Shown in pieces: positions 1 to 64,000 of a stretch of 64,000 nucleotides of DNA. Both the position numbers and the translations under genes were made by a program. This DNA is from Epsilonproteobacteria bacterium tcs-49. GTDB lineage: Bacteria; Campylobacterota; Campylobacteria; Campylobacterales; Sulfurovaceae. Under the pieces are notes generated by a model. That model did no database searches and was not told the origin of the DNA. It saw only the letters and a list, made by a program, of their open reading frames with translations. Within the stretch, counting starts at the first letter, position 1. Every line of letters starts with the position of its first letter. Where the stretch lies: NCBI GenBank assembly GCA_002049495.1, contig LLYS01000001.1, positions 1-64,000 on the forward strand, written 5' to 3'.

Positions 1-210
1 CAGCATCAACAGGAACGGCATCAGATACAGCTCCTGCATATCAAACACGATTCCGGCTAAATGCAGCTTCTTATGATCGAAACTGAGCAAAAAGATGTGG
101 TTACCGTCGATGGTAATCCACGGCAACACGATCGCCACCACCGTCACCAGCAGATAAAACCAATAGCGTTTTATGCGGTACGGGGTAGGTGTGACTTTTT
201 CGTTTGTCAT
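1..210 (-). CDS. ccoG: CcoG (RdxA/FixG-type) cytochrome oxidase assembly protein, N-terminal part only
   Basis: Reading the minus strand from 210 gives 70 codons that run off the left edge of the window. The product starts MTNEKVTPTPYRIKRYWFYL and has a first membrane segment at about residues 14-30, then WITIDGNHIFLLSF and a LAGIVFDMQELYLMPFLL segment. This is the conserved N-terminus of the CcoG family, polyferredoxin membrane proteins needed for copper handling and assembly of cbb3 oxidase. The ferredoxin-like cysteine motifs would lie outside the window. A strong GGAGG sits 7 bases before the ATG. The gene is divergent from the DUF134 gene and its leader contains a dyad (225-256). Identification rests on N-terminal sequence only. 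Confidence 0.85.
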   Translation of the reverse strand, partial: MTNEKVTPTPYRIKRYWFYLLVTVVAIVLPWITIDGNHIFLLSFDHKKLHLAGIVFDMQELYLMPFLLML

Positions 211-224
211 TATCTACCTCCAAA

Positions 225-256
225 TGTAATAACTTTTTCTTATAACAGTTATTACA
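225..256. promoter_or_regulatory. Perfect 9-bp inverted repeat, likely operator between ccoG and the DUF134 gene
   Basis: TGTAATAAC at 225-233 and its exact reverse complement GTTATTACA at 248-256 flank a 14-base AT-rich spacer. The site lies in the ccoG leader, close to -10-like sequences for ccoG. Symmetry and position suggest binding of a dimeric repressor or activator; the regulator is not identifiable. A second short palindrome, GACATATGTC, is at 297-306. Confidence 0.5.
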
Positions 257-324
257 ACTTCTATAATATACATATTAAAATAGTAGCATTAATATGGACA
301 TATGTCAAGTATAAAACAAATTTA

Positions 325-333
325 TGTTATAAT
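325..333 (+). promoter_or_regulatory. Extended -10 promoter for the DUF134 gene
   Basis: TGTTATAAT (TG plus TATAAT at 328-333) lies 30 bases before the ATG at 364, in AT-rich DNA. There is no clear -35, as is usual for this lineage. Confidence 0.6.
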
Positions 334-363
334 CTGTCAAATTTGCTTGATTAAAGGACAGCG

Positions 364-966
364 ATGCCACGGTCAAAGAATAAGCGAGAATACAGTTTCA
401 AGCCTCTTTTTAAAGAGTTTGCTCCCACCTGCAAAAAACCGCAAGGTTCCATCACGCTCAACCACGACGAGATAGAAGCGATCTTTTTGATGGATAACCA
501 AAACCTTTACCAGGACGACGCCGCAAAAAGGATGAACGTTTCGCGCCCCACCTTTTCACGCATCGTCAAAAGTGCGCGTTTCAAAATCGCGACGGCCCTT
601 GTCAGCGGGAAAAAGATCATTATCAACGATGAGAAGGAAACCTTTACCGTGATGGTATGCTGTGCACAAAAGGGGAACTTTTCGGCCGTAACCCCCAGGG
701 AGCGCTATATCGCCATCATCACTTTCGGCAGCGACAAAGAAACGCAGATAACGTATCTGGATAATCCGGTCTACACCGAAAACTCAAAACCCGGGATCGA
801 ACTGCCGCCGCTGGCGCAAAAGCACGAGGTCAACTTTTTCGTCAGCGACAGCGCCGGGGCCGGACTGGTCAACTCCCTGCTCTCACTGGGGATCTTCACC
901 ATCGTCAAAGATGCCGGCTTCAATCTTGAAGAGTTGATCAAAACCGTAACCTCCTATAAAGTCTGA
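364..966 (+). CDS. DUF134 DNA-binding protein with C-terminal NifX/NafY-like domain
   Basis: 200 residues. Residues 1 to about 90 match the DUF134 family: a basic PRSKNKRE start, a CKKP segment, then a sigma70-region-4-like helix-turn-helix with the sequence DDAAKRMNVSRPTFSRIVKS. Residues about 98-200 resemble the dinitrogenase iron-molybdenum cofactor-binding (NifX/NafY-like) fold: a VCCAQKGNFSAV strand followed by a FFVSDSAGAGLVNSLLSLGI helix region. Such two-domain proteins occur in many anaerobes and are thought to sense a metal cluster or redox state, but no target is established. The ATG at 364 is preceded by AAAGGA. It ends exactly next to the convergent pyruvate kinase stop. Because it faces ccoG across a palindrome it could be the local regulator; that is inference. 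Confidence 0.8.
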   Translation: MPRSKNKREYSFKPLFKEFAPTCKKPQGSITLNHDEIEAIFLMDNQNLYQDDAAKRMNVSRPTFSRIVKSARFKIATALVSGKKIIINDEKETFTVMVCCAQKGNFSAVTPRERYIAIITFGSDKETQITYLDNPVYTENSKPGIELPPLAQKHEVNFFVSDSAGAGLVNSLLSLGIFTIVKDAGFNLEELIKTVTSYKV

Positions 967-2388
967 TCACTCGAACTTATTAAACAGATAGTTAAAGCTT
1001 TCGCGCTCCATCACGCGGATGACGTTGGTGGGGTACTTTGTAGCCAGCGGATAGCCGAAGGTAAATATATACTTCTTCTTTATATCGATCCAGCCCTCAT
1101 CAACCGCACGTTTGATAAACGCATACTGCAACTCGTCGCTATTGTTAAACTCGCTGGAGAGATAGGTCGGCGTTACGCCCCATACCGCTTTGAGCTGGCG
1201 CAGGGTTTTGACGCTGTAGCTCGTTGCCAGTATCTGCTTGTCGGTGCGGAACTTTGAAAGGGTTTTTGCGCTTTTGCCGCTGCGGGTAAACACCACAAAA
1301 GCAGCGGGATCAAGATTTTTGGCGATCATCGCCGCAGCCGAAGAGATCGACTCCTCTTCGCTTACCTCATCAAATTTATAGTAGGGATAAATCTTTTCCG
1401 CCTCGACGATGGAATCGGCAAGGACCCGCACCGTCTCTACGGGATGGTTGCCCACCGTCGTCTCATCCGAAAGCATCAACGCATCGGCTCCGTCAAGGAC
1501 GGCGTTGGCGATATCTGAGATCTCCGCCCGCGTCGGATAGGGTGATTCGATCATAGAGGTCAGCATCTGCGTAGCGATGATGACGGGTTTGGAAGCGGCG
1601 TTGGCTTTTTGAACCAGCATCTTTTGCAAAGGCGGCACGCGCTCTACGCCGAGTTCTACGCCCATATCTCCCCTGGCGACCATGATCCCGTCCGCTTCTT
1701 CCAAGATGGCATCGATCTGTTCGATCGCTTCTTTGGTTTCGATCTTGGCAAAGATCATCGCCCCGGCGTCATTGGCTTGCAAAATCTTTCTTGCTTGCCT
1801 GATATCCTCGGCGCTGCGTACAAACGAGATCGCCACCAGATCCACAAAAGCCGCGCCAAACTCCATATCGCTTTTGTCTTTGGGCGTAATCGTATCGATA
1901 TGCAGGGTACTATTGGGAAAGTTGACCCCCTTTTTCGATTGCAGCAGGTTGGGCACGACCACTTCACAGCGCAGGGCGTCGGCCTCCTTATCCACCACTT
2001 TGACCCGGATGGTTCCATCGGAGATATAGATCATCTCCCCCACCTTGATACTGTCGATAATCTCGGGGTAACTGAGGCTGACCACCTTCGCGGCTTCGTC
2101 GGTTTCGCTTTTTGAGAGGGTCAATATATCCCCCGCTTGCAGATGGATCGGGGTTTGCAGATGGGAAATTCTGATTTTGGGCCCCGAAATATCCTGCAGG
2201 ATCGCGACCTCCTGCCCCAGTTCGCTGCCGGCTTCGCGGATATTGGCGATAAGCTGCTTATGGTACTCGTGGGTAGCGTGGGAAAAGTTCAGTCGAAAGA
2301 TATCGACCCCTTCGCCGATAAGCTCCTTTATGCGCTCTTTACTCTCCGTTGCCGGACCCAAGGTGATAACGATTTTGCTTTTTCGCAT
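967..2388 (-). CDS. pyk: Pyruvate kinase (canonical type)
   Basis: 473 residues, normal length for the family. It converts phosphoenolpyruvate and ADP to pyruvate and ATP. Visible features are the start KIVITLGPATESKERI, RLNFSHAT, the B-domain, the active-site signature IFAKIETKEAIEQID, MVARGDMGVELG, the substrate loop MLSDETTVGNHPVETV and a complete C-terminal domain (about residues 345-473). GGGAG lies 5 bases before the ATG. The gene is monocistronic between two convergent or tandem neighbours. The window also has a second, unusual pyruvate kinase at 22688, so this copy is the one likely to supply normal activity. Its promoter overlaps a TGTAAC-N6-GTTACA dyad. Confidence 0.95.
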   Translation of the reverse strand: MRKSKIVITLGPATESKERIKELIGEGVDIFRLNFSHATHEYHKQLIANIREAGSELGQEVAILQDISGPKIRISHLQTPIHLQAGDILTLSKSETDEAAKVVSLSYPEIIDSIKVGEMIYISDGTIRVKVVDKEADALRCEVVVPNLLQSKKGVNFPNSTLHIDTITPKDKSDMEFGAAFVDLVAISFVRSAEDIRQARKILQANDAGAMIFAKIETKEAIEQIDAILEEADGIMVARGDMGVELGVERVPPLQKMLVQKANAASKPVIIATQMLTSMIESPYPTRAEISDIANAVLDGADALMLSDETTVGNHPVETVRVLADSIVEAEKIYPYYKFDEVSEEESISSAAAMIAKNLDPAAFVVFTRSGKSAKTLSKFRTDKQILATSYSVKTLRQLKAVWGVTPTYLSSEFNNSDELQYAFIKRAVDEGWIDIKKKYIFTFGYPLATKYPTNVIRVMERESFNYLFNKFE

Positions 2389-2409
2389 ACTGCTCCCGTT
2401 TTTTACGCT

Positions 2410-2442
2410 ATTGTAGCTGCTATCTGTAACGTTTCAGTTACA
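2410..2442 (-). promoter_or_regulatory. pyk promoter with overlapping dyad operator
   Basis: On the minus strand TACAAT (forward 2410-2415) is a good -10 for pyk. Upstream, TGTAAC (2425-2430) and GTTACA (2437-2442) form a perfect inverted repeat with a 6-base spacer, covering the expected -35 position. The arrangement is typical of a repressor or activator site. The dyad overlaps the last codons of the sensor kinase gene. A similar GTAACT half-site recurs in the gap leader. Confidence 0.5.
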
Positions 2443-5119
2443 ACTCGATGGTAAATTGCGCCCCTTTTTCCCCGTTTTCGACCCGCAACCTGCCGTGCAT
2501 ATTGTTTTCGATGATCATCTTGGAGATATAGAGCCCCATCCCCGTACCCTTGCCCTCCTCTTTTGTCGTAAAATAGGGTTCCATAATCCGATCGATTATC
2601 TCTTCGGGGACGCCGCCGGCGTTATCTTCGACACACAGCGACCGATCGCCCAAACGCACCGTGATCATCCCCGGGTCCACGTCGTTGGCGATAATGGCAT
2701 CCTTTGCATTGTTGATCAGATTTAAAAGCACCTGCTCAAACTCGCTTTTATACCCATGCACCTCAAAATCCTCCCCCTCGATCCGGGTTTGGATATCGTG
2801 GTTTTGCAGCTGTGCCCGCTGGATCGAGAGCGTTTTATTTACCACCTCTTGCATCATAAAGCGGGAGGTGGCTTTATCGATGCGGAAAAAGTTCCTGAAA
2901 TCATCTATCGTTTTGCTCATAAAACGGATCAACCGGGTATTTTCCTCCTCGTACTTTTCCAAAAACTCCGCATCGATCAACCCCTCTTCGTAATCATCGA
3001 TCAGATTTTGGATATTGATATTGAGTGCGTTAAGGGGTTGGCGCCACTGGTGGGCGATAGCACCGATCATCTCCCCCATGGAAGCCAGCTTGGACTGATG
3101 CTGCAAAAACTGCTCCTGCTTTGCCTGCTGCTCCTCCATCCGCAGGGTTTCGCTGATATCTTTGACGATGATATAAGCCCGCTGCTGCCCGTCAAATTCA
3201 AACAGATCCGCACCCACCATCGCCGTAAAGGTACTGCCGTCTTTGCGATACAGCTCCTGCTGGGTACTGTTTACCTCCTCTATCGAAGGTTTCTCTTCGC
3301 AGCCGCACAACTTTTGCAACTCCACCGTCAAAAACTCTTCATACTCATAACCGGTCAATTGCAATACCGCCTGGTTCGCTTCAAGGGCGTAGGTGGGTCG
3401 CCCCTGCCCATCCACTTCGCAGATGACCACCCCGTCGCTGATATTGTCAAAAAGATTTTTATAACTTTTTTCACTCTCGATCTTGGCTTGCACCTCCGCC
3501 TTGACCCGCTCGCCCAGTTCGGCGTTGAGCTTTTCAAGCTGCTGCTTGAACTCCTCTCGCCTGGTGATATCGTGGATGATGGAAAAAAGCAGCTTTTTAC
3601 CCGAACTTTTAATGGGGGTAGAGTGCACCTCCACGTCACGGACCTTTCCGCTTTTCAAGCGGTGTTTGAAGATAAAATAGTTTCTGTTTTCCCGTTTTGC
3701 CCGCTCCATCTCATGGACCACCTCTTTTTTGCTCGCGTTGTTGATATCAGAGATCGTTTTTGCCAGCAGTTCGCGTTTTTCGTAGCCGTAGTAGCGCAGC
3801 GCCGCTTCGTTGGCGTCTATTATCTGGCCGTTTTCGGGATCGATGATTAAAAAGATCGCACTGTGTTTATAAAACATATCTTCCCACATCTTTTTGGAGT
3901 TGCGCAGGTTTTGCTCCAACTGCTTCATATGGGTGATATCGATCCCCGACGCAAGCCGTATTTGACGGCCGTTCCAAATGATATCGCGCCCCCTTACCAG
4001 CATGGTAAAGGTGGAACCGTCGCTTTTGATACATGTAAGCTCATAGGGGTTCGGTGAAGCTTTTTTTAACTTTCTCTCCACCTTTTTGAGGTAATTTTTA
4101 TCGACCAAATCAGGAATCGATTTTTGCAGCATCTGCTCCCGGGTGTAGCCGAACATTTCACACCCTATCGCGTTGACTTTGATGCAGCGCTGCTTCTGGT
4201 CAAAAAGAAACATCCCCTCCAGTACCGATTCAAAAAGCACTTTAAAATTTTGCAGGGAGTTCTCCAGACGCTTGTTGGATTTGGTGGTGCTGTAGTTCCA
4301 ATACAACCCCCACAGCAGCAGCCCCACCGCGGCGATAAGAAATTGCGCCAGCAGCTCCACGTCCCCTTTATTATCATAGATAACGCTAAGCCACTTATCC
4401 TTGATCAGCTGTTTTTCGGCGGTATCGACCTTTGCAATGGCTTCGTTCAAGGCGTGGACAAGCTGTGCATCCCCCTTGTGTACTCCGATATGAAGCGAGA
4501 TATCCTTATCCAGTATCCCGCTGATTTTAAGATCGTTAAAATAACTGTTTTGTATCCCGTATGAGAGGGTGGGCAGCGCATCGATATAGCCGTACACCTG
4601 CTCCTCATGCACCATCTCCAAACCTTGGGTATGATTTTTTACGCCCACGAAGTTTAAATTGGGATAGCGCTGTCGGATACTTTTATTAAAGGCGTAACTC
4701 TCGACAATGGCGATCTTTTTATCCGTAAGGGTGTGCAGGGAGTTTAAAAAGGGAGTATCCATCGTCGTGGCAAACGCGACGGGAAAGGTAAAATAACTCT
4801 TTGTAAAATCCAGAAACGCTTCACGCTCTTTGGTTCGCATCATCCCCGAAATCAGTTGGCATCTGCCGCTCTTGACCGCTTCGAGGCTTTCGCTCCAGCT
4901 TGCCGTGGGAACGATCTCTATTTGAAAGTCCAGGTGCTCAGCCAGCTCCCGGTAGTAATCGGCTATCATCCCCTCGTGTTTCTGCCCCGCCAACCGCTCA
5001 TAGGGCAGCCACTCGGGATCGACGCACATACTCACCCTTTGCGGCACGGCAGCGGCTTGAAGGGTAAGCTGCAAGCCCAGTAATAATAAGAATATAAAAG
5101 ATACCGTACGCTTTGCCAT
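2438..5119 (-). CDS. Sensor histidine kinase: periplasmic SBP_bac_3 domain, TM, three PAS domains, HisKA, HATPase
   Basis: About 893 residues. A signal peptide (about 1-25) is followed by a family-3 solute-binding domain (about 28-245; begins VSMCVDPEWLPYERL), a TM helix near 255-280, three PAS/PAC units (about 290-410, 415-535, 550-670) and a kinase core. The core has the H-box GEMIGAIAHQWRQPLNAL (His near 690), N-box LLNLINNAKDAI, G1 box VEDNAGGV and G2 box GKGTGMGLYIS. This is the Campylobacterota-type orphan kinase that binds an amino acid or other small ligand outside the cell; the ligand is unknown. No response regulator is adjacent. An ATG at 5131 is also possible, but 5119 (MAKRT) has GGGA upstream and gives the better signal peptide. 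Confidence 0.9.
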   Translation of the reverse strand: MAKRTVSFIFLLLLGLQLTLQAAAVPQRVSMCVDPEWLPYERLAGQKHEGMIADYYRELAEHLDFQIEIVPTASWSESLEAVKSGRCQLISGMMRTKEREAFLDFTKSYFTFPVAFATTMDTPFLNSLHTLTDKKIAIVESYAFNKSIRQRYPNLNFVGVKNHTQGLEMVHEEQVYGYIDALPTLSYGIQNSYFNDLKISGILDKDISLHIGVHKGDAQLVHALNEAIAKVDTAEKQLIKDKWLSVIYDNKGDVELLAQFLIAAVGLLLWGLYWNYSTTKSNKRLENSLQNFKVLFESVLEGMFLFDQKQRCIKVNAIGCEMFGYTREQMLQKSIPDLVDKNYLKKVERKLKKASPNPYELTCIKSDGSTFTMLVRGRDIIWNGRQIRLASGIDITHMKQLEQNLRNSKKMWEDMFYKHSAIFLIIDPENGQIIDANEAALRYYGYEKRELLAKTISDINNASKKEVVHEMERAKRENRNYFIFKHRLKSGKVRDVEVHSTPIKSSGKKLLFSIIHDITRREEFKQQLEKLNAELGERVKAEVQAKIESEKSYKNLFDNISDGVVICEVDGQGRPTYALEANQAVLQLTGYEYEEFLTVELQKLCGCEEKPSIEEVNSTQQELYRKDGSTFTAMVGADLFEFDGQQRAYIIVKDISETLRMEEQQAKQEQFLQHQSKLASMGEMIGAIAHQWRQPLNALNINIQNLIDDYEEGLIDAEFLEKYEEENTRLIRFMSKTIDDFRNFFRIDKATSRFMMQEVVNKTLSIQRAQLQNHDIQTRIEGEDFEVHGYKSEFEQVLLNLINNAKDAIIANDVDPGMITVRLGDRSLCVEDNAGGVPEEIIDRIMEPYFTTKEEGKGTGMGLYISKMIIENNMHGRLRVENGEKGAQFTIEL

Positions 5120-5150
5120 AGATGATCCCATTTACATATAAGTAACGGTT

Positions 5151-5159
5151 ATTGTATCA
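5151..5159 (-). promoter_or_regulatory. Extended -10 promoter for the sensor kinase
   Basis: On the minus strand TGATACAAT (TACAAT at forward 5151-5156) precedes the start codon by about 30 bases. No convincing -35. Confidence 0.45.
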
Positions 5160-5200
5160 TATATGTTTTAATGAAAGATTGCAAGAGAAAAAGGGTCACC

Positions 5201-5245
5201 GGTGCTAAAAGTTAGCGCCGTTTAGATGCAGACCGCAAAGTGCGG
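5201..5245 (-). terminator. Tandem hairpins after the FBPase-like gene
   Basis: Downstream of the FBPase stop, the minus strand carries a CCGCA-CTT-TGCGG hairpin (forward 5233-5245) and then GGCGCTAA-CTT-TTAGCACC (forward 5201-5219, one G-U pair). CCCTTTTTCTC follows some bases later. This is a plausible end for the long operon, although the T-run is offset from the second stem. Confidence 0.4.
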
Positions 5246-5270
5246 CTGATAAAAGAGTATGCAAAAGGGC

Positions 5271-6113
5271 TTAGGCCAACTGCTCTTTTACCTTTTGCAT
5301 CTCATACGCCGAGCCGAAATACAGCGGCGTTTTTTCCTCCAGCGATTGGGCGGGTTTATCTAAAATCCGCACTTTTCCGTCGGTGGCTTCTCCGCCCGCG
5401 TACTCCACGATAAAAGCGATGGGATACGCATCAAAATACAGCTCCAACCGCCCCGTTGGATCGGCTTTGGTGGCGGGGTTGGAGTACAGTCCGCCCTTTT
5501 TAAACAAGATCTGGTGCGTATCCAGACTCAGCGAATCGCTAAAGCGCAAACGGTAACCTTCGTTAAAGAGTCCCTCTACGAGCGCCTTGTGCTCCAAAGG
5601 CCACGTACGGACGTCGCCGCCGGTGGAGTTGATCTTGCCCTTGTCTTTAAGCGTAAAGGATTCCTGCTGCCTAAACGCGCCGTGTTCGTAGGCAAAAAAT
5701 TTCGCCCCCGATTCATCCTTGGAGGCATACACCATTTGGAAGGTGGGGCCGTAGGTGACGTAGATGGCGGCTTTGAGACTTTGGATCTCAAGGGCGTTTT
5801 CATAGATACCGAAGATGGAACCCAGGGAAAAATCCACGTCCAAAAGCTCCATATTGTCAATAGCGTTGCAGGTGATGATATATTTGCCCCCGGCGTTGAT
5901 TTCACGCGTCTCCTTGGTCTCTTGCATCACCATGCTTTTGACGCTCTGGGTGCGGTCAAATTCACGCTCCATGATCATTTTGCAGTGGGAAAACACTTTG
6001 CGGTGCATCTGCTCGTCGCTTTGCTTCGTATCAAGAAAATCACTGCACTTTTTAAACACATCCTTTTCGATGTGCACCGCGATATTAACGATAGAGTTAA
6101 ACACTTCAACCAT
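5271..6113 (-). CDS. Fructose-1,6-bisphosphatase class I-like protein with altered metal site
   Basis: 280 residues from the ATG at 6113, which is chosen because further upstream the frame runs into the preceding GH57 gene; AAGGG lies about 10 bases before it. The C-terminal half clearly matches class I FBPase: DTHQILFKKGGLYSNPA, then GRLELYFDAYPIAFIVEYAGG, ATDGKVRILD and LYFGSAYEM. The N-terminal half has the right fold signals (LLDVDFSLGSIFGIYE), but the metal and phosphate motif DPLDGSS is replaced by NAIDNME (residues 83-89), and the upstream acidic pair appears as QE in VMQETKE. FBPase would make fructose 6-phosphate for glycogen synthesis in this operon. With these substitutions the usual activity is doubtful and a regulatory or altered role is possible. 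It is the last gene of the glycogen unit. Confidence 0.75.
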   Translation of the reverse strand: MVEVFNSIVNIAVHIEKDVFKKCSDFLDTKQSDEQMHRKVFSHCKMIMEREFDRTQSVKSMVMQETKETREINAGGKYIITCNAIDNMELLDVDFSLGSIFGIYENALEIQSLKAAIYVTYGPTFQMVYASKDESGAKFFAYEHGAFRQQESFTLKDKGKINSTGGDVRTWPLEHKALVEGLFNEGYRLRFSDSLSLDTHQILFKKGGLYSNPATKADPTGRLELYFDAYPIAFIVEYAGGEATDGKVRILDKPAQSLEEKTPLYFGSAYEMQKVKEQLA

Positions 6114-6126
6114 TGATTTTATACCC

Positions 6127-7707
6127 TTAACTGAATATTTTGTAATCGATAAAGTTAAAAATGGAGTTTTTATACTCCATCTGCTCCAAGGCATCCAGAT
6201 CGATACTGTTTTGCTCTATCATACTGTAAAGTCGGTTAAAGTTTGCAATATGCTCTTTGGTCCGCTGCACGCTGTACTCCGTCGCCGTCTCGGTGGTCAT
6301 CAAAAAGGCCCAGTCGCTGCTTTGGGCAAGGAGCAGCTCCTTTGTCATCTGATTCAGCACGCGGGTAGTGTTAAACTCCGCTCCGGCGCCGTAGCGGTGC
6401 GCCAACTCCTGCATCGTATCGGCCATATGGTGCAGGTGCGGATAGATCCAGTCGTTGCCGCCGTTGAGCCACACGTCGTAGTAGCCTTTATCCCCCCACG
6501 AAGAGGGCGCGGGCGCGATCATCTGGTTTTGCGGGTGCATCTGCAGATACTCCATGGGCGTTACGGGTTTGACCACGCCGTGGGAATCAAGCTCTTTGAA
6601 CAAATTATATAGAAATTCGGGGCCTTCAAACCACCAGTGCCCGAACAGCTCCGCATCATAAGGCGATACGATCAATGGCGGGCGATCCATAAACTGTCCC
6701 AGATGTTCAAGCTGCTTTTCGCGGTTGAAGTGAAAGTTTTGCGCATGTGCCTTGGTCTTGGCAAAGGCGCTTGCGGGATCATACACCTGCTTATGATCCG
6801 TTTCCCCGGTGATGCGGTGGTACTTATAGCCCGTAAATACCCGTGAACCGTCGGGGTCGATATAGGGTTTGATGTAGTCAAATTCCAAATCATAGCCGAT
6901 ATCGCGGTAAAAATCCCGATACAAAACGTCTCCGGGATACCCCTCTTTTGAACTCCACACCTGCTTGGACGATTCGGCGTCGCGGCCAAACACCGCTACG
7001 GCGTGGTCGGTAAACGCGGGGGCGTATACGCCGTTGACCGCCGTGGGATTGGCGTGGATCATGCCGTGGGTATCGACGAAGAAAAACTCGATCCCGTTGT
7101 CTTTGAGGATCCGATCCAGCCCGTGGTAGTATGCGCACTCGGGCAGCCAGATCCCCCGGGGTGCTTTGCCGAAATGCTTTTGGTGGGAGCGTACCGCCGT
7201 TTGGATTTGGACCTCCACCGCTTTTTCATTGGTCGAAAGCAGCGGTAAAAAGCCGTGGGTCGCCCCGCAGGTGATCACCTCCATCTTGCCCAGATCGCTG
7301 AAATAGCGGTAGCCGTTGAGTACGTTGCGCTGCAGGGTATTGACGAAAAAGTCTTTGCTGTCCTCAAAAAGCGTCTTGTAAAACGCGGCTACGCCGGCGT
7401 ATTCGGTGTCTCGGGTACGCTGCAACTCCTTATAGCCCAGTTCGATCTGCTTATTGAGATAGCGCTCATACTTTTCCATCAGGTGGGCGTCGGCCAGCAT
7501 CTCCGAAAGCGGCGGCGTCACCGATACGGTAAGTCGGAAATCCACCCCCTCGTCCTGCAGACGGTAAAGGTTTTTCAAAAGCGGAATATAGCACTCGGTG
7601 ATCGCTTCGTAAAGCCAGTGTTCTTCTAAAAAGTAATCAAACTCGGGGTGCTTTACAAAAGGAAGGTGCGAATGCAGTACCGGCGCGAAATAACCCTTAA
7701 TCATCAT
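6127..7707 (-). CDS. GH57 1,4-alpha-glucan branching enzyme-type protein
   Basis: 526 residues, the usual size for GH57 branching enzymes. The start GYFAPVLHSHLPFV is the family's first motif, GIWLPECAYY carries the predicted nucleophile Glu190, and YDAELFGHWWFEG carries the acid/base Asp351. A C-terminal helical DUF1957 domain follows, including WGDKGYYDVWLNGGNDWIY. Enzymes of this type form alpha-1,6 branches in glycogen and replace GlgB. No GH13 branching enzyme is seen in the window, which supports this role. GGAG lies 3 bases before one ATG (7707) and 6 before a second (7704), so either may be used. It overlaps the end of the DUF4912 gene by a few bases, so translation is coupled. Confidence 0.88.
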   Translation of the reverse strand: MMIKGYFAPVLHSHLPFVKHPEFDYFLEEHWLYEAITECYIPLLKNLYRLQDEGVDFRLTVSVTPPLSEMLADAHLMEKYERYLNKQIELGYKELQRTRDTEYAGVAAFYKTLFEDSKDFFVNTLQRNVLNGYRYFSDLGKMEVITCGATHGFLPLLSTNEKAVEVQIQTAVRSHQKHFGKAPRGIWLPECAYYHGLDRILKDNGIEFFFVDTHGMIHANPTAVNGVYAPAFTDHAVAVFGRDAESSKQVWSSKEGYPGDVLYRDFYRDIGYDLEFDYIKPYIDPDGSRVFTGYKYHRITGETDHKQVYDPASAFAKTKAHAQNFHFNREKQLEHLGQFMDRPPLIVSPYDAELFGHWWFEGPEFLYNLFKELDSHGVVKPVTPMEYLQMHPQNQMIAPAPSSWGDKGYYDVWLNGGNDWIYPHLHHMADTMQELAHRYGAGAEFNTTRVLNQMTKELLLAQSSDWAFLMTTETATEYSVQRTKEHIANFNRLYSMIEQNSIDLDALEQMEYKNSIFNFIDYKIFS

Positions 7708-8326
7708 TGTCTCCTTGCATATGGCTTGAACTCAGTCTTTGCTGGTCGACGTTTGAGAAGCTTTTAAGCCTCTCAATCTGCTGCAGGTATTGATCCGAAG
7801 ACATCCCCAGCGTAAAATGCGTCAGCGAGGAGCGCACGATCTCGGTCCAGCCGTGCTGCTTTTTGATCCAGACGTCGCGATTGCCTTCGGGCATGCGTAC
7901 CTGCGTGGAAAAGGTTTTGACGGGGTTGGATTTGAGTAAAACGATGTAGCGGTTCCCCAGATAAAACCCCACTTCCGCATAGATGGTCATATATTCGAAA
8001 CTTTCGTTGACGTAGTATTTCCCCAGTTTGTCGAAACTGAAAAACTCATGGACGATATCGCTGTTTTCATCCATGATACGGAAGCTCAGCTCCACCGAAG
8101 CGTCGATACTGTGGCGGTGCAGCATCGGTTCGGTCAATTCCCAGTACAGATGGTAGGTTTCACTGTTCACCGGCAGCAGACACAGCCTGTCTTTGCCGTA
8201 GCTTGCGGGCAGGGAAAACTCCCTGGTTTCCAGGGCGTGGCTATCCTGAGCCATACCGTGGCTGTGGCTGGAAAATCCATCCTCTTGGCGCAAACTCTCA
8301 TCAATTAATTCGTTTTTTTCTTTCAT
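7697..8326 (-). CDS. DUF4912 domain protein
   Basis: 209 residues from the ATG at 8326, preceded by AGGTGA; an upstream in-frame start at 8365 would lie inside mgtE. Residues about 40-150 match DUF4912, a beta-sandwich domain of unknown function: DRLCLLPVNSETYHLYWELT, ASVELSFRIMDEN, then ESFEYMTIYAEVGFYLG and RYIVLLKSNPV. The N-terminal 35 residues are polar, histidine-rich and probably disordered. DUF4912 genes are often found beside GH57 genes, as here, where it overlaps the branching enzyme by 11 bases. A carbohydrate-binding or scaffold role for glycogen particles is inference only. Confidence 0.75.
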   Translation of the reverse strand: MKEKNELIDESLRQEDGFSSHSHGMAQDSHALETREFSLPASYGKDRLCLLPVNSETYHLYWELTEPMLHRHSIDASVELSFRIMDENSDIVHEFFSFDKLGKYYVNESFEYMTIYAEVGFYLGNRYIVLLKSNPVKTFSTQVRMPEGNRDVWIKKQHGWTEIVRSSLTHFTLGMSSDQYLQQIERLKSFSNVDQQRLSSSHMQGDNDD

Positions 8327-8337
8327 AACATCACCTT

Positions 8338-9684
8338 TTATATGACTATCAGCGTTGAAAACCATAAGAAGCTAAAAAAGCCGATCACGTCTACCAGGGT
8401 TATTACGATCACCGAACTGGCGACGGCGGGATCGAAATTGGCTTTTTTAACCGCTACGGGTATGAGTGAACCGAGCAACCCGGCACTGACGAAACTGACA
8501 AACATGGAAAGTCCCATAGTAACAGATATGAGCCATTTGTCAAACCACACCTGCGCTACCGCAAAAGAAAACACCCCAAAGAGTAAACCGTTGAGCAAAG
8601 AAACGTTAAACTCCTTTTTCACGAAGGGCAGAAAATCGTTGAAACGTATTTCGCCTATGGACATCTGCCGTACCGCTACGGTCATGGTCTGTACCGACGC
8701 CGTTCCAGCCATATTGGCCACGATGGGCATGAGCACCGCGAGGGCGACGATCGCATCGAGCGTGGCTTCGAAAAAACCGATCACCACCGAAACCAATACG
8801 GCGTTGACCAGGTTGATCCCCAGCCAGAAGGCGCGGTTTTTCGTGGTGGTGGCAAACCCCTCCTGCCACTGCTCGTTTTGATCTACGCGATTTAATCCAT
8901 ACATCTGCTTTGTCGTGGTCGATTGCATCACATCCAGTACGTCATCGTGGGTGATCCGTCCGATCAAGTGCCCTACCCGGTCAACAACGGCGACGGAAAA
9001 GAGATCGTACTTTTCCATGGTTTGGAGTACATGTTCCATACGGTCGTGGGAAACTACCGCGTGGGAGACGGGATACCTGTCCGCAATCTGTTCAATGCTC
9101 GCTTCGGGATCTTCCAAAATCAGATCATCCATAGCGATGCTTTTAAGCAGCCTGCCCTTCTCATCGGTGACAAACAGGTTGTAAATATTGGCCAGTTTCT
9201 TCTCCTTCATCTGCCGCAGCTGCCCCAATGCGTCTGCAACGCTGTCTTTGATACGTACGCGCAGCAGCTCCGTCTGCATGATCGATCCCGCTTCATCGGC
9301 TTCATAGTAGATCAGCTGCTCAATCTGCTCCTGCCGCTTGTCGCTAAGCAGCTTAAAAACCGTGTCCTCCTTCTCCTCGTCGGCTTTGGCGACCGCAAGC
9401 ATCACATCCGTAGCATCATCGCTTTCAAGCTCCTCAATGACCGCCGCCAAATCCTCGGGGGCGGATTTGAGGATCAGATCGATTTGAAAAACCGTGGGCA
9501 GTTCGATGAAAGTTTCGGCCTTGAGCTTGGGCGGCAGGGAGTTGATATAATCGATAAACTTTTGCTCATCTTTGCGCTTGATATCCTCCAGGTAATCGGC
9601 GATATCGGCGTCATCGACATGGGATTTGGCGCGCTTGCCCTCCCTGAGCTGGCGTAGATAGAGATCGATCGCTTTTAAGTTCAT
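8338..9684 (-). CDS. mgtE: Magnesium transporter MgtE
   Basis: 448 residues. The protein has a cytosolic N domain (about 30-130), two CBS domains (about 130-255; RVIKD-like RVRIKDSVADAL and RITHDDVLDVM), a plug helix and five TM helices (about 275-448). The motif PIVANMAGTASVQTMTVAVR lines the Mg2+ pore. It imports magnesium, gated by cytosolic Mg2+. AAGGGG precedes the ATG, and the preceding pgk stop abuts it. Its place inside a glycolysis operon may reflect the Mg2+ demand of kinases such as Pgk, Pyk and Pfk; that is inference. Confidence 0.93.
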   Translation of the reverse strand: MNLKAIDLYLRQLREGKRAKSHVDDADIADYLEDIKRKDEQKFIDYINSLPPKLKAETFIELPTVFQIDLILKSAPEDLAAVIEELESDDATDVMLAVAKADEEKEDTVFKLLSDKRQEQIEQLIYYEADEAGSIMQTELLRVRIKDSVADALGQLRQMKEKKLANIYNLFVTDEKGRLLKSIAMDDLILEDPEASIEQIADRYPVSHAVVSHDRMEHVLQTMEKYDLFSVAVVDRVGHLIGRITHDDVLDVMQSTTTKQMYGLNRVDQNEQWQEGFATTTKNRAFWLGINLVNAVLVSVVIGFFEATLDAIVALAVLMPIVANMAGTASVQTMTVAVRQMSIGEIRFNDFLPFVKKEFNVSLLNGLLFGVFSFAVAQVWFDKWLISVTMGLSMFVSFVSAGLLGSLIPVAVKKANFDPAVASSVIVITLVDVIGFFSFLWFSTLIVI

Positions 9685-10896
9685 CTAACCCCTTTTCTCC
9701 AACTGCTCAAACCCCGGCAGGATTTTGCCCTCCAACAGCTCCAAACTCGCCCCGCCGCCGGTGGAGATGAAGCTGAAGTTTTCACTCTCGCCGGACATAT
9801 TGGCCGCATTTGCCGTATCGCCGCCTCCGACGATACTGTACGCGTAGCTGTCGGCGATGGCGTGGGCCAGGCGCAGGGTGCCCCTGGAAAACTTGTCGGT
9901 TTCAAAAATCCCCATGGGACCGTTCCAAATGATGGTGTTGGACAGTTCCACCACCTCTTCAAACAGTTTCAAAGTCGCGGGTCCGATATCGGCGGAGCTA
10001 AACCCCTCCAAAATATCCTGTACCGGCGTGATCTTGATATCGACCGGTTTTTCTATATCGTCTGCGATCACCAGGTCCACGGGCAGATACACCTTCACGT
10101 CCATCTCCTTGGCAAGGCGCAGCACAAGCAGCGCTTCCTCCAGATACTCGGTTTCTACCAAAGAGGCCCGGGTATCGTGCCCCAGAGCTTTTAAAAAGGT
10201 GTTGCTCATGGCCCCGCCGATAATCAGCTTGTCGATCTTTGGCATGATATTTTGCAAAAGCGTGATCTTTGAAGAGATTTTCGCGCCCCCCACGATAAGC
10301 GTAATGGGGGTAATGGGTTGAAACAGCGCCTTGGAAAAAGCGTCGATTTCGCGCTTGAGCAAAAACCCCGCTACCTTGACGGGCATATGCGCAGCGATGG
10401 CGTAGGTGGAGCTGTGTTTGCGGTGCGACGTACCGAAAGCGTCGTTGATATAGATTTCGCCAAACGCCGATAACTTTTTTGCGAACCCTTCGTCGTTTTG
10501 CGTTTCCTCGGGATAAAAGCGCATATTTTCAAAAAGAAAAATCGCGCCGTTTTCACTTCCCAGAATCTGCTCGCTTTGCTGCTTGAAATCCTCGATAAAA
10601 TGGACCTCTTTGCCGATGAGGCGCTCTACGCGTTTGAGGATATGGCGCAGGGAAAATTCCTCTTTTCGCTCCCCTTTCGGACGCCCCAGGTGCGTAAGCA
10701 GGACGATTGATTTTGCCCCGTGGTCGATACAGTAGTTGATCGTGTGCAGCGCTTCTTTGATGCGCCGGTCATCGGTGATATTGCGGTGGCTGTCCATGGG
10801 GACGTTGAAATCCACGCGGATGACGACGCGCTTATCGCCGACGTCGATATCTTTTACGCTCTTTACGCTTTGCATCACTTCGATATTGCTTAACAT
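9685..10896 (-). CDS. pgk: Phosphoglycerate kinase
   Basis: 403 residues. It interconverts 1,3-bisphosphoglycerate and 3-phosphoglycerate with ATP formation. The signature VVIRVDFNVPMD is near residue 25, LLTHLGRPKGE near 65, then INDAFGTSHRKHSS, and LIVGGAKISSKI starts the C-domain. The ATP-site motifs IIWNGPMGIFE and SIVGGGDTANA are also present. The start at 10896 has AAAGGA 7 bases upstream; a second ATG seven codons later is possible. It sits between PMM/PGM and mgtE in the glycogen unit rather than next to gap, which is in the upstream unit. Confidence 0.96.
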   Translation of the reverse strand: MLSNIEVMQSVKSVKDIDVGDKRVVIRVDFNVPMDSHRNITDDRRIKEALHTINYCIDHGAKSIVLLTHLGRPKGERKEEFSLRHILKRVERLIGKEVHFIEDFKQQSEQILGSENGAIFLFENMRFYPEETQNDEGFAKKLSAFGEIYINDAFGTSHRKHSSTYAIAAHMPVKVAGFLLKREIDAFSKALFQPITPITLIVGGAKISSKITLLQNIMPKIDKLIIGGAMSNTFLKALGHDTRASLVETEYLEEALLVLRLAKEMDVKVYLPVDLVIADDIEKPVDIKITPVQDILEGFSSADIGPATLKLFEEVVELSNTIIWNGPMGIFETDKFSRGTLRLAHAIADSYAYSIVGGGDTANAANMSGESENFSFISTGGGASLELLEGKILPGFEQLEKRG

Positions 10897-10968
10897 AGGC
10901 AGATCCTTTACCCTGACTTTATCGGAAATTTTTTTTGGTTTGCCCCCGTAAGCTCATACCGACGGCGC

Positions 10969-12336
10969 TTACAGCAGGTCTTGCAACAACTCCATCAACT
11001 TTTTCTCATACACCTTAGCCTCTTGCTCGTCGGTGGATTCAAACCGTGTTACGAGTTTGGGCGTGGTATTGCTTGCTCTGATCAGCCCCCATCCCCTCTC
11101 AAAGATGACGCGTACGCCGTCGACGGTGACGATATCTTTTATCGGAGGGAAATCCGCCGGGGGATTGTGCAGTTTTTCCTTGATCGCGTCGATGATGGCA
11201 AACTTTTTCTCCTCGGTGGTTTTGATAGTGATCTCTTCGGTGGAGTATACCTTGGACAGCTTTTCATACTCCGCATCGAAATCAAAGCCGTTGTCCACCA
11301 GCTCCAGTGCGCGCAGCGTAGCATAGATCGCATCGTCAAAACCGTAGTAACGGTCGTTGAAAAAGAGGTGCCCGCTCACCTCCGCGGCAAAGGAGGCGTC
11401 GAGCTCTTTAATCTTGACTTTGAGGTTACTGTGCCCCGTTTTATACATGTGCGCTTCGCCGTAACCGTTGATCGTATCATACATCACCTGCGAACACTTC
11501 ACTTCCCCTACCACCACGGGGTTTTCGATAAAGCGGGAAAAGAAGATCGCGAGAATATCGCCTTTGAAGTTATATTTTGAACTGATCACGGCGATGCGGT
11601 CTGCATCCCCGTCGTAGGCAAACCCCAGGGCGTATTCCCCCGTCTCCAACTCCCTTTCGATATCGGCGAGATTGGCTTTGACGCTGGGATCTGGATGGTG
11701 GTTGGGAAAAGTTCCGTCGGGGTCTTCATACAGCACTTCCGACGAGATGCCAAGCCCCTGCAAAATATCGCTTAAAACCACTCCCGCGACGCCGTTGCCG
11801 CAATCAAAAACAAACTTTTTATCCTCCAGTTTCAAGTGCGAAAACGCTTCGATCATATAATCGCAGTAGCGCTTTTTCGCATCCACCGGGATCGTCACCG
11901 TATCGTCTTTGATCCCGATGCACTCTCCGGCGATCTCATCGCCCAGCGCGTAGATATCTTCGCCGAAAAAGGGCTGCTTGTCGATGGTGATCTTAAAGCC
12001 GTTGTACTCGGGGGGATTGTGCGACCCGGTGATCATGATCGACCCGCTGGCTTCTTTCCCGTCAAAATTCTGGTAGTTGGCAAAATAGTTTACGGGCGTT
12101 GGAACCAGTCCCATATCCAGCACCTGCAACCCGGCGGCGTTGATCCCGCTTGTAAGCCACTCTTTGAGCGTGGGCGAGTGGGTTCTCGCATCATAGCCCA
12201 CGGCCATATATTTCGCCCCCTCAACCCGCTTTTTCGTCTCCAGTGCCAAGCGGTAACCGATATTTTTCACACTGCTTTCGTTCAACTCCTCCTTGTAGAT
12301 TCCACGGATGTCGTACTCTCGAAAGATACTTTTCAT
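10969..12336 (-). CDS. Phosphomannomutase/phosphoglucomutase (AlgC/ManB type)
   Basis: 455 residues, full length for the alpha-D-phosphohexomutase family. The start FREYDIRGIY is typical. The phosphoserine loop is ITGSHNPPEYNGFK, the Mg2+ loop AYDGDADRIAVI, the sugar-binding motif EVSGHLFF and the phosphate-binding C-domain RASNTTPKLVTRFE. All catalytic motifs are intact. It would convert glucose 6-phosphate to glucose 1-phosphate for glycogen synthesis and breakdown, and possibly mannose phosphates. AAAGGGAATCT precedes the ATG. The intact motifs contrast with the degenerate mutase domain in the fusion protein at 20206. Confidence 0.92.
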   Translation of the reverse strand: MKSIFREYDIRGIYKEELNESSVKNIGYRLALETKKRVEGAKYMAVGYDARTHSPTLKEWLTSGINAAGLQVLDMGLVPTPVNYFANYQNFDGKEASGSIMITGSHNPPEYNGFKITIDKQPFFGEDIYALGDEIAGECIGIKDDTVTIPVDAKKRYCDYMIEAFSHLKLEDKKFVFDCGNGVAGVVLSDILQGLGISSEVLYEDPDGTFPNHHPDPSVKANLADIERELETGEYALGFAYDGDADRIAVISSKYNFKGDILAIFFSRFIENPVVVGEVKCSQVMYDTINGYGEAHMYKTGHSNLKVKIKELDASFAAEVSGHLFFNDRYYGFDDAIYATLRALELVDNGFDFDAEYEKLSKVYSTEEITIKTTEEKKFAIIDAIKEKLHNPPADFPPIKDIVTVDGVRVIFERGWGLIRASNTTPKLVTRFESTDEQEAKVYEKKLMELLQDLL

Positions 12337-12375
12337 AGATTCCCTTTATATGCGCATTTTGACGCAATTATAACA

Positions 12376-14022
12376 TTACTTCCCATACTCATACATCTTT
12401 TTATAATACTCATGCACCATCCGCCCCGAATCAAAGGCGGGCACCACGTCGGCGATGGCGCTTTTCATGATCTGTACCCACTGTTTAGGTTTGTCGTAGT
12501 AGATGGGAAGAATCCGCTCTTCTAAAATATCCATCATATGCTTGTTATCCAACCGATCCTGCTCCTCTACGCTCAGCCCGTGTTCGGCGGGGATGGTAAA
12601 GGAGTTGACCCCGTCCTTGGCAAACTCCGGATGCCAGCCGTCGGGGATGGAGAAGTTCACCGCACCGTTCATCGCCGCGCTCATGCCGCTGGTCCCGCTG
12701 GCTTCACGGGTGATGCGCGGCGTATTGAGCCAGATATCGGCCCCCTTTTTCAACATCATGGAAAGCTCCAACTCATAGCCTACGAGCACGGCGATATTTT
12801 TATACTGCTTACTGATATAGTTGAGTTCGTTAAAGATATTGATCGCGTTGGTATCAAAAGGATAGGGTTTGCCCGCCCAGATCACCTGGATGGGGCGTTT
12901 GCTGCGCGTAATCATCTCCTCGAAGCGGGCAAAATCGTATTTGAGCAGTCCCGGCCGCTTATACTCGGCAAAACGTCTTGCCCATACGATGGTGATCACG
13001 TCGGTTTTAAACATCTTCCCCGTCTGGTTGGCCACTTCGTTAAAGAGCATCCTTTTCAAATGCTGTTTGCGCGCCAGTATTTCATAATCCTCATGCTCCT
13101 CGTATGCGCGGAACAATCCCTTGTCCGCCCAATACTTTTTATTCTGCGCATTGGTGATGGGGATGATATCGCAAATCCCCTCATGCTCTTTCCACATATC
13201 CGTCGCCACCTCCGCGTGCATCTTGGAAACGCCGTTGGAGATCTTGGCGCATTTGAGCGCCCCGACGGTGAGGCTGTAATTATCCTTAACCGCGTATCCG
13301 GTCACCCGCCGTACCGTATCCGCGTCCAAGCCGTCAAAAAAGCCCATCTTGCACAGCAGGTTGATATTGTGCACCTCGTTACCCGCGGCTTCGGGGGTGT
13401 GGGTGGTAAAAGCCACGTGTTCACGCACCTTTTCCATATCCCCGAAACGGTTATACAGGTTATATACAAGCGGCAGGGCGTGCCCCTCGTTCATATGGTA
13501 CGTATCCACTTCGTGGCCCAGTGCTTCAAGCACTTTCGCTCCGCCGATGCCCAGCACGATCTCCTGGGCGATACGCGTTTCCTCATTGGCGTCGTAAAGT
13601 TTGTGTGTAATGGTGCGCGCGAGAAAATCGTTTTTGTCGATATCCGTGGAGAGCAGGATCAAAGGAGCGGTCCCGAAGGTTTCCGGCGGGATCAGGTAAG
13701 CTTTGACGATGACGGGTTTGTTGTGGATCGTCACCGTCACCTCCGTTTCCAAATCCTCCAGAAAGTAGTAGTACTTTCTACGGAACTCCACCTTCAGATC
13801 GCGGTGTTCGTTACGCGCCTGATCATAATATCCGTAACTCCAAAGAATACCTATACCTACGGTGTTTTGTTTCAAATCGTACGCACTGCGCATATGTGAT
13901 CCGGCGAGAAAGCCGAGACCGCCCGAGTAGATTTTCAAGGCTTGATGGATGGCAAACTCCATGGAAAAGTACGCAACGCCGGTTTGATACTCTTTATTGA
14001 TATCGTAATTTATGATCTTCAC
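12376..14022 (-). CDS. GT35 alpha-glucan phosphorylase-like protein lacking the PLP lysine
   Basis: 548 residues, matching the short (non-muscle) GT35 phosphorylases. Recognisable motifs are YSGGLGFLAGSH (about 32-43), YHMNEGHALPLVYN (175-188), FTTHTPEAAGNE, the phosphate-site WARRFAEYKRPGLL (347-360) and TREASGTSGMSAAMNGAVNF (438-457). In phosphorylases the last motif carries the lysine that holds pyridoxal phosphate (GNMK or SGMK); here that position is Ser448 (codon AGC at 12679-12681). Either the enzyme works without PLP or it has another activity. The GTG start has AAAGGA upstream. It lies between glucokinase and PMM/PGM in the operon, where glycogen breakdown to glucose 1-phosphate would be expected. 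Confidence 0.8.
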   Translation of the reverse strand: MKIINYDINKEYQTGVAYFSMEFAIHQALKIYSGGLGFLAGSHMRSAYDLKQNTVGIGILWSYGYYDQARNEHRDLKVEFRRKYYYFLEDLETEVTVTIHNKPVIVKAYLIPPETFGTAPLILLSTDIDKNDFLARTITHKLYDANEETRIAQEIVLGIGGAKVLEALGHEVDTYHMNEGHALPLVYNLYNRFGDMEKVREHVAFTTHTPEAAGNEVHNINLLCKMGFFDGLDADTVRRVTGYAVKDNYSLTVGALKCAKISNGVSKMHAEVATDMWKEHEGICDIIPITNAQNKKYWADKGLFRAYEEHEDYEILARKQHLKRMLFNEVANQTGKMFKTDVITIVWARRFAEYKRPGLLKYDFARFEEMITRSKRPIQVIWAGKPYPFDTNAINIFNELNYISKQYKNIAVLVGYELELSMMLKKGADIWLNTPRITREASGTSGMSAAMNGAVNFSIPDGWHPEFAKDGVNSFTIPAEHGLSVEEQDRLDNKHMMDILEERILPIYYDKPKQWVQIMKSAIADVVPAFDSGRMVHEYYKKMYEYGK

Positions 14023-14031
14023 ACCTATCCT

Positions 14032-14871
14032 TTATAAAAGTCGTGTTCCTTCCAGGCTGCCCTCTTGCAGCTGCGACCGTTCGATCGTCACCTCTCTGGT
14101 ACTACTGAAGGAACTTTGCCCCGCGCTTTCATGCAGCAGATCCAGAAGGTCGGGTTCGTTTAATCCAATCCCGCCACCAAGAACCAAACGATCCGGATCG
14201 AAAAGATTGAGTGCCGTATGAAAGCCGTGGCAAAATCCCCCCGTGAAATTTTCGACGATTCGCCCCGCTTCAGGATGCGAAAGGGCTTTTAACTCCTGCA
14301 GTGTATAATACTCCAACTTAATGTCAAAACGGTTACACCATCGCCTTATCGCCCGCCCGCTGCAGGAGAGTTCCAGGCAGTCGTTTCGCCCGCAGCTGCA
14401 GGTAAAAGGCGTGGGTTTGTAGGGGATGTGCCCAATCTCCGCTGCCATATTGTGCGCGCCGCCGATCAAAGTCCCCCTGTGCACTAGGGCGGCCCCAAAG
14501 CCCGTCCCCAGATAAAACACTGCGGTCACGGCACCGGGTCGTGCCGCAGATTCGGCGAGGGCAGCACAATTAATATCATTATCCATATACACCTCCACCC
14601 CCGCATCGAGGGAGTGGACGAACCCCCGCACGTCAAAGGCCTGCAGCCCGATATTGGGTGCGCTTTGGATCACGCCGCCGCTCACCTGCCCGGCAAAGGA
14701 GAGGCGGATAGAGCGGAGGGGGTGGTTTTGAAGCTGCTGCGAGAGAAAGTTTCGCAACTCTATCTCTTTGCTTGGAAGCGTCGTGACCGCCGCGCTATCG
14801 ACGGGCCCGTCCAGTTTGTCGGTCAAGACGTAGCGGAACTTGGTCCCCCCGTAATCCATGAGCAGATGCAT
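14032..14871 (-). CDS. ROK-family glucokinase
   Basis: 279 residues. The N-terminal DYGGTKFRY is the ATP phosphate-binding loop, MDNDINCAALAE contains the catalytic Asp, YLGTGFGAALV follows, and the ROK zinc motif is GH...TCSCGRNDCLELSCSG. It phosphorylates glucose, or possibly another hexose, to the 6-phosphate. In this context it would recover glucose released by amylases. Its ATG overlaps the glgA stop (TAATG), indicating translational coupling. The protein is slightly shorter than typical ROK kinases (about 300), with a compact C-terminus. Confidence 0.88.
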   Translation of the reverse strand: MHLLMDYGGTKFRYVLTDKLDGPVDSAAVTTLPSKEIELRNFLSQQLQNHPLRSIRLSFAGQVSGGVIQSAPNIGLQAFDVRGFVHSLDAGVEVYMDNDINCAALAESAARPGAVTAVFYLGTGFGAALVHRGTLIGGAHNMAAEIGHIPYKPTPFTCSCGRNDCLELSCSGRAIRRWCNRFDIKLEYYTLQELKALSHPEAGRIVENFTGGFCHGFHTALNLFDPDRLVLGGGIGLNEPDLLDLLHESAGQSSFSSTREVTIERSQLQEGSLEGTRLL

Positions 14872-16289
14872 TATCTGTACACTTTAAGGTATTTCTTCGC
14901 GGGCTTGGCCCAGGAAAAATCGATCTCCATATTGCGTTTTGCGATCTTTTCAAACTTTTTACCGTGACTAAACAGCGACAGTGCTTTGGTCACGGCGCGG
15001 TAAAATTCCCACCCGTTGTGGTCTTCAAAAGTCACGCCCACACCCGCGCCTTTGTGCGGTTTTAACGTCTGTTTGAAATCCAGCACCGTATCGGCGAGCC
15101 CGCCCGTGAGCGAAACGATGGGAACGCAGCCGTAGTGCATCGCGATCATTTGATTCAACCCGCAGGGTTCAAAGTGCGAGGGCATCAGTAAAAAGTCCGC
15201 GGAGGCGTAGAGTTGACGGCTGAGAACCTCATCGTAACCCAGATAAATTTTGATATTGTCAAACCTGTTTTCAAACTCTTTAAATATCTGCTCATAGTGT
15301 TTTTCTCCGCTGCCCAGAATGAAAAAGTTCGCCTCAAGCTCGCTGAACGCTTCCATATTCTGCAGCAACAGATCAACCCCCTTTTGCCCGGTCAGACGCC
15401 CGATAAAGGTAAAAAGCGGCCGTTTGGGTTCGGCAAGTCCCTGCTCTTTGCACAGCTTCTTTTTATTTTTGCTTCTGTTTTCAAACTTTTTAACGCTGTA
15501 GTTTTTATACAGCGCTTCATCGGTCGCGGGATCGAAGGTATCGTAACTGATCCCGTTGATAATTCCTTGCAGTTTGTGGTTGTTTTGACGCAGCATCTCA
15601 TCCAGATCCTGTCCGTAGGCGGGGGTTTGGATCTGGGCGGCGTAGTTGGGGCTGACCGTAGTTACCGCATCGGCGTAAAAGATTCCCGCTTTCATAAAGT
15701 TCACCCGATCGAAAAACTCCAGCCGGTCGGGTTTAAAACACGCATCCCAATCCAGCTCCAGCGTCTCCATGGCGTTTTTATCAAAAACCCCCTGATAGGC
15801 AAGGTTGTGGATGGTAAAAACCACTTTCAAATCCAGCCGGTACTTCTGCTTGGCCAGCAGTGCCGTCAGCGCCGTTTGCCAATCGTTAAGATGCAGCACC
15901 TTCACAGGCAGCCTCATATGTAAAATCAGCTCCAAAATAGCGTAGTTAAACAGCCCGAACCGCAGCTCATTGTCTCCAAAATCGCCATAACTGTCGTGGT
16001 ACAACCCCTCCCTGTCGCAGATAATAGGATTGTAGATAAACAGTTCGGTGCGGCTATCCTCTTTATGGAAGATATCAAACTGATGGCGTACGCCCCCCAG
16101 CCAATAATTAAAACTGATATCCGCGTACACGATCCCGTGTTTTTCGCGATCGACCTGATTATACAGCGGCATCACCGTATAGATCTCGGTCAACTCCCGC
16201 AGCGCTTCGGGCAGGGAGTGCGCCACATCGGCCAAACCGCCGCTTTTGGCATACGGGTAGATTTCGCTTGCTGCAAATAAAACCATCAT
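14871..16289 (-). CDS. glgA: Glycogen synthase (GT5)
   Basis: 472 residues from the ATG at 16289 (or 16286), chosen because the family begins with the sequence seen here, MVLFAASEIYPYAKSGGLAD, and AAGGGG lies just upstream. The KSGGLAD loop binds the nucleotide sugar. The C-terminal domain shows FIGRLTGQKGVDLLLQNM and MPSHFEPCGLNQMIAMHYG, which holds the catalytic Glu region. GlgA extends alpha-1,4-glucan using ADP-glucose, or UDP-glucose in some lineages. It heads a transcription unit with its own promoter at 16318-16346. No ADP-glucose pyrophosphorylase of the GlgC type is visible nearby, so the source of donor sugar must be elsewhere or one of the transferases in this cluster. Confidence 0.95.
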   Translation of the reverse strand: MMVLFAASEIYPYAKSGGLADVAHSLPEALRELTEIYTVMPLYNQVDREKHGIVYADISFNYWLGGVRHQFDIFHKEDSRTELFIYNPIICDREGLYHDSYGDFGDNELRFGLFNYAILELILHMRLPVKVLHLNDWQTALTALLAKQKYRLDLKVVFTIHNLAYQGVFDKNAMETLELDWDACFKPDRLEFFDRVNFMKAGIFYADAVTTVSPNYAAQIQTPAYGQDLDEMLRQNNHKLQGIINGISYDTFDPATDEALYKNYSVKKFENRSKNKKKLCKEQGLAEPKRPLFTFIGRLTGQKGVDLLLQNMEAFSELEANFFILGSGEKHYEQIFKEFENRFDNIKIYLGYDEVLSRQLYASADFLLMPSHFEPCGLNQMIAMHYGCVPIVSLTGGLADTVLDFKQTLKPHKGAGVGVTFEDHNGWEFYRAVTKALSLFSHGKKFEKIAKRNMEIDFSWAKPAKKYLKVYR

Positions 16290-16317
16290 TATCCCCTTGT
16301 GGTTTGCTCTTTCTATC

Positions 16318-16346
16318 ATTGTATCTAAATGTAGCCTTAATGACAA
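16318..16346 (-). promoter_or_regulatory. Sigma-70 promoter for the glgA unit
   Basis: On the minus strand TTGTCA (forward 16341-16346) and TACAAT (forward 16318-16323) are separated by exactly 17 bases and lie about 29 bases before the glgA ATG. This is one of the best two-hexamer promoters in the window. It indicates that glgA through the FBPase-like gene can be transcribed independently of the gap unit. Confidence 0.65.
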
Positions 16347-16382
16347 AGAATAATTATTTACACTTTGTTACTAATAGAAAAG

Positions 16383-17078
16383 TTACCCACTCTTTTTGCT
16401 TTTGGGGTGTTTTTTTCGAAGCTTTTGAACAAATACCGGGGTCAGTGCCAGCATCCCCAGCAGAAAAAGCGACAGTGCGATTTTGAAGCTGAAAATATCC
16501 TTGACCGAATCCAGGGTCGCCAGGGAGGTTCCCATATGCACATAGACCAGCGTTCCGGGAATCAAACCGATTATGGTGGGAAGAATATACTGCCTGGCCG
16601 AAAGGTTGGCGGCTCCAAACAGCAGATTGACCCAGAAAAAGGGCAAAACGGAGCTGATACGAACGGCGAGAACGTAATACGCCCCATTCTCATTGACGGC
16701 GTTTTCAATCTTTTCGATCCGCTTTGTATAACGCTTTTTCAAATACCTATACAGCGTCGTCCTGGCGACCAAAAAGGTAAGCAGCGCTGAAGCCACGGCG
16801 CTGATGAAGGTGATCGACACCCCAGTCCCGTACGGATAAAAGAACCCGCTCGTCATCGCCATAATCGCCCCCAACGGCATCCCCAGCGACAAAAGCAGGA
16901 CGTAGATCAAAAAGTACAGCAGCAGCGAAAGGAGAAAACTGCTTTGGATAAACTGCTCAATCTCCCTGGCGTGGGCTGCGATAAAGTGCAGGGAAAACTC
17001 CCCCACCTCCAGGCTGTGGCTTACCGCGTACAGTGCCGCAACAAGCACCGCAAACAGGACGATCACTCTTTTTTTCAT
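16383..17078 (-). CDS. TVP38/TMEM64 (DedA-like, VTT domain) membrane protein
   Basis: 231 residues from ATG 17078; a longer reading to 17213 would run into galT and has a non-hydrophobic, unlikely N-terminus. There are five to six predicted membrane segments: residues about 5-20, 45-70, 80-110, 145-175 and 195-220. The VTT signature is visible around SLGMPLGAIMAMTSGFFYP and RISSVLPFFWVNLLFGAANL, ending with a basic tail. Family members move lipids between leaflets (DedA superfamily), but the substrate here is unknown. It is the last gene of the gap-galT unit, with a 61-base gap after galT. Confidence 0.82.
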   Translation of the reverse strand: MKKRVIVLFAVLVAALYAVSHSLEVGEFSLHFIAAHAREIEQFIQSSFLLSLLLYFLIYVLLLSLGMPLGAIMAMTSGFFYPYGTGVSITFISAVASALLTFLVARTTLYRYLKKRYTKRIEKIENAVNENGAYYVLAVRISSVLPFFWVNLLFGAANLSARQYILPTIIGLIPGTLVYVHMGTSLATLDSVKDIFSFKIALSLFLLGMLALTPVFVQKLRKKHPKSKKSG

Positions 17079-17139
17079 GGCTGCTCTTTGTTTGGCGTTT
17101 TGCCAATTATACCATCTCGTCTTGCAAACGCCGTACGGA

Positions 17140-18126
17140 TCAATCGCCTCTGAGCTGTTTTGCCGCCTCTTCGGGCAGTACGGCGTTGATATAAACCCCC
17201 GTGGAGAGTTCAAAGCCCGCTATGTTATACAATCGCGGCACGATGCGGATAAAAAAGCGATAAATCCGCCTGCTGTCGTTTTCCCCGTCGTTGATGGGCG
17301 CGGTAAAGAAAAGCATATTAAAAGCAAACTCCCCCAGTACCTCCCGGTAGCGTTTAAAAAGCGAGTGCAGCATCTCCCCCAGACTGTGCAGATCGCTAAA
17401 ATCCATCTGCTCCAGACAGCTGTACCCCTTTTTATTTACGACCATCGTTTCAAAGGCAAACTGCGACGCGTAAGGACAGTAGGCGATAAAGCAATCGTTC
17501 TCCTCCACGATGCGTTTGACGCTTTTTTTCTCGTCATAGATCAAATCATCCATCAACGCTCGGGCGTGGCGCTTGTAGTATTGGCGCTTGAAATCGATCT
17601 TTTTCTCTATCTCCGCGGGCACCTTCCCCGTCGCCATGATCTGGCTGTGGCTGTGTATCAGACTCGCTCCCGCCTGCTGGCCGCTATTTTTAAAAATGGA
17701 GATATAGTGCAGCCGTTTATCCTTTTTCAAAGAGCGGCATCGGCGTTGCAGCAGGGTCAGGTAATAGACGAAATCCTCTTTGCTAAAATCAAACATCTGT
17801 TTGCGGTGGTCGGGGGTTTCGATCACCACTTCGTGGGCACCGAAGCCGCCGCGCTTTTCAAAAAAACCGTCCTTTTGCGACGTGAAATCATCCTCGATCC
17901 CCAGGGCGTTAAAAAGGTTGGGTACCACCCGACACCTCCAGCCTTGGTCATCCTCCATGCGATCGATCTCCTTGGGCGTATACTCCTCCCTGCCCTTTTC
18001 AAAGGGGCACTGGTTGACATCGTCGGCGTAGCTGACCTCCGAGATGAAACTTTCGGGACGTTTGAGCCGCTTGGGCGCAAATATCACTTCGCAATCGTTC
18101 AATTTACAGTATCTAAATTCCGACAA
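17140..18126 (-). CDS. GalT-like nucleotidyltransferase (hexose-1-phosphate uridylyl/adenylyltransferase, HIT superfamily)
   Basis: 328 residues. The nucleotidylation motif reads NSGQQAGASLIHSHSQ, with His158-Ser-His160-Ser-Gln162. Classical GalT has HPHGQ, whereas HSHSQ is typical of plant ADP-glucose phosphorylase-like and related bacterial proteins. The N-terminal zinc motif is partly lost (CPFEKG instead of CPxCxG). The C-terminal half (RFFIRIVPRLYNIAGFE) matches the family. It would exchange hexose 1-phosphate with an NDP-glucose, or phosphorolyse ADP-glucose. Because glgC is missing, an ADP-glucose-linked role is attractive but unproven. The TTG start has AGGAG 6 bases upstream, just after the GH57 stop. 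Confidence 0.78.
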   Translation of the reverse strand: MSEFRYCKLNDCEVIFAPKRLKRPESFISEVSYADDVNQCPFEKGREEYTPKEIDRMEDDQGWRCRVVPNLFNALGIEDDFTSQKDGFFEKRGGFGAHEVVIETPDHRKQMFDFSKEDFVYYLTLLQRRCRSLKKDKRLHYISIFKNSGQQAGASLIHSHSQIMATGKVPAEIEKKIDFKRQYYKRHARALMDDLIYDEKKSVKRIVEENDCFIAYCPYASQFAFETMVVNKKGYSCLEQMDFSDLHSLGEMLHSLFKRYREVLGEFAFNMLFFTAPINDGENDSRRIYRFFIRIVPRLYNIAGFELSTGVYINAVLPEEAAKQLRGD

Positions 18127-18135
18127 AACCCTCTC

Positions 18136-20202
18136 CTACACATACCACCGCGTCAGCGACAAAGCGTCAAACTCCACGGTGAAATCCGAATATATGGGGA
18201 AAAATTGTACCTTCTGTTCCCTTTTATACAGCTCAAAACCCAGATCCATCTTTCTCTCATCCCCCGCTTTTCGAATCTGCAGCTCTATGGCGCTGTCAAA
18301 ACAGATTTTACATCCGTTTTCGCTGCACGATCCCTTTTGCAGCCGGAATTCGTGGGGTTCGTGATTCAGGTACACGATCAGCGAATACTCCCTTCCCACA
18401 TGCTTGAAATCCCCCTCAAACAGCAGGTAAAAAAACTCCCCGTCATAACCGTAGCGCAGCATGGAGACGATATTCTGTTTCGAATCCATGGCCGAGAACT
18501 CCTTTTTCAAATCGATCTTGCCCGCGTCGAGCCAGTCAAAGTAGTTGGTGATCCTGCCGTCGATGTTGGGGGTGATGAAGGACTTGGGCTTGCTGTGAAA
18601 ACTATTGACCGGTTTCTCCCTCAGCACCGGCGTGGCGATCGCCTGGGGCAACTCCTTTTTCATCAGTTTGTAGACATTGACCAGGTGCTTTCGAAATAGA
18701 AGATCAAACTCCCCTTTAAGCGTCGTATAGTGATCATCGCCGTACCACCAGAACCAGTCGCTGCCCATGGCGATCATCAACTCCCGTTCGATCTGTTCGC
18801 GCACCGTTTCCTCCAGCGTATCTTTATGCTTGAGGTAACTGTCATAGGTCATATCGATCAACTCCCACGCACGGTTTTTCTCCTCGTGGCCGATCCAGAT
18901 ATCGAAATTGCCGTTTATCCAGCTGCCGCTGGCGAGCTTGGTGATTTCGCGCGTATCGACGGCGGGATCGTCATGGATCTCATCCATCGTCACCGTCTCC
19001 AGCCAGGGGGTCTGTTGCAACTCTTCATACAGCAGCGAAAAGAACTGCTCGGCGTTTTGGGGATAAAACTCCCACGCGTTCTCCCCGTCTAAAATGACGT
19101 TGACCAGCGGATTTTCCTCACTGCTTTCATAAATCTCCCGCAGCGTCGCCATAAAGTGCTTGACCGCCTGTCTGGGTTCCTGGTTGCTAAACTCAAACCC
19201 GATCATATCGCTAAGACGCCGGTCGCGGAAACGGATATCGATACCTCCTCGGGGCAGCTGCAGTTCATAGTTGCAATAGAGGTTTTTACGCTTGGAACTG
19301 CCCAGGGTTTTAAACAAGATATCCTCGTCGCTGCAGCACCACTTTATACCGTTTTCCTGCAGCAGATGCGCCGTTTTCATACTGACGCTGCCCTCCGAGG
19401 GCCAAAACCCCGAAGGAGCTTTGCCAAAGCGGGTTTTAAAATAGTCTACGGCGTCTTGTACCTGCTTTTTCGCAAAGTTTTCAAGCTCATGCTCATACTT
19501 TGGCATCGCCGCATCGGCTCTGGCTTCGCGGGCGCTTTGCCGATTTAGAAGAAGCGGTAAAATCGGGTGGTAATAGGGGGTGGTGCTCAACGCTATCTGC
19601 CCGCTTTTTGCCATCTGCTTATACAGCGGTACAATCTCTTTGAGAAACTGTGCCAGCGTATCTAAAAGCACCATCTTATCGGCGTGGCTGTACTCCCTGC
19701 CCTTGGCGATCATAGAGGCGATAAACTCGCTGTTGCGGCGCAGGTAGTTGCCGCACCACGAAAGCAAAAAAAGCACCTGCGTATCCAGTATTTCCGCGGC
19801 GGAAAACTCCCCAAGCCCATCTTCGCTGTTTTGAAACTTGCGAAAGAGTTGGTTATAACGCGGCAGCGGCGTGATCATATGCTTTTCGTTGGCCAGGAAA
19901 AGGTAGCGGTTTAACACCTCCACGTCATCGCCCGCCAGGGCGGATACATCCTTGCGCAAAATCTCAAGGAGCATATCGTTTGCGCTGCCGTCGATATACT
20001 GCTGCAGCTGGTCAAGGAGCGAAGGCACAAGGTTAAAGGTCGCTTTGAGTTCGGGGTAGCGGCTAAGGTACCAGGGGATTTCGTGGTAATCTTTGATGCC
20101 GTGCAAAAACACCCAGGGCATGAGGGTTTTCCCCTCAAGATCGTCGCGGTAATAGGGTTGGTGCATATGCCACAAAAACGAAAGATAAAGCTTCTTATCC
20201 AC
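18136..20202 (-). CDS. GH57 alpha-amylase/amylopullulanase-like glycosidase
   Basis: 688 residues. GH57 motifs in order are LSFLWHMHQPYY (near residue 10), the nucleophile motif GFWPSEGSVS (near 265) and the acid/base motif VILDGENAWEFYP (near 375). A helical bundle follows, including GSDWFWWYGDDH, which is typical of the amylopullulanase/alpha-amylase subgroup. The last 150 residues look like a beta-sandwich (YDGEFFYLLFEGDF). No signal peptide is seen, so it probably acts on intracellular glycogen or maltodextrins. It has a GTG start and begins 3 bases after the preceding gene's stop, in a tightly packed operon. Exact specificity cannot be read from sequence alone. Confidence 0.87.
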   Translation of the reverse strand: MDKKLYLSFLWHMHQPYYRDDLEGKTLMPWVFLHGIKDYHEIPWYLSRYPELKATFNLVPSLLDQLQQYIDGSANDMLLEILRKDVSALAGDDVEVLNRYLFLANEKHMITPLPRYNQLFRKFQNSEDGLGEFSAAEILDTQVLFLLSWCGNYLRRNSEFIASMIAKGREYSHADKMVLLDTLAQFLKEIVPLYKQMAKSGQIALSTTPYYHPILPLLLNRQSAREARADAAMPKYEHELENFAKKQVQDAVDYFKTRFGKAPSGFWPSEGSVSMKTAHLLQENGIKWCCSDEDILFKTLGSSKRKNLYCNYELQLPRGGIDIRFRDRRLSDMIGFEFSNQEPRQAVKHFMATLREIYESSEENPLVNVILDGENAWEFYPQNAEQFFSLLYEELQQTPWLETVTMDEIHDDPAVDTREITKLASGSWINGNFDIWIGHEEKNRAWELIDMTYDSYLKHKDTLEETVREQIERELMIAMGSDWFWWYGDDHYTTLKGEFDLLFRKHLVNVYKLMKKELPQAIATPVLREKPVNSFHSKPKSFITPNIDGRITNYFDWLDAGKIDLKKEFSAMDSKQNIVSMLRYGYDGEFFYLLFEGDFKHVGREYSLIVYLNHEPHEFRLQKGSCSENGCKICFDSAIELQIRKAGDERKMDLGFELYKREQKVQFFPIYSDFTVEFDALSLTRWYV

Positions 20203-20205
20203 GGC

Positions 20206-22686
20206 TTACCACTTTTCTATCTTGCTTTTGTAGCTGTAAAAGATTTCGTTGGCGCGACTTTCATCCTTGGCCTGGAGGTAGATATTGAGAAATTCGCTGT
20301 GCTGGTCGGGTACCATCAAGATCCACTCATCCTCTTCGACCCAAATCTTTACGCCGTCGTCAAAGGCGGTTTTTTTATCTTTGCCGTCCTCAAGGAATTT
20401 ACGCATCATCAACCCTTTGCGCTCGCTGGGGCAGGGAATATTTTCCCCTTTAAAACAAAAAACGGGCAGATTTTCCACCACGTCCGAAACTTTCGTATCG
20501 TTTTTCAAAAGAAGCTCCAAAATTTTCAAGCTCGCAAAGATCGCGTCATTGTTGAGTCCAAACTCCGTAAAAGCGAAGTGCCCGTCGGTCGTGGCGATAA
20601 GATCGTACTCCTCAAGCTGCCTCGCTTTGAGGCTTTCGATCTTGCCCCGCGTGATTTCGAGGTTTTCAAACTCGATATAATCAGGCGCCCAAGCCGGCAG
20701 GAAAACCTTTGCTCCCTCTTTGCTTTCATTGAGCAGTGAAAGCACGACCAACAGCGCCGTATAATCATAAACCAACTCCCCCGTATCGGAAACCATCTGC
20801 ACCTTTTGGCCGTTGGGGTAGATCAAAAAGCCGCAGTTAAGCTGCATCGTTTTGACGATATCGGCGATATTTTTGTGGGAGGATTTGATCAGCGAGGGCA
20901 GCTTGGTCAAACGCTTATCGTCCTGGTAGCCGTTGAGCACGATATTTTCGATCTGCAGTTCATTGAGAATCTTGGGATAGATATCGGAGGTGGAACCAAA
21001 CATGATATCCACCGCCACTTTCATCTCCGAACTTTTAAACAAAGCGCTGTCAAGGCGCTGCTGCAGCACCTCTACGTAACGGTCCTTGACATGGTGCTCC
21101 TCATCGATCTCACCGATCTGGGTGTGGTTGACGCGGCGGAAGTTTTCCCGGAAAAAGATCCGCTCTACGTTTTTGGAAAGGTTGGTATCGATCGCCAGCC
21201 CCTCACTGGTATAGAAGATGATCTCCGTATCGAGCTGGTTGATCGTGGATTGGCGGAAGTGGATGCCCGCCGCGACCTCTTCATGGTGCGCCAGGGTAAA
21301 GCGCATCACGTTTGAGGGGATGTTGCGCAGATCCAGCACGTCGATCCCCGTTGAGAGCATCCCGCTCAAAAACGCCCGCTTAAGCATCCGCGAACTTCTG
21401 TGGTAATCGCGGGAGATATACACTTTGGACCCCACGGGCAGGATCGAACCGAACGATTCCGCCAATTTCGTCGCCATTTCGCAGGAGAGTTCCACATTGG
21501 TCCGCCCGATCACCTTGCCCGATTCAAAAAGTGAGGATTTGTAGTTTTTGCCCCAGATGATATTGTTGCTGACGATGGAGCCTTCGTTGATACTCTTTTC
21601 GGGCCACACGATCACGTCTTTGGTAAAGATCGTCCCCTTGTCCACTTCGCAATACTCGGAGATAATAACGCCGTTTTTGGCTTTGACCTTTTTGGCGATG
21701 CGGTTGTTGTTGCAGATGACGGAGTTGTGCAGCGTCACCTTCCCCTCGATCTCTACGTCGTTCCAGATGATGCTTTCTTTGATGCGGCACCCCTCGCCGA
21801 TCTTGACGTTATCGCCGATGGCCACGTTGCCAAGTTCCACGTCTTTGCCGATGGTGACGTTTTTGCCAAGGACTACAGTACCGCTGCAGCGTACGCTTTC
21901 GGGCAGCCCGGTTCCGTCTTCGCGGTAGATAGCGCAGCCGCCCTGCTCGCTTTTTTCGCCCTTCATGGGCAGCACCGTCTCCTCATCAAAGAGATCCTGA
22001 TACACTTCGCGGTAACTTTGGGGATTGCCCACGTCCCTCCAGTAGCCTTCGACGCTGCATCCCCACAGGGTAACGCCCTCTTTCATCAGCGTGGGAAACA
22101 GGTCCTTCGCAAAATCGAAATTCTCTTCGACGGGAATATAGTCAAAAATTTCCGGTTCGAGCAGATAGATGCCGGTGTTGATCGTATCGCTGAACACTTC
22201 CCCCCAGCTGGGTTTTTCCAAAAACTTTTCGATCCGCCCCTCCTCGTTGGCGATCACCACGCCAAATTGCAGCGGGTTATCCACGGGGGTAAGCGTAATG
22301 GTAAGCTTGGACCGCTTCTGCTTGTGAAACGCCGCAATCTGTTTGAAATCAAAATCGGTCACCAGATCCCCGCTGACGATAATGAAACTTTCATCCATCA
22401 ACTCCCTGGCAAACCCTACCGCCCCGGCGGTACCGTAGTCGTCGTCGGGTTGGACGTAGGTGATCTTGACCCCCCATCCGCTGCCGTCTCCGAAATATTC
22501 CTTGATGATTTCGGGTTTGAAATAAAGCAGCACCGCGATATCGGTAATACCCAGATCATCACGCAGCTTGATGATGATATGCTCCATCATCGGACGGTTG
22601 AGTATGGGCAGCATAGGCTTTGGTACCGAGTTGGTCAAAGGTTGAATTCTCGTTCCGAATCCTCCGGCTAATACGATAGCTTTCAT
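20206..22686 (-). CDS. NDP-hexose pyrophosphorylase fused to hexapeptide domain and degenerate phosphomannomutase domain
   Basis: 826 residues. Residues 1-235 are a nucleotidyltransferase (start MKAIVLAGGFGTRIQPLTN, KPMLPILNRPMMEH, IIVSGDLVTDFDF), related to mannose-1-phosphate guanylyltransferase. Residues about 255-385 are left-handed beta-helix hexapeptide repeats (VVLGKNVTIGKDVELGNVAI). Residues about 400-826 are a phosphohexomutase-like fold. In that domain the catalytic TASHNP is replaced by FRQSTINQL and the Mg2+ loop DGDADR reads TDGHFAF, so mutase activity is unlikely. Similar fusions occur in cyanobacteria and other bacteria, where they are annotated as mannose-1-phosphate guanylyltransferases. 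Here it might make the nucleotide sugar donor for GlgA; that is inference. AAGGATGTAAC precedes the ATG. Confidence 0.85.
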   Translation of the reverse strand: MKAIVLAGGFGTRIQPLTNSVPKPMLPILNRPMMEHIIIKLRDDLGITDIAVLLYFKPEIIKEYFGDGSGWGVKITYVQPDDDYGTAGAVGFARELMDESFIIVSGDLVTDFDFKQIAAFHKQKRSKLTITLTPVDNPLQFGVVIANEEGRIEKFLEKPSWGEVFSDTINTGIYLLEPEIFDYIPVEENFDFAKDLFPTLMKEGVTLWGCSVEGYWRDVGNPQSYREVYQDLFDEETVLPMKGEKSEQGGCAIYREDGTGLPESVRCSGTVVLGKNVTIGKDVELGNVAIGDNVKIGEGCRIKESIIWNDVEIEGKVTLHNSVICNNNRIAKKVKAKNGVIISEYCEVDKGTIFTKDVIVWPEKSINEGSIVSNNIIWGKNYKSSLFESGKVIGRTNVELSCEMATKLAESFGSILPVGSKVYISRDYHRSSRMLKRAFLSGMLSTGIDVLDLRNIPSNVMRFTLAHHEEVAAGIHFRQSTINQLDTEIIFYTSEGLAIDTNLSKNVERIFFRENFRRVNHTQIGEIDEEHHVKDRYVEVLQQRLDSALFKSSEMKVAVDIMFGSTSDIYPKILNELQIENIVLNGYQDDKRLTKLPSLIKSSHKNIADIVKTMQLNCGFLIYPNGQKVQMVSDTGELVYDYTALLVVLSLLNESKEGAKVFLPAWAPDYIEFENLEITRGKIESLKARQLEEYDLIATTDGHFAFTEFGLNNDAIFASLKILELLLKNDTKVSDVVENLPVFCFKGENIPCPSERKGLMMRKFLEDGKDKKTAFDDGVKIWVEEDEWILMVPDQHSEFLNIYLQAKDESRANEIFYSYKSKIEKW

Positions 22687-22687
22687 G

Positions 22688-24496
22688 TTACATCCTTATA
22701 TGGTTGAGTAGTTGTCGATTTTTTTGAAAAATGGTATGCATCTTGCGCAAAATATTTTTAAGCACGTGCAGCGTCTGCATCACATAGGGCCCCTTATTGA
22801 GCATGACGCAATCGGCCCGCTGGGAAAAAGCGGCGTCGGTGACCTCCGCGCGGCTTGGCAGATTCTTTTTCATCTTGCCCTCCAGAATCTGCGTCGCGTA
22901 GATTACGGGCACATGCGCGGCTTCACACATATCAAAGATCTCCTCTTGAATATAGGGCATATTCTCAAACCCCGCCTCGATAGCCAGGTCCCCCCGCGCG
23001 ATCATCAAGCCGTATTTCTCCCATTGCAGCAGCTGCTGCAAAATCTCGGGCAACCTCTTTAACGCCATTTTGGTTTCGATCTTTGGCACGATCGCCGTAT
23101 CCGTCCTGCCTTTGGCACGCAGCATCTCCTGCAGCTTTTGCACATCCGCCGCGCTTTGGACGAAGGAGAGACCGAAGATATCGGCGTATTCCACGGTATA
23201 TTCGAAATTTTGTTCATCAGCGGGGGTGATGGCACCGATCTCAAGGTCGGTGTTGGGGAAGTTGATCCCCTTCTCCTCTTTGAGTTTCGTGCCGCTTTCC
23301 TTGGCCAGAAATACTTCGCACACCAAGCCCAGATCGTTTGAACCCACCACTTTGCAACCGATCTTGCCGTCATCGATATAGATTTCGTCACCCGTTTGCA
23401 CATATTCAAAGATCTCTTTATTGCTGCAGCCGATCACCGCGTCGTAAAAATACCCCTCATATTCAAAATCGCTCTGTCCCATGATCTGTTCTTTACTGAT
23501 CAGGATCTCATCGTCTTGGTAGAGGTAGATCTCTTCGGGACTGTGCTGCAGGCGGTAAAGCTCCGTTTTGTAACTATCTTTGTAATCGATAATTTTCAGC
23601 GTCGTATCCTCATCCACCGTCACCTTTTTATCGGCAACCATCCATAACTCTTCGCCGCTTGAACGCAGTTTGAAAAGGCGTGTTTTATTTTTGTGGGTAT
23701 CGTGAACCTCCGCTCCGTCACACTCCATCGCATGGGTATAAAACTCTTCACTCACCACCAGCTGCGCCTGATAGGGACCGCATTCTTGCTTGGAAAACTT
23801 TTGCGTCTGCGCCTCCCGGGCACTTTGGGGAAGCAGCCGTACGAGGGTAGGATCCTTTTTCGATCCGATCTTAAAGGGGATAAACACCCGCCGTATCTGC
23901 GTCGTTCTGTTTTTCGGCCCCGCAAGGTCTACGTAGATCTTGACGTCGCTGTTTTGCTTCGCGTTTTCCTCTTTGATACGCCGCGCCATCCTTTCCCACG
24001 CCCGGGGGTCGTCATGGGCGGTGTTGATCCGCAAAACCGAAGCGTGGTTGGCGATCAGGTTGCCGATGAGCTGCTCATCATCGGCAGCCTCCCCGGGAAG
24101 CGTGACCATGATCTTGGTTTTAAAATGCTCCGCATCGCCGTTTTCTCCGCACAGCGCGGCATTTTCCTTGTGCTGCCGCTTGGAGCGGTGAAAGTCGATG
24201 GCGTTGATATCGATCTCCTCCTCCACGTATTCACTTTGAAGCAGATGGGAGAGGATGCGTATATTTTTATTGATCGAATTGAGGATATACCCCTGCGACC
24301 GCCCCAGCGAAGAGAGGCCGATCTCGGTCAAATCATCCTGCAATCCGCGCAGATCCATAGTACGCAACTTCAAATAATGGTTCAGGTTTTCGATGCTTTT
24401 ATTGCTGCAATCCCTGTGCGCCATGGAGGCTATAATCTCCCGACGTACCGTGTGCAGCTGCTCTAGGACCCGCTGCAGTTTTTCCTTTTCCATCAT
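22688..24496 (-). CDS. Pyruvate kinase-like protein, N-terminally extended, without C-terminal domain
   Basis: 602 residues. Residues 1-125 form a helical extension not found in ordinary pyruvate kinases. The (beta/alpha)8 barrel starts near KIMVTLPGEAADDEQL, with LRINTAHDDPRAWERM and VDLAGPKNRT. The B domain is enlarged (about residues 205-390). KEEKGINFPNTDL, IVPKIETKMALKRLPEI (active-site Lys), MIARGDLAIEAG and IYATQILEGKMKKN complete the barrel. The substrate loop MLSDET becomes MLNKGPYV, and the protein ends about 25 residues later, so the allosteric C-terminal domain is absent. It starts inside the end of pfkA without a separate promoter. It may be a pyruvate kinase with a different control or substrate; the canonical enzyme is at 967. 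Confidence 0.85.
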   Translation of the reverse strand: MMEKEKLQRVLEQLHTVRREIIASMAHRDCSNKSIENLNHYLKLRTMDLRGLQDDLTEIGLSSLGRSQGYILNSINKNIRILSHLLQSEYVEEEIDINAIDFHRSKRQHKENAALCGENGDAEHFKTKIMVTLPGEAADDEQLIGNLIANHASVLRINTAHDDPRAWERMARRIKEENAKQNSDVKIYVDLAGPKNRTTQIRRVFIPFKIGSKKDPTLVRLLPQSAREAQTQKFSKQECGPYQAQLVVSEEFYTHAMECDGAEVHDTHKNKTRLFKLRSSGEELWMVADKKVTVDEDTTLKIIDYKDSYKTELYRLQHSPEEIYLYQDDEILISKEQIMGQSDFEYEGYFYDAVIGCSNKEIFEYVQTGDEIYIDDGKIGCKVVGSNDLGLVCEVFLAKESGTKLKEEKGINFPNTDLEIGAITPADEQNFEYTVEYADIFGLSFVQSAADVQKLQEMLRAKGRTDTAIVPKIETKMALKRLPEILQQLLQWEKYGLMIARGDLAIEAGFENMPYIQEEIFDMCEAAHVPVIYATQILEGKMKKNLPSRAEVTDAAFSQRADCVMLNKGPYVMQTLHVLKNILRKMHTIFQKNRQLLNHIRM

Positions 24497-24499
24497 GCG

Positions 24500-25462
24500 C
24501 TACCGAAACATCTTCTGCCCCATGGCGATAAGCTGGGGCTTGATTTCATATTTTGAAGAGGTGATATAATCGATGCTTTCAAAGGCGAAGTTTGACTGCC
24601 GATACACCACCACCGCATTGGTCTTTTCCTCCCCTATCAACCGATCAACGGCGAAGGTCATAAACTCCGTCGCCATCAAGCGGTCAAAGACCGTGGGGTT
24701 GCCGCCCCTTTGGATATGGCCCAGGATCGTCGCGCGGGTTTCGATCCCCACCTCTTTTTCCAGCCATTCCACCAGCTCGGGCGTCAGTTTCGACCCTTCC
24801 GCGGCGATGCAGACCACGTAGCGACGGCCGTTTTTAATCTCATGCCGCAGGCGCTCCCCGAGGGTTTGCAAATCATGTTCGGCCTCGGGAATGATGCACA
24901 CTTCCGCTCCGCACGTGATCGCCGAGACCAGTGCCAGGTAACCGCAGTCCCTGCCCATGGTTTCGATCACGCAACCGCGCTTGAAAGATGCGGAGGTATC
25001 CCGCACCTCGTCGGTGGCGCGGCGGATCACGTTCAGTGCCGTATCCACGCCCAGGCAGTACTCGGTACCGAAGATATCGTTATCGATGGTGGAGGGGATC
25101 CCTACAAAGGAGGTATCAAACTCCTTTGAAAACCGATCCAGTGCCCGAAAAGAACCGTCTCCGCCCATGACGACGATCCTGTCGATGCCCAGGGCACTCA
25201 GGTTTTCATAGGCTTTGGCCCGAAACTCCCGCTCGTAAAACCGCTTGGAGCGTGAAGAGCGGATCATCGTACCGCCTTCGTGCATAATCCCGGCTACGTC
25301 CTCATGGGTGGCTTTTTTGATATTGCCGTCAATCAACCCCTCGAGGCCGTCAAAGATCAGATAGGGCTGTTCCCCTTTGTCAAAGCAGTAATCCACGAAT
25401 TTTTTCACTCCGGGGTTCATCCCCGCACAATCACCGCCTGAACACATTACCGCTATCGCCAT
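24500..25462 (-). CDS. pfkA: 6-phosphofructokinase
   Basis: 320 residues, as for bacterial ATP-PFKs. It starts AIAVMCSGGDCAGMNPGV (classical GGDxxGxN) with GGTMIRSSRS and VVMGGDGSFRALDRF. The catalytic motif is PSTIDNDIFGTEYCLG, and MGRDCGYLAL and GHIQRGGNPTVFDR follow. The Gly in GGDGS favours ATP as donor. The position before TIDND is Ser, whereas ATP enzymes have Gly and PPi enzymes Lys, so the donor is not fully settled. It phosphorylates fructose 6-phosphate, committing it to glycolysis. AAGGAGAATT precedes the ATG. Having this enzyme, beside Pgi and Gap, shows an intact Embden-Meyerhof top half, which many relatives in this phylum lack. Confidence 0.94.
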   Translation of the reverse strand: MAIAVMCSGGDCAGMNPGVKKFVDYCFDKGEQPYLIFDGLEGLIDGNIKKATHEDVAGIMHEGGTMIRSSRSKRFYEREFRAKAYENLSALGIDRIVVMGGDGSFRALDRFSKEFDTSFVGIPSTIDNDIFGTEYCLGVDTALNVIRRATDEVRDTSASFKRGCVIETMGRDCGYLALVSAITCGAEVCIIPEAEHDLQTLGERLRHEIKNGRRYVVCIAAEGSKLTPELVEWLEKEVGIETRATILGHIQRGGNPTVFDRLMATEFMTFAVDRLIGEEKTNAVVVYRQSNFAFESIDYITSSKYEIKPQLIAMGQKMFR

Positions 25463-25484
25463 AATTCTCCTTCTTTCGGCGCGA

Positions 25485-26723
25485 CTAAAACATTTGCCGC
25501 AAAATTTTCTTGCCCGTTTCTACCCCGGGCTGATTGTAGGTGTTGATCTTCATAAGTATACCCATAATCGACGTCAAAAGTTCGTAATAGGTCATCAACG
25601 CCCCCATCTGCTCCGCATCGATGCGATCGAGCGTGATCTTGTCGGTGGGCAGGCGCAGCTCATCCAGACTCCGTTTGGTCGCTTCGCACTGGGCATTGAT
25701 CAGCGTTTGGAAACTTTCGCCGTTGATATAATCCGTCTTTTCCAGATGCTGCAGCCGCAGCTGGGGTACCTGCAGCGGCTGCCCGAAATCCTCGACGGCG
25801 ATAAAGGTCACCGTTTTATCCTTTGGGCCTTCGACCAGCAGCTGCAAAAAGGAGTGCTGGTCCACCGAACCGGTCAAGCCTACGGGCGTAGGGCCCACGC
25901 CCTCTCCCGCCGCATCTATCTTGCCCAGGGATTCCCCCCAGATCTGAATATACCATTTGACGAACTGCTCCAGCTGCGAAGAGTAGGCAAACACGACGTT
26001 GGTATGGTAGCGGTGGGCGTTTTGGACGTAAAAATGCGCCTTTTGCAGCAGATGGTGCGACTCCTTGGCAAAGAACAGATCCATCTGTCGCTGTGCCCCG
26101 TCTAGCAAAGCCTCCACGTCATACCCCGCAAGGTAGAGGGGAACAATGCCTACGGCACTAAGCACCGAAAAGCGTCCACCGACATTCTTATCGATAAGGA
26201 AGGTTCTGATCCCGTATTCCAGGGCAAAATCCTCCAAAACCGATCGCCGGTCGGTTACTGCGATCACCCTGTCGCTGTCCTTGTCAAAATCCAGCTCCAG
26301 ATGCGTCGCCACCGCTTTGAAGATGGAGATGGTTTCGATAGTCGAACCGGATTTGGAGACGACGATAACCAGGGTATTTTTCTTTTTAAGCGGTTCGAGC
26401 TTGCTCCAGATATCCACAGGATCTGAATTTTCAAAAAACACAAGCTCCCTGTTTTGCTTTTGCGTATGGCGCAAAAACCCCTCAACCGCTTTCGTCCCCA
26501 GCGTTGAACCGCCGATACCGATCACGGCGATGGTTTTTACCTTTTTAAAGCTTTTGCTGTTGTGCGCATACTCTTTGAGCGTATGTAAAAGATCCCGCTC
26601 GTACGGAAGATCGTAATATCCCGTAAGAGCGCTTTTGCGCTCCTGTTCTACCTTGGCATACACCTCATCGATCACTTCGCTATCAAGCGTTTGCTCAAAC
26701 GCCGCACTTTCAAAAACGGGCAT
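25485..26723 (-). CDS. pgi: Glucose-6-phosphate isomerase
   Basis: 412 residues from ATG 26723, which overlaps the gap stop (TAATG). A longer frame to 26777 is only the tail region of gap in another frame. Sugar-phosphate isomerase motifs are IAVIGIGGSTLGTKAVEGF, VIVVSKSGSTIETI (phosphate-binding SIS fold), IVPLYLAGYDVEALLDGA and the catalytic EGVGPTPVGLTGSVDQHSFL. The C-terminal lysine region NTYNQPGVETGKK is present. It interconverts glucose 6-phosphate and fructose 6-phosphate, linking the glucokinase and mutase to pfkA. At 412 residues it belongs to the short bacterial type rather than the 550-residue E. coli type. Confidence 0.95.
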   Translation of the reverse strand: MPVFESAAFEQTLDSEVIDEVYAKVEQERKSALTGYYDLPYERDLLHTLKEYAHNSKSFKKVKTIAVIGIGGSTLGTKAVEGFLRHTQKQNRELVFFENSDPVDIWSKLEPLKKKNTLVIVVSKSGSTIETISIFKAVATHLELDFDKDSDRVIAVTDRRSVLEDFALEYGIRTFLIDKNVGGRFSVLSAVGIVPLYLAGYDVEALLDGAQRQMDLFFAKESHHLLQKAHFYVQNAHRYHTNVVFAYSSQLEQFVKWYIQIWGESLGKIDAAGEGVGPTPVGLTGSVDQHSFLQLLVEGPKDKTVTFIAVEDFGQPLQVPQLRLQHLEKTDYINGESFQTLINAQCEATKRSLDELRLPTDKITLDRIDAEQMGALMTYYELLTSIMGILMKINTYNQPGVETGKKILRQMF

Positions 26724-27717
26724 TATCTGTTTCCTACAAATTTCACCATATCGACCAATCTGGAGGTATAGCCCCACTCATTATCGTACCACGCCAGCAC
26801 CTTGACCAGTTTCCCGCCCGTGACGCTTGTCATGTCGGGGACGAAGGTACTGCTGTAACTGCTACCGATAAAGTCGCTGGAGACGCGTTTGTCGTTATCG
26901 ATCTCCAGCAACCCCTTAAAGCTCCAGTGGCTGGCTTCCTCCATCGCATCATTGATCTGCTGCGCCGTTACCTCCGTTTTGAGATTGGCCGTCAAATCCA
27001 CGACGCTGACGTCGGTTGTGGGAACGCGCATGGCGTAACCGTTGAGCTTGCCCTGCAGATGGGGCATCACTTTACCGATAGCTTTTGCCGCTCCGGTCGT
27101 GGTAGGGATCATATTTGCCGCTGCTGCCCTGGCGCGTCTGAAATCCTTTTTGTGTTTTACGTCCAAAATATTTTGATCGTTGGTATAGGAGTGGATCGTC
27201 GTCATCAATCCGTTTTCGATCCCGAATTTGTCGTCAAGCACTTTACAAACGGGGGCCAGACAGTTGGTGGTGCAGCTGGCGTTGGAGATGATCGCCTCCT
27301 CTTTATACGCGTCGGTGTTGATATTGAGCACGTAGGTGGGCGTATCATCTTTCGCCGGTGCACTCATCACCACCTTCTCCACCCCGTCTTTGAGGTGCGC
27401 CTGAGAACTTTCGGTGGTCAAAAACTGTCCCGTACACTCGATAACGACCTTGGCGCCGTATTTGCCGAACTCCAGCTTTGCCGGGTCCCTGTCGCTTAAA
27501 ATTGCTACTTTCTTTCCCTCGATCTCTATGGTCTGTTCATCGATCACTTTCGCATCCACGCCTTTGTGTACCGTATCGTATTTGAGCAGATACACAAGCA
27601 TCTGGGGCGTACTGGTGGTATTGAGTGCTACCAACTCCACATCGTCTCTGTGTGCTATGATCTTCGCGGCGATTACGCCGATCTTCCCGTACCGTTTATA
27701 GCGACCTTCAGTGGCAT
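26723..27717 (-). CDS. gap: Glyceraldehyde-3-phosphate dehydrogenase, frameshifted near the start
   Basis: The open frame covers the last 305 codons (26723-27640), with the catalytic ISNASCTTNCLAPVCKVLDD, HSYTNDQN, RARAAAANMIPTTTGAAKAI and WYDNEWGYTSRL. This is a type I, phosphorylating GAPDH. The missing N-terminus is upstream in another frame: from ATG 27717 (AGGAG 6 bases before it) the DNA reads MPLKVAINGTGR, then the frame breaks near 27682. Adding one base there (AGATC to AGAATC) restores INGTGRIGVIAAKIIAHRDD and joins the long frame, giving about 332 residues. This is either a sequencing or assembly error or a recent mutation. A GTG at 27640 could start a truncated protein lacking half of the NAD site. 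It is the first gene of the upstream glycolysis unit. Confidence 0.88.
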
Positions 27718-27767
27718 CATCATCTCCTGGATTCTGTTTTGATTCTTAAGATATTGTAAGATGAAAC

Positions 27768-27825
27768 AGTTACACCATAGTTACAAGGATCAACCATTGT
27801 ATCAAAAATTACAAAGCAGTTGCAA
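27768..27825 (-). promoter_or_regulatory. gap operon promoter with direct-repeat operator
   Basis: On the minus strand TTGCAA (forward 27820-27825), 18 bases, then TACAAT (27796-27801, preceded by TG) form the promoter. Just downstream of the expected start, TGTAACT occurs twice, at 27779-27785 and 27768-27774, one helical turn (11 bases) apart. A regulator bound there would block the whole gap-galT unit. Hexamers and repeats are seen directly; the function is inferred. Confidence 0.55.
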
Positions 27826-27861
27826 TAGCGATCTGTAATCTTCCTGTCACCTTTTATGTAT

Positions 27862-27867
27862 TATAAT
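27862..27867 (+). promoter_or_regulatory. -10 element for the divergent GH57 gene
   Basis: TATAAT at 27862-27867 lies about 31 bases before the ATG at 27899, with no clear -35. The 175-base divergent region to gap therefore carries two promoters in opposite directions. Confidence 0.55.
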
Positions 27868-27898
27868 ATTCCAAAATGCGCACAAACGGGGGTAAATA

Positions 27899-29890
27899 AT
27901 GAAAACCACGCTTCTTATGGGTATCCACTGCCATCAACCGGTGGGAAATTTCGACGAAGTTGTGCTCGAAGCCATCGAAAAGTCTTATAAGCCTTTCTTT
28001 GAAACCTTGCAATCCTTTCCTAATTTCAAATGTTCAGTTCACTTCAGCGGCTGGCTGCTGGAGTTTATCTACCTGCATAAACCGCACCTGTTCGAACTGA
28101 TGCAAAAGCTCAGCCCGCAGCTGGAGTTTTTCACCGGAGGGTATTACGAGCCGATCCTCTCCTCCATCCCTTCCAAAGACCGTATCGGCCAGATCCAGAA
28201 ACTCAGCCGCTTTATCCGCAACCACTTCGGCCAAACCCCCAAAGGGCTCTGGCTTACCGAACGCGTATGGGACAACTCCCTTATCGCCGATCTGAGTAGA
28301 TGCGGCATCAAATACGTCATCGTCGATGATTACCACTTTATCGCCAGCGGCTACGACGCGACAAAGATGAACGGCTACTACCTCACCGAAAACGGCGGTG
28401 AAACCATGGCGCTGTTTCCCATCAGCCGCAAACTGCGCTACGACATCCCCTTTGCCTCCACGGACGAAGTCAATGAAACCCTGCACGGTTTTGCCGCCCC
28501 CGAAGGGGAAAACGCCGCGATCATCTTTGACGACGGGGAAAAGTTCGGTATCTGGCCCAAAACCTTTGAGCGGGTTTACGAACAGCAGTGGCTCGAAGAG
28601 TTTTTTACCCGCTGCTTGCAAGACCCTGCGATCAGGGTGCAGACTTTTAACGAATACTATAAAAAACAGCGCCCCGTAGACCTGGCCTATATCGCCGATA
28701 CCTCCTACGTGGAGATGGGGCAGTGGTCGCTTAGTACCCACCACGCCCTGGCTTTCAAAGAGGCGCAAAAGCAGTTGGAAAACGAAGCGATCCTCAAAGG
28801 GGGCGTATGGAAAAACTTCCTAAGCAAATACCAGGAGAGCAACTGGATTCAAAAGCGCTTTTTAGAACTTTCCAAAAAGCAAAGCGGAAAGAAAAAGTAC
28901 CTTGAAGCGCTTTATAAGGCCCAGTGCAACGATGTATTGTGGCACGGGGTTTTCGGCGGCATCTACCTGCCCAACCTCCGCGACAACGCATACCGGTTTT
29001 TGATCGAGTGCGAAAACCAGCTTTTCGACAAAGCCGGCTGCGAAAAGATCGATATCGATCTTAACGGATACAAAGAGTATAAACTCCAATCCAAAGAGTT
29101 GCTGCTTATCCTCTCGCAAAAGGGCAGCGGACAGATCTATGAACTGGATCTCAAAGACAGGCTGTTTAACCTCCAAAATACGCTGACTCGCTATAAGGAG
29201 GCGTATCACGAGCGTATCGAGCGGGTAGCGTGCGACGTGGCGGAGGATGAGGATACGAAGACGATCCACGACAACACCCTGCGGATGAGTGAGGATATCG
29301 CGCTGCACTACGATTGGCATTTGAAAAAATCCGCTATCGACCACCTGTGCGACGAGAGTTTGAATCTGGAAAGCTTTGAACAAAACAGTTACGCCGAATT
29401 GGGGGATTTTGCCAACCAGCCGTTCCAGGCGCAGGGAAGCGGTAAAGGAAAAGTCGCTTTCAGCCGCGAAGGGGGGATCTACCGATACGATACGCGCTTT
29501 ATCACAAAGTTGGAAAAAACGTACAAACTCAAAAAAAACAGCCTCGCGTGCAAAACCAAACTCGCCACCGCTTTTGAACAACCCTTGCGCTATATGCAGG
29601 AGTGGAACCTGCACTTTCCCAATATCGATTCGATCCGCATCAACGGCAACCGTATCGACGAAGCGATCCATATCTACGGTAACCGGTTGACTGTCGAAGA
29701 CGGCATTTTGCAAAAACGCTTTGAATTTATTTTTGAACAGCCCACCGATATCTACGCCGCGGCGATGCGCACAATCAGCCAAAGCGAAGCGGGCGTCGAC
29801 GCGACGGTACAGGGGGTGGCTTTCGGTTTTTGCCGCAGCTTTGAAAAACATACCGAGTTTAATGTGACTTTTACTGTAACTGACCTATAA
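27899..29890 (+). CDS. GH57 4-alpha-glucanotransferase-type enzyme
   Basis: 663 residues, with the three-domain layout of Thermococcus 4-alpha-glucanotransferase. The GH57 barrel (1 to about 290) contains LLMGIHCHQPVGNF, the nucleophile motif GLWLTERVWD (Glu near 122) and the acid/base motif IIFDDGEKFGIWP (Asp near 214). A DUF1925 helical domain (about 310-390) and a DUF1926 beta-sandwich (about 400-663) follow. It would transfer maltodextrin segments between glucan chains. There is no signal peptide. It faces away from the gap unit and shares its intergenic control region, and so is probably co-regulated. With the branching enzyme and the amylase-like protein it gives three GH57 enzymes in one locus. 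Confidence 0.9.
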   Translation: MKTTLLMGIHCHQPVGNFDEVVLEAIEKSYKPFFETLQSFPNFKCSVHFSGWLLEFIYLHKPHLFELMQKLSPQLEFFTGGYYEPILSSIPSKDRIGQIQKLSRFIRNHFGQTPKGLWLTERVWDNSLIADLSRCGIKYVIVDDYHFIASGYDATKMNGYYLTENGGETMALFPISRKLRYDIPFASTDEVNETLHGFAAPEGENAAIIFDDGEKFGIWPKTFERVYEQQWLEEFFTRCLQDPAIRVQTFNEYYKKQRPVDLAYIADTSYVEMGQWSLSTHHALAFKEAQKQLENEAILKGGVWKNFLSKYQESNWIQKRFLELSKKQSGKKKYLEALYKAQCNDVLWHGVFGGIYLPNLRDNAYRFLIECENQLFDKAGCEKIDIDLNGYKEYKLQSKELLLILSQKGSGQIYELDLKDRLFNLQNTLTRYKEAYHERIERVACDVAEDEDTKTIHDNTLRMSEDIALHYDWHLKKSAIDHLCDESLNLESFEQNSYAELGDFANQPFQAQGSGKGKVAFSREGGIYRYDTRFITKLEKTYKLKKNSLACKTKLATAFEQPLRYMQEWNLHFPNIDSIRINGNRIDEAIHIYGNRLTVEDGILQKRFEFIFEQPTDIYAAAMRTISQSEAGVDATVQGVAFGFCRSFEKHTEFNVTFTVTDL

Positions 29891-29921
29891 TATTTTCACC
29901 AATCCCGCTAAAGGAGCGATT

Positions 29922-31163
29922 TTGAATCTATTACTGGTCGAAGACAACAGGTCCCTGGCAAAGCTGGTGGCCCAAAAGATCAAATCCAAACTCAATCTGC
30001 ACATCGATATAGCCTACACCCTGGCCGAGGCCAAAGAGTTGGTCAAACAAAAGGAATATTCGCTCAGCCTGCTTGACCTCAACCTCCCCGACGCCCCCAA
30101 CGGCGAAGTGGTGGGTTATATCTATTCCAAACAGATTCCCGCGATCGTTTTGACCGCTTCGCTGGATGAGGAGGTGCGCCAAAAGATCCTCAAAAAGGAT
30201 GTGATCGATTTCGTCACGAAGACGTCGGTCAACGATGTACTCTATATCGTTTCCAAAATCGAGCGCCTGTTGGCAAACCGCCGCCATAAAGTGATGGTCG
30301 TGGATGATTCGCAACTGGTACGCAGAAAGCTTTCAAAACTGCTGCGCAACCAGATGTTTCAAGTGATCGAAGCCGACGACGGCGAAGACGCCTTGCGAAA
30401 GATCGATCACGATCCCGACGTACGGATGGTGATCACCGATTACAATATGCCCAAAATGGACGGCTTTGACTTGACTTTGCGCCTTCGCGAAACCTACGGC
30501 AAAGAGGAGTTGGCCATCATCGCCATCTCTTCGGATGAATCGGAACTGGTCTCTTCAAAGTTTCTCAAATTCGGCGCTACGGACTTTTTGAAAAAACCCT
30601 TTAGTACCGAAGAGTTCAACTGCCGCATCAACAACACCATCGAAAACCTGGAAAACATCGAAACGATCCTGCAGATGGCAAATCGCGACTACATGACCGG
30701 GGCGTACAACCGCCGCTACTTTTTTGATAAGATGGAACCTTACTACAAAAAGGCGCTGGAGGAGAATAAACATATCGCCATTGCGATGCTCGATATCGAC
30801 AAGTTCAAATCGATCAACGATACCTACGGCCACAAAGCCGGCGATGAAGCGATCAAAGCCCTGGCTAATCTGCTGATGGATTCCACCAAGGGCAGCGATA
30901 TGGTCGCACGCTTCGGCGGCGAAGAGTTTTGCGTTTTGCTCAAAGATATCAGCCGGGAAGACGCGTTTAAATTCTTTGAGGAGCTGCGGCTCAAAATCGT
31001 GGGAATGGACGTACCCGTCACGGAGAGCGAAAGCGTCAACTTTACCGTCTCCATCGGCGTGGTCACGGCAAAGGAGGATACCCTGGAACAGATGATTAAC
31101 GAATCCGATCTCAAACTTTACCAAGCCAAAAACGAGGGTCGCAACCGGGTACAGATGGGATGA
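29922..31163 (+). CDS. PleD-like response regulator: REC-REC-GGDEF diguanylate cyclase
   Basis: 413 residues. The first receiver domain (1-120; LLLVEDN, LLDLNLPD with phosphoacceptor Asp, LTAS, the usual Lys position reading FVTKTS) is followed by a second (about 124-245; VMVVDDS, VITDYNMPKMDGFDLT, ISSD, DFLKKPF). A GGDEF domain (about 255-413) has the active-site RFGGEEF, so cyclic di-GMP synthesis is expected. The inhibitory site is KGSD rather than RxxD, so product feedback may be weak. The TTG start at 29922 has AAGGAG 5 bases upstream. Its stop overlaps the next gene's ATG. No cognate kinase is adjacent; the large kinase at 2438 is in the window but not linked by sequence. Confidence 0.92.
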   Translation: MNLLLVEDNRSLAKLVAQKIKSKLNLHIDIAYTLAEAKELVKQKEYSLSLLDLNLPDAPNGEVVGYIYSKQIPAIVLTASLDEEVRQKILKKDVIDFVTKTSVNDVLYIVSKIERLLANRRHKVMVVDDSQLVRRKLSKLLRNQMFQVIEADDGEDALRKIDHDPDVRMVITDYNMPKMDGFDLTLRLRETYGKEELAIIAISSDESELVSSKFLKFGATDFLKKPFSTEEFNCRINNTIENLENIETILQMANRDYMTGAYNRRYFFDKMEPYYKKALEENKHIAIAMLDIDKFKSINDTYGHKAGDEAIKALANLLMDSTKGSDMVARFGGEEFCVLLKDISREDAFKFFEELRLKIVGMDVPVTESESVNFTVSIGVVTAKEDTLEQMINESDLKLYQAKNEGRNRVQMG

Positions 31164-32245
31164 TGCGTTTCCTTCTATTTTGCCTCTGTGCCGCCGCACT
31201 TTGGGCACAGCCGCTGGAGCGAAAGATTGCGCAGATGCTGCTGGTGGGCTTCAAAGGAACCCACCTTACCCCTAAGAACCCTATCTACGACGATATCGTC
31301 AAACGGGGTATCGGCGGGGTTATTTTGTTTGATTACGATCTGCAAACCAAACGCTACGGCCGCAACATCACCTCCCCACAGCAGTTACGCACCCTGACAA
31401 AGCAGCTGCAAAAGCTCAGCGATATCCCGCTGTTTATCGCCGTGGATTACGAAGGCGGCAGGGTTTCACGGCTCAAACCCAAACTGGGCTTTCCCCCCAC
31501 CCTCTCCCAGGCAAAACTCGGGGCGATGGATAACCTGGCAAAGACAAAAGCGCAAAGCGACCTGATGGCGCGCACGCTGCAGGATGTAGGGATCAATCTC
31601 AACTTCGCCCCCGTCGTTGATCTCAATATCAACCCCAAAAACCCCGTGATCGGCGCTTTGGGGCGCAGCTACGGCAAAAACCCAAAAAAAGTCGTACGTC
31701 ACGCCAGGACCGCCCTACGCAGCTACGAAGCCCACGGTATCATCCCCGTACTCAAGCACTTCCCCGGCCACGGCAGTTCGACCAGGGATTCGCACCTGGG
31801 CGTCGTGGACGTCAGTGACACCTACCGTAAAGCCGAACTCTATCCCTACAGGGCGCTGATCGATTCAAACGATACCCGGGCGATCATGGGGGCACACGTT
31901 TACAACGCCCGCTTTGACGCGCAGCTGCCCGCCACCTTGTCAAAGCCGACTATCACGGGGCTGCTGCGCACTTCGTTGGGGTTTGAGGGGGTCGTATTCA
32001 GCGACGATATCCAGATGGAAGCGATCGGTGAAGAGTATGGGCTTAAAGAGACCCTTTACAACATGATCGATGCGGGTATCGACGTGATCGTCATCGGCAA
32101 CAACCTGGGAGAGTATGATCCGCAGATAGCAGCAAATGCGATCGGACATATCACCGCACTCATCCGTGAAGGCAGGATCGACAAAGAGCGCATCGACCGC
32201 TCCTGGCGGCGCATACGCGCTTTGAAAACCGCTTTGCGCCCCTAA
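31160..32245 (+). CDS. nagZ: GH3 beta-N-acetylhexosaminidase (NagZ-like) with signal peptide
   Basis: 361 residues. The N-terminal hydrophobic segment FLLFCLCAAALWAQ looks like a signal peptide, unlike cytosolic NagZ of enterics. The catalytic domain shows MLLVGFKG, FIAVDYEGGRVSRLK, the His-Asp loop KHFPGHGSSTRDSH and the nucleophile motif VFSDDIQMEAI. It cleaves terminal N-acetylglucosamine from muropeptides in cell-wall recycling. The ATG overlaps the TGA of the response regulator (ATGA-type), so translation is coupled. Its 3' end overlaps the convergent GGDEF gene by 4 bases. Confidence 0.92.
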   Translation: MMRFLLFCLCAAALWAQPLERKIAQMLLVGFKGTHLTPKNPIYDDIVKRGIGGVILFDYDLQTKRYGRNITSPQQLRTLTKQLQKLSDIPLFIAVDYEGGRVSRLKPKLGFPPTLSQAKLGAMDNLAKTKAQSDLMARTLQDVGINLNFAPVVDLNINPKNPVIGALGRSYGKNPKKVVRHARTALRSYEAHGIIPVLKHFPGHGSSTRDSHLGVVDVSDTYRKAELYPYRALIDSNDTRAIMGAHVYNARFDAQLPATLSKPTITGLLRTSLGFEGVVFSDDIQMEAIGEEYGLKETLYNMIDAGIDVIVIGNNLGEYDPQIAANAIGHITALIREGRIDKERIDRSWRRIRALKTALRP

Positions 32246-33804
32246 CCCGTCGAAACCCTGTTTTTACCCTCTCGCTTGGAGCGATAGAGCAGCTCGTCCA
32301 CACGGCGGAAAAGCTCATCGGCGTCGTCGTATCCGTGGGCTTGGGTCACGCCGAGACTGATCGTGATCACCTCCTTTTCCAAAAGTGTACCCCTCTCTAC
32401 GTTCACACGGATCTTTTCGGCTACGTTTTTTGCATCTTCAAGCGTCGTTTCGGGAAGCAGTACCATAAACTCCTCTCCGCCGATACGGAAAAAGCGGTCG
32501 CTGGTTCGGATAATATCGCCGATGATGCCGCACAGGCCGATCAGCACTTTGTCCCCGCGGCTGTGTCCGTAGGTGTCGTTGATCTTTTTGAAACTGTCGA
32601 TATCGAACATAATAAGGGAAAAAGGGGTCCCGTAGCGCTGCAGCAGCGAAAGCTGCTCCGACAAGCGCTCATTGAACGCTTTACGGTTACCGATCTGGGT
32701 GAGTTCGTCGGTGAGGGTTTGGCGCACCACCTCCTGCTTGGCCCGGTGCAGCGACGTGATATCTCTCGAAACTCCCAAAATCCCCACTTCCTGCTCCCCC
32801 GGACCGTAGTGAAAGGGCGCTTTTTGCGTCTGCAGATACAGCTTTTGCCCGTTGCCGCCCGTGACCCACTCCTTTGTATACTGCAGCTCCAGCGTTTCAA
32901 GGATATTGCGATCCATCTTACGGAAACTATCGCCCGCATCGGTACCGAAAATTTCATAATCGCTCTTGCCGATGATCTGGGCTTTGGTTTTCCCCAAAAA
33001 GTCGGCAAAGGCTTTGTTGCAATCGATAAAGTGCAGATAGCGGTCTTTGACAAAGATAAAATCCTGCGTAGCGTTGATGACGTCGCTGTGAAATTTGGCG
33101 TGGGTCTGGATCGTTTTGAACGCCTTATACAAAGAATCATCCAAAACCTGCATCTCGTGCAGCGCAAAATCGCTGTGGCGCAGGTTTTTCGAAATCACTT
33201 TCGTATTGAGGACTCTGATCGGACGGATAAGGTAGTGGTAGAAAAAGGCAAACAGCAGCGCAGCCAGCAGCGTGACGCTGACAAAGGACACCGCCAGCGG
33301 TATTTCGATCTGCTGTCTGATATAGTTTTCTATATAGCGGGAGTTCAGCCGGACAAGCACGCCGTACTCCCCCTGTGCATGGGAGGAGAAGGTTTGAAAA
33401 TTTTGCAAAATCATTTGATCGAAACGCTTGCTGGGTTGCAGATAAAACTTCTCCAGTGCCACCGTATCCAGATCGGCAAGCTTACGGCCGTTGAGCACGC
33501 GACCGGAAGAAAAGACCACTTCCCCGTCTCGTACTAAAGCGATGGTCTCAAACATGGGGTACAAGGCGCTTTTGGCGTCGATGAGTTCATACAGCGTATT
33601 GTTGCCGCTGCTGTCGACATAGAGAGAAAACTGGTACGACATCACATCCATCGCCGTCTTGACCGCCGATTTGGCCAAAGCCTGCTGCCGCTCGTGGACA
33701 AGATTATACATCACGGTGTTAAACAGCAGCATCCCGCCAAAAAGCAGCGTAAACAAAACGATCCAAAACTGTTTGAGCGTAAAGCGTCGTCTTAGCGCAG
33801 CCAT
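32242..33804 (-). CDS. Membrane diguanylate cyclase: double-Cache-like periplasmic domain, PAS, GGDEF
   Basis: 520 residues. TM1 is at about 12-35, a periplasmic sensor region at 40-165, TM2 at 170-195 (VSFVSVTLLAALLFAFFYHY), a PAS domain at 235-355 (ATQDFIFVKDRYLHFIDCNK) and GGDEF at 360-520. The active site is FRIGGEEF and the inhibitory site RTSD is intact, so cyclic di-GMP synthesis with product inhibition is predicted. Its start overlaps the end of the lipoprotein gene at 33792 by 13 bases. The two are therefore expressed together, and the lipoprotein may supply the ligand signal. Confidence 0.9.
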   Translation of the reverse strand: MAALRRRFTLKQFWIVLFTLLFGGMLLFNTVMYNLVHERQQALAKSAVKTAMDVMSYQFSLYVDSSGNNTLYELIDAKSALYPMFETIALVRDGEVVFSSGRVLNGRKLADLDTVALEKFYLQPSKRFDQMILQNFQTFSSHAQGEYGVLVRLNSRYIENYIRQQIEIPLAVSFVSVTLLAALLFAFFYHYLIRPIRVLNTKVISKNLRHSDFALHEMQVLDDSLYKAFKTIQTHAKFHSDVINATQDFIFVKDRYLHFIDCNKAFADFLGKTKAQIIGKSDYEIFGTDAGDSFRKMDRNILETLELQYTKEWVTGGNGQKLYLQTQKAPFHYGPGEQEVGILGVSRDITSLHRAKQEVVRQTLTDELTQIGNRKAFNERLSEQLSLLQRYGTPFSLIMFDIDSFKKINDTYGHSRGDKVLIGLCGIIGDIIRTSDRFFRIGGEEFMVLLPETTLEDAKNVAEKIRVNVERGTLLEKEVITISLGVTQAHGYDDADELFRRVDELLYRSKREGKNRVSTG

Positions 33805-34670
33805 TGTGTCTTTACCCCTTTTGCGCCAAGCCTTTCCAGCAACTGTTCCTGCGGATTTTGCAGCCAGCGCAGCTGCTCCAAACCGGCTAAAAACGCGTCA
33901 TATTTTATCCCCTCCAAAAAGGGCTCCACCGTATGGTAAAACTTTTTGGGATTGCGGTCTAACTCTTCGATCGAACGCGCCACGGCGTGCCGCAGAAGCT
34001 CCAGACGATCGGGAAACTTTTCGGCGAGTTCGGCGGGCAGAAAAACCGCATCGATGATGAAAAGGGCGTCGTTTTTACTGGTTTCGACGATATGAAAACC
34101 CCGCTCGACGAGTTTGGACGCGTAGGGTTCGTAACTGATCACCACCGCTTCATCCTCGTATCTTTTGTTAACGATCTGTCGCTGCGTGACGTTGTGCAGC
34201 CGGAACTTTAGCGCTCCCCAATCCCGCATCCCGCGGAAATAACGGTAGAGGGTGTGGTTGATACTCTCATACTCCATATACAGATCAAGCGTTCCCTCCG
34301 TGCGTGCGTAGAGACGCTCTTTGGGCAGGGTGGAGAGGATCTTGTCGCCGCCGTAGGAGCGATCCAGTAGCAAAACGGGGACTACCCGCTTTTGCAGTAC
34401 CTCGTATTCCCGCTGTGTCGCGGCCATACCGTCGACGGCGCTGCGGCGCGTCAACTCCAGGGAGCTTGAAAGGGAGGTCGTAGCTACGATCCGGATCCCC
34501 GCATCATCGAGATAGCCTTGCTGCTGGGCATAAAAAAGCGGCATATAGCCCACCCAGCTATTCGCGGCGATTTTGATAGCCGGGGGGGTTTCCCGGGGCA
34601 AACAGCCATATAGGCAACTTATCAGTACCACAATGGCTGCAATGATGCTCCAACGTCCCGTTTTTTTCAC
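33792..34670 (-). CDS. NMT1/THI5-like periplasmic substrate-binding lipoprotein
   Basis: 292 residues. A lipoprotein signal ends in SCLYGC (Cys near 26). The mature protein starts IKIAANSWVGYMPLFYAQQQ, the classic start of the NrtA/SsuA/THI5-type binding proteins, with GIRIVATTSLSSSLELTRR and AVDGMAATQREYEVLQKR following. There is no ABC permease or ATPase nearby. Instead it overlaps a membrane PAS-GGDEF gene, suggesting that it works as a sensor partner rather than in transport (inference). It has a GTG start; the upstream minus strand has the extended -10 TGTTACAAT (forward 34703-34711). Confidence 0.82.
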   Translation of the reverse strand: MKKTGRWSIIAAIVVLISCLYGCLPRETPPAIKIAANSWVGYMPLFYAQQQGYLDDAGIRIVATTSLSSSLELTRRSAVDGMAATQREYEVLQKRVVPVLLLDRSYGGDKILSTLPKERLYARTEGTLDLYMEYESINHTLYRYFRGMRDWGALKFRLHNVTQRQIVNKRYEDEAVVISYEPYASKLVERGFHIVETSKNDALFIIDAVFLPAELAEKFPDRLELLRHAVARSIEELDRNPKKFYHTVEPFLEGIKYDAFLAGLEQLRWLQNPQEQLLERLGAKGVKTQWLR

Positions 34671-34905
34671 CTCTTCCGCCCCTTTTCTACTGCTTTAATT
34701 TAATTGTAACATCTTCGGATAAGAATCGCTTCGCGCAAGCTTCGCTTTTGCCCGGTGATAGATAGAGTGATACGGGGGGTAACGTTCTAGCGTTTCTGAC
34801 GCTGAAAAATGAGATACAGAGGGGCGATTAAAAGGTAAGTTTTGCTCTTTATTTATGTTGTGGAATAATTAACAAATCTCATTATGCGGGATTTTGTAGA
34901 ATCAG
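34671..34905. other. Intergenic stretch, no gene recognised
   Basis: 235 bases between the lipoprotein start and the tRNA 3' end. They hold the extended -10 for the lipoprotein (34703-34711) and a 5-bp hairpin AGCGT-TTCTG-ACGCT near 34792-34806 without a T-run. A run of six G lies near 34777. I see no ORF or known RNA motif. Confidence 0.4.
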
Positions 34906-34998
34906 TGGCGGACAGGGAGGGATTCGAACCCTCGGTACCCCGTTAGAGGCACGCACCCTTAGCAGGGGTGTGGTTTCAGCCAACTCACCCACCTGTCC
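34906..34998 (-). tRNA. tRNA-Ser (anticodon GCU)
   Basis: The minus strand folds as a class II tRNA of 93 bases including an encoded CCA. The acceptor stem GGACAGG pairs with CCTGTCC, the discriminator is G, the anticodon loop CTGCTAA gives GCT, there is a long variable arm, and the T-arm GGTTCGAATCC is standard. Its -10 is at 35025-35030. GCU reads AGC and AGU serine codons. Confidence 0.95.
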
Positions 34999-35024
34999 GT
35001 GTGCTCTTTGTTTGTGTGGGTGGA

Positions 35025-35030
35025 ATTATA
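35025..35030 (-). promoter_or_regulatory. -10 element for tRNA-Ser
   Basis: TATAAT on the minus strand lies about 27 bases before the mature tRNA 5' end. It sits inside a TGGGTGG-N9-CCACCCA inverted repeat that could act on the upstream small gene's transcript as well. Confidence 0.5.
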
Positions 35031-35053
35031 CACCACCCACCCTTACAAACACC

Positions 35054-35200
35054 TTAAATAGCGCGTGCCGTGCTATTGGATGTCAAAACTTGCTCCAATA
35101 GTTTCTCAAGCCGCTGCGCCAAATCCTTGTTGGTCTTTTTCGCTTCCGCGATTCTTTCTTTCAGTTGTACTACTACGTCTACTTTGTCCATTAACTTCAT
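35054..35200 (-). CDS. Small 48-residue coiled-coil-like protein behind a sigma-54 promoter
   Basis: A 49-codon ORF (ATG at 35200, TAA at 35054-35056). The product is highly charged and helical: MKLMDKVDVVVQLKERIAEA opens it, then heptad-like KKTNKDLAQRLEKLLEQVLT and the tail SNSTARAI. TGGAGG lies 8 bases before the ATG. A sigma-54 consensus promoter is at 35237-35253, giving a leader of about 26 bases. I do not recognise the protein. In Campylobacterota sigma-54 mostly serves middle flagellar genes, so a flagellar or related envelope role is the first guess; this is inference. RpoN itself is encoded at 53326. Confidence 0.75.
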   Translation of the reverse strand: MKLMDKVDVVVQLKERIAEAKKTNKDLAQRLEKLLEQVLTSNSTARAI

Positions 35201-35236
35201 AATAAACCTCCATAAAAGTATATTCAACGAAGTAAA

Positions 35237-35253
35237 AGCAAGTAGTGTTCCAA
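35237..35253 (-). promoter_or_regulatory. Sigma-54 (RpoN) promoter
   Basis: The minus strand reads TTGGAACACTACTTGCT, with GG and GC exactly 10 bases apart, matching TTGGCAC-N5-TTGCW at all but one position. It is followed at a proper distance by an RBS and the 48-codon ORF. The predicted start is near 35226. Confidence 0.75.
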
Positions 35254-35307
35254 CAAGTAAAAAAGAAGTTTAAAGTTTTGATCAAGGTAGCGGGCGGAGG
35301 GGAGCTT

Positions 35308-36195
35308 CTAAGCCCTGTATGCCTTGATATAGACGCGCTTTGGCGCCGGGTAGCCCTCTACGGTTTTGGTAGGATCGTCGGGGTCGAGGAAGTACTCCAG
35401 ACTTTTGCCGAAGATCCACTCGGTGGCGCGCTGCTCCTCAAAGGTGGTCACCGCCGTTTCCAGCACCTCCACGTTCGCAAAGCCCGCTTTGTAGCACCAG
35501 TTTTTCAGCGCCTTTACCGTAGGGATGAAATAGACGTTGCGCATCCGCGAGTAGCGGTCCCTGGGACACAGCGCCATCTCCTCCTCCCCGTCGATCATAA
35601 AGGTATCAAGGATCAACTCTCCACCCTTTTCAAGCCCCTGATACAGAGATTTGAGCATCGCCACCGGGTCGCTTCTGTGGTACAGCACGCCCAGGCAAAA
35701 AAGCACGTCGAACCTGTGTTCATAGTACTTTACGTGCTCGACGCCCAGCAGTTCAAATACGATATCGGATTTGATGAAGTGGTTGAGGAATTGAAACTGC
35801 GTCAAATTGAGCGCGGAAGGGTCAAAGCCCACCAGTTTTTTGGGCTTTTGTTCAAGCATGCGAAACATATAGTAGCCGTTGTTGCAGCCGATATCGCCCA
35901 CCACCTTATCCGTCAGATCAAAGTGGGGGCTTAAAAGGTTATACTTGATAAAGCTTTGCCACTCGCTGTCGATAAAGACCGAGTTTATTTGAAAAGGCCC
36001 CTTGCGCCAGGGCAGCATCGTTTTGGCCGTTTTTTTGATAAGACCGTCGTCCAGGTCGCACTCTATAGCGACGGTATCGCCCAGGCTGACCTTTGCTGCG
36101 GTCTCAGGCAGCGCTTTGAGCGCCTCTTGCATGGGAGCGATGTTTTTCCACTCCAGCCACTTTTCGCGCTCCCGGCGCAACGCTTGCAGATCCAT
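35308..36195 (-). CDS. cmoB: tRNA U34 carboxymethyltransferase CmoB
   Basis: 295 residues. An N-terminal region with [11 protein letters not shown] precedes a Rossmann methyltransferase: [16 protein letters not shown] (motif I), [31 protein letters not shown] and [15 protein letters not shown]. CmoB uses carboxy-S-adenosylmethionine to carboxymethylate 5-hydroxyuridine at the wobble position of some tRNAs. The ATG at 36195 overlaps the SulP stop (TGATG), so the two are translationally coupled; a GTG just upstream is less likely. CmoA is not in the window. Confidence 0.92.
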
Positions 36196-37724
36196 CACGC
36201 GTTGTACGCCACTTTATAGGTGGGGTCGGCCTCTTCAAACTCGCAGTAGGGCCCCGCTTTTTTCAAGACCGCTTTACAATCCTTTGAAAGGTGGCGCAGC
36301 TTGATCTTTTTACCCGCTTCCTCATACTTGCTCGTCAAAGCATCGATCGCTTCGGCGCCGCTGCTGTCCATTACCCGCGCGTCGATAAAGTCGATAATGA
36401 CGTTTTCGGGGTCATCTTCCACGTCAAAGGTTTCGTTAAAGGAGTCGGTGGAGGCGAAAAAGAGCGGCCCGTCAAGCATATAGACCTTCGTCCCGTCCTC
36501 GTCGATATAGCTTTTGGCGTAAATCTTGGCGTGCTGCCACGCAAATACCAGTGCGGAGATGATGATACCCGCGATCACCGCGATGGCCAGGTCAAACAGC
36601 ACCGTCACCACCGTTACGGTGATCAGGATAAACGCATCGGCTTTTGGCATATACTTCAGGCGGCTTACGCTGGAAAACTCAAAGGTACCGATACTGACCA
36701 TAAACATGATCCCCACCAGTACGGCAACGGGGATGATGGAGATCAGATCCGAAAGGGCGACCACAAACACCAGCAGCATCACCGCAGCGGTGAAGGAGGA
36801 GAGCCGCCCCAGACCGCCGGAGCTGAAGTTGATGATCGATTGCCCGATCATGGCGCACCCCGCCATACCGCCGAAGGAGCCGCTGGCGCAGTTGCCGATC
36901 CCCTGGGCGATGCACTCCTTGTTGCCGCTGCCGCGCGTGCCGCTCATCTCATCAAGCACCGAAAGCGTCAGTAAAGACTCGATCAGCCCCACCATCGCTA
37001 CCAAAAAGGCGTACGGCGCTACAAGCTGCAGCGTTTCCCAGCCGTAGGGAACATCGGGGACTGCGAAGGTGGGCAGCCCGCCGCTGATATCGGCGAGATC
37101 CCCCACCGTTTTGGTGTCAAGATTCATATAATACACGACCGAAGTCAAAATAACGATCGCCACAAGCCCCGCGGGCACCGCTTTTGTCAAACGCGGCAAA
37201 AAGTAGATGATGAGCATGGTCGCTATCACGATCGCATACATCAGCATCCCCTCCCCGCTAAAGAATTTAAACTGCGAAGAGGCGATCACGATCGCAAGGC
37301 CGTTGACAAACCCGAACATCGCCGGTTGGGGCACCAAGCGGATAAATTTCCCCAGCTTGAGTACGCCGATAACGATCTGGATCATCCCCGCCAAAATGGA
37401 AGCGATGAGGATATGCTGCAGCACCACCTCCGCCATCTCCGAGGTACTCAATCCCAAGCCGGTGTAGTGTTCGGCGACCTTTTGCCCCAACCCCACAAAG
37501 ACAACGGCCACGGCACCGGTAGCCCCGCTGATCATCCCCGGACGGCCACCGAGCAAAGAGGTGGCAAGCCCGATGATAAACGCCGCATAAAGCCCCACGA
37601 GCGGACTGACCCCCGCGATAAAACTAAAAGCGATCGCTTCGGGAACCAAAGCGACCGCAACCAGCAAGCCGCTCAACGCGTCGTTTTTGATATTTTGCGC
37701 CGAATAGTTTTGAAGATTTATCAA
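36195..37724 (-). CDS. SulP-family anion transporter with STAS domain
   Basis: 509 residues if translation begins at TTG 37724, which has AAAAGG 7 bases upstream; an ATG at 37763 would lie in the promoter (TATAGT on the minus strand). There are 10-12 TM segments over residues 20-395. SulP motifs are [38 protein letters not shown] and the internal repeat with [20 protein letters not shown] short C-terminal STAS domain (about 410-509; [18 protein letters not shown]) follows. Family members carry sulfate, bicarbonate or other anions; the substrate cannot be fixed from sequence. It is divergent from the ribbon-helix-helix gene. Confidence 0.92.
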
Positions 37725-37816
37725 ATTTTGACCTTTTATAAAGAATACTATAGTAATGTGCACTGTGAAATTGGGGGCGATTTTACTGAAAATTCACTTT
37801 GGTTTTTATTAATTTT

Positions 37817-37825
37817 TGATACAAT
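37817..37825 (+). promoter_or_regulatory. Extended -10 promoter for the ribbon-helix-helix gene
   Basis: TGATACAAT (TACAAT at 37820-37825) lies 37 bases before the ATG at 37862. No clear -35. Confidence 0.5.
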
Positions 37826-37861
37826 TACGCTTTGCAATAAACCGATGTGAGGAAGTGCTAC

Positions 37862-38056
37862 ATGCTGAAAAAGAAAACAAAAAACAAGATGATCAGTTTG
37901 CGAATCCAGGAGGATCTGCTCAAGGATTTCGACTACTTTGTCAAGCAGCGCTACGCACTTTCACGGAACGAAGCGATCGAACAACTCATCAAACACTTCA
38001 ACGACAAGGAAAAACGCAAAAAAAACGCCGACACCAGCAGTTCACGGCTCTTTTAA
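37862..38056 (+). CDS. Small ribbon-helix-helix (Arc/MetJ-type) protein
   Basis: 64 residues. The basic start MLKKKTKNK is followed by the ribbon strand MISLRIQEDLLKDFDYFV, then helices with SRNEAIEQLIKHFN, the usual pattern of a ribbon-helix-helix DNA-binding dimer. A lysine-rich tail ends in SSSRLF. GAGGA precedes the ATG at 37862; a GTG at 37847 is a weaker choice. No toxin gene is next to it, so it need not be an antitoxin. It might control itself or the divergent SulP gene (inference). It overlaps the convergent helicase by 4 bases. Confidence 0.72.
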   Translation: MLKKKTKNKMISLRIQEDLLKDFDYFVKQRYALSRNEAIEQLIKHFNDKEKRKKNADTSSSRLF

Positions 38057-40119
38057 GCCGGAACCTCTCCTAGTTCCACCATCTTTTTGTAGGTTTCATC
38101 CTTTTTCAAAAGCCCCGCTTCATACAAAAACTGCGAAGGCTTGAATGTCAACTCTTTTATGGCGTCATTTTTGGCAAAGGACAGATGCAAGATATCCTTT
38201 GCCCGTGTCACCGCTACGTAAAACAGCCGCCGCTCCTCATCCAGCGAACCGGTCTTTTGGATCAGCTTTCTGTTGGGAAAGCGTCCATCCATGAGATCGA
38301 CTAAGAACACCTCCTTAAACTCCAACCCCTTGCTGGCATGGACGGTGAGCAGGTTGACCCCTTCGCCCTCACTCAGCTCCCCGCCGCCCAGGACCATGGC
38401 GTTGACGAACTTATCGAGGCTGTCGTAGTGCTTGGCCAGATCCAAAAGCAAAATCGCCTTTCGCCGGATACGATCCAAAGCCTCCTCCTTTTTACGCTCA
38501 TCAACCTGCCCGTTTTTGAGCATCGCCCGGCGCTTGGCGATATCGTCGAAGATGGTCGTAAAGAGTTTGGAGTGGATCATCGTATCGAGGATGGTGCGGG
38601 GGCGCTTAAGATGGCCCATCTTTTTAACCAGCAGGTAAAACTCCTGGATAAAGTGCACCGATTCGGTACTGACTTTGGGGTGCTTTAAAATGGGGTGGGA
38701 AAGCATCTTCTCATCCAGCCCCATCTTGGCGTATTTGGTCACCGAGCCAAAGCCGATCTCATCCTCAAAAAGCGCCAGCTGCATGTTTTTGATCCGCTTG
38801 CGCTTTGGCAGGGTTTTGGTCTCGGGGTCTAAAAGCCCCTTTTTAAAATAGCCGTTGCCAAAGTGTACGAAACTTTCAAACAGCTCCTTGGCCGTCGCCC
38901 CGCCCACGCCTTTGGCATACTCGAAAACGTGGATAAAGCTCATCATATCCTTGGGATTTGTCATCAGCGCCAAAAAGTTCAGCAGCACCTTGATCTCTTT
39001 GGATTCAAAAAAGCTCACCCCGCCCTTTCTCCGGCAGCTGATCCCCAGCTCCCTGAGGCTGGCCTCGATACCGTCGGCACTGGCGTTGTTGCGAAAAATC
39101 ACCGCCATCTGATCCTGGGGCGTGGTGCTGTGTTTGATCTTGTGCGCGATCGCCTGGTACTGTTTGAACAGCTCCTCATACACCAGCAGCTTAGGCGGCT
39201 GTGCCGCGCCGCTTCGCACCACTTCGAGCTGCTTGGGGTAGATGCGTTCATTGTGCGAAATCACGTCATTGGCCAAAGAGAGGATAAACTTTGTCGAGCG
39301 GTAATTTTTGCGCAGGCTGTGCACCGTGGCGTTGTCGTAGCGCGCGGCGAAGGAGGCGATATTGTTGATATTGGCCCCGTTAAAGGCGTAGATGCTTTGG
39401 TCAAAATCCCCCACGCAAAACAGCGATGGCGGCTTGATCTCGTGGATCAGGCTCTCCTGCAGCGTATTGGTATCTTGGTACTCATCAACCAGCACCTCCT
39501 TAAAGGGCAGCTCGTTTTCGCGCACCCACGCTTTCATCTTGATCAAAAGATCGTTAAAGGTCACAAACCCAAACTCATCCTTGGTCTGCTCATACTCCTC
39601 AAACATATCCATATAGATATCGATCAGCGGTTCATGCTCCTCATAACGCCCCAGAAACCAGTCGTCAAAACTTTTTAGCGAACTGTTTTGATACAGGGAG
39701 TATATATCAAAAAGAAAACTGGAGGAAAAGGGTTGTACATTTGCGCCGAAGCGCGTAAAGTTTCGTTTTTCATATATACTGCGAAAAAGGGTTTTGAGTT
39801 CGCTGGGCTGCTTGAGTACGACGGGGTAGTTTTTTTTCAGCCATCGGTAACTGACCGCGTGGAAGGTCCCCGCTTCGATCTGCTTGACCTGCTCCATATC
39901 AAAGAATTTTCCAAGGCGCTGCACCATCTCCGCGGCGGCTTTATTGGTAAAGGTCAACAGTAAAACCTCTTCGGGTTTGATCCCCTGTTTTAAAAGGTGT
40001 CCTATACGTCCGACGATGGTTGAAGTTTTGCCCGTTCCGGCTGAAGCGATGATGAGATTGTGTCCCATGGGGGCAGTGGCAGCGGCGAGCTGCTCACTGT
40101 TGAGATTTTGTAGCGGCAT
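38053..40119 (-). CDS. UvrD/Rep-type superfamily 1A DNA helicase
   Basis: 688 residues. Motifs in order are Q-motif LNSEQLAAA, Walker A IIASAGTGKTSTIVGRI, Ia LLTFTNKAA, II VLVDEYQDTN, III VGDFDQSIYAFNGA, IV LRKNYRST, V TVHASKGLEFKEVFLVDL and VI RRLFYVAVTRAKDIL. It is a 3'-5' helicase for repair or replication restart. The protein is close to Rep/UvrD in length (about 670-720). Its ATG overlaps the stop of the small upstream gene (TAATG). A second UvrD-like gene may exist elsewhere, so I do not assign uvrD or rep. Confidence 0.93.
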   Translation of the reverse strand: MPLQNLNSEQLAAATAPMGHNLIIASAGTGKTSTIVGRIGHLLKQGIKPEEVLLLTFTNKAAAEMVQRLGKFFDMEQVKQIEAGTFHAVSYRWLKKNYPVVLKQPSELKTLFRSIYEKRNFTRFGANVQPFSSSFLFDIYSLYQNSSLKSFDDWFLGRYEEHEPLIDIYMDMFEEYEQTKDEFGFVTFNDLLIKMKAWVRENELPFKEVLVDEYQDTNTLQESLIHEIKPPSLFCVGDFDQSIYAFNGANINNIASFAARYDNATVHSLRKNYRSTKFILSLANDVISHNERIYPKQLEVVRSGAAQPPKLLVYEELFKQYQAIAHKIKHSTTPQDQMAVIFRNNASADGIEASLRELGISCRRKGGVSFFESKEIKVLLNFLALMTNPKDMMSFIHVFEYAKGVGGATAKELFESFVHFGNGYFKKGLLDPETKTLPKRKRIKNMQLALFEDEIGFGSVTKYAKMGLDEKMLSHPILKHPKVSTESVHFIQEFYLLVKKMGHLKRPRTILDTMIHSKLFTTIFDDIAKRRAMLKNGQVDERKKEEALDRIRRKAILLLDLAKHYDSLDKFVNAMVLGGGELSEGEGVNLLTVHASKGLEFKEVFLVDLMDGRFPNRKLIQKTGSLDEERRLFYVAVTRAKDILHLSFAKNDAIKELTFKPSQFLYEAGLLKKDETYKKMVELGEVPA

Positions 40120-40457
40120 TAAGCGTGGCCGATGATGTAATACGTCTCTTTTCCGGCTACCTTTTCCACTTCCACTTTATACTTTGCAGCCCAGGCTTGA
40201 ACCTTTTGATGGAACTCTTCAAGGATCTCTTTGGAATCGTTCTCGTCACATTTGATCTTGAGTTTATCAACCGAATTGGAAAGGGCGATATATCCCTTTA
40301 CGTGTTTTAAAAAATCGTTGAGGCTAAAAAGGTGCTGTCCGAACTTCTCAAAGCCCTCGGTGTTTTCAATCACCCGCTGCATCTGTTCCTGTTCATGGCT
40401 GCTGTCGCCCATTCCCAACTGTTTTACCAAAACTTCCGGTGTTAAATCTAAGTGCAT
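40119..40457 (-). CDS. Conserved-looking small protein of unknown function
   Basis: 112 residues, acidic, mostly helical: MHLDLTPEVLVKQLGMGDSS at the start, then NTEGFEKFGQHLFSLNDFL and KEILEEFHQKVQAWAAKYKV. There is no signal peptide and no cysteine pair. AAAGGA is 5 bases before the ATG, and an extended -10 TGTTACAAT (minus strand) lies upstream. It is translationally coupled to the helicase. I do not recognise a named family; a role linked to the helicase is possible by context only. Confidence 0.7.
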   Translation of the reverse strand: MHLDLTPEVLVKQLGMGDSSHEQEQMQRVIENTEGFEKFGQHLFSLNDFLKHVKGYIALSNSVDKLKIKCDENDSKEILEEFHQKVQAWAAKYKVEVEKVAGKETYYIIGHA

Positions 40458-40538
40458 CTGTATCCTTTGTATCTTTATTATTTTTTCAAATAGTTACGCA
40501 ATTGTAACAAAATTAGACTTATTCAAAAGGGTATTTAA

Positions 40539-40567
40539 GATAAAATTTATCCCAAATGTATTATACT
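40539..40567 (+). promoter_or_regulatory. Superoxide reductase promoter with 13-bp palindrome
   Basis: TATACT at 40562-40567 is the -10. GATAAA-A-TTTATC at 40539-40551 is a perfect palindrome that covers the expected -35, a position suited to repression by a Fur- or PerR-like protein. The regulator is not shown by the sequence. Confidence 0.45.
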
Positions 40568-40600
40568 GCTTTTGCAACAAATCACAACAAAGGAATCAAC

Positions 40601-40984
40601 ATGCCAAAAATCAATAGATATGTAGACATCGACACCGTAGAGAAGGAAGCGAAAAAAGATTTTATCGACAGACACTCTCCCTTTATCCACTGTGAAGGAC
40701 AAGCCAAAGCGGGCGAACCTTTTGCCGTAACGATCAAGATGGGCGACGAGTATACGCACCCGGACGATTTTGACCACTATATCAAAAGTATCACGCTTTT
40801 CAACGGGGAAACGGAGCTGACCAAAGCGGAGTTTGCAGCCGGCGCACTCGGAAACGAAAAGGGACACCAAACGGTTACGTTTAACATCGTTCCAACGGGT
40901 AAAAAACTCAAACTCATCGCACACGCATACTGTACAAAGCACGGCATCTGGGAAAGCGATCCCGTAGAGGTAGCGGTAGCGTAA
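40601..40984 (+). CDS. Superoxide reductase (neelaredoxin, class II)
   Basis: 127 residues from the ATG at 40601 (AAAGGA upstream); a frame start at 40556 has no RBS. The single iron centre ligands of neelaredoxins are present: His25 in DRHSPFI, His53 and His59 in MGDEYTHPDDFDHYI, and Cys111/His114 in AYCTKHGIWE. The usual Glu next to the first His reads Asp23. There is no N-terminal desulforedoxin-type second iron site. It reduces superoxide to peroxide without making oxygen, a typical anaerobe or microaerophile defence. Monocistronic. Confidence 0.92.
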   Translation: MPKINRYVDIDTVEKEAKKDFIDRHSPFIHCEGQAKAGEPFAVTIKMGDEYTHPDDFDHYIKSITLFNGETELTKAEFAAGALGNEKGHQTVTFNIVPTGKKLKLIAHAYCTKHGIWESDPVEVAVA

Positions 40985-41106
40985 CACACTTTACTTTTTT
41001 ACTTTCGTAAACACTTCAAATTTTTTACGGGTGCGGGGATTTTCCTCCCGCATCTCCACCCCCATATTAAGAAAATCTTTTGTAAGACTTGGATATACTA
41101 CACCCT

Positions 41107-41769
41107 ATGAAAAACATTAAAAATCTATTGCAGTTAAAGCGCCTGTATCAGCTGAAAAACATGGGGTACAACTATACCGATATGATCAATATCGACACCG
41201 ACCAACCCGAATCGCCCACCCTGTCGTCCAATATGGATGAACTGCGCAAAACCGTACTGCAATGCCACTTTTGCCAACTGTCCAAAACCCGCAACAACGT
41301 GGTTTTTGGAGAGGGTAGCGAAGATGCGAAAGTGGTTTTTGTCGGCGAAGGCCCGGGCGCTACCGAAGACGCGACGGGACGCCCTTTCGTGGGACGTGCG
41401 GGAGCGCTGCTGACAAAGATGATTGAAAATGTTTTGGAGATCAAGCGCCGGGAGGTATTCATCGCCAACGTCGTCAAATGCCGCCCGCCCAACAACCGGG
41501 TACCGACCTTTGATGAAGTGATGAAGTGCAAACCCTACCTGGACAAGCAGCTTGAAATTATCGCCCCCCGGCTGGTCGTCGCTTTGGGCGCGACGGCGTT
41601 TACCCATTTAACGGGAGAGAAAAGCTCTATTAGCAAAGTACGAGGAGAACTCTTTGAGATGAAAAACTATAAACTGATCCCCACCTTCCACCCCAGCTAC
41701 CTGCTGCGCAACCCCTCGGCGAAAAAAGAAGCCTACGCCGACTTGTTAAAGATAAAGAGCTTTTTATGA
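41107..41769 (+). CDS. Uracil-DNA glycosylase, iron-sulfur (family 4/5-like)
   Basis: 220 residues from ATG 41107. The catalytic core has VFVGEGPGATEDATGRPFVG and RAGALLTKM. Four cysteines for a 4Fe-4S cluster lie in QCHFC, VKCRPP and MKCKPYL, and the DNA-binding motif is PTFHPSYLLRNPS. It removes uracil from DNA. The family often has a helical N-terminal extension as here (residues 1-45). A TATACT lies only 9 bases before the ATG, so if it is the -10 the mRNA would be nearly leaderless. The 3' end overlaps the next gene (ATGA). The 122 bases upstream hold a hairpin TGCGGG/CCCGCA near 41032-41052 but no T-run. Confidence 0.9.
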   Translation: MKNIKNLLQLKRLYQLKNMGYNYTDMINIDTDQPESPTLSSNMDELRKTVLQCHFCQLSKTRNNVVFGEGSEDAKVVFVGEGPGATEDATGRPFVGRAGALLTKMIENVLEIKRREVFIANVVKCRPPNNRVPTFDEVMKCKPYLDKQLEIIAPRLVVALGATAFTHLTGEKSSISKVRGELFEMKNYKLIPTFHPSYLLRNPSAKKEAYADLLKIKSFL

Positions 41770-42887
41770 GAATCCTTTTACTCCTTACGCTGGCCGCCGG
41801 GCTGTTTGCCAAGAGTTTCCTTATCTCCAATATCCCCCTGCCCTCGGTCAGTTTAGTCAACCTTGAACTCGAACCGCTTGAGCAAAGCCAGATCGATGAA
41901 CTGTATGAACAGGGCTATATCCTCACCGTTTTGGCACAAAATAATCTCAACAAAGAGTTGCTGCGCGAAATTGCGATCTATAAAAAGACGCTCAATATCA
42001 AAGAAGCGATCCAGCTGGATCTGTATGAGGTAGCCTTTTTCATGCCCCAAAAAGCGATCGGCCGCTACGCGACGACGACGGTCAACAGCGCCATCTCCAC
42101 GCTGCTGATCAACAATAAGGATTTTTCGTTGAAAGTCTACGATACCAACGAGTTTGAAAAAAATCTCGCCGCGATCGAGAACGGCAGTTACGACGTGGTC
42201 ATCGCCCCGCTGACCAGCGAACTGGCGCAGCGGCTGTGCGACCGGGGCGTCGATTCACGCTTTTTCATCCCCACCGTACACCAAAAGAGCGTCGTATGCG
42301 ACGACAAGGATATCTATTTCGGCGCCATCGATTACGAGCAGCAGATCAAATCCTTTCTCCATGACGCCAACTCGTCGGTAACGCTGGTTTCCAACAGTTC
42401 CAAAATCACCAAGCGCCTCGACAAACTGGTCAAGGAGCACTTCCCCGTCAAAGAGCACCTGGTGCTGACCCAGACCCGCAACCTCAAACGCCAGCTGCAG
42501 CGGATGAAGGAGCAGCTGCACGAACAGGAGGTATTTATCAATCTGCCGCTGGTCAAGGCCACGCTGTTTTTAAGCCAGCTGCGGCTTTACGAAATCGAAC
42601 CGGCGAAGATATATACCACGCAGATTCTGTATAATCCCCTGATTTTAAAACTCACCCAGTATGAGGATAGAAAAAACATGGTGATCGCAAACTCCATCGA
42701 AAAGTTCAGCGATACCTTTTACAACAACACAAAGCTGCTCAAAAGCGACGTGCGCTACGACTGGATCGATTTTGCCACGGCATACGGTTTGAATATGATC
42801 ATCAAGGATATGCTCACGCAAAACCAGATTACGTATGACGTGACGCACACCAAAGCCCTACGCAGAAATTTTCGGATAAAGGATTAG
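41766..42887 (+). CDS. Exported protein of unknown function
   Basis: 373 residues. The start MRILLLLTLAAGLFAKSFLI is a signal peptide, so it is periplasmic or surface-exposed. The body is alpha/beta, with alternating segments such as AIENGSYDVVIAPLTSELAQ and SVTLVSNSSKITKRLDKLV, which recalls a periplasmic-binding-protein or receiver-like fold. Near the C-terminus is a helical region (YEDRKNMVIANSIEKFSDTF). No enzyme motif is seen. It overlaps the UDG stop by 4 bases and is followed by an HDOD gene. I cannot name a family. Confidence 0.75.
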   Translation: MRILLLLTLAAGLFAKSFLISNIPLPSVSLVNLELEPLEQSQIDELYEQGYILTVLAQNNLNKELLREIAIYKKTLNIKEAIQLDLYEVAFFMPQKAIGRYATTTVNSAISTLLINNKDFSLKVYDTNEFEKNLAAIENGSYDVVIAPLTSELAQRLCDRGVDSRFFIPTVHQKSVVCDDKDIYFGAIDYEQQIKSFLHDANSSVTLVSNSSKITKRLDKLVKEHFPVKEHLVLTQTRNLKRQLQRMKEQLHEQEVFINLPLVKATLFLSQLRLYEIEPAKIYTTQILYNPLILKLTQYEDRKNMVIANSIEKFSDTFYNNTKLLKSDVRYDWIDFATAYGLNMIIKDMLTQNQITYDVTHTKALRRNFRIKD

Positions 42888-42889
42888 AT

Positions 42890-43666
42890 TTGAATAGTCA
42901 TATCTTTACCCATATACAATCTTTACCGCCGCTCAATGAAACCGCAAAAAAACTGCAGCAGATTTCAAGCAGTGAACACTTCGAACCCGAAAGTATCGCC
43001 AAGGTGATCGAGAAGGATCCTATGGTTTTGGCCGAACTGCTCAAAACCCTCAACTCCGCCGCTTTCAGCTTCAAACAGGACATCAAATCGGTCAAGCAGG
43101 CGGTGATGATGCTGGGCTTTAAACCTTTGAAAAATCTCGTGACGCAAATTACCGCGAGAAAAGCGCTGGATACGGACCTGGAACCCTACGGGATCACGAC
43201 GAAGAAGTTTTCCGAAGCGACGGTTTTGCAATCACAGCTGGTTAAAAAGTGGCACCCCGGCGAAGAGGATGCGGACCTGCTGCAACTCAGCGCCCTGCTC
43301 CAGGAGATCGGGATGTTTCTCATCGCCAACGAAGTGATCAAAAACAATGAAACGTCGCAATTTCTCTCCGATCTGGACATGAGCTACGATCTGGAGCGTA
43401 CGGAGAAAGATTATACCGGTACGACCGCGGCGCTGGTGAGTGCGAAAATACTGGAACACTGGGAGTTTGACGAAACCTTGGTCAACCTGCTTGAAGAAAG
43501 CGCCAGCCCCGGCAGCAACGCCAGCTGGATCTTGAAAATTTCCCGTGTTGCGATCTCTCCGCGATTTCCGCTGACCGAGCGCAGCATCAATAAAGCGGTC
43601 AACCTCGCCGAAAAGCTCAACCTCGATCCCGAAGCGCTGCGTGAAGCGCTGGAAAGCCTGCAATGA
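42890..43666 (+). CDS. HDOD-domain protein
   Basis: 258 residues. The HDOD domain covers about 5-205: SLPPLNETAKKLQQI, VIEKDPMVLAELLKTLNSAA, SVKQAVMMLGFKPLKNLV and LLQEIGMFLIANEV. HDOD is related to HD phosphohydrolases but lacks the catalytic HD pair, as here. Such proteins act in signalling, often linked to cyclic di-GMP or motility. The TTG start at 42890 has AAAGGA 6 bases upstream. The end overlaps polA by 4 bases (ATGA). Confidence 0.88.
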   Translation: MNSHIFTHIQSLPPLNETAKKLQQISSSEHFEPESIAKVIEKDPMVLAELLKTLNSAAFSFKQDIKSVKQAVMMLGFKPLKNLVTQITARKALDTDLEPYGITTKKFSEATVLQSQLVKKWHPGEEDADLLQLSALLQEIGMFLIANEVIKNNETSQFLSDLDMSYDLERTEKDYTGTTAALVSAKILEHWEFDETLVNLLEESASPGSNASWILKISRVAISPRFPLTERSINKAVNLAEKLNLDPEALREALESLQ

Positions 43667-46302
43667 AAACGTTAACCATTATCGATACCTTCGGCTTTCT
43701 TTTTCGCAGCTTCTACGCCCTGCCGCCGCTTAAAAACAGTGAGGGTTTTCCCACGGGTCTGCTGACGGGCTTTGCGAATTTTATCAGCAACATATACAAA
43801 GAACACTCCACCGATTATCTGGTGTTTGCCCTGGATTGCAAAGGCAAAAGCTTTCGAAACGAGATAGATGAAAACTACAAAGCCCACCGCCCCGACGTCC
43901 CCGAGGACCTGCTCAAACAGCTCGCCGTAGCGATTGAGTGGATCGATAAGATGGGCTTTGCCACGCTGGTCAAGGAGGGCTACGAAGCCGACGATATCGT
44001 CGCGACCGTAGCCAAAGAGGCCAAAGAGGCCAAAGAGAAGGGGTATGAGGTCCGTATCGTTTCCCACGACAAGGATCTTTACCAACTCATCGACGAGGGC
44101 ATCACCATGTATGATCCCATCAAAAAGCGCGACATCGACAAGCAAGCCTGTATCGACAAGTTCGGCGTCACGCCGGAGCAGTTTATCGATTATCAGGCGA
44201 TGGTGGGAGACAGCGCCGACAACGTCCCGGGCGTCAAAGGCGTGGGCGCCAAAACCGCGCAAAAACTTATCGAACAGTTCGGTTCTTTGGAAAAGATTTA
44301 TGAAAATATCGATCTTGCGGGAACCAAGCGGGTCAAAAATCTTTTGCTTGAGGGCAGGGAGAGCGCAAAGATTTCCAAGGAGTTGGTGACGCTGAAAAAA
44401 GACGTGCCCGTCGAGGTGGACGTGGAGCAATTCGCCCTCGTACCCACGCCGCTGCAGCGCATCGAAGATGAGTTGCAAAAGTATGATCTCAAGCAGGTGC
44501 TTACGCGTATCAACGGAAACGGAAACGGCTCGGATAAACCAAAGCTCGAATTTGACGCGGTGCTGCTTGATACCAAAGAGAAACTCTTTGACGTCACCAA
44601 AAAGCTCACCCCCTCCACCGTCGTAGCCTTTGATACCGAAACCACCGACCTGGATACCAAGGGCGCTCAACTGGTAGGCTTTAGCTTCTGTTTTGAGCAA
44701 AAGCGCTCCTACTACGTCCCCGTCGCCCACACTTATCTGGGCGTGGGGCAGCAGGTGGCCTTAGAGGACGCCCTTGAGGGAATCAGGCAGATTTTTGAAG
44801 CGAAGCTCGTGGGGCAAAACCTCAAATACGATCTGGAGGTACTGCTTAAATACGAGTTGCGGCACAAGGGGATACACGCCGATACGATGGTACTTTCCTG
44901 GCTGCAAAACCCGGGGCTCAAACATGGGCTCGACGCCCAGGCCAAACGCTGGTTCGATTATACGATGATGCCCTTTAAATCGCTGGTAAAAAAGGGGGAA
45001 ACCTTCGCAAACGTGGAGATGGGCAAAGCGTGCTTTTACGGCGCGGAGGATTCGTGGATGACCTATCTGCTGTTTCAAAAGTACCAAAACCTCCTGCCCA
45101 AAAAGTTTTTCGATATCGCCAAAGAGGTGGAAAACCCCTTCATCGACGTGCTTATCAGTATGGAGCAGCTGGGGATCAAGGTGGATCTGAAGCGCCTGGA
45201 CGAACTGGAGAAGTTCACCGGCGAAACCCTGGCCAAACTCACCGCCGAGATTTACGAACTCACCGGCAGCGAATTCAATATCAAATCCACCCAGCAGCTG
45301 GGCAGCATCCTGTTTGAAAAGCTGGGGCTTAAGGGCGCTAAAAAGACTAAAACGGGCTTTAGTACCAATGAACAGGTGCTACAGGGCCTCCTTGACGAGC
45401 ACCCCGTCATCGAAAAGCTTTTGGAATACCGTGAAATTCAAAAGATCGAATCCACCTACGTCAAACCCCTCAAGCGCTACGCCAAAGACAGCCGGGTTTA
45501 TACGCACTTTTTGCACACTGGTACGGCAACGGGGCGGTTAAGTTCGCAAAACCCGAACCTGCAAAACATCCCCACCAGAAGCAGCGTGGGACGGCGCGTA
45601 AGAGAGTGCTTCGTCGCCAAAGAGGGCTACACTCTCCTTGGCATCGACTACTCCCAGATCGAACTGCGGCTTTTGGCGCACTTCAGCGGCGATAAGGCGC
45701 TGGTAGAAGCGTTTAACAACGACGAGGATATCCATATGGCCACGGCGACCAAGCTTTTCGGTGAAGAAGCCAAGCAGAAGCGAAACTTCGCCAAAAGCAT
45801 CAACTTCGGTCTTATCTACGGGATGGGCAGCCGCAAACTCTCCCAGGAGCTGGGCATTACCACCAAAGAGGCCAAAACGATCATCGAGGATTACTTCGCG
45901 GCTTTTTCCAGCGTCAAAGGCTACCTGGAATCGATTGAGGAGCAGGCTAAACGCGACGGCTTTGTGGAGACGCTGATCGGGCGCAAGCGCTTTTTTGACT
46001 TTGAAAGTGCCAACGCCATGATGCAAAACGCCTATCTGCGCGAATCGGTCAACACCGTTTTTCAAGGCAGCGCGGCGGATCTGATCAAGCTCTCCATGAA
46101 TAGCATCTATGAACAGATCAAAAACGACGAGGATGCGGATATGCTGCTGCAAATCCACGATGAGTTGATCTTTGAGGTCAGAGAAGGCAAAGAGGAGCAC
46201 TACGGCAACCTCTTCCAAAAAACGATGGAGGAGATCAAAAAGCTTAAAGTGCCTTTGAAAACCTCCCTTGCCGTAGCGCAAAGCTGGGGGGAGCTCAAAT
46301 AA
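43663..46302 (+). CDS. polA: DNA polymerase I
   Basis: 879 residues with all three domains. The 5'-3' exonuclease (1-285; IIDTFGFLFRSFYALPPLK, DNVPGVKGVGAKTAQKLI) comes first. The 3'-5' exonuclease (about 300-480) keeps FDTETTDLDTKG and NLKYDLEVLL, so proofreading is probably active. The polymerase (about 490-879) has ATGRLSSQNPNLQNIPTRS, motif A GIDYSQIELRLLAH, motif B KRNFAKSINFGLIYGMG and motif C LLQIHDELIFEV. It fills gaps in repair and removes Okazaki primers. A short 9-base tandem repeat (GCCAAAGAG three times, 44011-44037) encodes AKEAKEAKE in the exonuclease domain. Starts and stops overlap on both sides. Confidence 0.97.
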   Translation: MKTLTIIDTFGFLFRSFYALPPLKNSEGFPTGLLTGFANFISNIYKEHSTDYLVFALDCKGKSFRNEIDENYKAHRPDVPEDLLKQLAVAIEWIDKMGFATLVKEGYEADDIVATVAKEAKEAKEKGYEVRIVSHDKDLYQLIDEGITMYDPIKKRDIDKQACIDKFGVTPEQFIDYQAMVGDSADNVPGVKGVGAKTAQKLIEQFGSLEKIYENIDLAGTKRVKNLLLEGRESAKISKELVTLKKDVPVEVDVEQFALVPTPLQRIEDELQKYDLKQVLTRINGNGNGSDKPKLEFDAVLLDTKEKLFDVTKKLTPSTVVAFDTETTDLDTKGAQLVGFSFCFEQKRSYYVPVAHTYLGVGQQVALEDALEGIRQIFEAKLVGQNLKYDLEVLLKYELRHKGIHADTMVLSWLQNPGLKHGLDAQAKRWFDYTMMPFKSLVKKGETFANVEMGKACFYGAEDSWMTYLLFQKYQNLLPKKFFDIAKEVENPFIDVLISMEQLGIKVDLKRLDELEKFTGETLAKLTAEIYELTGSEFNIKSTQQLGSILFEKLGLKGAKKTKTGFSTNEQVLQGLLDEHPVIEKLLEYREIQKIESTYVKPLKRYAKDSRVYTHFLHTGTATGRLSSQNPNLQNIPTRSSVGRRVRECFVAKEGYTLLGIDYSQIELRLLAHFSGDKALVEAFNNDEDIHMATATKLFGEEAKQKRNFAKSINFGLIYGMGSRKLSQELGITTKEAKTIIEDYFAAFSSVKGYLESIEEQAKRDGFVETLIGRKRFFDFESANAMMQNAYLRESVNTVFQGSAADLIKLSMNSIYEQIKNDEDADMLLQIHDELIFEVREGKEEHYGNLFQKTMEEIKKLKVPLKTSLAVAQSWGELK

Positions 46303-46913
46303 TGAGACTGACTCTTTTTGCCCTGGGGATCATCCTGTTTTTCAGCGGATGCGATCTGGACAAAAAGCGTGCGGCGCTGCTGCAGCAAAAACAGCAAGCG
46401 GCGCAGGAAAACAAAGAGGACAACAGCTCCGCAAAACAGCTGCAGCGTGAAATCGCCCTGGCAGAGGTACAAAACAGGGGAAAAATCGAACTTGAAAAGC
46501 TCAAAGCCCAAAACAGTTTCGAACTCAAAAAGCTCGAACTTGAAGCCAAGAATCAGGAGCTTGAAACCCAAAAGCAGATCGCGGAAGCCAACAACGAAGC
46601 CGCTGCGGTGGTGGAGGAGAAGAGGTTGGAGTTTAACAAGCTCGCTCTTATCGTCATCGCAGCGGTCATCTTTGTGGTCATGCTTATCATCTACCTCATC
46701 ACCAAACGCAACCGCGAAGCCAAACTCAAACTCCAAGAGGAGGAGCTCAAAGCCAAGCAGCGTATGCAGCAAGAACAGATGTACAACGAGCGCGTCAACA
46801 AGCTCATCGACCTGGCGGCAAACAAGGACACCGAAGCTTCCATCAAAAAAGATGTGATCAATATGCTCAAAAACGATAGAAATTTCAAGGAAATAGAATT
46901 CAAAGATGACTGA
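46302..46913 (+). CDS. Coiled-coil lipoprotein with an additional transmembrane helix, function unknown
   Basis: 203 residues. A lipoprotein-like signal ends FFSGCD (Cys17, Asp at +2). Residues about 20-110 are a long charged coiled coil rich in Glu, Lys and Gln (LEKLKAQNSFELKKLELEAK). A strong TM helix follows (about 113-134; LALIVIAAVIFVVMLIIYLI). A second coiled coil (about 135-180) and a short tail end the protein. If acylated, the first coiled coil would be periplasmic and the second cytoplasmic; Asp at +2 would fit inner-membrane retention. The start overlaps the polA stop (TAATG) and the end overlaps nth by 8 bases. I recognise no family. Confidence 0.75.
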   Translation: MRLTLFALGIILFFSGCDLDKKRAALLQQKQQAAQENKEDNSSAKQLQREIALAEVQNRGKIELEKLKAQNSFELKKLELEAKNQELETQKQIAEANNEAAAVVEEKRLEFNKLALIVIAAVIFVVMLIIYLITKRNREAKLKLQEEELKAKQRMQQEQMYNERVNKLIDLAANKDTEASIKKDVINMLKNDRNFKEIEFKDD

Positions 46914-47538
46914 ACGAACAAAAAAAATCAAAGATCTTTTTTTACGCCACTACCCCCACAGCGTGACGGAGCTTAACTACAACAACCTTTACGAACTGGT
47001 CGTTGCGGTGATGCTTTCGGCCCAGTGTACCGACAAGCGCGTCAACATCCTCTCCCCCGCCCTGTTTGCGAAGTATCCCGACACCAAAACCCTGGCAAAA
47101 GCGCAGCTTGAAGATGTGAAGGAGTTGATTAAAACCTGCTCCTTTTTCAACAACAAAGCCAAAAACCTCTTGGGCTTTGCCAAGATGGTCGAGGAGGTGT
47201 ACGGCGGCGAGATTCCCCTGGAACAAAAAAAGCTGGTCAAACTCCCCGGCGTGGGGCAAAAAACCGCAAACGTGGTACTGATCGAATACTGCGGGGAAAA
47301 CCTCATGGCCGTGGATACGCACGTTTTTCGCGTTTCCCACCGTTTGGGGCTGAGCTACGCGAAAAACGTCAAAGATACCGAAAAGGAGCTGGTGCGCAAG
47401 TTTGAGTGCGATCTGTCGCGGCTGCACCAGGCGATGGTTCTTTTTGGCCGCTATATCTGTACGGCGAAAAACCCCGATTGCGAAGGCAAATGCTTTTTGC
47501 AGGAGTTTTGCAGAAGCAAAAAAAGTTATAAAGCGTAG
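46906..47538 (+). CDS. nth: Endonuclease III
   Basis: 210 residues, family length. The helix-hairpin-helix LPGVGQKTANVVL carries the catalytic Lys, and AVDTHVFRVSHRLGL the catalytic Asp. A C-terminal 4Fe-4S motif reads CTAKNPDCEGKCFLQEFC, i.e. C-x6-C-x3-C-x5-C, with one residue more than the usual C-x6-C-x2-C-x5-C. It removes oxidised pyrimidines. It lies in a repair-flavoured run with UDG and polA. The end overlaps the convergent DUF2238 gene by 13 bases. Confidence 0.95.
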   Translation: MTERTKKIKDLFLRHYPHSVTELNYNNLYELVVAVMLSAQCTDKRVNILSPALFAKYPDTKTLAKAQLEDVKELIKTCSFFNNKAKNLLGFAKMVEEVYGGEIPLEQKKLVKLPGVGQKTANVVLIEYCGENLMAVDTHVFRVSHRLGLSYAKNVKDTEKELVRKFECDLSRLHQAMVLFGRYICTAKNPDCEGKCFLQEFCRSKKSYKA

Positions 47539-48155
47539 CGGCTTTTATACAGCAGTACAAAAGCCAAAAGCGCTCCCAGATGCCCCAGTGCCATATCCTT
47601 TTGCGCATCCCATTGATCCCCCTGGGCTCCTAAAAAGCTGATCCCCAGCTCAGGATTAAAAACCTCCGCCGCACCCCACTCTACGATCTCGTAGGCTCCG
47701 CCCATACTAAAAAGAAGCAGCAGCGTCACCGCCATCGCCGACCTGCCCCCGGGCAGGTAGCGGCGTAGTACCTCCATCCAGGGCAGAAAAAGCAGAAAAC
47801 CGAAACTAAAATGCACAATGCGGTCGTAATGGTTGCGTTCCCATCCGAAAAACGCCGTAATCCCGTCAAAAAGTTCCATCTTCGCATAGGTGTAGTGGGC
47901 GCCCACGGCGTGCAGGGTAAAAAAGAGAAAAAGGCACAGCGCCGCAAGTTTGGAAAATCCGATGCGCTTTTCAAAATACAGGATCAAAGGCAAAGAGAGA
48001 AATACGAGCACGTTTTCCAGCAGCCAATCGCCGAAATAGTTCGGATCGATCGCCAAAACGGCCCATATGATCAGATAGATCCCCATTAGCGCTTTTTTGA
48101 ACTCCATGGGATATGATAGCACATCTTTTCTGAATCGGTATAAACCAACCTTCAT
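47526..48155 (-). CDS. DUF2238 (YjdF-like) inner-membrane protein
   Basis: 209 residues from ATG 48155; ATG 48107 is equally possible, as neither has a clear RBS, and the first 17 residues look less membrane-like. Five or more TM segments. Family motifs are HAVGAHYTYAKMELFDG, RNHYDRIVHFSFGFLLFLPW, GAYEIVEWGAAEVF and GDQWDAQKDMALGHLGALL. The function of the family is unknown. It stands alone between nth and the divergent coaBC. Confidence 0.85.
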   Translation of the reverse strand: MKVGLYRFRKDVLSYPMEFKKALMGIYLIIWAVLAIDPNYFGDWLLENVLVFLSLPLILYFEKRIGFSKLAALCLFLFFTLHAVGAHYTYAKMELFDGITAFFGWERNHYDRIVHFSFGFLLFLPWMEVLRRYLPGGRSAMAVTLLLLFSMGGAYEIVEWGAAEVFNPELGISFLGAQGDQWDAQKDMALGHLGALLAFVLLYKSRYAL

Positions 48156-48218
48156 CAAAGAAAAGATAAAATATCATAAGAAACTCAACCAATTTTATTT
48201 TACGAAACCGGGATATCT

Positions 48219-49466
48219 ATGCTACTACAAAACAAAAATATTCTTATCGGCGTCACCGGCAGTATAGCCGCGTACAAAGCGTGCGAACTGGTGCGCCTTC
48301 TTGTTAAAAACGGCGCACGGGTGCGCGTGGTCATGACGCCCGCGGCGCAGCGTTTCGTCTCGCCGCTTACCTTTGAAGCGCTAAGCCGCAACAAAGTCCT
48401 GACCGAAGAGAGTGAGGATTGGAGCGGTGAACTCAACCACATCGATACGGCCAAATGGTGCGACCTGTTCCTTATCGCCCCGGCGACGGCCAATACGATC
48501 AACAAACTCTCCAAAGGGATCGCGGACAATCTGCTGTGCCAAACCTATCTGGCCCACAGGGGCCCCGCTATCGTCGCTCCCGCGGCAAATACGGCGATGA
48601 TGGAAGATGCCAATACCGTGGCGGGTTTGAAGATGCTCAAAGTCAACGAAGCGATCATCGTCGAACCCCAAAACAAACAGCTCGCCTGCGGCGACACGGG
48701 CAGCGGCGCCCTGGCGGAACCGATAGAAATTTTCCACGCCTGCGTGCGCGCGCTGCACACCGAAGAGTTTTACAAAGATAGAAAAGTGATCGTCACCTCC
48801 GGCGGCAGTATCGAAAAGATCGACGACGTGCGCTACCTCTCCAACTTTTCCAGCGGCAAGATGGGGGCGGCGCTGGCGACATGGCTGTACTACAAAGGTG
48901 CGGACGTATTTTATCTCAGCTTTGCCCAGAACACACTGCCCGCAGGCATCGCGACGCTGCATGTGGAAAGTGCCAAAGAGATGCAAAGCTACCTCGTCGA
49001 TGCGATCCGCGTGGCAAAAAAGGGCAAGCTTTCCCAAGTCACCATGAAAAGCGGTCCCCAGACGCTGATCCAAAAAAAGCCCCTACTCTTTATGGCCGCG
49101 GCGGTGGCGGATTTCACCCCCCGGTTTCCCCAGGAGGGCAAGCTCAAAAAAGCGACTCTGGGCAAGCAGTGGCAGCTGGAATTAACACAGACGGAGGATA
49201 TTTTACAAAGCGTTGACACCGAAGGCTTGGACGTGATCGGGTTTAAAGCGGAGATGGACGCCGCAAATGCGGAGCAAAATGCCAAGGCGATGCTGGAGCA
49301 AAAGGGGGTACAGGCGGTGTGTCTAAACGTGCTTAAAAACAGCGACAGTTTCGGCACGGATGATAACGCCGTGACGTTTATCACGCCAAAAGGCGCCACC
49401 GATCTGGGACACAAAAGCAAAGGGGAACTGGCCCAAACGATCCTGGAGCACGTCAAAACGCTATGA
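48219..49466 (+). CDS. coaBC: Bifunctional phosphopantothenoylcysteine decarboxylase/phosphopantothenate-cysteine ligase
   Basis: 415 residues. The CoaC flavoprotein part (1-185) has IGVTGSIAAYKACELVRLL, LNHIDTAKWCDLFLIAPATA with catalytic His and ADNLLCQTYL. PAANTAM replaces the common PAMNxxM. The CoaB part (about 190-415) shows VIVTSGGSIEKIDDVRYLSN, FSSGKMGAALA and MAAAVADFTP. Together they make 4'-phosphopantetheine for coenzyme A. It heads a plus-strand cluster whose order (coaBC, unknown, uppS, prepilin peptidase, LptF/G-like, truA) I recall from Campylobacter. The end overlaps the next ATG. Confidence 0.95.
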   Translation: MLLQNKNILIGVTGSIAAYKACELVRLLVKNGARVRVVMTPAAQRFVSPLTFEALSRNKVLTEESEDWSGELNHIDTAKWCDLFLIAPATANTINKLSKGIADNLLCQTYLAHRGPAIVAPAANTAMMEDANTVAGLKMLKVNEAIIVEPQNKQLACGDTGSGALAEPIEIFHACVRALHTEEFYKDRKVIVTSGGSIEKIDDVRYLSNFSSGKMGAALATWLYYKGADVFYLSFAQNTLPAGIATLHVESAKEMQSYLVDAIRVAKKGKLSQVTMKSGPQTLIQKKPLLFMAAAVADFTPRFPQEGKLKKATLGKQWQLELTQTEDILQSVDTEGLDVIGFKAEMDAANAEQNAKAMLEQKGVQAVCLNVLKNSDSFGTDDNAVTFITPKGATDLGHKSKGELAQTILEHVKTL

Positions 49467-50197
49467 TCCCGTTTATCAACCAGCTTACCGCTTTGGACAC
49501 TTTGGGGCAGCACTTTAACAAAGCCGATATCCAGGTCAACTCCTCCCTGGCGATAGAGATCAAAGTGATCAAAAAGCTCTTTGCCAACCGCTACGAGCTG
49601 GAAGTGGGAAAACAGAAAGTGGAAACCAAAAGCTTTCTGCCGCTGGAAATAGGGCAGAAATACTGGGCGCAGATGAAAAACAACAAAGGGGTGATCAACC
49701 TGCAGAACCTGTTGAAAAAACCCGCGTATTTGCAGAAGGAACCGCCGCTTGTGTTTAAAAATTTTCAATTTGAAGTGCTGCAGAATATGAACATTTTTAA
49801 ACAGAAGCTGGTCGAAGCGCTGGCAACGACCAAAAGCGAAAAGGAGTTTAAATTTATCGCCGATATGCTTTTGGGGCTGCACGAGGGGATCGTCAGCGTT
49901 CCCTTTGAGTACCGGGACCGCTACGCCCTCTTTCAATACCGCAATAAAAACAAGATGAGCATTTCCAAAAACAAGATGGAGTTTTACGCCGAGTTTGTCA
50001 ATCTCGGGCCCATCAGCGGAGAGGTGATGACCAATGAACACTTTAAGGAGCTGCATTTGAAAGCCCATTTCAGCAACACGGCGGGCTATCTGAAACACCG
50101 GCGCGAAGAGCTCAACTTCGACGTGGTTACGATCAAACAGGCCGAGGTGCAGCCGCTGCACAACCTGAATAACTCCCTGCTGGATATGAAAGGATAG
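49463..50197 (+). CDS. Conserved-context protein of unknown function between coaBC and uppS
   Basis: 244 residues, basic, no signal peptide or TM helix. It starts MIPFINQLTALDTLGQHFNK and has a beta-rich first third (SSLAIEIKVIKKLFANRYEL, SFLPLEIGQKYWAQMK). A helical middle (VLQNMNIFKQKLVEALAT, FIADMLLGLHEGIVSVPFEY) and a beta-rich end (MEFYAEFVNLGPISGEVM, LHLKAHFSNTAG) follow. The layout recalls the C-terminal domain of flagellar hook-length control proteins, but that is only an impression. It overlaps coaBC by 4 bases and lies 4 bases before uppS. Confidence 0.7.
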   Translation: MIPFINQLTALDTLGQHFNKADIQVNSSLAIEIKVIKKLFANRYELEVGKQKVETKSFLPLEIGQKYWAQMKNNKGVINLQNLLKKPAYLQKEPPLVFKNFQFEVLQNMNIFKQKLVEALATTKSEKEFKFIADMLLGLHEGIVSVPFEYRDRYALFQYRNKNKMSISKNKMEFYAEFVNLGPISGEVMTNEHFKELHLKAHFSNTAGYLKHRREELNFDVVTIKQAEVQPLHNLNNSLLDMKG

Positions 50198-50201
50198 TTT
50201 G

Positions 50202-50870
50202 GTGGAACTCAAAAACGTAGCGATCATCATGGACGGGAACGGGCGCTGGGCACAGTATAAGGGGCTAAACCGTACCAAAGGGCATGAACAGGGTGCCGAA
50301 GTGGTCCGAGAGATCACCACCTACTGCGCACGCCACGCACAGATAAAAAACCTGATCCTTTACGCCTTTAGTACCGAAAATTGGAAACGCCCCAAGTATG
50401 AAGTGGATTTTTTGCTCAAAATGCTTGATCGTCACCTGCGGCAGGAGGAACCCCTCTATCTGAAAAACAGGATCCGCTTTGATACCGTCGGGGATTTAAG
50501 CCGCTTTCCCCAAAAACTGCAGCAAACGATCCGGGAGTTAAAAGACAAAACCGCGGCTTTTCAAGACTTTACCCAGATCCTGGCACTGAACTACGGGGCC
50601 CAGGATGAGATCACCCGCGCCGCGGTACAGCTTCGGGACCGCCGGATCACCCCCGAAGCTATCGCCAAACATCTGGATTTTAGCGAACCGGTGGATCTGC
50701 TTATCCGCACCGGCGGGGAGAAGCGCATCTCCAACTTTTTGCTCTGGCAGCTTTCCTATGCGGAACTGTTTTTTATCGACGATTTCTGGCCCGATTTTAC
50801 CGTTGCGCAGTTTGAGTCGATCATAGAGGCGTTTTATGAGCGGGAACGACGATTTGGAGGATTGGTATAG
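50202..50870 (+). CDS. uppS: Undecaprenyl diphosphate synthase
   Basis: 222 residues from GTG 50202, with AAAGGA 7 bases upstream; a TTG three bases earlier is possible. Signature IIMDGNGRWAQYKGLNRTKG holds the catalytic Asp and the diphosphate-binding residues. LYAFSTENWKRPKYEVDFL, LALNYGAQDEI and LLIRTGGEKRISNFLLWQLS follow. It condenses isopentenyl diphosphates into the lipid carrier for peptidoglycan. The protein is a little shorter than the usual 240-250 residues. Its stop overlaps the GTG of the next gene. Confidence 0.95.
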   Translation: MELKNVAIIMDGNGRWAQYKGLNRTKGHEQGAEVVREITTYCARHAQIKNLILYAFSTENWKRPKYEVDFLLKMLDRHLRQEEPLYLKNRIRFDTVGDLSRFPQKLQQTIRELKDKTAAFQDFTQILALNYGAQDEITRAAVQLRDRRITPEAIAKHLDFSEPVDLLIRTGGEKRISNFLLWQLSYAELFFIDDFWPDFTVAQFESIIEAFYERERRFGGLV

Positions 50871-51592
50871 TGGAACTACTTTTTATTTTGGTCACGGGAC
50901 TTGCCGTCGGTTCTTTTTTGAATGTGCTTATCTACCGCATTCCCCTGGAGGAAAATATCGCTTTCCCCGCTTCCCACTGCCCCAAGTGCGAACACAAGCT
51001 CGCCTGGTGGCACAATATCCCCCTCGTTTCGTGGGTGACTCTTAAGGGCAAGTGCGCTTTTTGCAAAACCCCCATCTCGGTACAGTATCCGCTGGTGGAG
51101 CTGATCACGGGCGGCCTGTTTGCGGTGCTGTATTATAAGCTGGGTTTTGGGCTGGAGTTTATCTCCGCGGCGATCGTGTTTTCTTTGCTGCTGGCACTGA
51201 GTATGATCGATTTTAAATACTTCGCCGTCCCCGACAGCCTCAACCTCGCCGCCATCGCCGTAGCGGTCGTTCAGCCCGAGTTTGTAGAGGCGTTTCAAAA
51301 CGCATTGCTGCTTGCGGGCGGGTTTGCCCTGCTGCGCTTTTACCTGAGCTACTTTCTCAAAAAGGAGGCGATGGGCGAAGGCGATATCATGATCGCGGCG
51401 ACCATGGGGGCGATGCTGGGACTTCCCGGGGCACTCTACGCGATCTTTCTCTCCGCGCTTTTGGCGATGCTCCCTTCGCTGCTTGCCAGGGACAACAAGG
51501 TTCCCTTTGTCCCCTTTCTGGCACTGGCGACGCTGATCGTCTACCTCTTTGAAGATTTTTTCGCACAATTGGGAGCGCTGCTGTATGCTTAA
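50870..51592 (+). CDS. Prepilin peptidase (A24 family)
   Basis: 240 residues, about eight TM segments. The N-terminal methyltransferase domain has GSFLNVLIYRIP and two CxxC pairs (CPKC, CAFC). The aspartic peptidase residues are in MIDFKYFAVPD and MGEGDIMIAA. It cleaves and methylates type IV prepilins or pseudopilins. No pilin genes are in the window. The GTG start has GGAGG upstream inside uppS; its end overlaps the LptF/G gene. Confidence 0.93.
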   Translation: MELLFILVTGLAVGSFLNVLIYRIPLEENIAFPASHCPKCEHKLAWWHNIPLVSWVTLKGKCAFCKTPISVQYPLVELITGGLFAVLYYKLGFGLEFISAAIVFSLLLALSMIDFKYFAVPDSLNLAAIAVAVVQPEFVEAFQNALLLAGGFALLRFYLSYFLKKEAMGEGDIMIAATMGAMLGLPGALYAIFLSALLAMLPSLLARDNKVPFVPFLALATLIVYLFEDFFAQLGALLYA

Positions 51593-52598
51593 AGGGTATT
51601 TTTCAAAAAGTTTCACAAACAGTTTTCTGACCATCTACATTCCGCTGTTTGCCATCGCGTCGCTGATTTTGTTTATCTCCATGGCTTCGATCACCTCCTA
51701 TATCGAAGTCAACCTCGCGGAGATGCTGTTGATCTTTAGCTACTCCCTGCCCGAAATCCTCTTTTATACCCTCCCCGTGGCTTTCGTCATCGCTTCGGCC
51801 GTCACGCTCAACCGGCTTTCGCACGATTATGAACTGATCGTTCTCTTTTCTGCGGGGATCTCTCCCTTTTTCGTCATCCGGCGCCTGCTGTTTATCGCCG
51901 TGGCCATGACACTGCTGCTGCTTGCGGTATCTTTGCTGCTGATCCCCCAGACCAAACAGATGTATAGCGCGTTTAAAAACCATAAAGTCGCCAATGCCAA
52001 GCTCAATATCAAACCCAGCGAACTGGGACAGAAGTTCGGCAACTTTTTCGTCTACGTGGCAAGCGAGGATAAAAACGGCATCTTTGAAGATGTGGTGGTG
52101 TTTAAAAAGGATAAGACGCAAGAGCAGATATTTTTAGCCGACAACGGTGTCGTCAACGACCGGGGAGAGGATATGTCCTTTCGCCTTATCAACGGTGAGG
52201 GTTATACCTACGATGAGCAATCGATCCAAAAGATCGTTTACCGTGACATGGTGCTGCACCAAGCTTCCATAGCCGAGGATTTCGAATTTCAAAATATTTC
52301 GGAATACTGGCTGGAGGGGCTTTCAAACCGGGATAAAAAGGAGGATTTCAAACGCTATATCTTCATCAGTCTCATGCCCCTGGCGACGCTGCTGCTCGTA
52401 TCCGCCTTTTCCATCATCCACCCCCGCTACCAAAAAAGCCGCCTCTTTCTCACCTCCTTGCTGACGATCGTAGGATACCTTGTCCTCTTTGACGCCGTCG
52501 CCAAACAAGGCGGCATCGCCGCCGCTGCAGTTGCGTTTATCGCCGTGATCGCTTTGGGGCTTTACTTTTTCAAACGCAACGTTTTACGGCACTACTGA
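51585..52598 (+). CDS. LptF/LptG-family lipopolysaccharide export permease
   Basis: 337 residues from ATG 51585 (GGGAG 9 bases upstream), overlapping the peptidase end. The YjgP/YjgQ layout is three N-terminal TM helices (residues 10-130), a periplasmic beta-jellyroll (about 140-245) and three C-terminal TM helices (about 255-335). It would form part of the LptBFG transporter that extracts lipopolysaccharide from the inner membrane. The ATPase LptB is at 54609 in a separate minus-strand operon. The sequence does not decide between LptF and LptG. Confidence 0.88.
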   Translation: MLKGYFSKSFTNSFLTIYIPLFAIASLILFISMASITSYIEVNLAEMLLIFSYSLPEILFYTLPVAFVIASAVTLNRLSHDYELIVLFSAGISPFFVIRRLLFIAVAMTLLLLAVSLLLIPQTKQMYSAFKNHKVANAKLNIKPSELGQKFGNFFVYVASEDKNGIFEDVVVFKKDKTQEQIFLADNGVVNDRGEDMSFRLINGEGYTYDEQSIQKIVYRDMVLHQASIAEDFEFQNISEYWLEGLSNRDKKEDFKRYIFISLMPLATLLLVSAFSIIHPRYQKSRLFLTSLLTIVGYLVLFDAVAKQGGIAAAAVAFIAVIALGLYFFKRNVLRHY

Positions 52599-53329
52599 TG
52601 CGGGTAAAAGCGGTGATCGCCTATGATGGCTCCAACTTCAAAGGCTTTCAAAAGCAGACAAAGCATAATCAAACCGTCGCCAACACCATCGAAGCGCTGC
52701 TGCGCAGCCTCAATATCCACACCAAGCTGGTCGCCAGCGGGCGCACCGACGGGGGCGTGCACGCTTCCTGGCAAGTGGTACATTTTGAACTGCCCGACTT
52801 TTGGAGTGACCTTCACAAACTTAAAGCTATACTCAACGCCAAACTCTTTGACCGGGGGATCGCTTTTAAACGGCTGCAGCGGGTATCAAGGGATTTTCAC
52901 GCCCGCTTCGGCGCAAAGAAACGCAGCTACCAGTACCTGATCAAAGCAAACGTTTCGGTTTTCGAGCGCAACTACTTCGCCGCTTACGAAGGCTTCGATC
53001 CCGAACTGCTCGAACGTGCCCTTCGCTGCTTTGAGGGGACCCATGACTTTACCTATTTTCAAAAGACGGGCAGCAACGAAAACCAAAATAACCCCGTACG
53101 CACCCTCTACCGCGCGGAAGTACGGCGCCTGGGGGAGTACACGATCTGCTGTTTTCAAGCCGAGGGCTTTTTACGTACACAGATACGGCTCATGGCGGGT
53201 TTTGCCCTGGAGGTGGCGTACGGAAGGTTAAGCCTGGGACAGCTGCGCAGCCAGCTTGCGGGTGAAACATGCATCTACAAAAAGCCCGCTTCGCCCCACG
53301 GCCTCTACCTCAGCCACGTCAGTTACTAA
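52598..53329 (+). CDS. truA: tRNA pseudouridine(38-40) synthase
   Basis: 243 residues. AYDGSNFKGFQKQTKHNQTV opens the fold, the catalytic Asp is in ASGRTDGGVHASWQVVHF, KRSYQYLI follows and RTQIRLMAGFALEVAYGRLS is near the end. It isomerises uridines 38-40 in the anticodon arm. It overlaps the LptF/G stop (TGATG) and its 3' end overlaps the convergent rpoN by 4 bases. Confidence 0.95.
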   Translation: MRVKAVIAYDGSNFKGFQKQTKHNQTVANTIEALLRSLNIHTKLVASGRTDGGVHASWQVVHFELPDFWSDLHKLKAILNAKLFDRGIAFKRLQRVSRDFHARFGAKKRSYQYLIKANVSVFERNYFAAYEGFDPELLERALRCFEGTHDFTYFQKTGSNENQNNPVRTLYRAEVRRLGEYTICCFQAEGFLRTQIRLMAGFALEVAYGRLSLGQLRSQLAGETCIYKKPASPHGLYLSHVSY

Positions 53330-54588
53330 GTGAGTTTATAAAACTTTTTACGGTCGCTGGAGCTGCCGATATCAAGCTGTTTGCGGTATTTGGTGATCGT
53401 CCGCCGTCCAAGGCTGAGGTCAAACTCCTTATTGATCATATCCGCCAGCTTTTGATCGCTGAGGGGCTTTTCGCGGTTCTCCTGCTCCACCAACTGTTTG
53501 AGCCGCTCTTTGAGAGCGTTTTGGCTGACCTCCTCATTCTGCCCCGAGGAGAAGAAGGAGCGCAGTTCAAAAACGCCGCGGTCGCATGAAAGGTATTTGT
53601 TGGCGATAGCCCGGGAGATGGTTGAGATGTTGTAGCCAAACTCTTCGGCAAAATCCTGCAGCAGCATGGGGCGCAGATTGCCGCCTAAAAAGAAATCGTA
53701 CTGGTACTCGATGATCATCAAACCGATCTTTTTCAGCGTCGCTTTGCGCATATCCAGCGAATCGACGATATTTTTAGCCTCTTTGAGCTTTTGGCGGATA
53801 TACTCATGTTCCAACTCGGGGTTTTCAATTTCGATAACGGGGTAGTAGTCGCTGTTTAGCTCGATCTGCAACCCCTTATCGTCGATAAAAACGTAAAAAT
53901 CGGGTTTGATCTGTTGTGAAGCCTGCAGATACTCGATCGCCGGCGGGTTTTTAAAGCTGCGGATGATTTTAAGCGCCTCGTCGTAGCGGGGATTCTTTTT
54001 ATACTTGGACATGCTTTCAAGTTCGCGGATCATCGCCGCGCACAGGTCATAAAGCTCCCCGTCGATATCCTGCTCAAACAGTTGGAATAAAAAGCACTCT
54101 TTGACATCCATTGCCCCCACGCCGGCGGGTTCGAGGTGCATGAAACGCTCGCGGATCTTCTCCACCTGTTCCGGGTCGCATTCACACTTTTGCGCGATCT
54201 CTTCGCAGGAGGCGATAAAATACCCCTCATCATCCAGGTTCTCCACGATCGCCTCGGCGATCTCTTGGGAGCGCTGGGTAGGAAACAGCGTAGAGGTGAT
54301 CTGCTCTTTGAGTGCGTCGTACAAAGAGGTCTGGGCGGTAACGACGTTTTCGATAAAGTTGCTCGCTCCCCCCTCTCCGCTGCTTTGTGTACGCCCGGGG
54401 ACGGAGGATTTTTGGATATATTCGCGCTCGAACCCCGACTTGACCTCTACGAGGGGATTATCGCTGGCGTACTCCTTGACCATCTTTTCCAAATCTTCGA
54501 TATCGGCTTTCAAAATCGGCAGCCAGCTTTGCAGGACGTGGGAAAGTTTCTGTTTCTGTACGTTTTGCTGCTGCTGTCGTAACTTCAT
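53326..54588 (-). CDS. rpoN: RNA polymerase sigma-54 factor
   Basis: 420 residues. The Gln-rich N-terminal activator-interacting region (MKLRQQQQNVQKQKLSHVLQ) is followed by an acidic linker, the core-binding domain (about 95-260), a helix-turn-helix (about 325-345, NISTISRAIANKYL) and the RpoN box LGRRTITKYRKQLDI. The RpoN box starts GRRT rather than the common ARRT. It directs transcription from -24/-12 promoters; in this phylum that includes flagellar middle genes. One clear target in this window is the 48-codon gene at 35054. The ATG follows lptB by 20 bases, as in many relatives. Confidence 0.95.
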   Translation of the reverse strand: MKLRQQQQNVQKQKLSHVLQSWLPILKADIEDLEKMVKEYASDNPLVEVKSGFEREYIQKSSVPGRTQSSGEGGASNFIENVVTAQTSLYDALKEQITSTLFPTQRSQEIAEAIVENLDDEGYFIASCEEIAQKCECDPEQVEKIRERFMHLEPAGVGAMDVKECFLFQLFEQDIDGELYDLCAAMIRELESMSKYKKNPRYDEALKIIRSFKNPPAIEYLQASQQIKPDFYVFIDDKGLQIELNSDYYPVIEIENPELEHEYIRQKLKEAKNIVDSLDMRKATLKKIGLMIIEYQYDFFLGGNLRPMLLQDFAEEFGYNISTISRAIANKYLSCDRGVFELRSFFSSGQNEEVSQNALKERLKQLVEQENREKPLSDQKLADMINKEFDLSLGRRTITKYRKQLDIGSSSDRKKFYKLT

Positions 54589-54608
54589 CGTCCCTCTTTT
54601 TGCGTTTT

Positions 54609-55334
54609 TTAGAAACTAAAATCGTCGCCGAGATAGTACTGCCTTACCTTTTCATCAAGAGCGATCTCTTCACTGGTGCCGCTTGCGAGCATATGCCCCT
54701 GGCGCATCACATACGCCCGGTCGCAGATACTGAGTGTTTCACGGACGCTGTGATCGGTGATAAGTACCCCCATATCCAGATCGATCAACTGCTGAATAAT
54801 TTGCTGGATATCTTTGACCGCGATGGGATCGACGCCGGCAAAGGGTTCATCCAGAAGCAAAAACTTCGGTCCGGGGACCAGGGAGCGCGCAATCTCTACC
54901 CGGCGGCGCTCCCCGCCGCTGAGGCGTATCCCCAAACGGTCGCGTATGGGTTCGATATTAAACAGCTCCAACAGTTTCTCGATCCGTTTTTTCGCCTCTT
55001 TGTCGCTTAGATTCGCCGCTTCCGCCGCCATTTGCAAATTGTCTTCGACGCTGAGGTCTTTAAAGATGCTTGATTCCTGGGGCAGGTAGCCGATCCCCAT
55101 CTTTGCCCGCTTGTGCAGCGGTAACTGCGTCACGTCTTCCCCGTCGATAAACACCGAGCCGCCGGTGGCGGCGACCAGGCCGCAGATCATATAAAAGGTG
55201 GTGGTTTTCCCCGCGCCGTTGGGGCCGAGCAGCCCCACCACCTCTTTGCTTCTAAGCTTCAAGGAGATATCTTCGACGATATTGGTTTTTTTAATGGTTT
55301 TTGATAACTGTTTCGCTTCTAATTCATGCGTCAT
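54609..55334 (-). CDS. lptB: LptB, lipopolysaccharide export ABC ATPase
   Basis: 241 residues. Walker A LLGPNGAGKTTTFYMICGL, signature LSGGERRRVEIARSL, Walker B FLLLDEPFAGVDPIAV and the switch His in LITDHSVRETL are intact. The C-terminal ALDEKVRQYYLGDDF matches LptB. It powers LptFG in extracting lipopolysaccharide. The start overlaps the tsaE end by 11 bases; rpoN follows. Confidence 0.95.
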   Translation of the reverse strand: MTHELEAKQLSKTIKKTNIVEDISLKLRSKEVVGLLGPNGAGKTTTFYMICGLVAATGGSVFIDGEDVTQLPLHKRAKMGIGYLPQESSIFKDLSVEDNLQMAAEAANLSDKEAKKRIEKLLELFNIEPIRDRLGIRLSGGERRRVEIARSLVPGPKFLLLDEPFAGVDPIAVKDIQQIIQQLIDLDMGVLITDHSVRETLSICDRAYVMRQGHMLASGTSEEIALDEKVRQYYLGDDFSF

Positions 55335-55725
55335 AAATGGTATATTCCCTGCTGTTGTTTAAGTTTTTTATATCGATGTTGGTGACGGCAAATCCCGCAC
55401 TTTTGAGCAGCTCCCGCAGCGCCTCATCTCCCCACTCGATAAAGTGCAGTCCGGGCTTTTCCAACTCTTCGAGCAACCCCTTGTGCATAAACTCTTCGGT
55501 GGTGATGTTATACAGATCGTAATGGTAGACGTCCCCTTCGTAGCAGTTTTGCAAACTGAAAGTGGGAGAACTCACCTCCGAACTCCCCACGTAGCGCTGT
55601 ACCAGCGTCGTTTTGCCCGCGGCCAGATCGCCGGAGAGAAAGATCACCCCGTCCCTGCCGTCGAATCTTTCGTGCAGCGCATCCAGCAGCGGCTGCATCT
55701 GCTCTAACGTCGTGTTATAAACCAT
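55324..55725 (-). CDS. tsaE: tRNA threonylcarbamoyladenosine biosynthesis ATPase TsaE
   Basis: 133 residues. Walker A is LSGDLAAGKTTLVQRYVG, then EVSSPTFSLQNCYEG, YHYDLYNI and HFIEWGDEAL. TsaE supports TsaB/TsaD in making t6A37 of ANN-decoding tRNAs. The loop reads DLAAGKTT where many TsaE have DLGAGKTT. It overlaps both neighbours by about 11 bases. Confidence 0.93.
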   Translation of the reverse strand: MVYNTTLEQMQPLLDALHERFDGRDGVIFLSGDLAAGKTTLVQRYVGSSEVSSPTFSLQNCYEGDVYHYDLYNITTEEFMHKGLLEELEKPGLHFIEWGDEALRELLKSAGFAVTNIDIKNLNNSREYTIYDA

Positions 55726-56698
55726 TACTGATTTTTATGATTTTTTCCAGATGGTGCAGCGCTTTGCCGCTTTGGAGCACTTCCTTTGTCATCTCGATCC
55801 CCTCTTGCATATCCCGCGCTTCCCCCGAAGCCAGAAATGCGCCCGCGGCGTTGATAAGAATGATATCTCTTTTCGCGCCTTCAAGCTTGTTTGCCAGCAG
55901 TTCACGGGTAATATGGGCATTATGCTCCGCATCGCCGCCGACGATCTGCTTTTGGTCGTACAGTTTCAAACCGTACTGTTGGGGATCGATCTCGAATTCG
56001 CTGATCTTTCCCCCTTTGAGGTGCGCCCCGTAGCTGATATCGGAGATAGAGATCTCATCCATCCCGTCGCGGCCGCTGACGACCATCGCCTCCTTCGTCC
56101 CCAACTTATCCAACGCATAGGTAAAATGGGGGATGAAGTTTTTGTCAAAAACCCCTAAAAAGATCTTTTTGACATCCGCCGGGTTACACAACGGCCCCAG
56201 GATATTAAAGATCGTTCTGTGGCTTAAACTTTTACGGATCGGCATGATATATTTCATCGCCGGATGGTGGTTTTGCGCGAACAGAAAGGTAAACCCGCAC
56301 TCTTTGAGCAGCTGTACCTGCTGGGGCGGCTGCAGGTTGAGGTTGATCCCCAGCGCTTCATACATATCCGCGCTGCCGCTTTTGCTCGTCGCGCTTCTGC
56401 TGCCGTGCTTGGCCACGGGGATGCCAAAAGCCGACACGATGAGTGCGACGGTGGAGGAGATGTTGAAACTGCCGATATGATCGCCTCCCGTTCCTACCAC
56501 GTCGATAAGCTGCTCCTTCAGTGAATCCTCCACCTCTACGCTGATACTGTGTGCGCGCATCACCGTCGCCGCGGCGGTGACCTCTTCGGGGGTCTCCCCC
56601 CGCTCATACAGCTGGACAAGCAGCGCTTTGGCTTCGGCCTCGCTCAATTCGTTGTTAAACAGCTTTTCAAACTGTCTCAATGCGTTGTCATAAGTCAT
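55715..56698 (-). CDS. trpD: Anthranilate phosphoribosyltransferase
   Basis: 327 residues. The PRPP-binding motif DVVGTGGDHIGSFNISS, KHGSRSATSKSGSADMYEAL, FLFAQNHHPAMKYIMPIRKS and RTIFNILGPLCNPA are all family features. It adds the phosphoribosyl group to anthranilate in tryptophan synthesis. No other trp gene is near, which is common in this phylum. Its ATG overlaps the stop of the S4 gene (TAATG). Confidence 0.94.
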   Translation of the reverse strand: MTYDNALRQFEKLFNNELSEAEAKALLVQLYERGETPEEVTAAATVMRAHSISVEVEDSLKEQLIDVVGTGGDHIGSFNISSTVALIVSAFGIPVAKHGSRSATSKSGSADMYEALGINLNLQPPQQVQLLKECGFTFLFAQNHHPAMKYIMPIRKSLSHRTIFNILGPLCNPADVKKIFLGVFDKNFIPHFTYALDKLGTKEAMVVSGRDGMDEISISDISYGAHLKGGKISEFEIDPQQYGLKLYDQKQIVGGDAEHNAHITRELLANKLEGAKRDIILINAAGAFLASGEARDMQEGIEMTKEVLQSGKALHHLEKIIKISNGL

Positions 56699-56943
56699 TA
56701 CAGTTCCTTAACATAGTGGTCTTTTTGGCTTTTGGGGATCGTTTTTGTCTTGGGGATATCCAACACCTCGAAGGTTTTTGTCCCTTTGAGGTAGCGAATC
56801 TCTATGCGATCACCCGGTTTTACCTCTTTGGATCCCTTTGCGACCGCTCCGTTGACCGAGACGACCTTCTCCTTGATCATATCCTGTGCTACGGTGCGCC
56901 GTTTTACGATATTGACACTGCTTAAATATTTATCTATTCTCAT
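56698..56943 (-). CDS. S4-domain RNA-binding protein (RqcP/Hsp15-like)
   Basis: 81 residues, one S4 domain: MRIDKYLSSVNIVKRRTVAQ, then VVSVNGAVAKGSKEVKPGD and IEIRYLKGTKTFEVLDI, with a basic tail. Proteins of this size bind stalled large ribosomal subunits (Hsp15, RqcP). First gene of a minus-strand operon running to rpoN. No strong RBS; AT-rich DNA with possible -10s lies upstream. Confidence 0.82.
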   Translation of the reverse strand: MRIDKYLSSVNIVKRRTVAQDMIKEKVVSVNGAVAKGSKEVKPGDRIEIRYLKGTKTFEVLDIPKTKTIPKSQKDHYVKEL

Positions 56944-57094
56944 CTGCGTTACTTTGTCTTAAATGGTTTATATAGTGGAATAATAATAACATAAATGATA
57001 TAAAAGATGTATTCTACAGGGGGGCTTGCGGATTTTTTTACCACCTCGGGGAACAAAATCAAAAAAAATTACAAAATGTTGAACCTTTTTACCG

Positions 57095-57141
57095 AAATTT
57101 TGGCTTTTAACAAGTTTTCTTTAACCAAAATTTGTTAAAAT
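57095..57141 (+). promoter_or_regulatory. Promoter region of the candidate small RNA, with inverted repeat
   Basis: TAAAAT at 57136-57141 is a possible -10. Upstream, AAATTTTGG (57095-57103) and CCAAAATTT (57125-57133) form a perfect 9-bp inverted repeat with a 21-base spacer, placed where an activator or repressor would sit. The surrounding 100 bases are very AT-rich. Confidence 0.4.
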
Positions 57142-57147
57142 TATCTC

Positions 57148-57210
57148 AGGTTTTTAAAACCTATGGAATTTAAGTTTGCGCGGGACCCTCCTCGGGTCCC
57201 ACATTTTCTT
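57148..57210 (+). ncRNA. Candidate small RNA with C/U-rich terminator loop
   Basis: From the predicted start at 57148 the transcript would begin with AGGTTTTTAAAACCT, which folds on itself (AGGTT/AACCT). It ends in a perfect 7-bp stem GGGACCC-TCCTC-GGGTCCC (57182-57200), then ACATTTTCTT. The loop with its closing bases reads CCCUCCUCGGG, complementary to purine-rich ribosome binding sites. The design resembles Helicobacter RepG, whose C/U-rich terminator loop pairs with G-rich leaders; homology is not shown. The T-run starts 3 bases after the stem, so termination could be partial and a longer form may end at the hairpin at 57273-57301. Confidence 0.45.
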
Positions 57211-57272
57211 CTGACTTAGTTAATCTTTCAGATTGCACTAACACCCACAAGAAACAACACTCAACAATTTTT

Positions 57273-57306
57273 ACTCTACAAAGAGATCTTTGTAGAGTTT
57301 TGCTTT
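57273..57306 (+). terminator. Strong Rho-independent terminator
   Basis: An 11-bp perfect stem ACTCTACAAAG/CTTTGTAGAGT with loop AGAT (57273-57298) is followed by TTTGCTTT. It is oriented for plus-strand transcription, so it would end the candidate RNA that begins near 57148. It also abuts the stop of the minus-strand Sel1-like ORF. Confidence 0.65.
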
Positions 57307-57565
57307 AACGGCAGCACTCGCTTGTGGTCATAGTAATCTCCTGCAGGGCAAATGCGGCGCTGACGTTTTGGTTTCTTGCGGCTTTTTTTCACCAGTATAC
57401 CGCCTTGTTCTCATCCCTGCCCACAAACAGACCGTCACGGTACATAAGCCCCAGATAGTACTGGGATTCACTGCAGTTTTTCGCCGCCCGCTGCTGAAAA
57501 ATTTCAAACGCTTTGCCATACTCCTCCGCCTCGAAGGCGTCACACGCTTTATCCAATGCATCCAT
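57305..57565 (-). pseudogene. Sel1-like repeat small protein interrupted by an in-frame TGA
   Basis: From ATG 57565 (AAGGAG 10 bases upstream, inside the end of the gppA-like gene) 58 codons give MDALDKACDAFEAEEYGKAF, FEIFQQRAAKNCSESQYYLG, LMYRDGLFVGRDENKAVYW and then TGA (57389-57391). The same frame continues KKAARNQNVSAAFALQEITM to a TAA at 57305. The Sel1 motif (LGxMYxxGxxVxxDxxKAxxWxxKAA) spans the TGA, at a place where family members usually have Trp or another aromatic. TGG to TGA is one change. The gene is therefore either freshly broken or makes a 58-residue truncated product. It overlaps the preceding gene by 17 bases. Confidence 0.6.
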
Positions 57566-58424
57566 CAATTGCTACTCCTTCTCGCAAACCGTCGTCGATG
57601 ACGACCGATTCGCTCATATGTAAAATTTCAAAGATTGTCTTATATATCTCGATTCCGGCGATGATCAGATCATCGCGGCCGACCCCTACCAACTCTTCCC
57701 GCTTGATCCGGGGGCTTTGCAGCAAAAGTTCCAAACTTTGCTCCAGATCCCGCGGCGTCAGTACGGTTCCGTTGATTAGCCGGGGATCGTAGGTGGTGTA
57801 GTTCATCCCGCGTTTTAGCGCGGCGACCGTTGTCGGCGTCCCCGCCGTGGAAACAAACAGCTTTGGTTCCCTGCCGCTGCAAAAGGCGCGGATCTGTGCA
57901 AACCCCTCCTCCATGGAACCGATCCCCTCCTCCGCGGCGGTAACGATCCCCACTTCGAAACTTTTGGCCAAAACCCGCCCCCGCGTATGGAATACGATCT
58001 CCGTAGAGCCCCCGCCGATATCGACCATCACCAGCTCCCGGTCGGGGAGCCGCAGCCTTTGCAGGCGCCGCCGTACCGCCAGCAGGGTCAGTTCCGCTTC
58101 CCGCTGACCGTCGATCACCGCAAAGGTGATCCCCCCCTCCTGCTCCAGGCGCCGCAAGACGGCAGAAGCGTTTTGCGCATAGCGCAGTGCCTGGGTCGTA
58201 ACGGCGATGGCTTCGCTTTTGAGCGCCCGGAAAGCCGGGGGCATCTGCTCGATGGCCCGAAGAACGCGCTTCTGATTTTCTTCGGCGATGATGCCGCTTT
58301 TTTTCACCCCCTGGGCGGTGCGCACCACTTTTTCATATGAAGCGACGATCTCCTCCGCCGCGCAATCGTAAATGATCGCCCGAAACGTATTTGATCCCAG
58401 GTCTACGGCTAAAACTCTCGACAC
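57549..58424 (-). CDS. Ppx/GppA phosphatase family protein
   Basis: 291 residues, corresponding to only the two actin-like domains and lacking the C-terminal HD-like region of long Ppx. Motifs are VLAVDLGSNTFRAIIYD, IAVTTQALRYAQNA, VMVDIGGGSTEIVF, FVSTAGTPTTVAAL and RDDLIIAGIEIYKTIFE. Members hydrolyse polyphosphate or pppGpp; which one cannot be decided. It follows the propeller-solenoid gene by 2 bases and overlaps the Sel1-like ORF. Confidence 0.88.
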   Translation of the reverse strand: MSRVLAVDLGSNTFRAIIYDCAAEEIVASYEKVVRTAQGVKKSGIIAEENQKRVLRAIEQMPPAFRALKSEAIAVTTQALRYAQNASAVLRRLEQEGGITFAVIDGQREAELTLLAVRRRLQRLRLPDRELVMVDIGGGSTEIVFHTRGRVLAKSFEVGIVTAAEEGIGSMEEGFAQIRAFCSGREPKLFVSTAGTPTTVAALKRGMNYTTYDPRLINGTVLTPRDLEQSLELLLQSPRIKREELVGVGRDDLIIAGIEIYKTIFEILHMSESVVIDDGLREGVAIDGCIG

Positions 58425-58426
58425 AT

Positions 58427-60562
58427 CTATCCTTTCACGATGTTGGAGGGCAACTCTTTCTTGACCCAGGTATAATTATCACCCTCTTGTAAGATCTCAT
58501 CCATATTGAAACGGAACTTGGGGTGGCGCTGCTTGATCTGATCTACCGTTGTCTCCACCATATCGTCGATGCCGAAAAAGTAGATAAAACGCTCCAGCGC
58601 AGCCCGCAATCGCAGGGGGCTGACCTTTTCTTCCGCGGCTTCATTCTCAATCTGATTCAGGTACGCTACTTTCAGCAAGGAAGCGACCTTGGGGACTTTG
58701 ACTTCGATAAAGAAAAAAGGTTCAAAGATGGAGATGATCTTCTCCACCTCTGCCCGTGCCGCGTACTTCTCCCCCTCAAGGACCCGCTTTTGCCAGCTGC
58801 GTTCCATCCGCTTGAACATATCCGTCTCCTCCAAAAAGGGGTATTGTTCAAGCATCTTATAGAGTTTGGCAAACTTTTTACTGGCGTAAAGTTCCATCGT
58901 TTGCGCATACACCGTGGCCTGTTCTTTGAGTTGGGCCACGGTTTCGCCCTTATCGGGAAAGGCTTCGAGCGAATCACACAGCTGCATCACTTTGGAGTAT
59001 TTCCCCTCCTCCAAAAAACGGTACGCCTGCGATTCCATCCTCTCGGCTATGACAAAGAGTTTGTCGTACTCTTTAAAGTTTTGCAAGAAGGGAAATTTCG
59101 TTGCCAGTTTGATCGCTTCCTGGTAACTGTTTTCGGCGATCTTCTTTTGAAACAGTGTCAAAACCTGCTTCTCCTCAAAGATCGTTTGCATCACCTTGGC
59201 TTTGGAAGCGATCCCCTTAAAGGGGGTAAACAGCTTGTGGGCCTGTTCCTCTCCGTTTTTATGCCCGATGATCTCTTTGACCCGGCTGAGGGTCTTATCC
59301 CACTCCTGCTCCATTTTACGGTAGTACTTGGTCTTTTCCAGTGCCGGATTTTGTGCTACGACCGAATATGCCAGGGGGTGTTTGCGGTGTTCGACGGCGT
59401 GTTTGAACTTTTCGAAAGCGGCGAAATCTTTGAGGAGGTTTTGTATAAAGATCCGCTTGTCCGCATTGGTCTGAAAGGGATCGAGCAGCGCTTTAGCCTC
59501 TTTTTTCTTGCCCATCTGCAGCAGTGTCGTCGCCGTCTCGATATTGAACTCCCACTCCTGCTCAAGCATCTCGTAGGCTTCGCTATAGCGCAGTAAAGGG
59601 TTGGCTTCGATCATCTCATACGCTTTGTCATACTTCTTTGCCCCCACGAGATAGGAGAGTTCCCGCTCCTGTTCCTCCAGATCAAAAAAGAGAATGTCAC
59701 CGCTTTCAAGCCCGAAAACCAGCAGTTTATTTTCCGAAAAATACTCCACGCAAAAGCAAAGCGATTTGACCTTCAGCAGTTCGGGAACGACCTGTTCAAA
59801 GGTGCGCATATCGTATACGCTCACCCGCCGTGTTTTATCCACCGCAAAAAGAAAGCGCTCATCGTCGCTTAGGCGCATCGCCGTAATCTCTGCCAGCATT
59901 TTGGGCAAACGCTTCAGCACCTTCTCCTGCAGATAGCGCCACAAAACGATTTCGCCGCTTTTGTCCGCGGCGATGAGGCGGTGCTTACTCAAAAACGCCA
60001 TATGCGTTACCGCCTCTTTGTGCCCTTTGAGTGCAAGGGTTTGATTCATCGAAGAAACATTGGTTACGTTGATAGTGCGGTCGTAGCTGCCCGTCGCCAA
60101 CCACTGGCCGTTGTCGCTAAATGCGGCGGTACTGACATAGTCGCTGTGCGGGGGCAGAACCCCTGCGAGTTTACCGTTTTTCATCCCCCACAGGTAGACC
60201 TTGCCGTCTGCCCCTCCCGTGACCAGGTGCGTGCCCTTGGGATTAAATGCGCAGCTTTCGACCTCTCCTTGATGTTTTTTCAGCCCGTAGAGCTGCTTTT
60301 TGGTTTTGGTGTAGTAGACACATTGGAACTTCTCTGTTTGTTCGTAAAAGCTGACAAAAGCCCCGTTGCTTGAAAGATCCGCGTTGGCGAGGGTCACCGG
60401 ATTCCGGGGTACCGTAGTTTTAAAACCGCCCAAAAGTTTGTACTCCCGGATAGAAAATACCCGAAAGGAGTTATCCGTTCCCACCACGCCGAGCTTATCT
60501 CCGCGGATGGTTTGCAGCTTATGAACCGCTGCGGGGGTGGATACCCTTTTGACCGGCTGCAA
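58427..60562 (-). CDS. WD40 beta-propeller protein with C-terminal helical solenoid
   Basis: 711 residues. Residues 1 to about 310 hold WD40-type blades (VESCAFNPKGTHLVTGGADG, VSTAAFSDNGQWLATGSYDR, ALKGHKEAVTHMAFLSKHRL). Residues about 315-700 are all-helical with an irregular repeat of about 80-90 residues whose core is A.xxIExNPxLxxxxxYxxMEQEW, seen in AYEMIEANPLLRYSEAYEML, KYYRKMEQEWDKTL and LYKMLEQYPFLEETDMFKRM. There is no signal peptide or TM helix, so it is cytoplasmic. The propeller-plus-solenoid order is that of eukaryotic coat and IFT proteins, here without evidence of relationship. TTG start with GAGGAG 8 bases upstream. Function unknown. Confidence 0.82.
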   Translation of the reverse strand: MQPVKRVSTPAAVHKLQTIRGDKLGVVGTDNSFRVFSIREYKLLGGFKTTVPRNPVTLANADLSSNGAFVSFYEQTEKFQCVYYTKTKKQLYGLKKHQGEVESCAFNPKGTHLVTGGADGKVYLWGMKNGKLAGVLPPHSDYVSTAAFSDNGQWLATGSYDRTINVTNVSSMNQTLALKGHKEAVTHMAFLSKHRLIAADKSGEIVLWRYLQEKVLKRLPKMLAEITAMRLSDDERFLFAVDKTRRVSVYDMRTFEQVVPELLKVKSLCFCVEYFSENKLLVFGLESGDILFFDLEEQERELSYLVGAKKYDKAYEMIEANPLLRYSEAYEMLEQEWEFNIETATTLLQMGKKKEAKALLDPFQTNADKRIFIQNLLKDFAAFEKFKHAVEHRKHPLAYSVVAQNPALEKTKYYRKMEQEWDKTLSRVKEIIGHKNGEEQAHKLFTPFKGIASKAKVMQTIFEEKQVLTLFQKKIAENSYQEAIKLATKFPFLQNFKEYDKLFVIAERMESQAYRFLEEGKYSKVMQLCDSLEAFPDKGETVAQLKEQATVYAQTMELYASKKFAKLYKMLEQYPFLEETDMFKRMERSWQKRVLEGEKYAARAEVEKIISIFEPFFFIEVKVPKVASLLKVAYLNQIENEAAEEKVSPLRLRAALERFIYFFGIDDMVETTVDQIKQRHPKFRFNMDEILQEGDNYTWVKKELPSNIVKG

Positions 60563-60564
60563 GT

Positions 60565-61773
60565 TTAGAACTCCTCTTTAAACCTATACTCGTTGACTAA
60601 CAGCATATCGCGTATCTGTTCCTGATGTGCCGCCCCCTTGGTCTCTACGGAGATAGATACATACGCATCACCGTATTTCAAATCACTGGAAGTGCGATCA
60701 TAGCCGATCTGTACGATATTGGCTCCCACTTCGCTTAAGATCTCGGTTAAGCGCATCAAACTTCCGGGACGATCGATCAGCGTAACGGTAAGTTTCATCT
60801 TTCTGTTGGATTTTAAAAGCCCCTTTTCGATAATGACCGAAAGCATCGTTACGTCGATATTGCCGCCACTGAGTACCACGCCGACCTTCTGGTTTTGCAG
60901 CCGGGGCAGCTTTTCGTGCAGCAGTGCGGCTACCCCCGTAGCCCCCGCTCCTTCGACCACGAGTTTCTGCTTCTCCAGCAAAAACAGGATCGCATTGGCG
61001 ATCTCTTCGTCATCGACCAGTACCATATCATCGACATACTCGATGATATATCCCAGCGTTTTTTCAGAGGTATCGCGCACCGCGATCCCGTCGGCGATGG
61101 TTTTGACGCTGACGCTGTCGATGGGCTGTTTGGCTTCGAAAGATTGCTTCATCGCCGGAGCTCCGCTTGCGGCGATACCGTAGACTTTGATATCGGGTTT
61201 GATCGCTTTGGCCGCCGCCGCCACGCCGCTGATCAAACCGCCCCCGCCTACGGGGACGATGATCGCGTCAAGATCGGGGGTAACCTCCAGCATCTCCAGT
61301 GCGATCGTCCCTTGACCCGCGATAACCAGATCGTCGGCAAAGGGGTGGACAAACGCATACCCCTTTGCGTGGGCAAGCTCCTGGGATTTGGCGTAGGCTT
61401 CGTCAAAGTTTTTGCCGTACAGCACCACGTTGGCACCGTGGGCTTCGACGCCGTTGATCTTGGTCAGAGGCGTCGCTTCGGGCATCACGATCGTGGCGTT
61501 CATCCCAAAATACTTTGCGCTGTACGCAACGCCCTGGGCATGGTTCCCCGCACTGGCGGCGATCACGCCTTTGACCCCCTTTTCATGCAGCGCGGCGACC
61601 TTGTTAAACGCACCTCTGAGTTTAAAGGATCCCGTAATTTGCAAATTCTCTTTTTTGATATACACATCGCTTTTGGCCAAAGGGCTGAGCTCTCTGGCGT
61701 AGGCGTAGGGGCTGTTTTTGACCACCCCTTCCAACCGCTTTTTCGCTTTTTTAACCTCTTCTAATTCCAACAC
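60565..61773 (-). CDS. ilvA: Threonine ammonia-lyase (biosynthetic/catabolic type with ACT domain)
   Basis: 402 residues. The PLP lysine is in ITGSFKLRGAFNKV, then ASAGNHAQGVAYSAKYFG, the glycine loop IVPVGGGGLISGVAAAAKAI and a C-terminal ACT domain (about 325-402; MKLTVTLIDRPGSLMRLTEI). It deaminates threonine to 2-oxobutyrate, the first step to isoleucine. A single ACT domain and length near 400 match the short IlvA/TdcB-like form. GTG start. The WD40 gene follows after 2 bases. Confidence 0.93.
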   Translation of the reverse strand: MLELEEVKKAKKRLEGVVKNSPYAYARELSPLAKSDVYIKKENLQITGSFKLRGAFNKVAALHEKGVKGVIAASAGNHAQGVAYSAKYFGMNATIVMPEATPLTKINGVEAHGANVVLYGKNFDEAYAKSQELAHAKGYAFVHPFADDLVIAGQGTIALEMLEVTPDLDAIIVPVGGGGLISGVAAAAKAIKPDIKVYGIAASGAPAMKQSFEAKQPIDSVSVKTIADGIAVRDTSEKTLGYIIEYVDDMVLVDDEEIANAILFLLEKQKLVVEGAGATGVAALLHEKLPRLQNQKVGVVLSGGNIDVTMLSVIIEKGLLKSNRKMKLTVTLIDRPGSLMRLTEILSEVGANIVQIGYDRTSSDLKYGDAYVSISVETKGAAHQEQIRDMLLVNEYRFKEEF

Positions 61774-61784
61774 GCTTACTCTCT

Positions 61785-62213
61785 TTATACTAAGTTTTTA
61801 TGTTCGACCATGGCGCATTTGTTTTGCACCACCTTCATCCCCGCTTCTTCCGCCTTTTGCGCCGCTTCGTTGTTGACGATGCCTATCTGCGTCCACAGGT
61901 ACTTCACGCCGCCCTTTTCGATGCAGGCGTCCACGACCGCATCCACGACCGCGGGTTTGCGAAAAACCACCACCATATCCACGGGTTTTTCGATATCTTT
62001 CAAACCGCGATAAACGCTTTGGCCCAGAATCTGCTCCTCCTTGGGGTAGATCGGCAGCATTTCAAACCCCGCTTCAAGCAGGTATTTTGCCACCCGGTGG
62101 CTATCCTTTTCGGGTTTTGGAGAACACCCTACTACCGCGATGGTCTTCGTATCTTCGAAAAATCGTTTAATCTCTTCGCTGTTACTGTTATGTGTGGGCA
62201 TGGGACATTCCAT
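61785..62213 (-). CDS. CoA-binding domain protein (YccU-like)
   Basis: 142 residues, a Rossmann-type CoA_binding_2 domain: KTIAVVGCSPKPEKDSHRVA, MLPIYPKEEQILGQSVYRGL, DMVVVFRKPAVVDAVVDACI and a conserved end VVQNKCAMVEHKNLV. These proteins bind coenzyme A; the cellular role is not known. AAAGGAAGATTT precedes the ATG. A 70-base gap to trmA has a possible promoter. ilvA starts 11 bases downstream. Confidence 0.9.
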   Translation of the reverse strand: MECPMPTHNSNSEEIKRFFEDTKTIAVVGCSPKPEKDSHRVAKYLLEAGFEMLPIYPKEEQILGQSVYRGLKDIEKPVDMVVVFRKPAVVDAVVDACIEKGGVKYLWTQIGIVNNEAAQKAEEAGMKVVQNKCAMVEHKNLV

Positions 62214-62283
62214 AAATCTTCCTTTATACTATTCTCAACTCCTGTATCTATGTAAGATAGCATAAATGAGCTTAAGGGTATCC

Positions 62284-63387
62284 CTAGATACGCCGCAGCA
62301 CGACCCCCGATTCCACATGCTCGCTGTAGGGAAATTGATCAAAAACGGCCGCCGTTTCCACCCGGTGCGTTTTTGCCAAATACTCCAGGTCCCGGCTGAG
62401 GGTTTCGGGGTTGCAGGAGATATAAACGATCTGCTCCACTCCGGCGATCAGTTCGCGCGTCCCCTCATCCAGCCCCGCCCTTGGCGGATCCACCAAAACC
62501 GTTTGGAAACCGTACCCGTCCAGGTCGACACCTTTTAAACGGGTAAACTCCCGCTCCTTTCGCAGCGCACTGGTCATCTCCTCCGAACTCAGGCGCACAA
62601 AGGCGATATTATCCACTCCGTTGAGTTCACAGTTCTCCCTGGCCGCCTGGATGGAGCGCTTGGAAATCTCTGTCGCCAATACCCTGTCGTAAAGGGTGGA
62701 GAGGGGGATGGTGAAATTCCCCGCCCCGCAATAACTTTCCAACAGATCGCCCGTTTTTGAGACATGGGCCATCGCCCACTCGATCATCTTCTCGTTGACT
62801 TTGGCGTTTGGCTGGGTGAAGCTGGCTTCATAGTGGCGGTACAGGTATTCTCTGCCTTTTATTTCCAACTTTTCGGTAATAAACTCCCGCGTCAAGATCA
62901 CCTTTTGTTTACGGCTTCTGCCGATAATAAAGATACCGAAACGCTCCTGTAGTTTGCGCGCGGCTGTTTCCCATGCGCTATCGAGCTTTTTGTGATAAAT
63001 CAGCGTGACCAGCACTTCGCCGCTCAGCCCCGAAAGAAACTCCACGCTGTAGAGCTTTCTTTCCAAAATCTCTTCCTCTTCTATCGCCTCAAGCAGCGGA
63101 TAGATTACCCCTTCGATCGGTTCGATCACTTTGGGGCACTCCGTTACCGGCAGCAGCTTCTTCTCAAAATCGTGCATGGCGCAATACAGCCTGCCCTCTT
63201 CACGGAAGATACGAAACTCCGCTCTGGCGCGGAAATGCTCCCCGGGGGACGGGTATACGTCAAACTTACCCCGGTAAAAGGGGTCCAACAGCCCCTCGAC
63301 CCTTTGTACTTTTTGCTCCAACTGCTGCTCATAGGACAGCTCATACAGTTTGCAGCTGCCGCACTTTCCAAAATATTGACACGTCAA
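62284..63387 (-). CDS. trmA: tRNA (uracil-5-)-methyltransferase
   Basis: 367 residues from TTG 63387, which overlaps the fliP stop and has GGAG 8 bases upstream; an upstream GTG at 63426 lies inside fliP. Motifs are RARAEFRIFREEGRLYCAM, ASFTQPNAKVNEKMIEWAM, the SAM site LLESYCGAGNFTIPLS, VLVDPPRAGLDE and the catalytic Cys in VYISCNPETLSRDLEYL. It makes 5-methyluridine 54 in tRNA. An N-terminal CxxxCxxC-like set (CQYFGKCGSC) is present. It resembles TrmA rather than RlmD by length. Confidence 0.92.
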   Translation of the reverse strand: MTCQYFGKCGSCKLYELSYEQQLEQKVQRVEGLLDPFYRGKFDVYPSPGEHFRARAEFRIFREEGRLYCAMHDFEKKLLPVTECPKVIEPIEGVIYPLLEAIEEEEILERKLYSVEFLSGLSGEVLVTLIYHKKLDSAWETAARKLQERFGIFIIGRSRKQKVILTREFITEKLEIKGREYLYRHYEASFTQPNAKVNEKMIEWAMAHVSKTGDLLESYCGAGNFTIPLSTLYDRVLATEISKRSIQAARENCELNGVDNIAFVRLSSEEMTSALRKEREFTRLKGVDLDGYGFQTVLVDPPRAGLDEGTRELIAGVEQIVYISCNPETLSRDLEYLAKTHRVETAAVFDQFPYSEHVESGVVLRRI

Positions 63388-64000
63388 TGAAAACTCTCCA
63401 CTAGGTTTCCGATCAACAGGTTCCACCCGTCAACCAGAATAAAGATTAAGATTTTAAACGGCATCGAGATCATCACCGGCGGCAGCATCATCATACCCAT
63501 ACTCATCAAAACCGAACTGACGACCATATCGATAACCAAAAAGGGCATAAACAGTAAAAACCCGATCTCGAAGGCGGTTTTGATTTCACTGATCATAAAC
63601 GCCGGAATCGCGATGCTAAGGGGGATATCCTCTATGGTTTGGGGGTTTTCCATGTCACGGATACGGAAAAACAGCGCCAAATCCTTCTCCCTGGTGTTGC
63701 GCACCATAAACTTTTTAAACGGTTCTGTGGTACGCAAAAACGCCTCCTCGTAACCGATCTCTTTGTTTTGATAGGGAACGATCCCCTGCTCATACGCTTT
63801 TTGGCCCACCGGTTCCATAATGAAATAGGTCAGTACCAGTGCCAGCGTCACCAAAAGCTGCGTCGGGGGGGATTGCTGCGTTCCCATCGCCTGGCGCAGA
63901 AAGGAAAACACGACGATCAGCCGCGTAAAGCTGGTCATGACCAAAATGATCGAGGGGGCCAGAGCCAGCAGCGTAAAGATGATCAGTACGTTTAAAGAGG
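63384..64000 (-). CDS. fliP: Flagellar export protein FliP, C-terminal part (5' end outside window)
   Basis: 205 codons are inside the window and the frame stays open to the right edge, beginning SLNVLIIFTLLALAPSIILV and VMTSFTRLIVVFSFLRQAMG. GTQQSPPTQLLVTLALVLTY, SEIKTAFEIGFLLFMPFLVI and DMVVSSVLMSMGMMMLPPVM are hallmark FliP sequences. FliP forms the core of the flagellar type III export gate. Its stop overlaps the trmA start. In relatives fliP is near the coaBC-truA block, which here is about 10 kb away. Confidence 0.95.
   Translation of the reverse strand, partial: SLNVLIIFTLLALAPSIILVMTSFTRLIVVFSFLRQAMGTQQSPPTQLLVTLALVLTYFIMEPVGQKAYEQGIVPYQNKEIGYEEAFLRTTEPFKKFMVRNTREKDLALFFRIRDMENPQTIEDIPLSIAIPAFMISEIKTAFEIGFLLFMPFLVIDMVVSSVLMSMGMMMLPPVMISMPFKILIFILVDGWNLLIGNLVESFH

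Follow-up and report, generated by a model that had tools for sequence, protein, structure and literature searches.

A conserved 48-codon gene behind a sigma-54 promoter, a probable member of the RpoN flagellar regulon in Campylobacterota

The minus strand of the window, by which we mean the whole 64,000-nucleotide stretch of DNA analysed here, carries a short open reading frame directly behind a sigma-54 promoter. Judged by the conservation of its frame, length, start, ribosome site and promoter across five families, this small gene is real. From the sequence comparisons described below we consider it reasonably probable that it is a self-contained coding gene within the flagellar regulon of RpoN (sigma-54), whose product would serve as a cytosolic, helical partner in flagellar assembly or regulation. 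The initial annotation had proposed a TTGGAAC-N5-TTGCT promoter with the right GG/GC spacing, a GGAGG ribosome site and a 48-codon frame, all of which are borne out by direct reading. The minus strand from 35253 to 35237 reads TTGGAACACTACTTGCT, with the GG at 35251/35250 and the GC at 35239/35238, and 36 nt separate this element from the ATG at 35200. Canonical sigma-54 GG/GC spacing places the predicted transcription start at about 35226 and gives a leader of approximately 25 nt, in which GGAGG lies close 5' of the ATG. The frame ends with TAA at 35056-35054 and specifies a product of 48 amino acids. The window also contains rpoN. The upstream neighbour in the window is cmoB, a synteny that is not kept in about 110 relatives. 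The features of the locus are the following:

35237 to 35253, minus strand: sigma-54 promoter TTGGAACACTACTTGCT, -24 GG and -12 GC (direct reading and conserved core in homologous loci)
35201 to 35226, minus strand: short 5' leader; GGAGG ribosome site (direct reading; AGGAG-type site in homologues)
35054 to 35200, minus strand: 48-codon gene, MKLMDKVDVVVQLKERIAEAKKTNKDLAQRLEKLLEQVLTSNSTARAI (homologues; family median dN/dS about 0.14)
35025 to 35030 (approximate), minus strand: TATAAT, probably the tRNA's own, separate promoter element (similar TATAAT/TATACT box 5' of the tRNA in relatives)
34906 to 34998, minus strand: tRNA-Ser(GCT), downstream neighbour kept in four of five families (gap of 43-82 nt conserved)
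53347 to 54558, minus strand: rpoN (sigma-54), expected reader of the promoter (TIGR02395, 366 bits, E 1.4e-109)

A single-protein search of the window's own family (175 genomes; its named relatives are Sulfurovum) returned no homologue. This empty result initially suggested an orphan gene, a reading that was overturned by homologues in other families of the order. With a profile (A1) built from 31 rows, homologues were found in 50 of the 399 genomes of the order sample, 48 of them intact (E 1e-23 to 4e-15) and two frameshifted. The carriers fall into families f4, f14, f16 and f20 in addition to the window's own family f1; the genus g30 within f20 is Sulfurospirillum, and g66 within f16 is presumably Sulfuricurvum. 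Weak matches within the window's own family are mostly HspR helices. The phylum-wide sample contained no further family with a homologue, the sampled genomes of the C. jejuni and H. pylori families had none, the single-protein scan of GTDB contigs and viral contigs gave nothing, and plasmid and phage records gave no match. One profile match to a 105-residue protein on a viral contig was rejected, the helix match being partial and no tRNA lying nearby. The two frameshifted copies (L266 in genome G491 and L267 in genome G410) both belong to the Sulfurospirillum genus and are interrupted near codon 22-23 but keep the promoter; they represent either sequencing errors or recent loss.

All family members are 47-50 amino acids long and share the same start methionine, preceded by an AGGAG-type ribosome site with a single AGGGG variant. 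M1, L13, K14, I17, L31, L34 and L35 are invariant, the C-terminus is mostly a hydrophobic pair, and residues 21-25 tolerate insertions of one and two residues, as expected for a joint between two helices. The median dN/dS of about 0.14 (240 pairs, which are non-independent) shows, as far as sequence comparison goes, that the codons are under purifying selection. The earlier judgement that the gene was very likely real is thus confirmed by the conservation of protein, promoter and ribosome site together with this selection, and a search for orthologues with a conserved frame, which had been proposed as a check, found the frame intact in 48 of the 399 genomes.

Within the 2.2 Mb genome the string TTGGAAC-N5-TTGCT, with N4 or N5 allowed, occurs four times, and a backwards control pattern with the same spacings matches twice. 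A single site could therefore be due to chance; it is the conservation across species that settles the promoter as real. The other three exact sites lie 6-67 nt 5' of the starts of a flagellin gene, a FlgEFG-type rod/hook gene and an LPP20/FlgP-like gene. Sites with one mismatch precede fliW, a chemoreceptor gene and a flgI-like gene, the last named from sequence reading. The chemoreceptor carries a CZB domain, and its site, TTGGAATATAAGTTGCT, lies 79 nt upstream of the gene (C13:175246-175262). We also observed a sigma-54-like site, TTGGCACACTGTTTGCT, just upstream of a gene for a DUF3972 protein (C2:59722-59738), possibly a further uncharacterised member of the sigma-54 regulon, while hspR (L049:526-900, on C15) is located one gene upstream of the flgI-like gene and its one-mismatch site (L049:1501-1517).

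Across the family, GGAAY-N5-TTGCT is found 30-64 nt 5' of the ATG in 45 of the 48 homologous loci, so that the conservation of the promoter, likewise proposed as a check, could be established; two of the exceptions read GGCAT-N5-TTGCT and one is degenerate. These 45 are the only occurrences in the 353,214 bases of homologous loci, both strands included. In f4, the leaders are longer in four loci (L178, L187, L188, L190) and share a ACAGGTTG motif near the predicted transcription start. The surroundings of the gene vary: upstream lie pyrF, an AsmA-like gene, tsf or, in the window, cmoB, and in 45 of the 48 loci tRNA-Ser(GCT) follows just downstream, starting 43-82 nt after the stop codon in 43 and cut by the contig end or by Ns in two more. 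In the three loci of f14 the tRNA is missing and the frame, its promoter kept, is flanked by tsf and an ABC ATPase gene; in the two loci where the contig reaches far enough, the ATPase gene is followed by fliR, confirmed as Bac_export_1. As judged by this comparison of loci, the promoter travels with the small gene when the neighbours change. In some relatives (L225, L201) integrase-like genes adjoin tRNA-Ser(GCT) on its downstream side, which gives the 3' side of the locus the look of a site where islands insert.

Several other explanations of the locus were weighed against a protein-coding gene with its own promoter. The proximity of tRNA-Ser(GCT) to the frame in four families, and the fact that a strong terminator between them is not evident in the window, would fit a sigma-54 promoter serving flagellum-linked transcription of the tRNA, with the frame as a leader peptide or by-product. 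However, a search of the 500 nt 5' of the same tRNA in gene-negative genomes from many families found no sigma-54 site other than those of the two frameshifted copies and a weak match at a distance of 424 nt; f14 retains promoter and frame without the tRNA; and in the Sulfurospirillum loci a strong hairpin separates the frame from the tRNA, which has a TATAAT-like box of its own. These observations assign the promoter to the frame and, together with protein-like codon evolution, make the tRNA explanation very improbable. Only slightly less improbable is a regulatory or dual-function RNA similar to the RpoN-dependent sRNA FlmE/CJnc230 of Campylobacter jejuni. The flagellar cascade of the phylum does include such RNAs (PMC11187230) and the predicted transcript is short, but the excess of synonymous changes is large and the homologues keep frame, length, start, ribosome site and amino-acid pattern, which is not the behaviour of a non-coding RNA, although a dual function would be compatible with it, and Rfam returned only the tRNA and one sub-threshold match over it on the opposite strand. 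That a chance frame should stand behind a chance promoter would be conceivable for one 17-base site in 2.2 Mb taken alone, but is refuted by a protein, promoter and ribosome site conserved in 48 genomes.

The connection to flagella is less direct. RpoN can also control non-flagellar genes, and the product might be a small sigma-54-dependent protein of an envelope, nitrogen or stress programme that is merely common in motile lineages. In most genomes the gene is not beside flagellar genes (its usual neighbours being pyrF, the AsmA-like gene and tRNA-Ser), and many flagellated genomes lack it: outside the window's own family, 31 of 34 gene-negative genomes have fliF, so the small gene is not needed for flagella in general. 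Against this stands its distribution, in which the gene occurs only with flagella: fliF is present in 35 of the 36 carriers tested (the exception being a 60% complete genome) and absent from all 10 gene-negative relatives sampled in the window's own family, although the association is phylogenetically clustered and so reflects few independent events. As six of these ten relatives have rpoN, the gene goes together with flagella and not with sigma-54 as such. Sulfurovum and Nitratifractor are reported to have lost all flagellar genes; in the rest of the phylum, RpoN and FlgRS are reported to be conserved as regulators of flagella (PMC9321776). The genome of the window is an exception in its family and carries fliF (C16:11168-12802) along with flagellin, rod/hook and fliW genes. 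Further points against a non-flagellar programme are the fliR neighbourhood in f14, the flagellar genes served by the sister sigma-54 sites and the protein itself, in which neither a signal peptide nor a membrane segment is apparent; we therefore regard such a programme as unlikely, if still a serious contender. The suggestion of a flagellar role in the initial annotation gains indirect support from the fliF distribution, the genome's other sigma-54 sites and the gene order tsf, small frame, ABC ATPase gene, fliR in f14, while its alternative of an envelope factor is left unsupported by a 48-residue sequence without an apparent signal peptide or transmembrane stretch.

AlphaFold2, run on the single sequence, predicts one helix spanning residues 3-47 with a mean pLDDT of 87; this single-helix model leaves room for a hairpin. 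The protein fits none of the family models in Pfam, NCBIfam or PHROGs, PHROGs giving only weak helix matches, and there is no convincing relative among solved structures. FlgM, FliS, FliT, FlgN and FliJ are not among the Pfam/NCBIfam matches listed for 31 members at E up to 0.5; a match to FliG_M (E 0.007) was seen in one of the 31 members only and was rejected. The helical hairpin of the RpoC (beta') clamp, at about residues 190-232 of E. coli beta', resembles the protein over 40 of 47 columns (P ~5e-6), and in several genomes (L015, L033, L283) rpoC at about codons 190-250 is the best non-family match of the family profile. This resemblance and a second one to HspR were checked against about 680 control proteins and against reversed sequences. 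RpoC ranks first after the true homologues, yet an unrelated helical protein scores alike, and both of these were found by selection; the HspR resemblance covers 25 columns, half of the protein, and the HspR of the window's own genome reaches only 3 bits. Kinship is claimed in neither case, and the resemblances probably reflect convergent helix composition. It seems a long shot that the protein mimics the clamp hairpin of RNA polymerase and acts on polymerase or a sigma factor as a sigma-54-induced feedback regulator of the flagellar sigma cascade.

As a member of the RpoN flagellar regulon, the gene would be turned on, like other middle flagellar genes, by RpoN upon activation through the FlgSR checkpoint, and its expression would be timed to rod and hook assembly. 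The product may be cytosolic and built of amphipathic helix, in the form of a single long helix or of two short helices that meet near residues 21-25 in a joint tolerant of change. By way of the conserved hydrophobic face and the hydrophobic pair at its C-terminus it could bind a flagellar assembly or regulatory protein, and would then act as a small chaperone, adaptor or regulator. FlgM, FliT, FliS, FlgN and FliJ are similarly small, helical, cytosolic and tied to flagellar assembly, but the present protein has only about 47 residues and, as mentioned, none of them is among the profile matches listed. In Campylobacter and Helicobacter, flgE, flaB and flgP are among the flagellar genes that depend on RpoN (middle or class II genes). 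The small gene has the same type of promoter and shares its exact pattern with the flagellin, rod/hook and LPP20/FlgP-like genes of the window's genome; in contrast to those known genes, it encodes an uncharacterised protein of 48 amino acids without a family match and lies mostly away from flagellar genes. It also resembles the FlmE/CJnc230 and FlmR/CJnc170 sRNAs of C. jejuni (PMC11187230) in the short transcript that it is predicted to give within a flagellar sigma cascade, but these are non-coding, whereas the small gene evolves as a protein and is situated elsewhere in the genome.

A gene of 48 codons falls below many annotation cut-offs and could be missed by standard gene finders. The list of sigma-54-dependent flagellar parts in Campylobacterota derives largely from C. 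jejuni and H. pylori. If the proposed assignment is right, the gene would add a conserved family without a Pfam or NCBIfam match to the sigma-54 flagellar programme of the phylum, and because genera that carry it are in culture (Sulfurospirillum and, in all probability, Sulfuricurvum), one could test directly what it contributes to flagellar assembly or to the sigma cascade.
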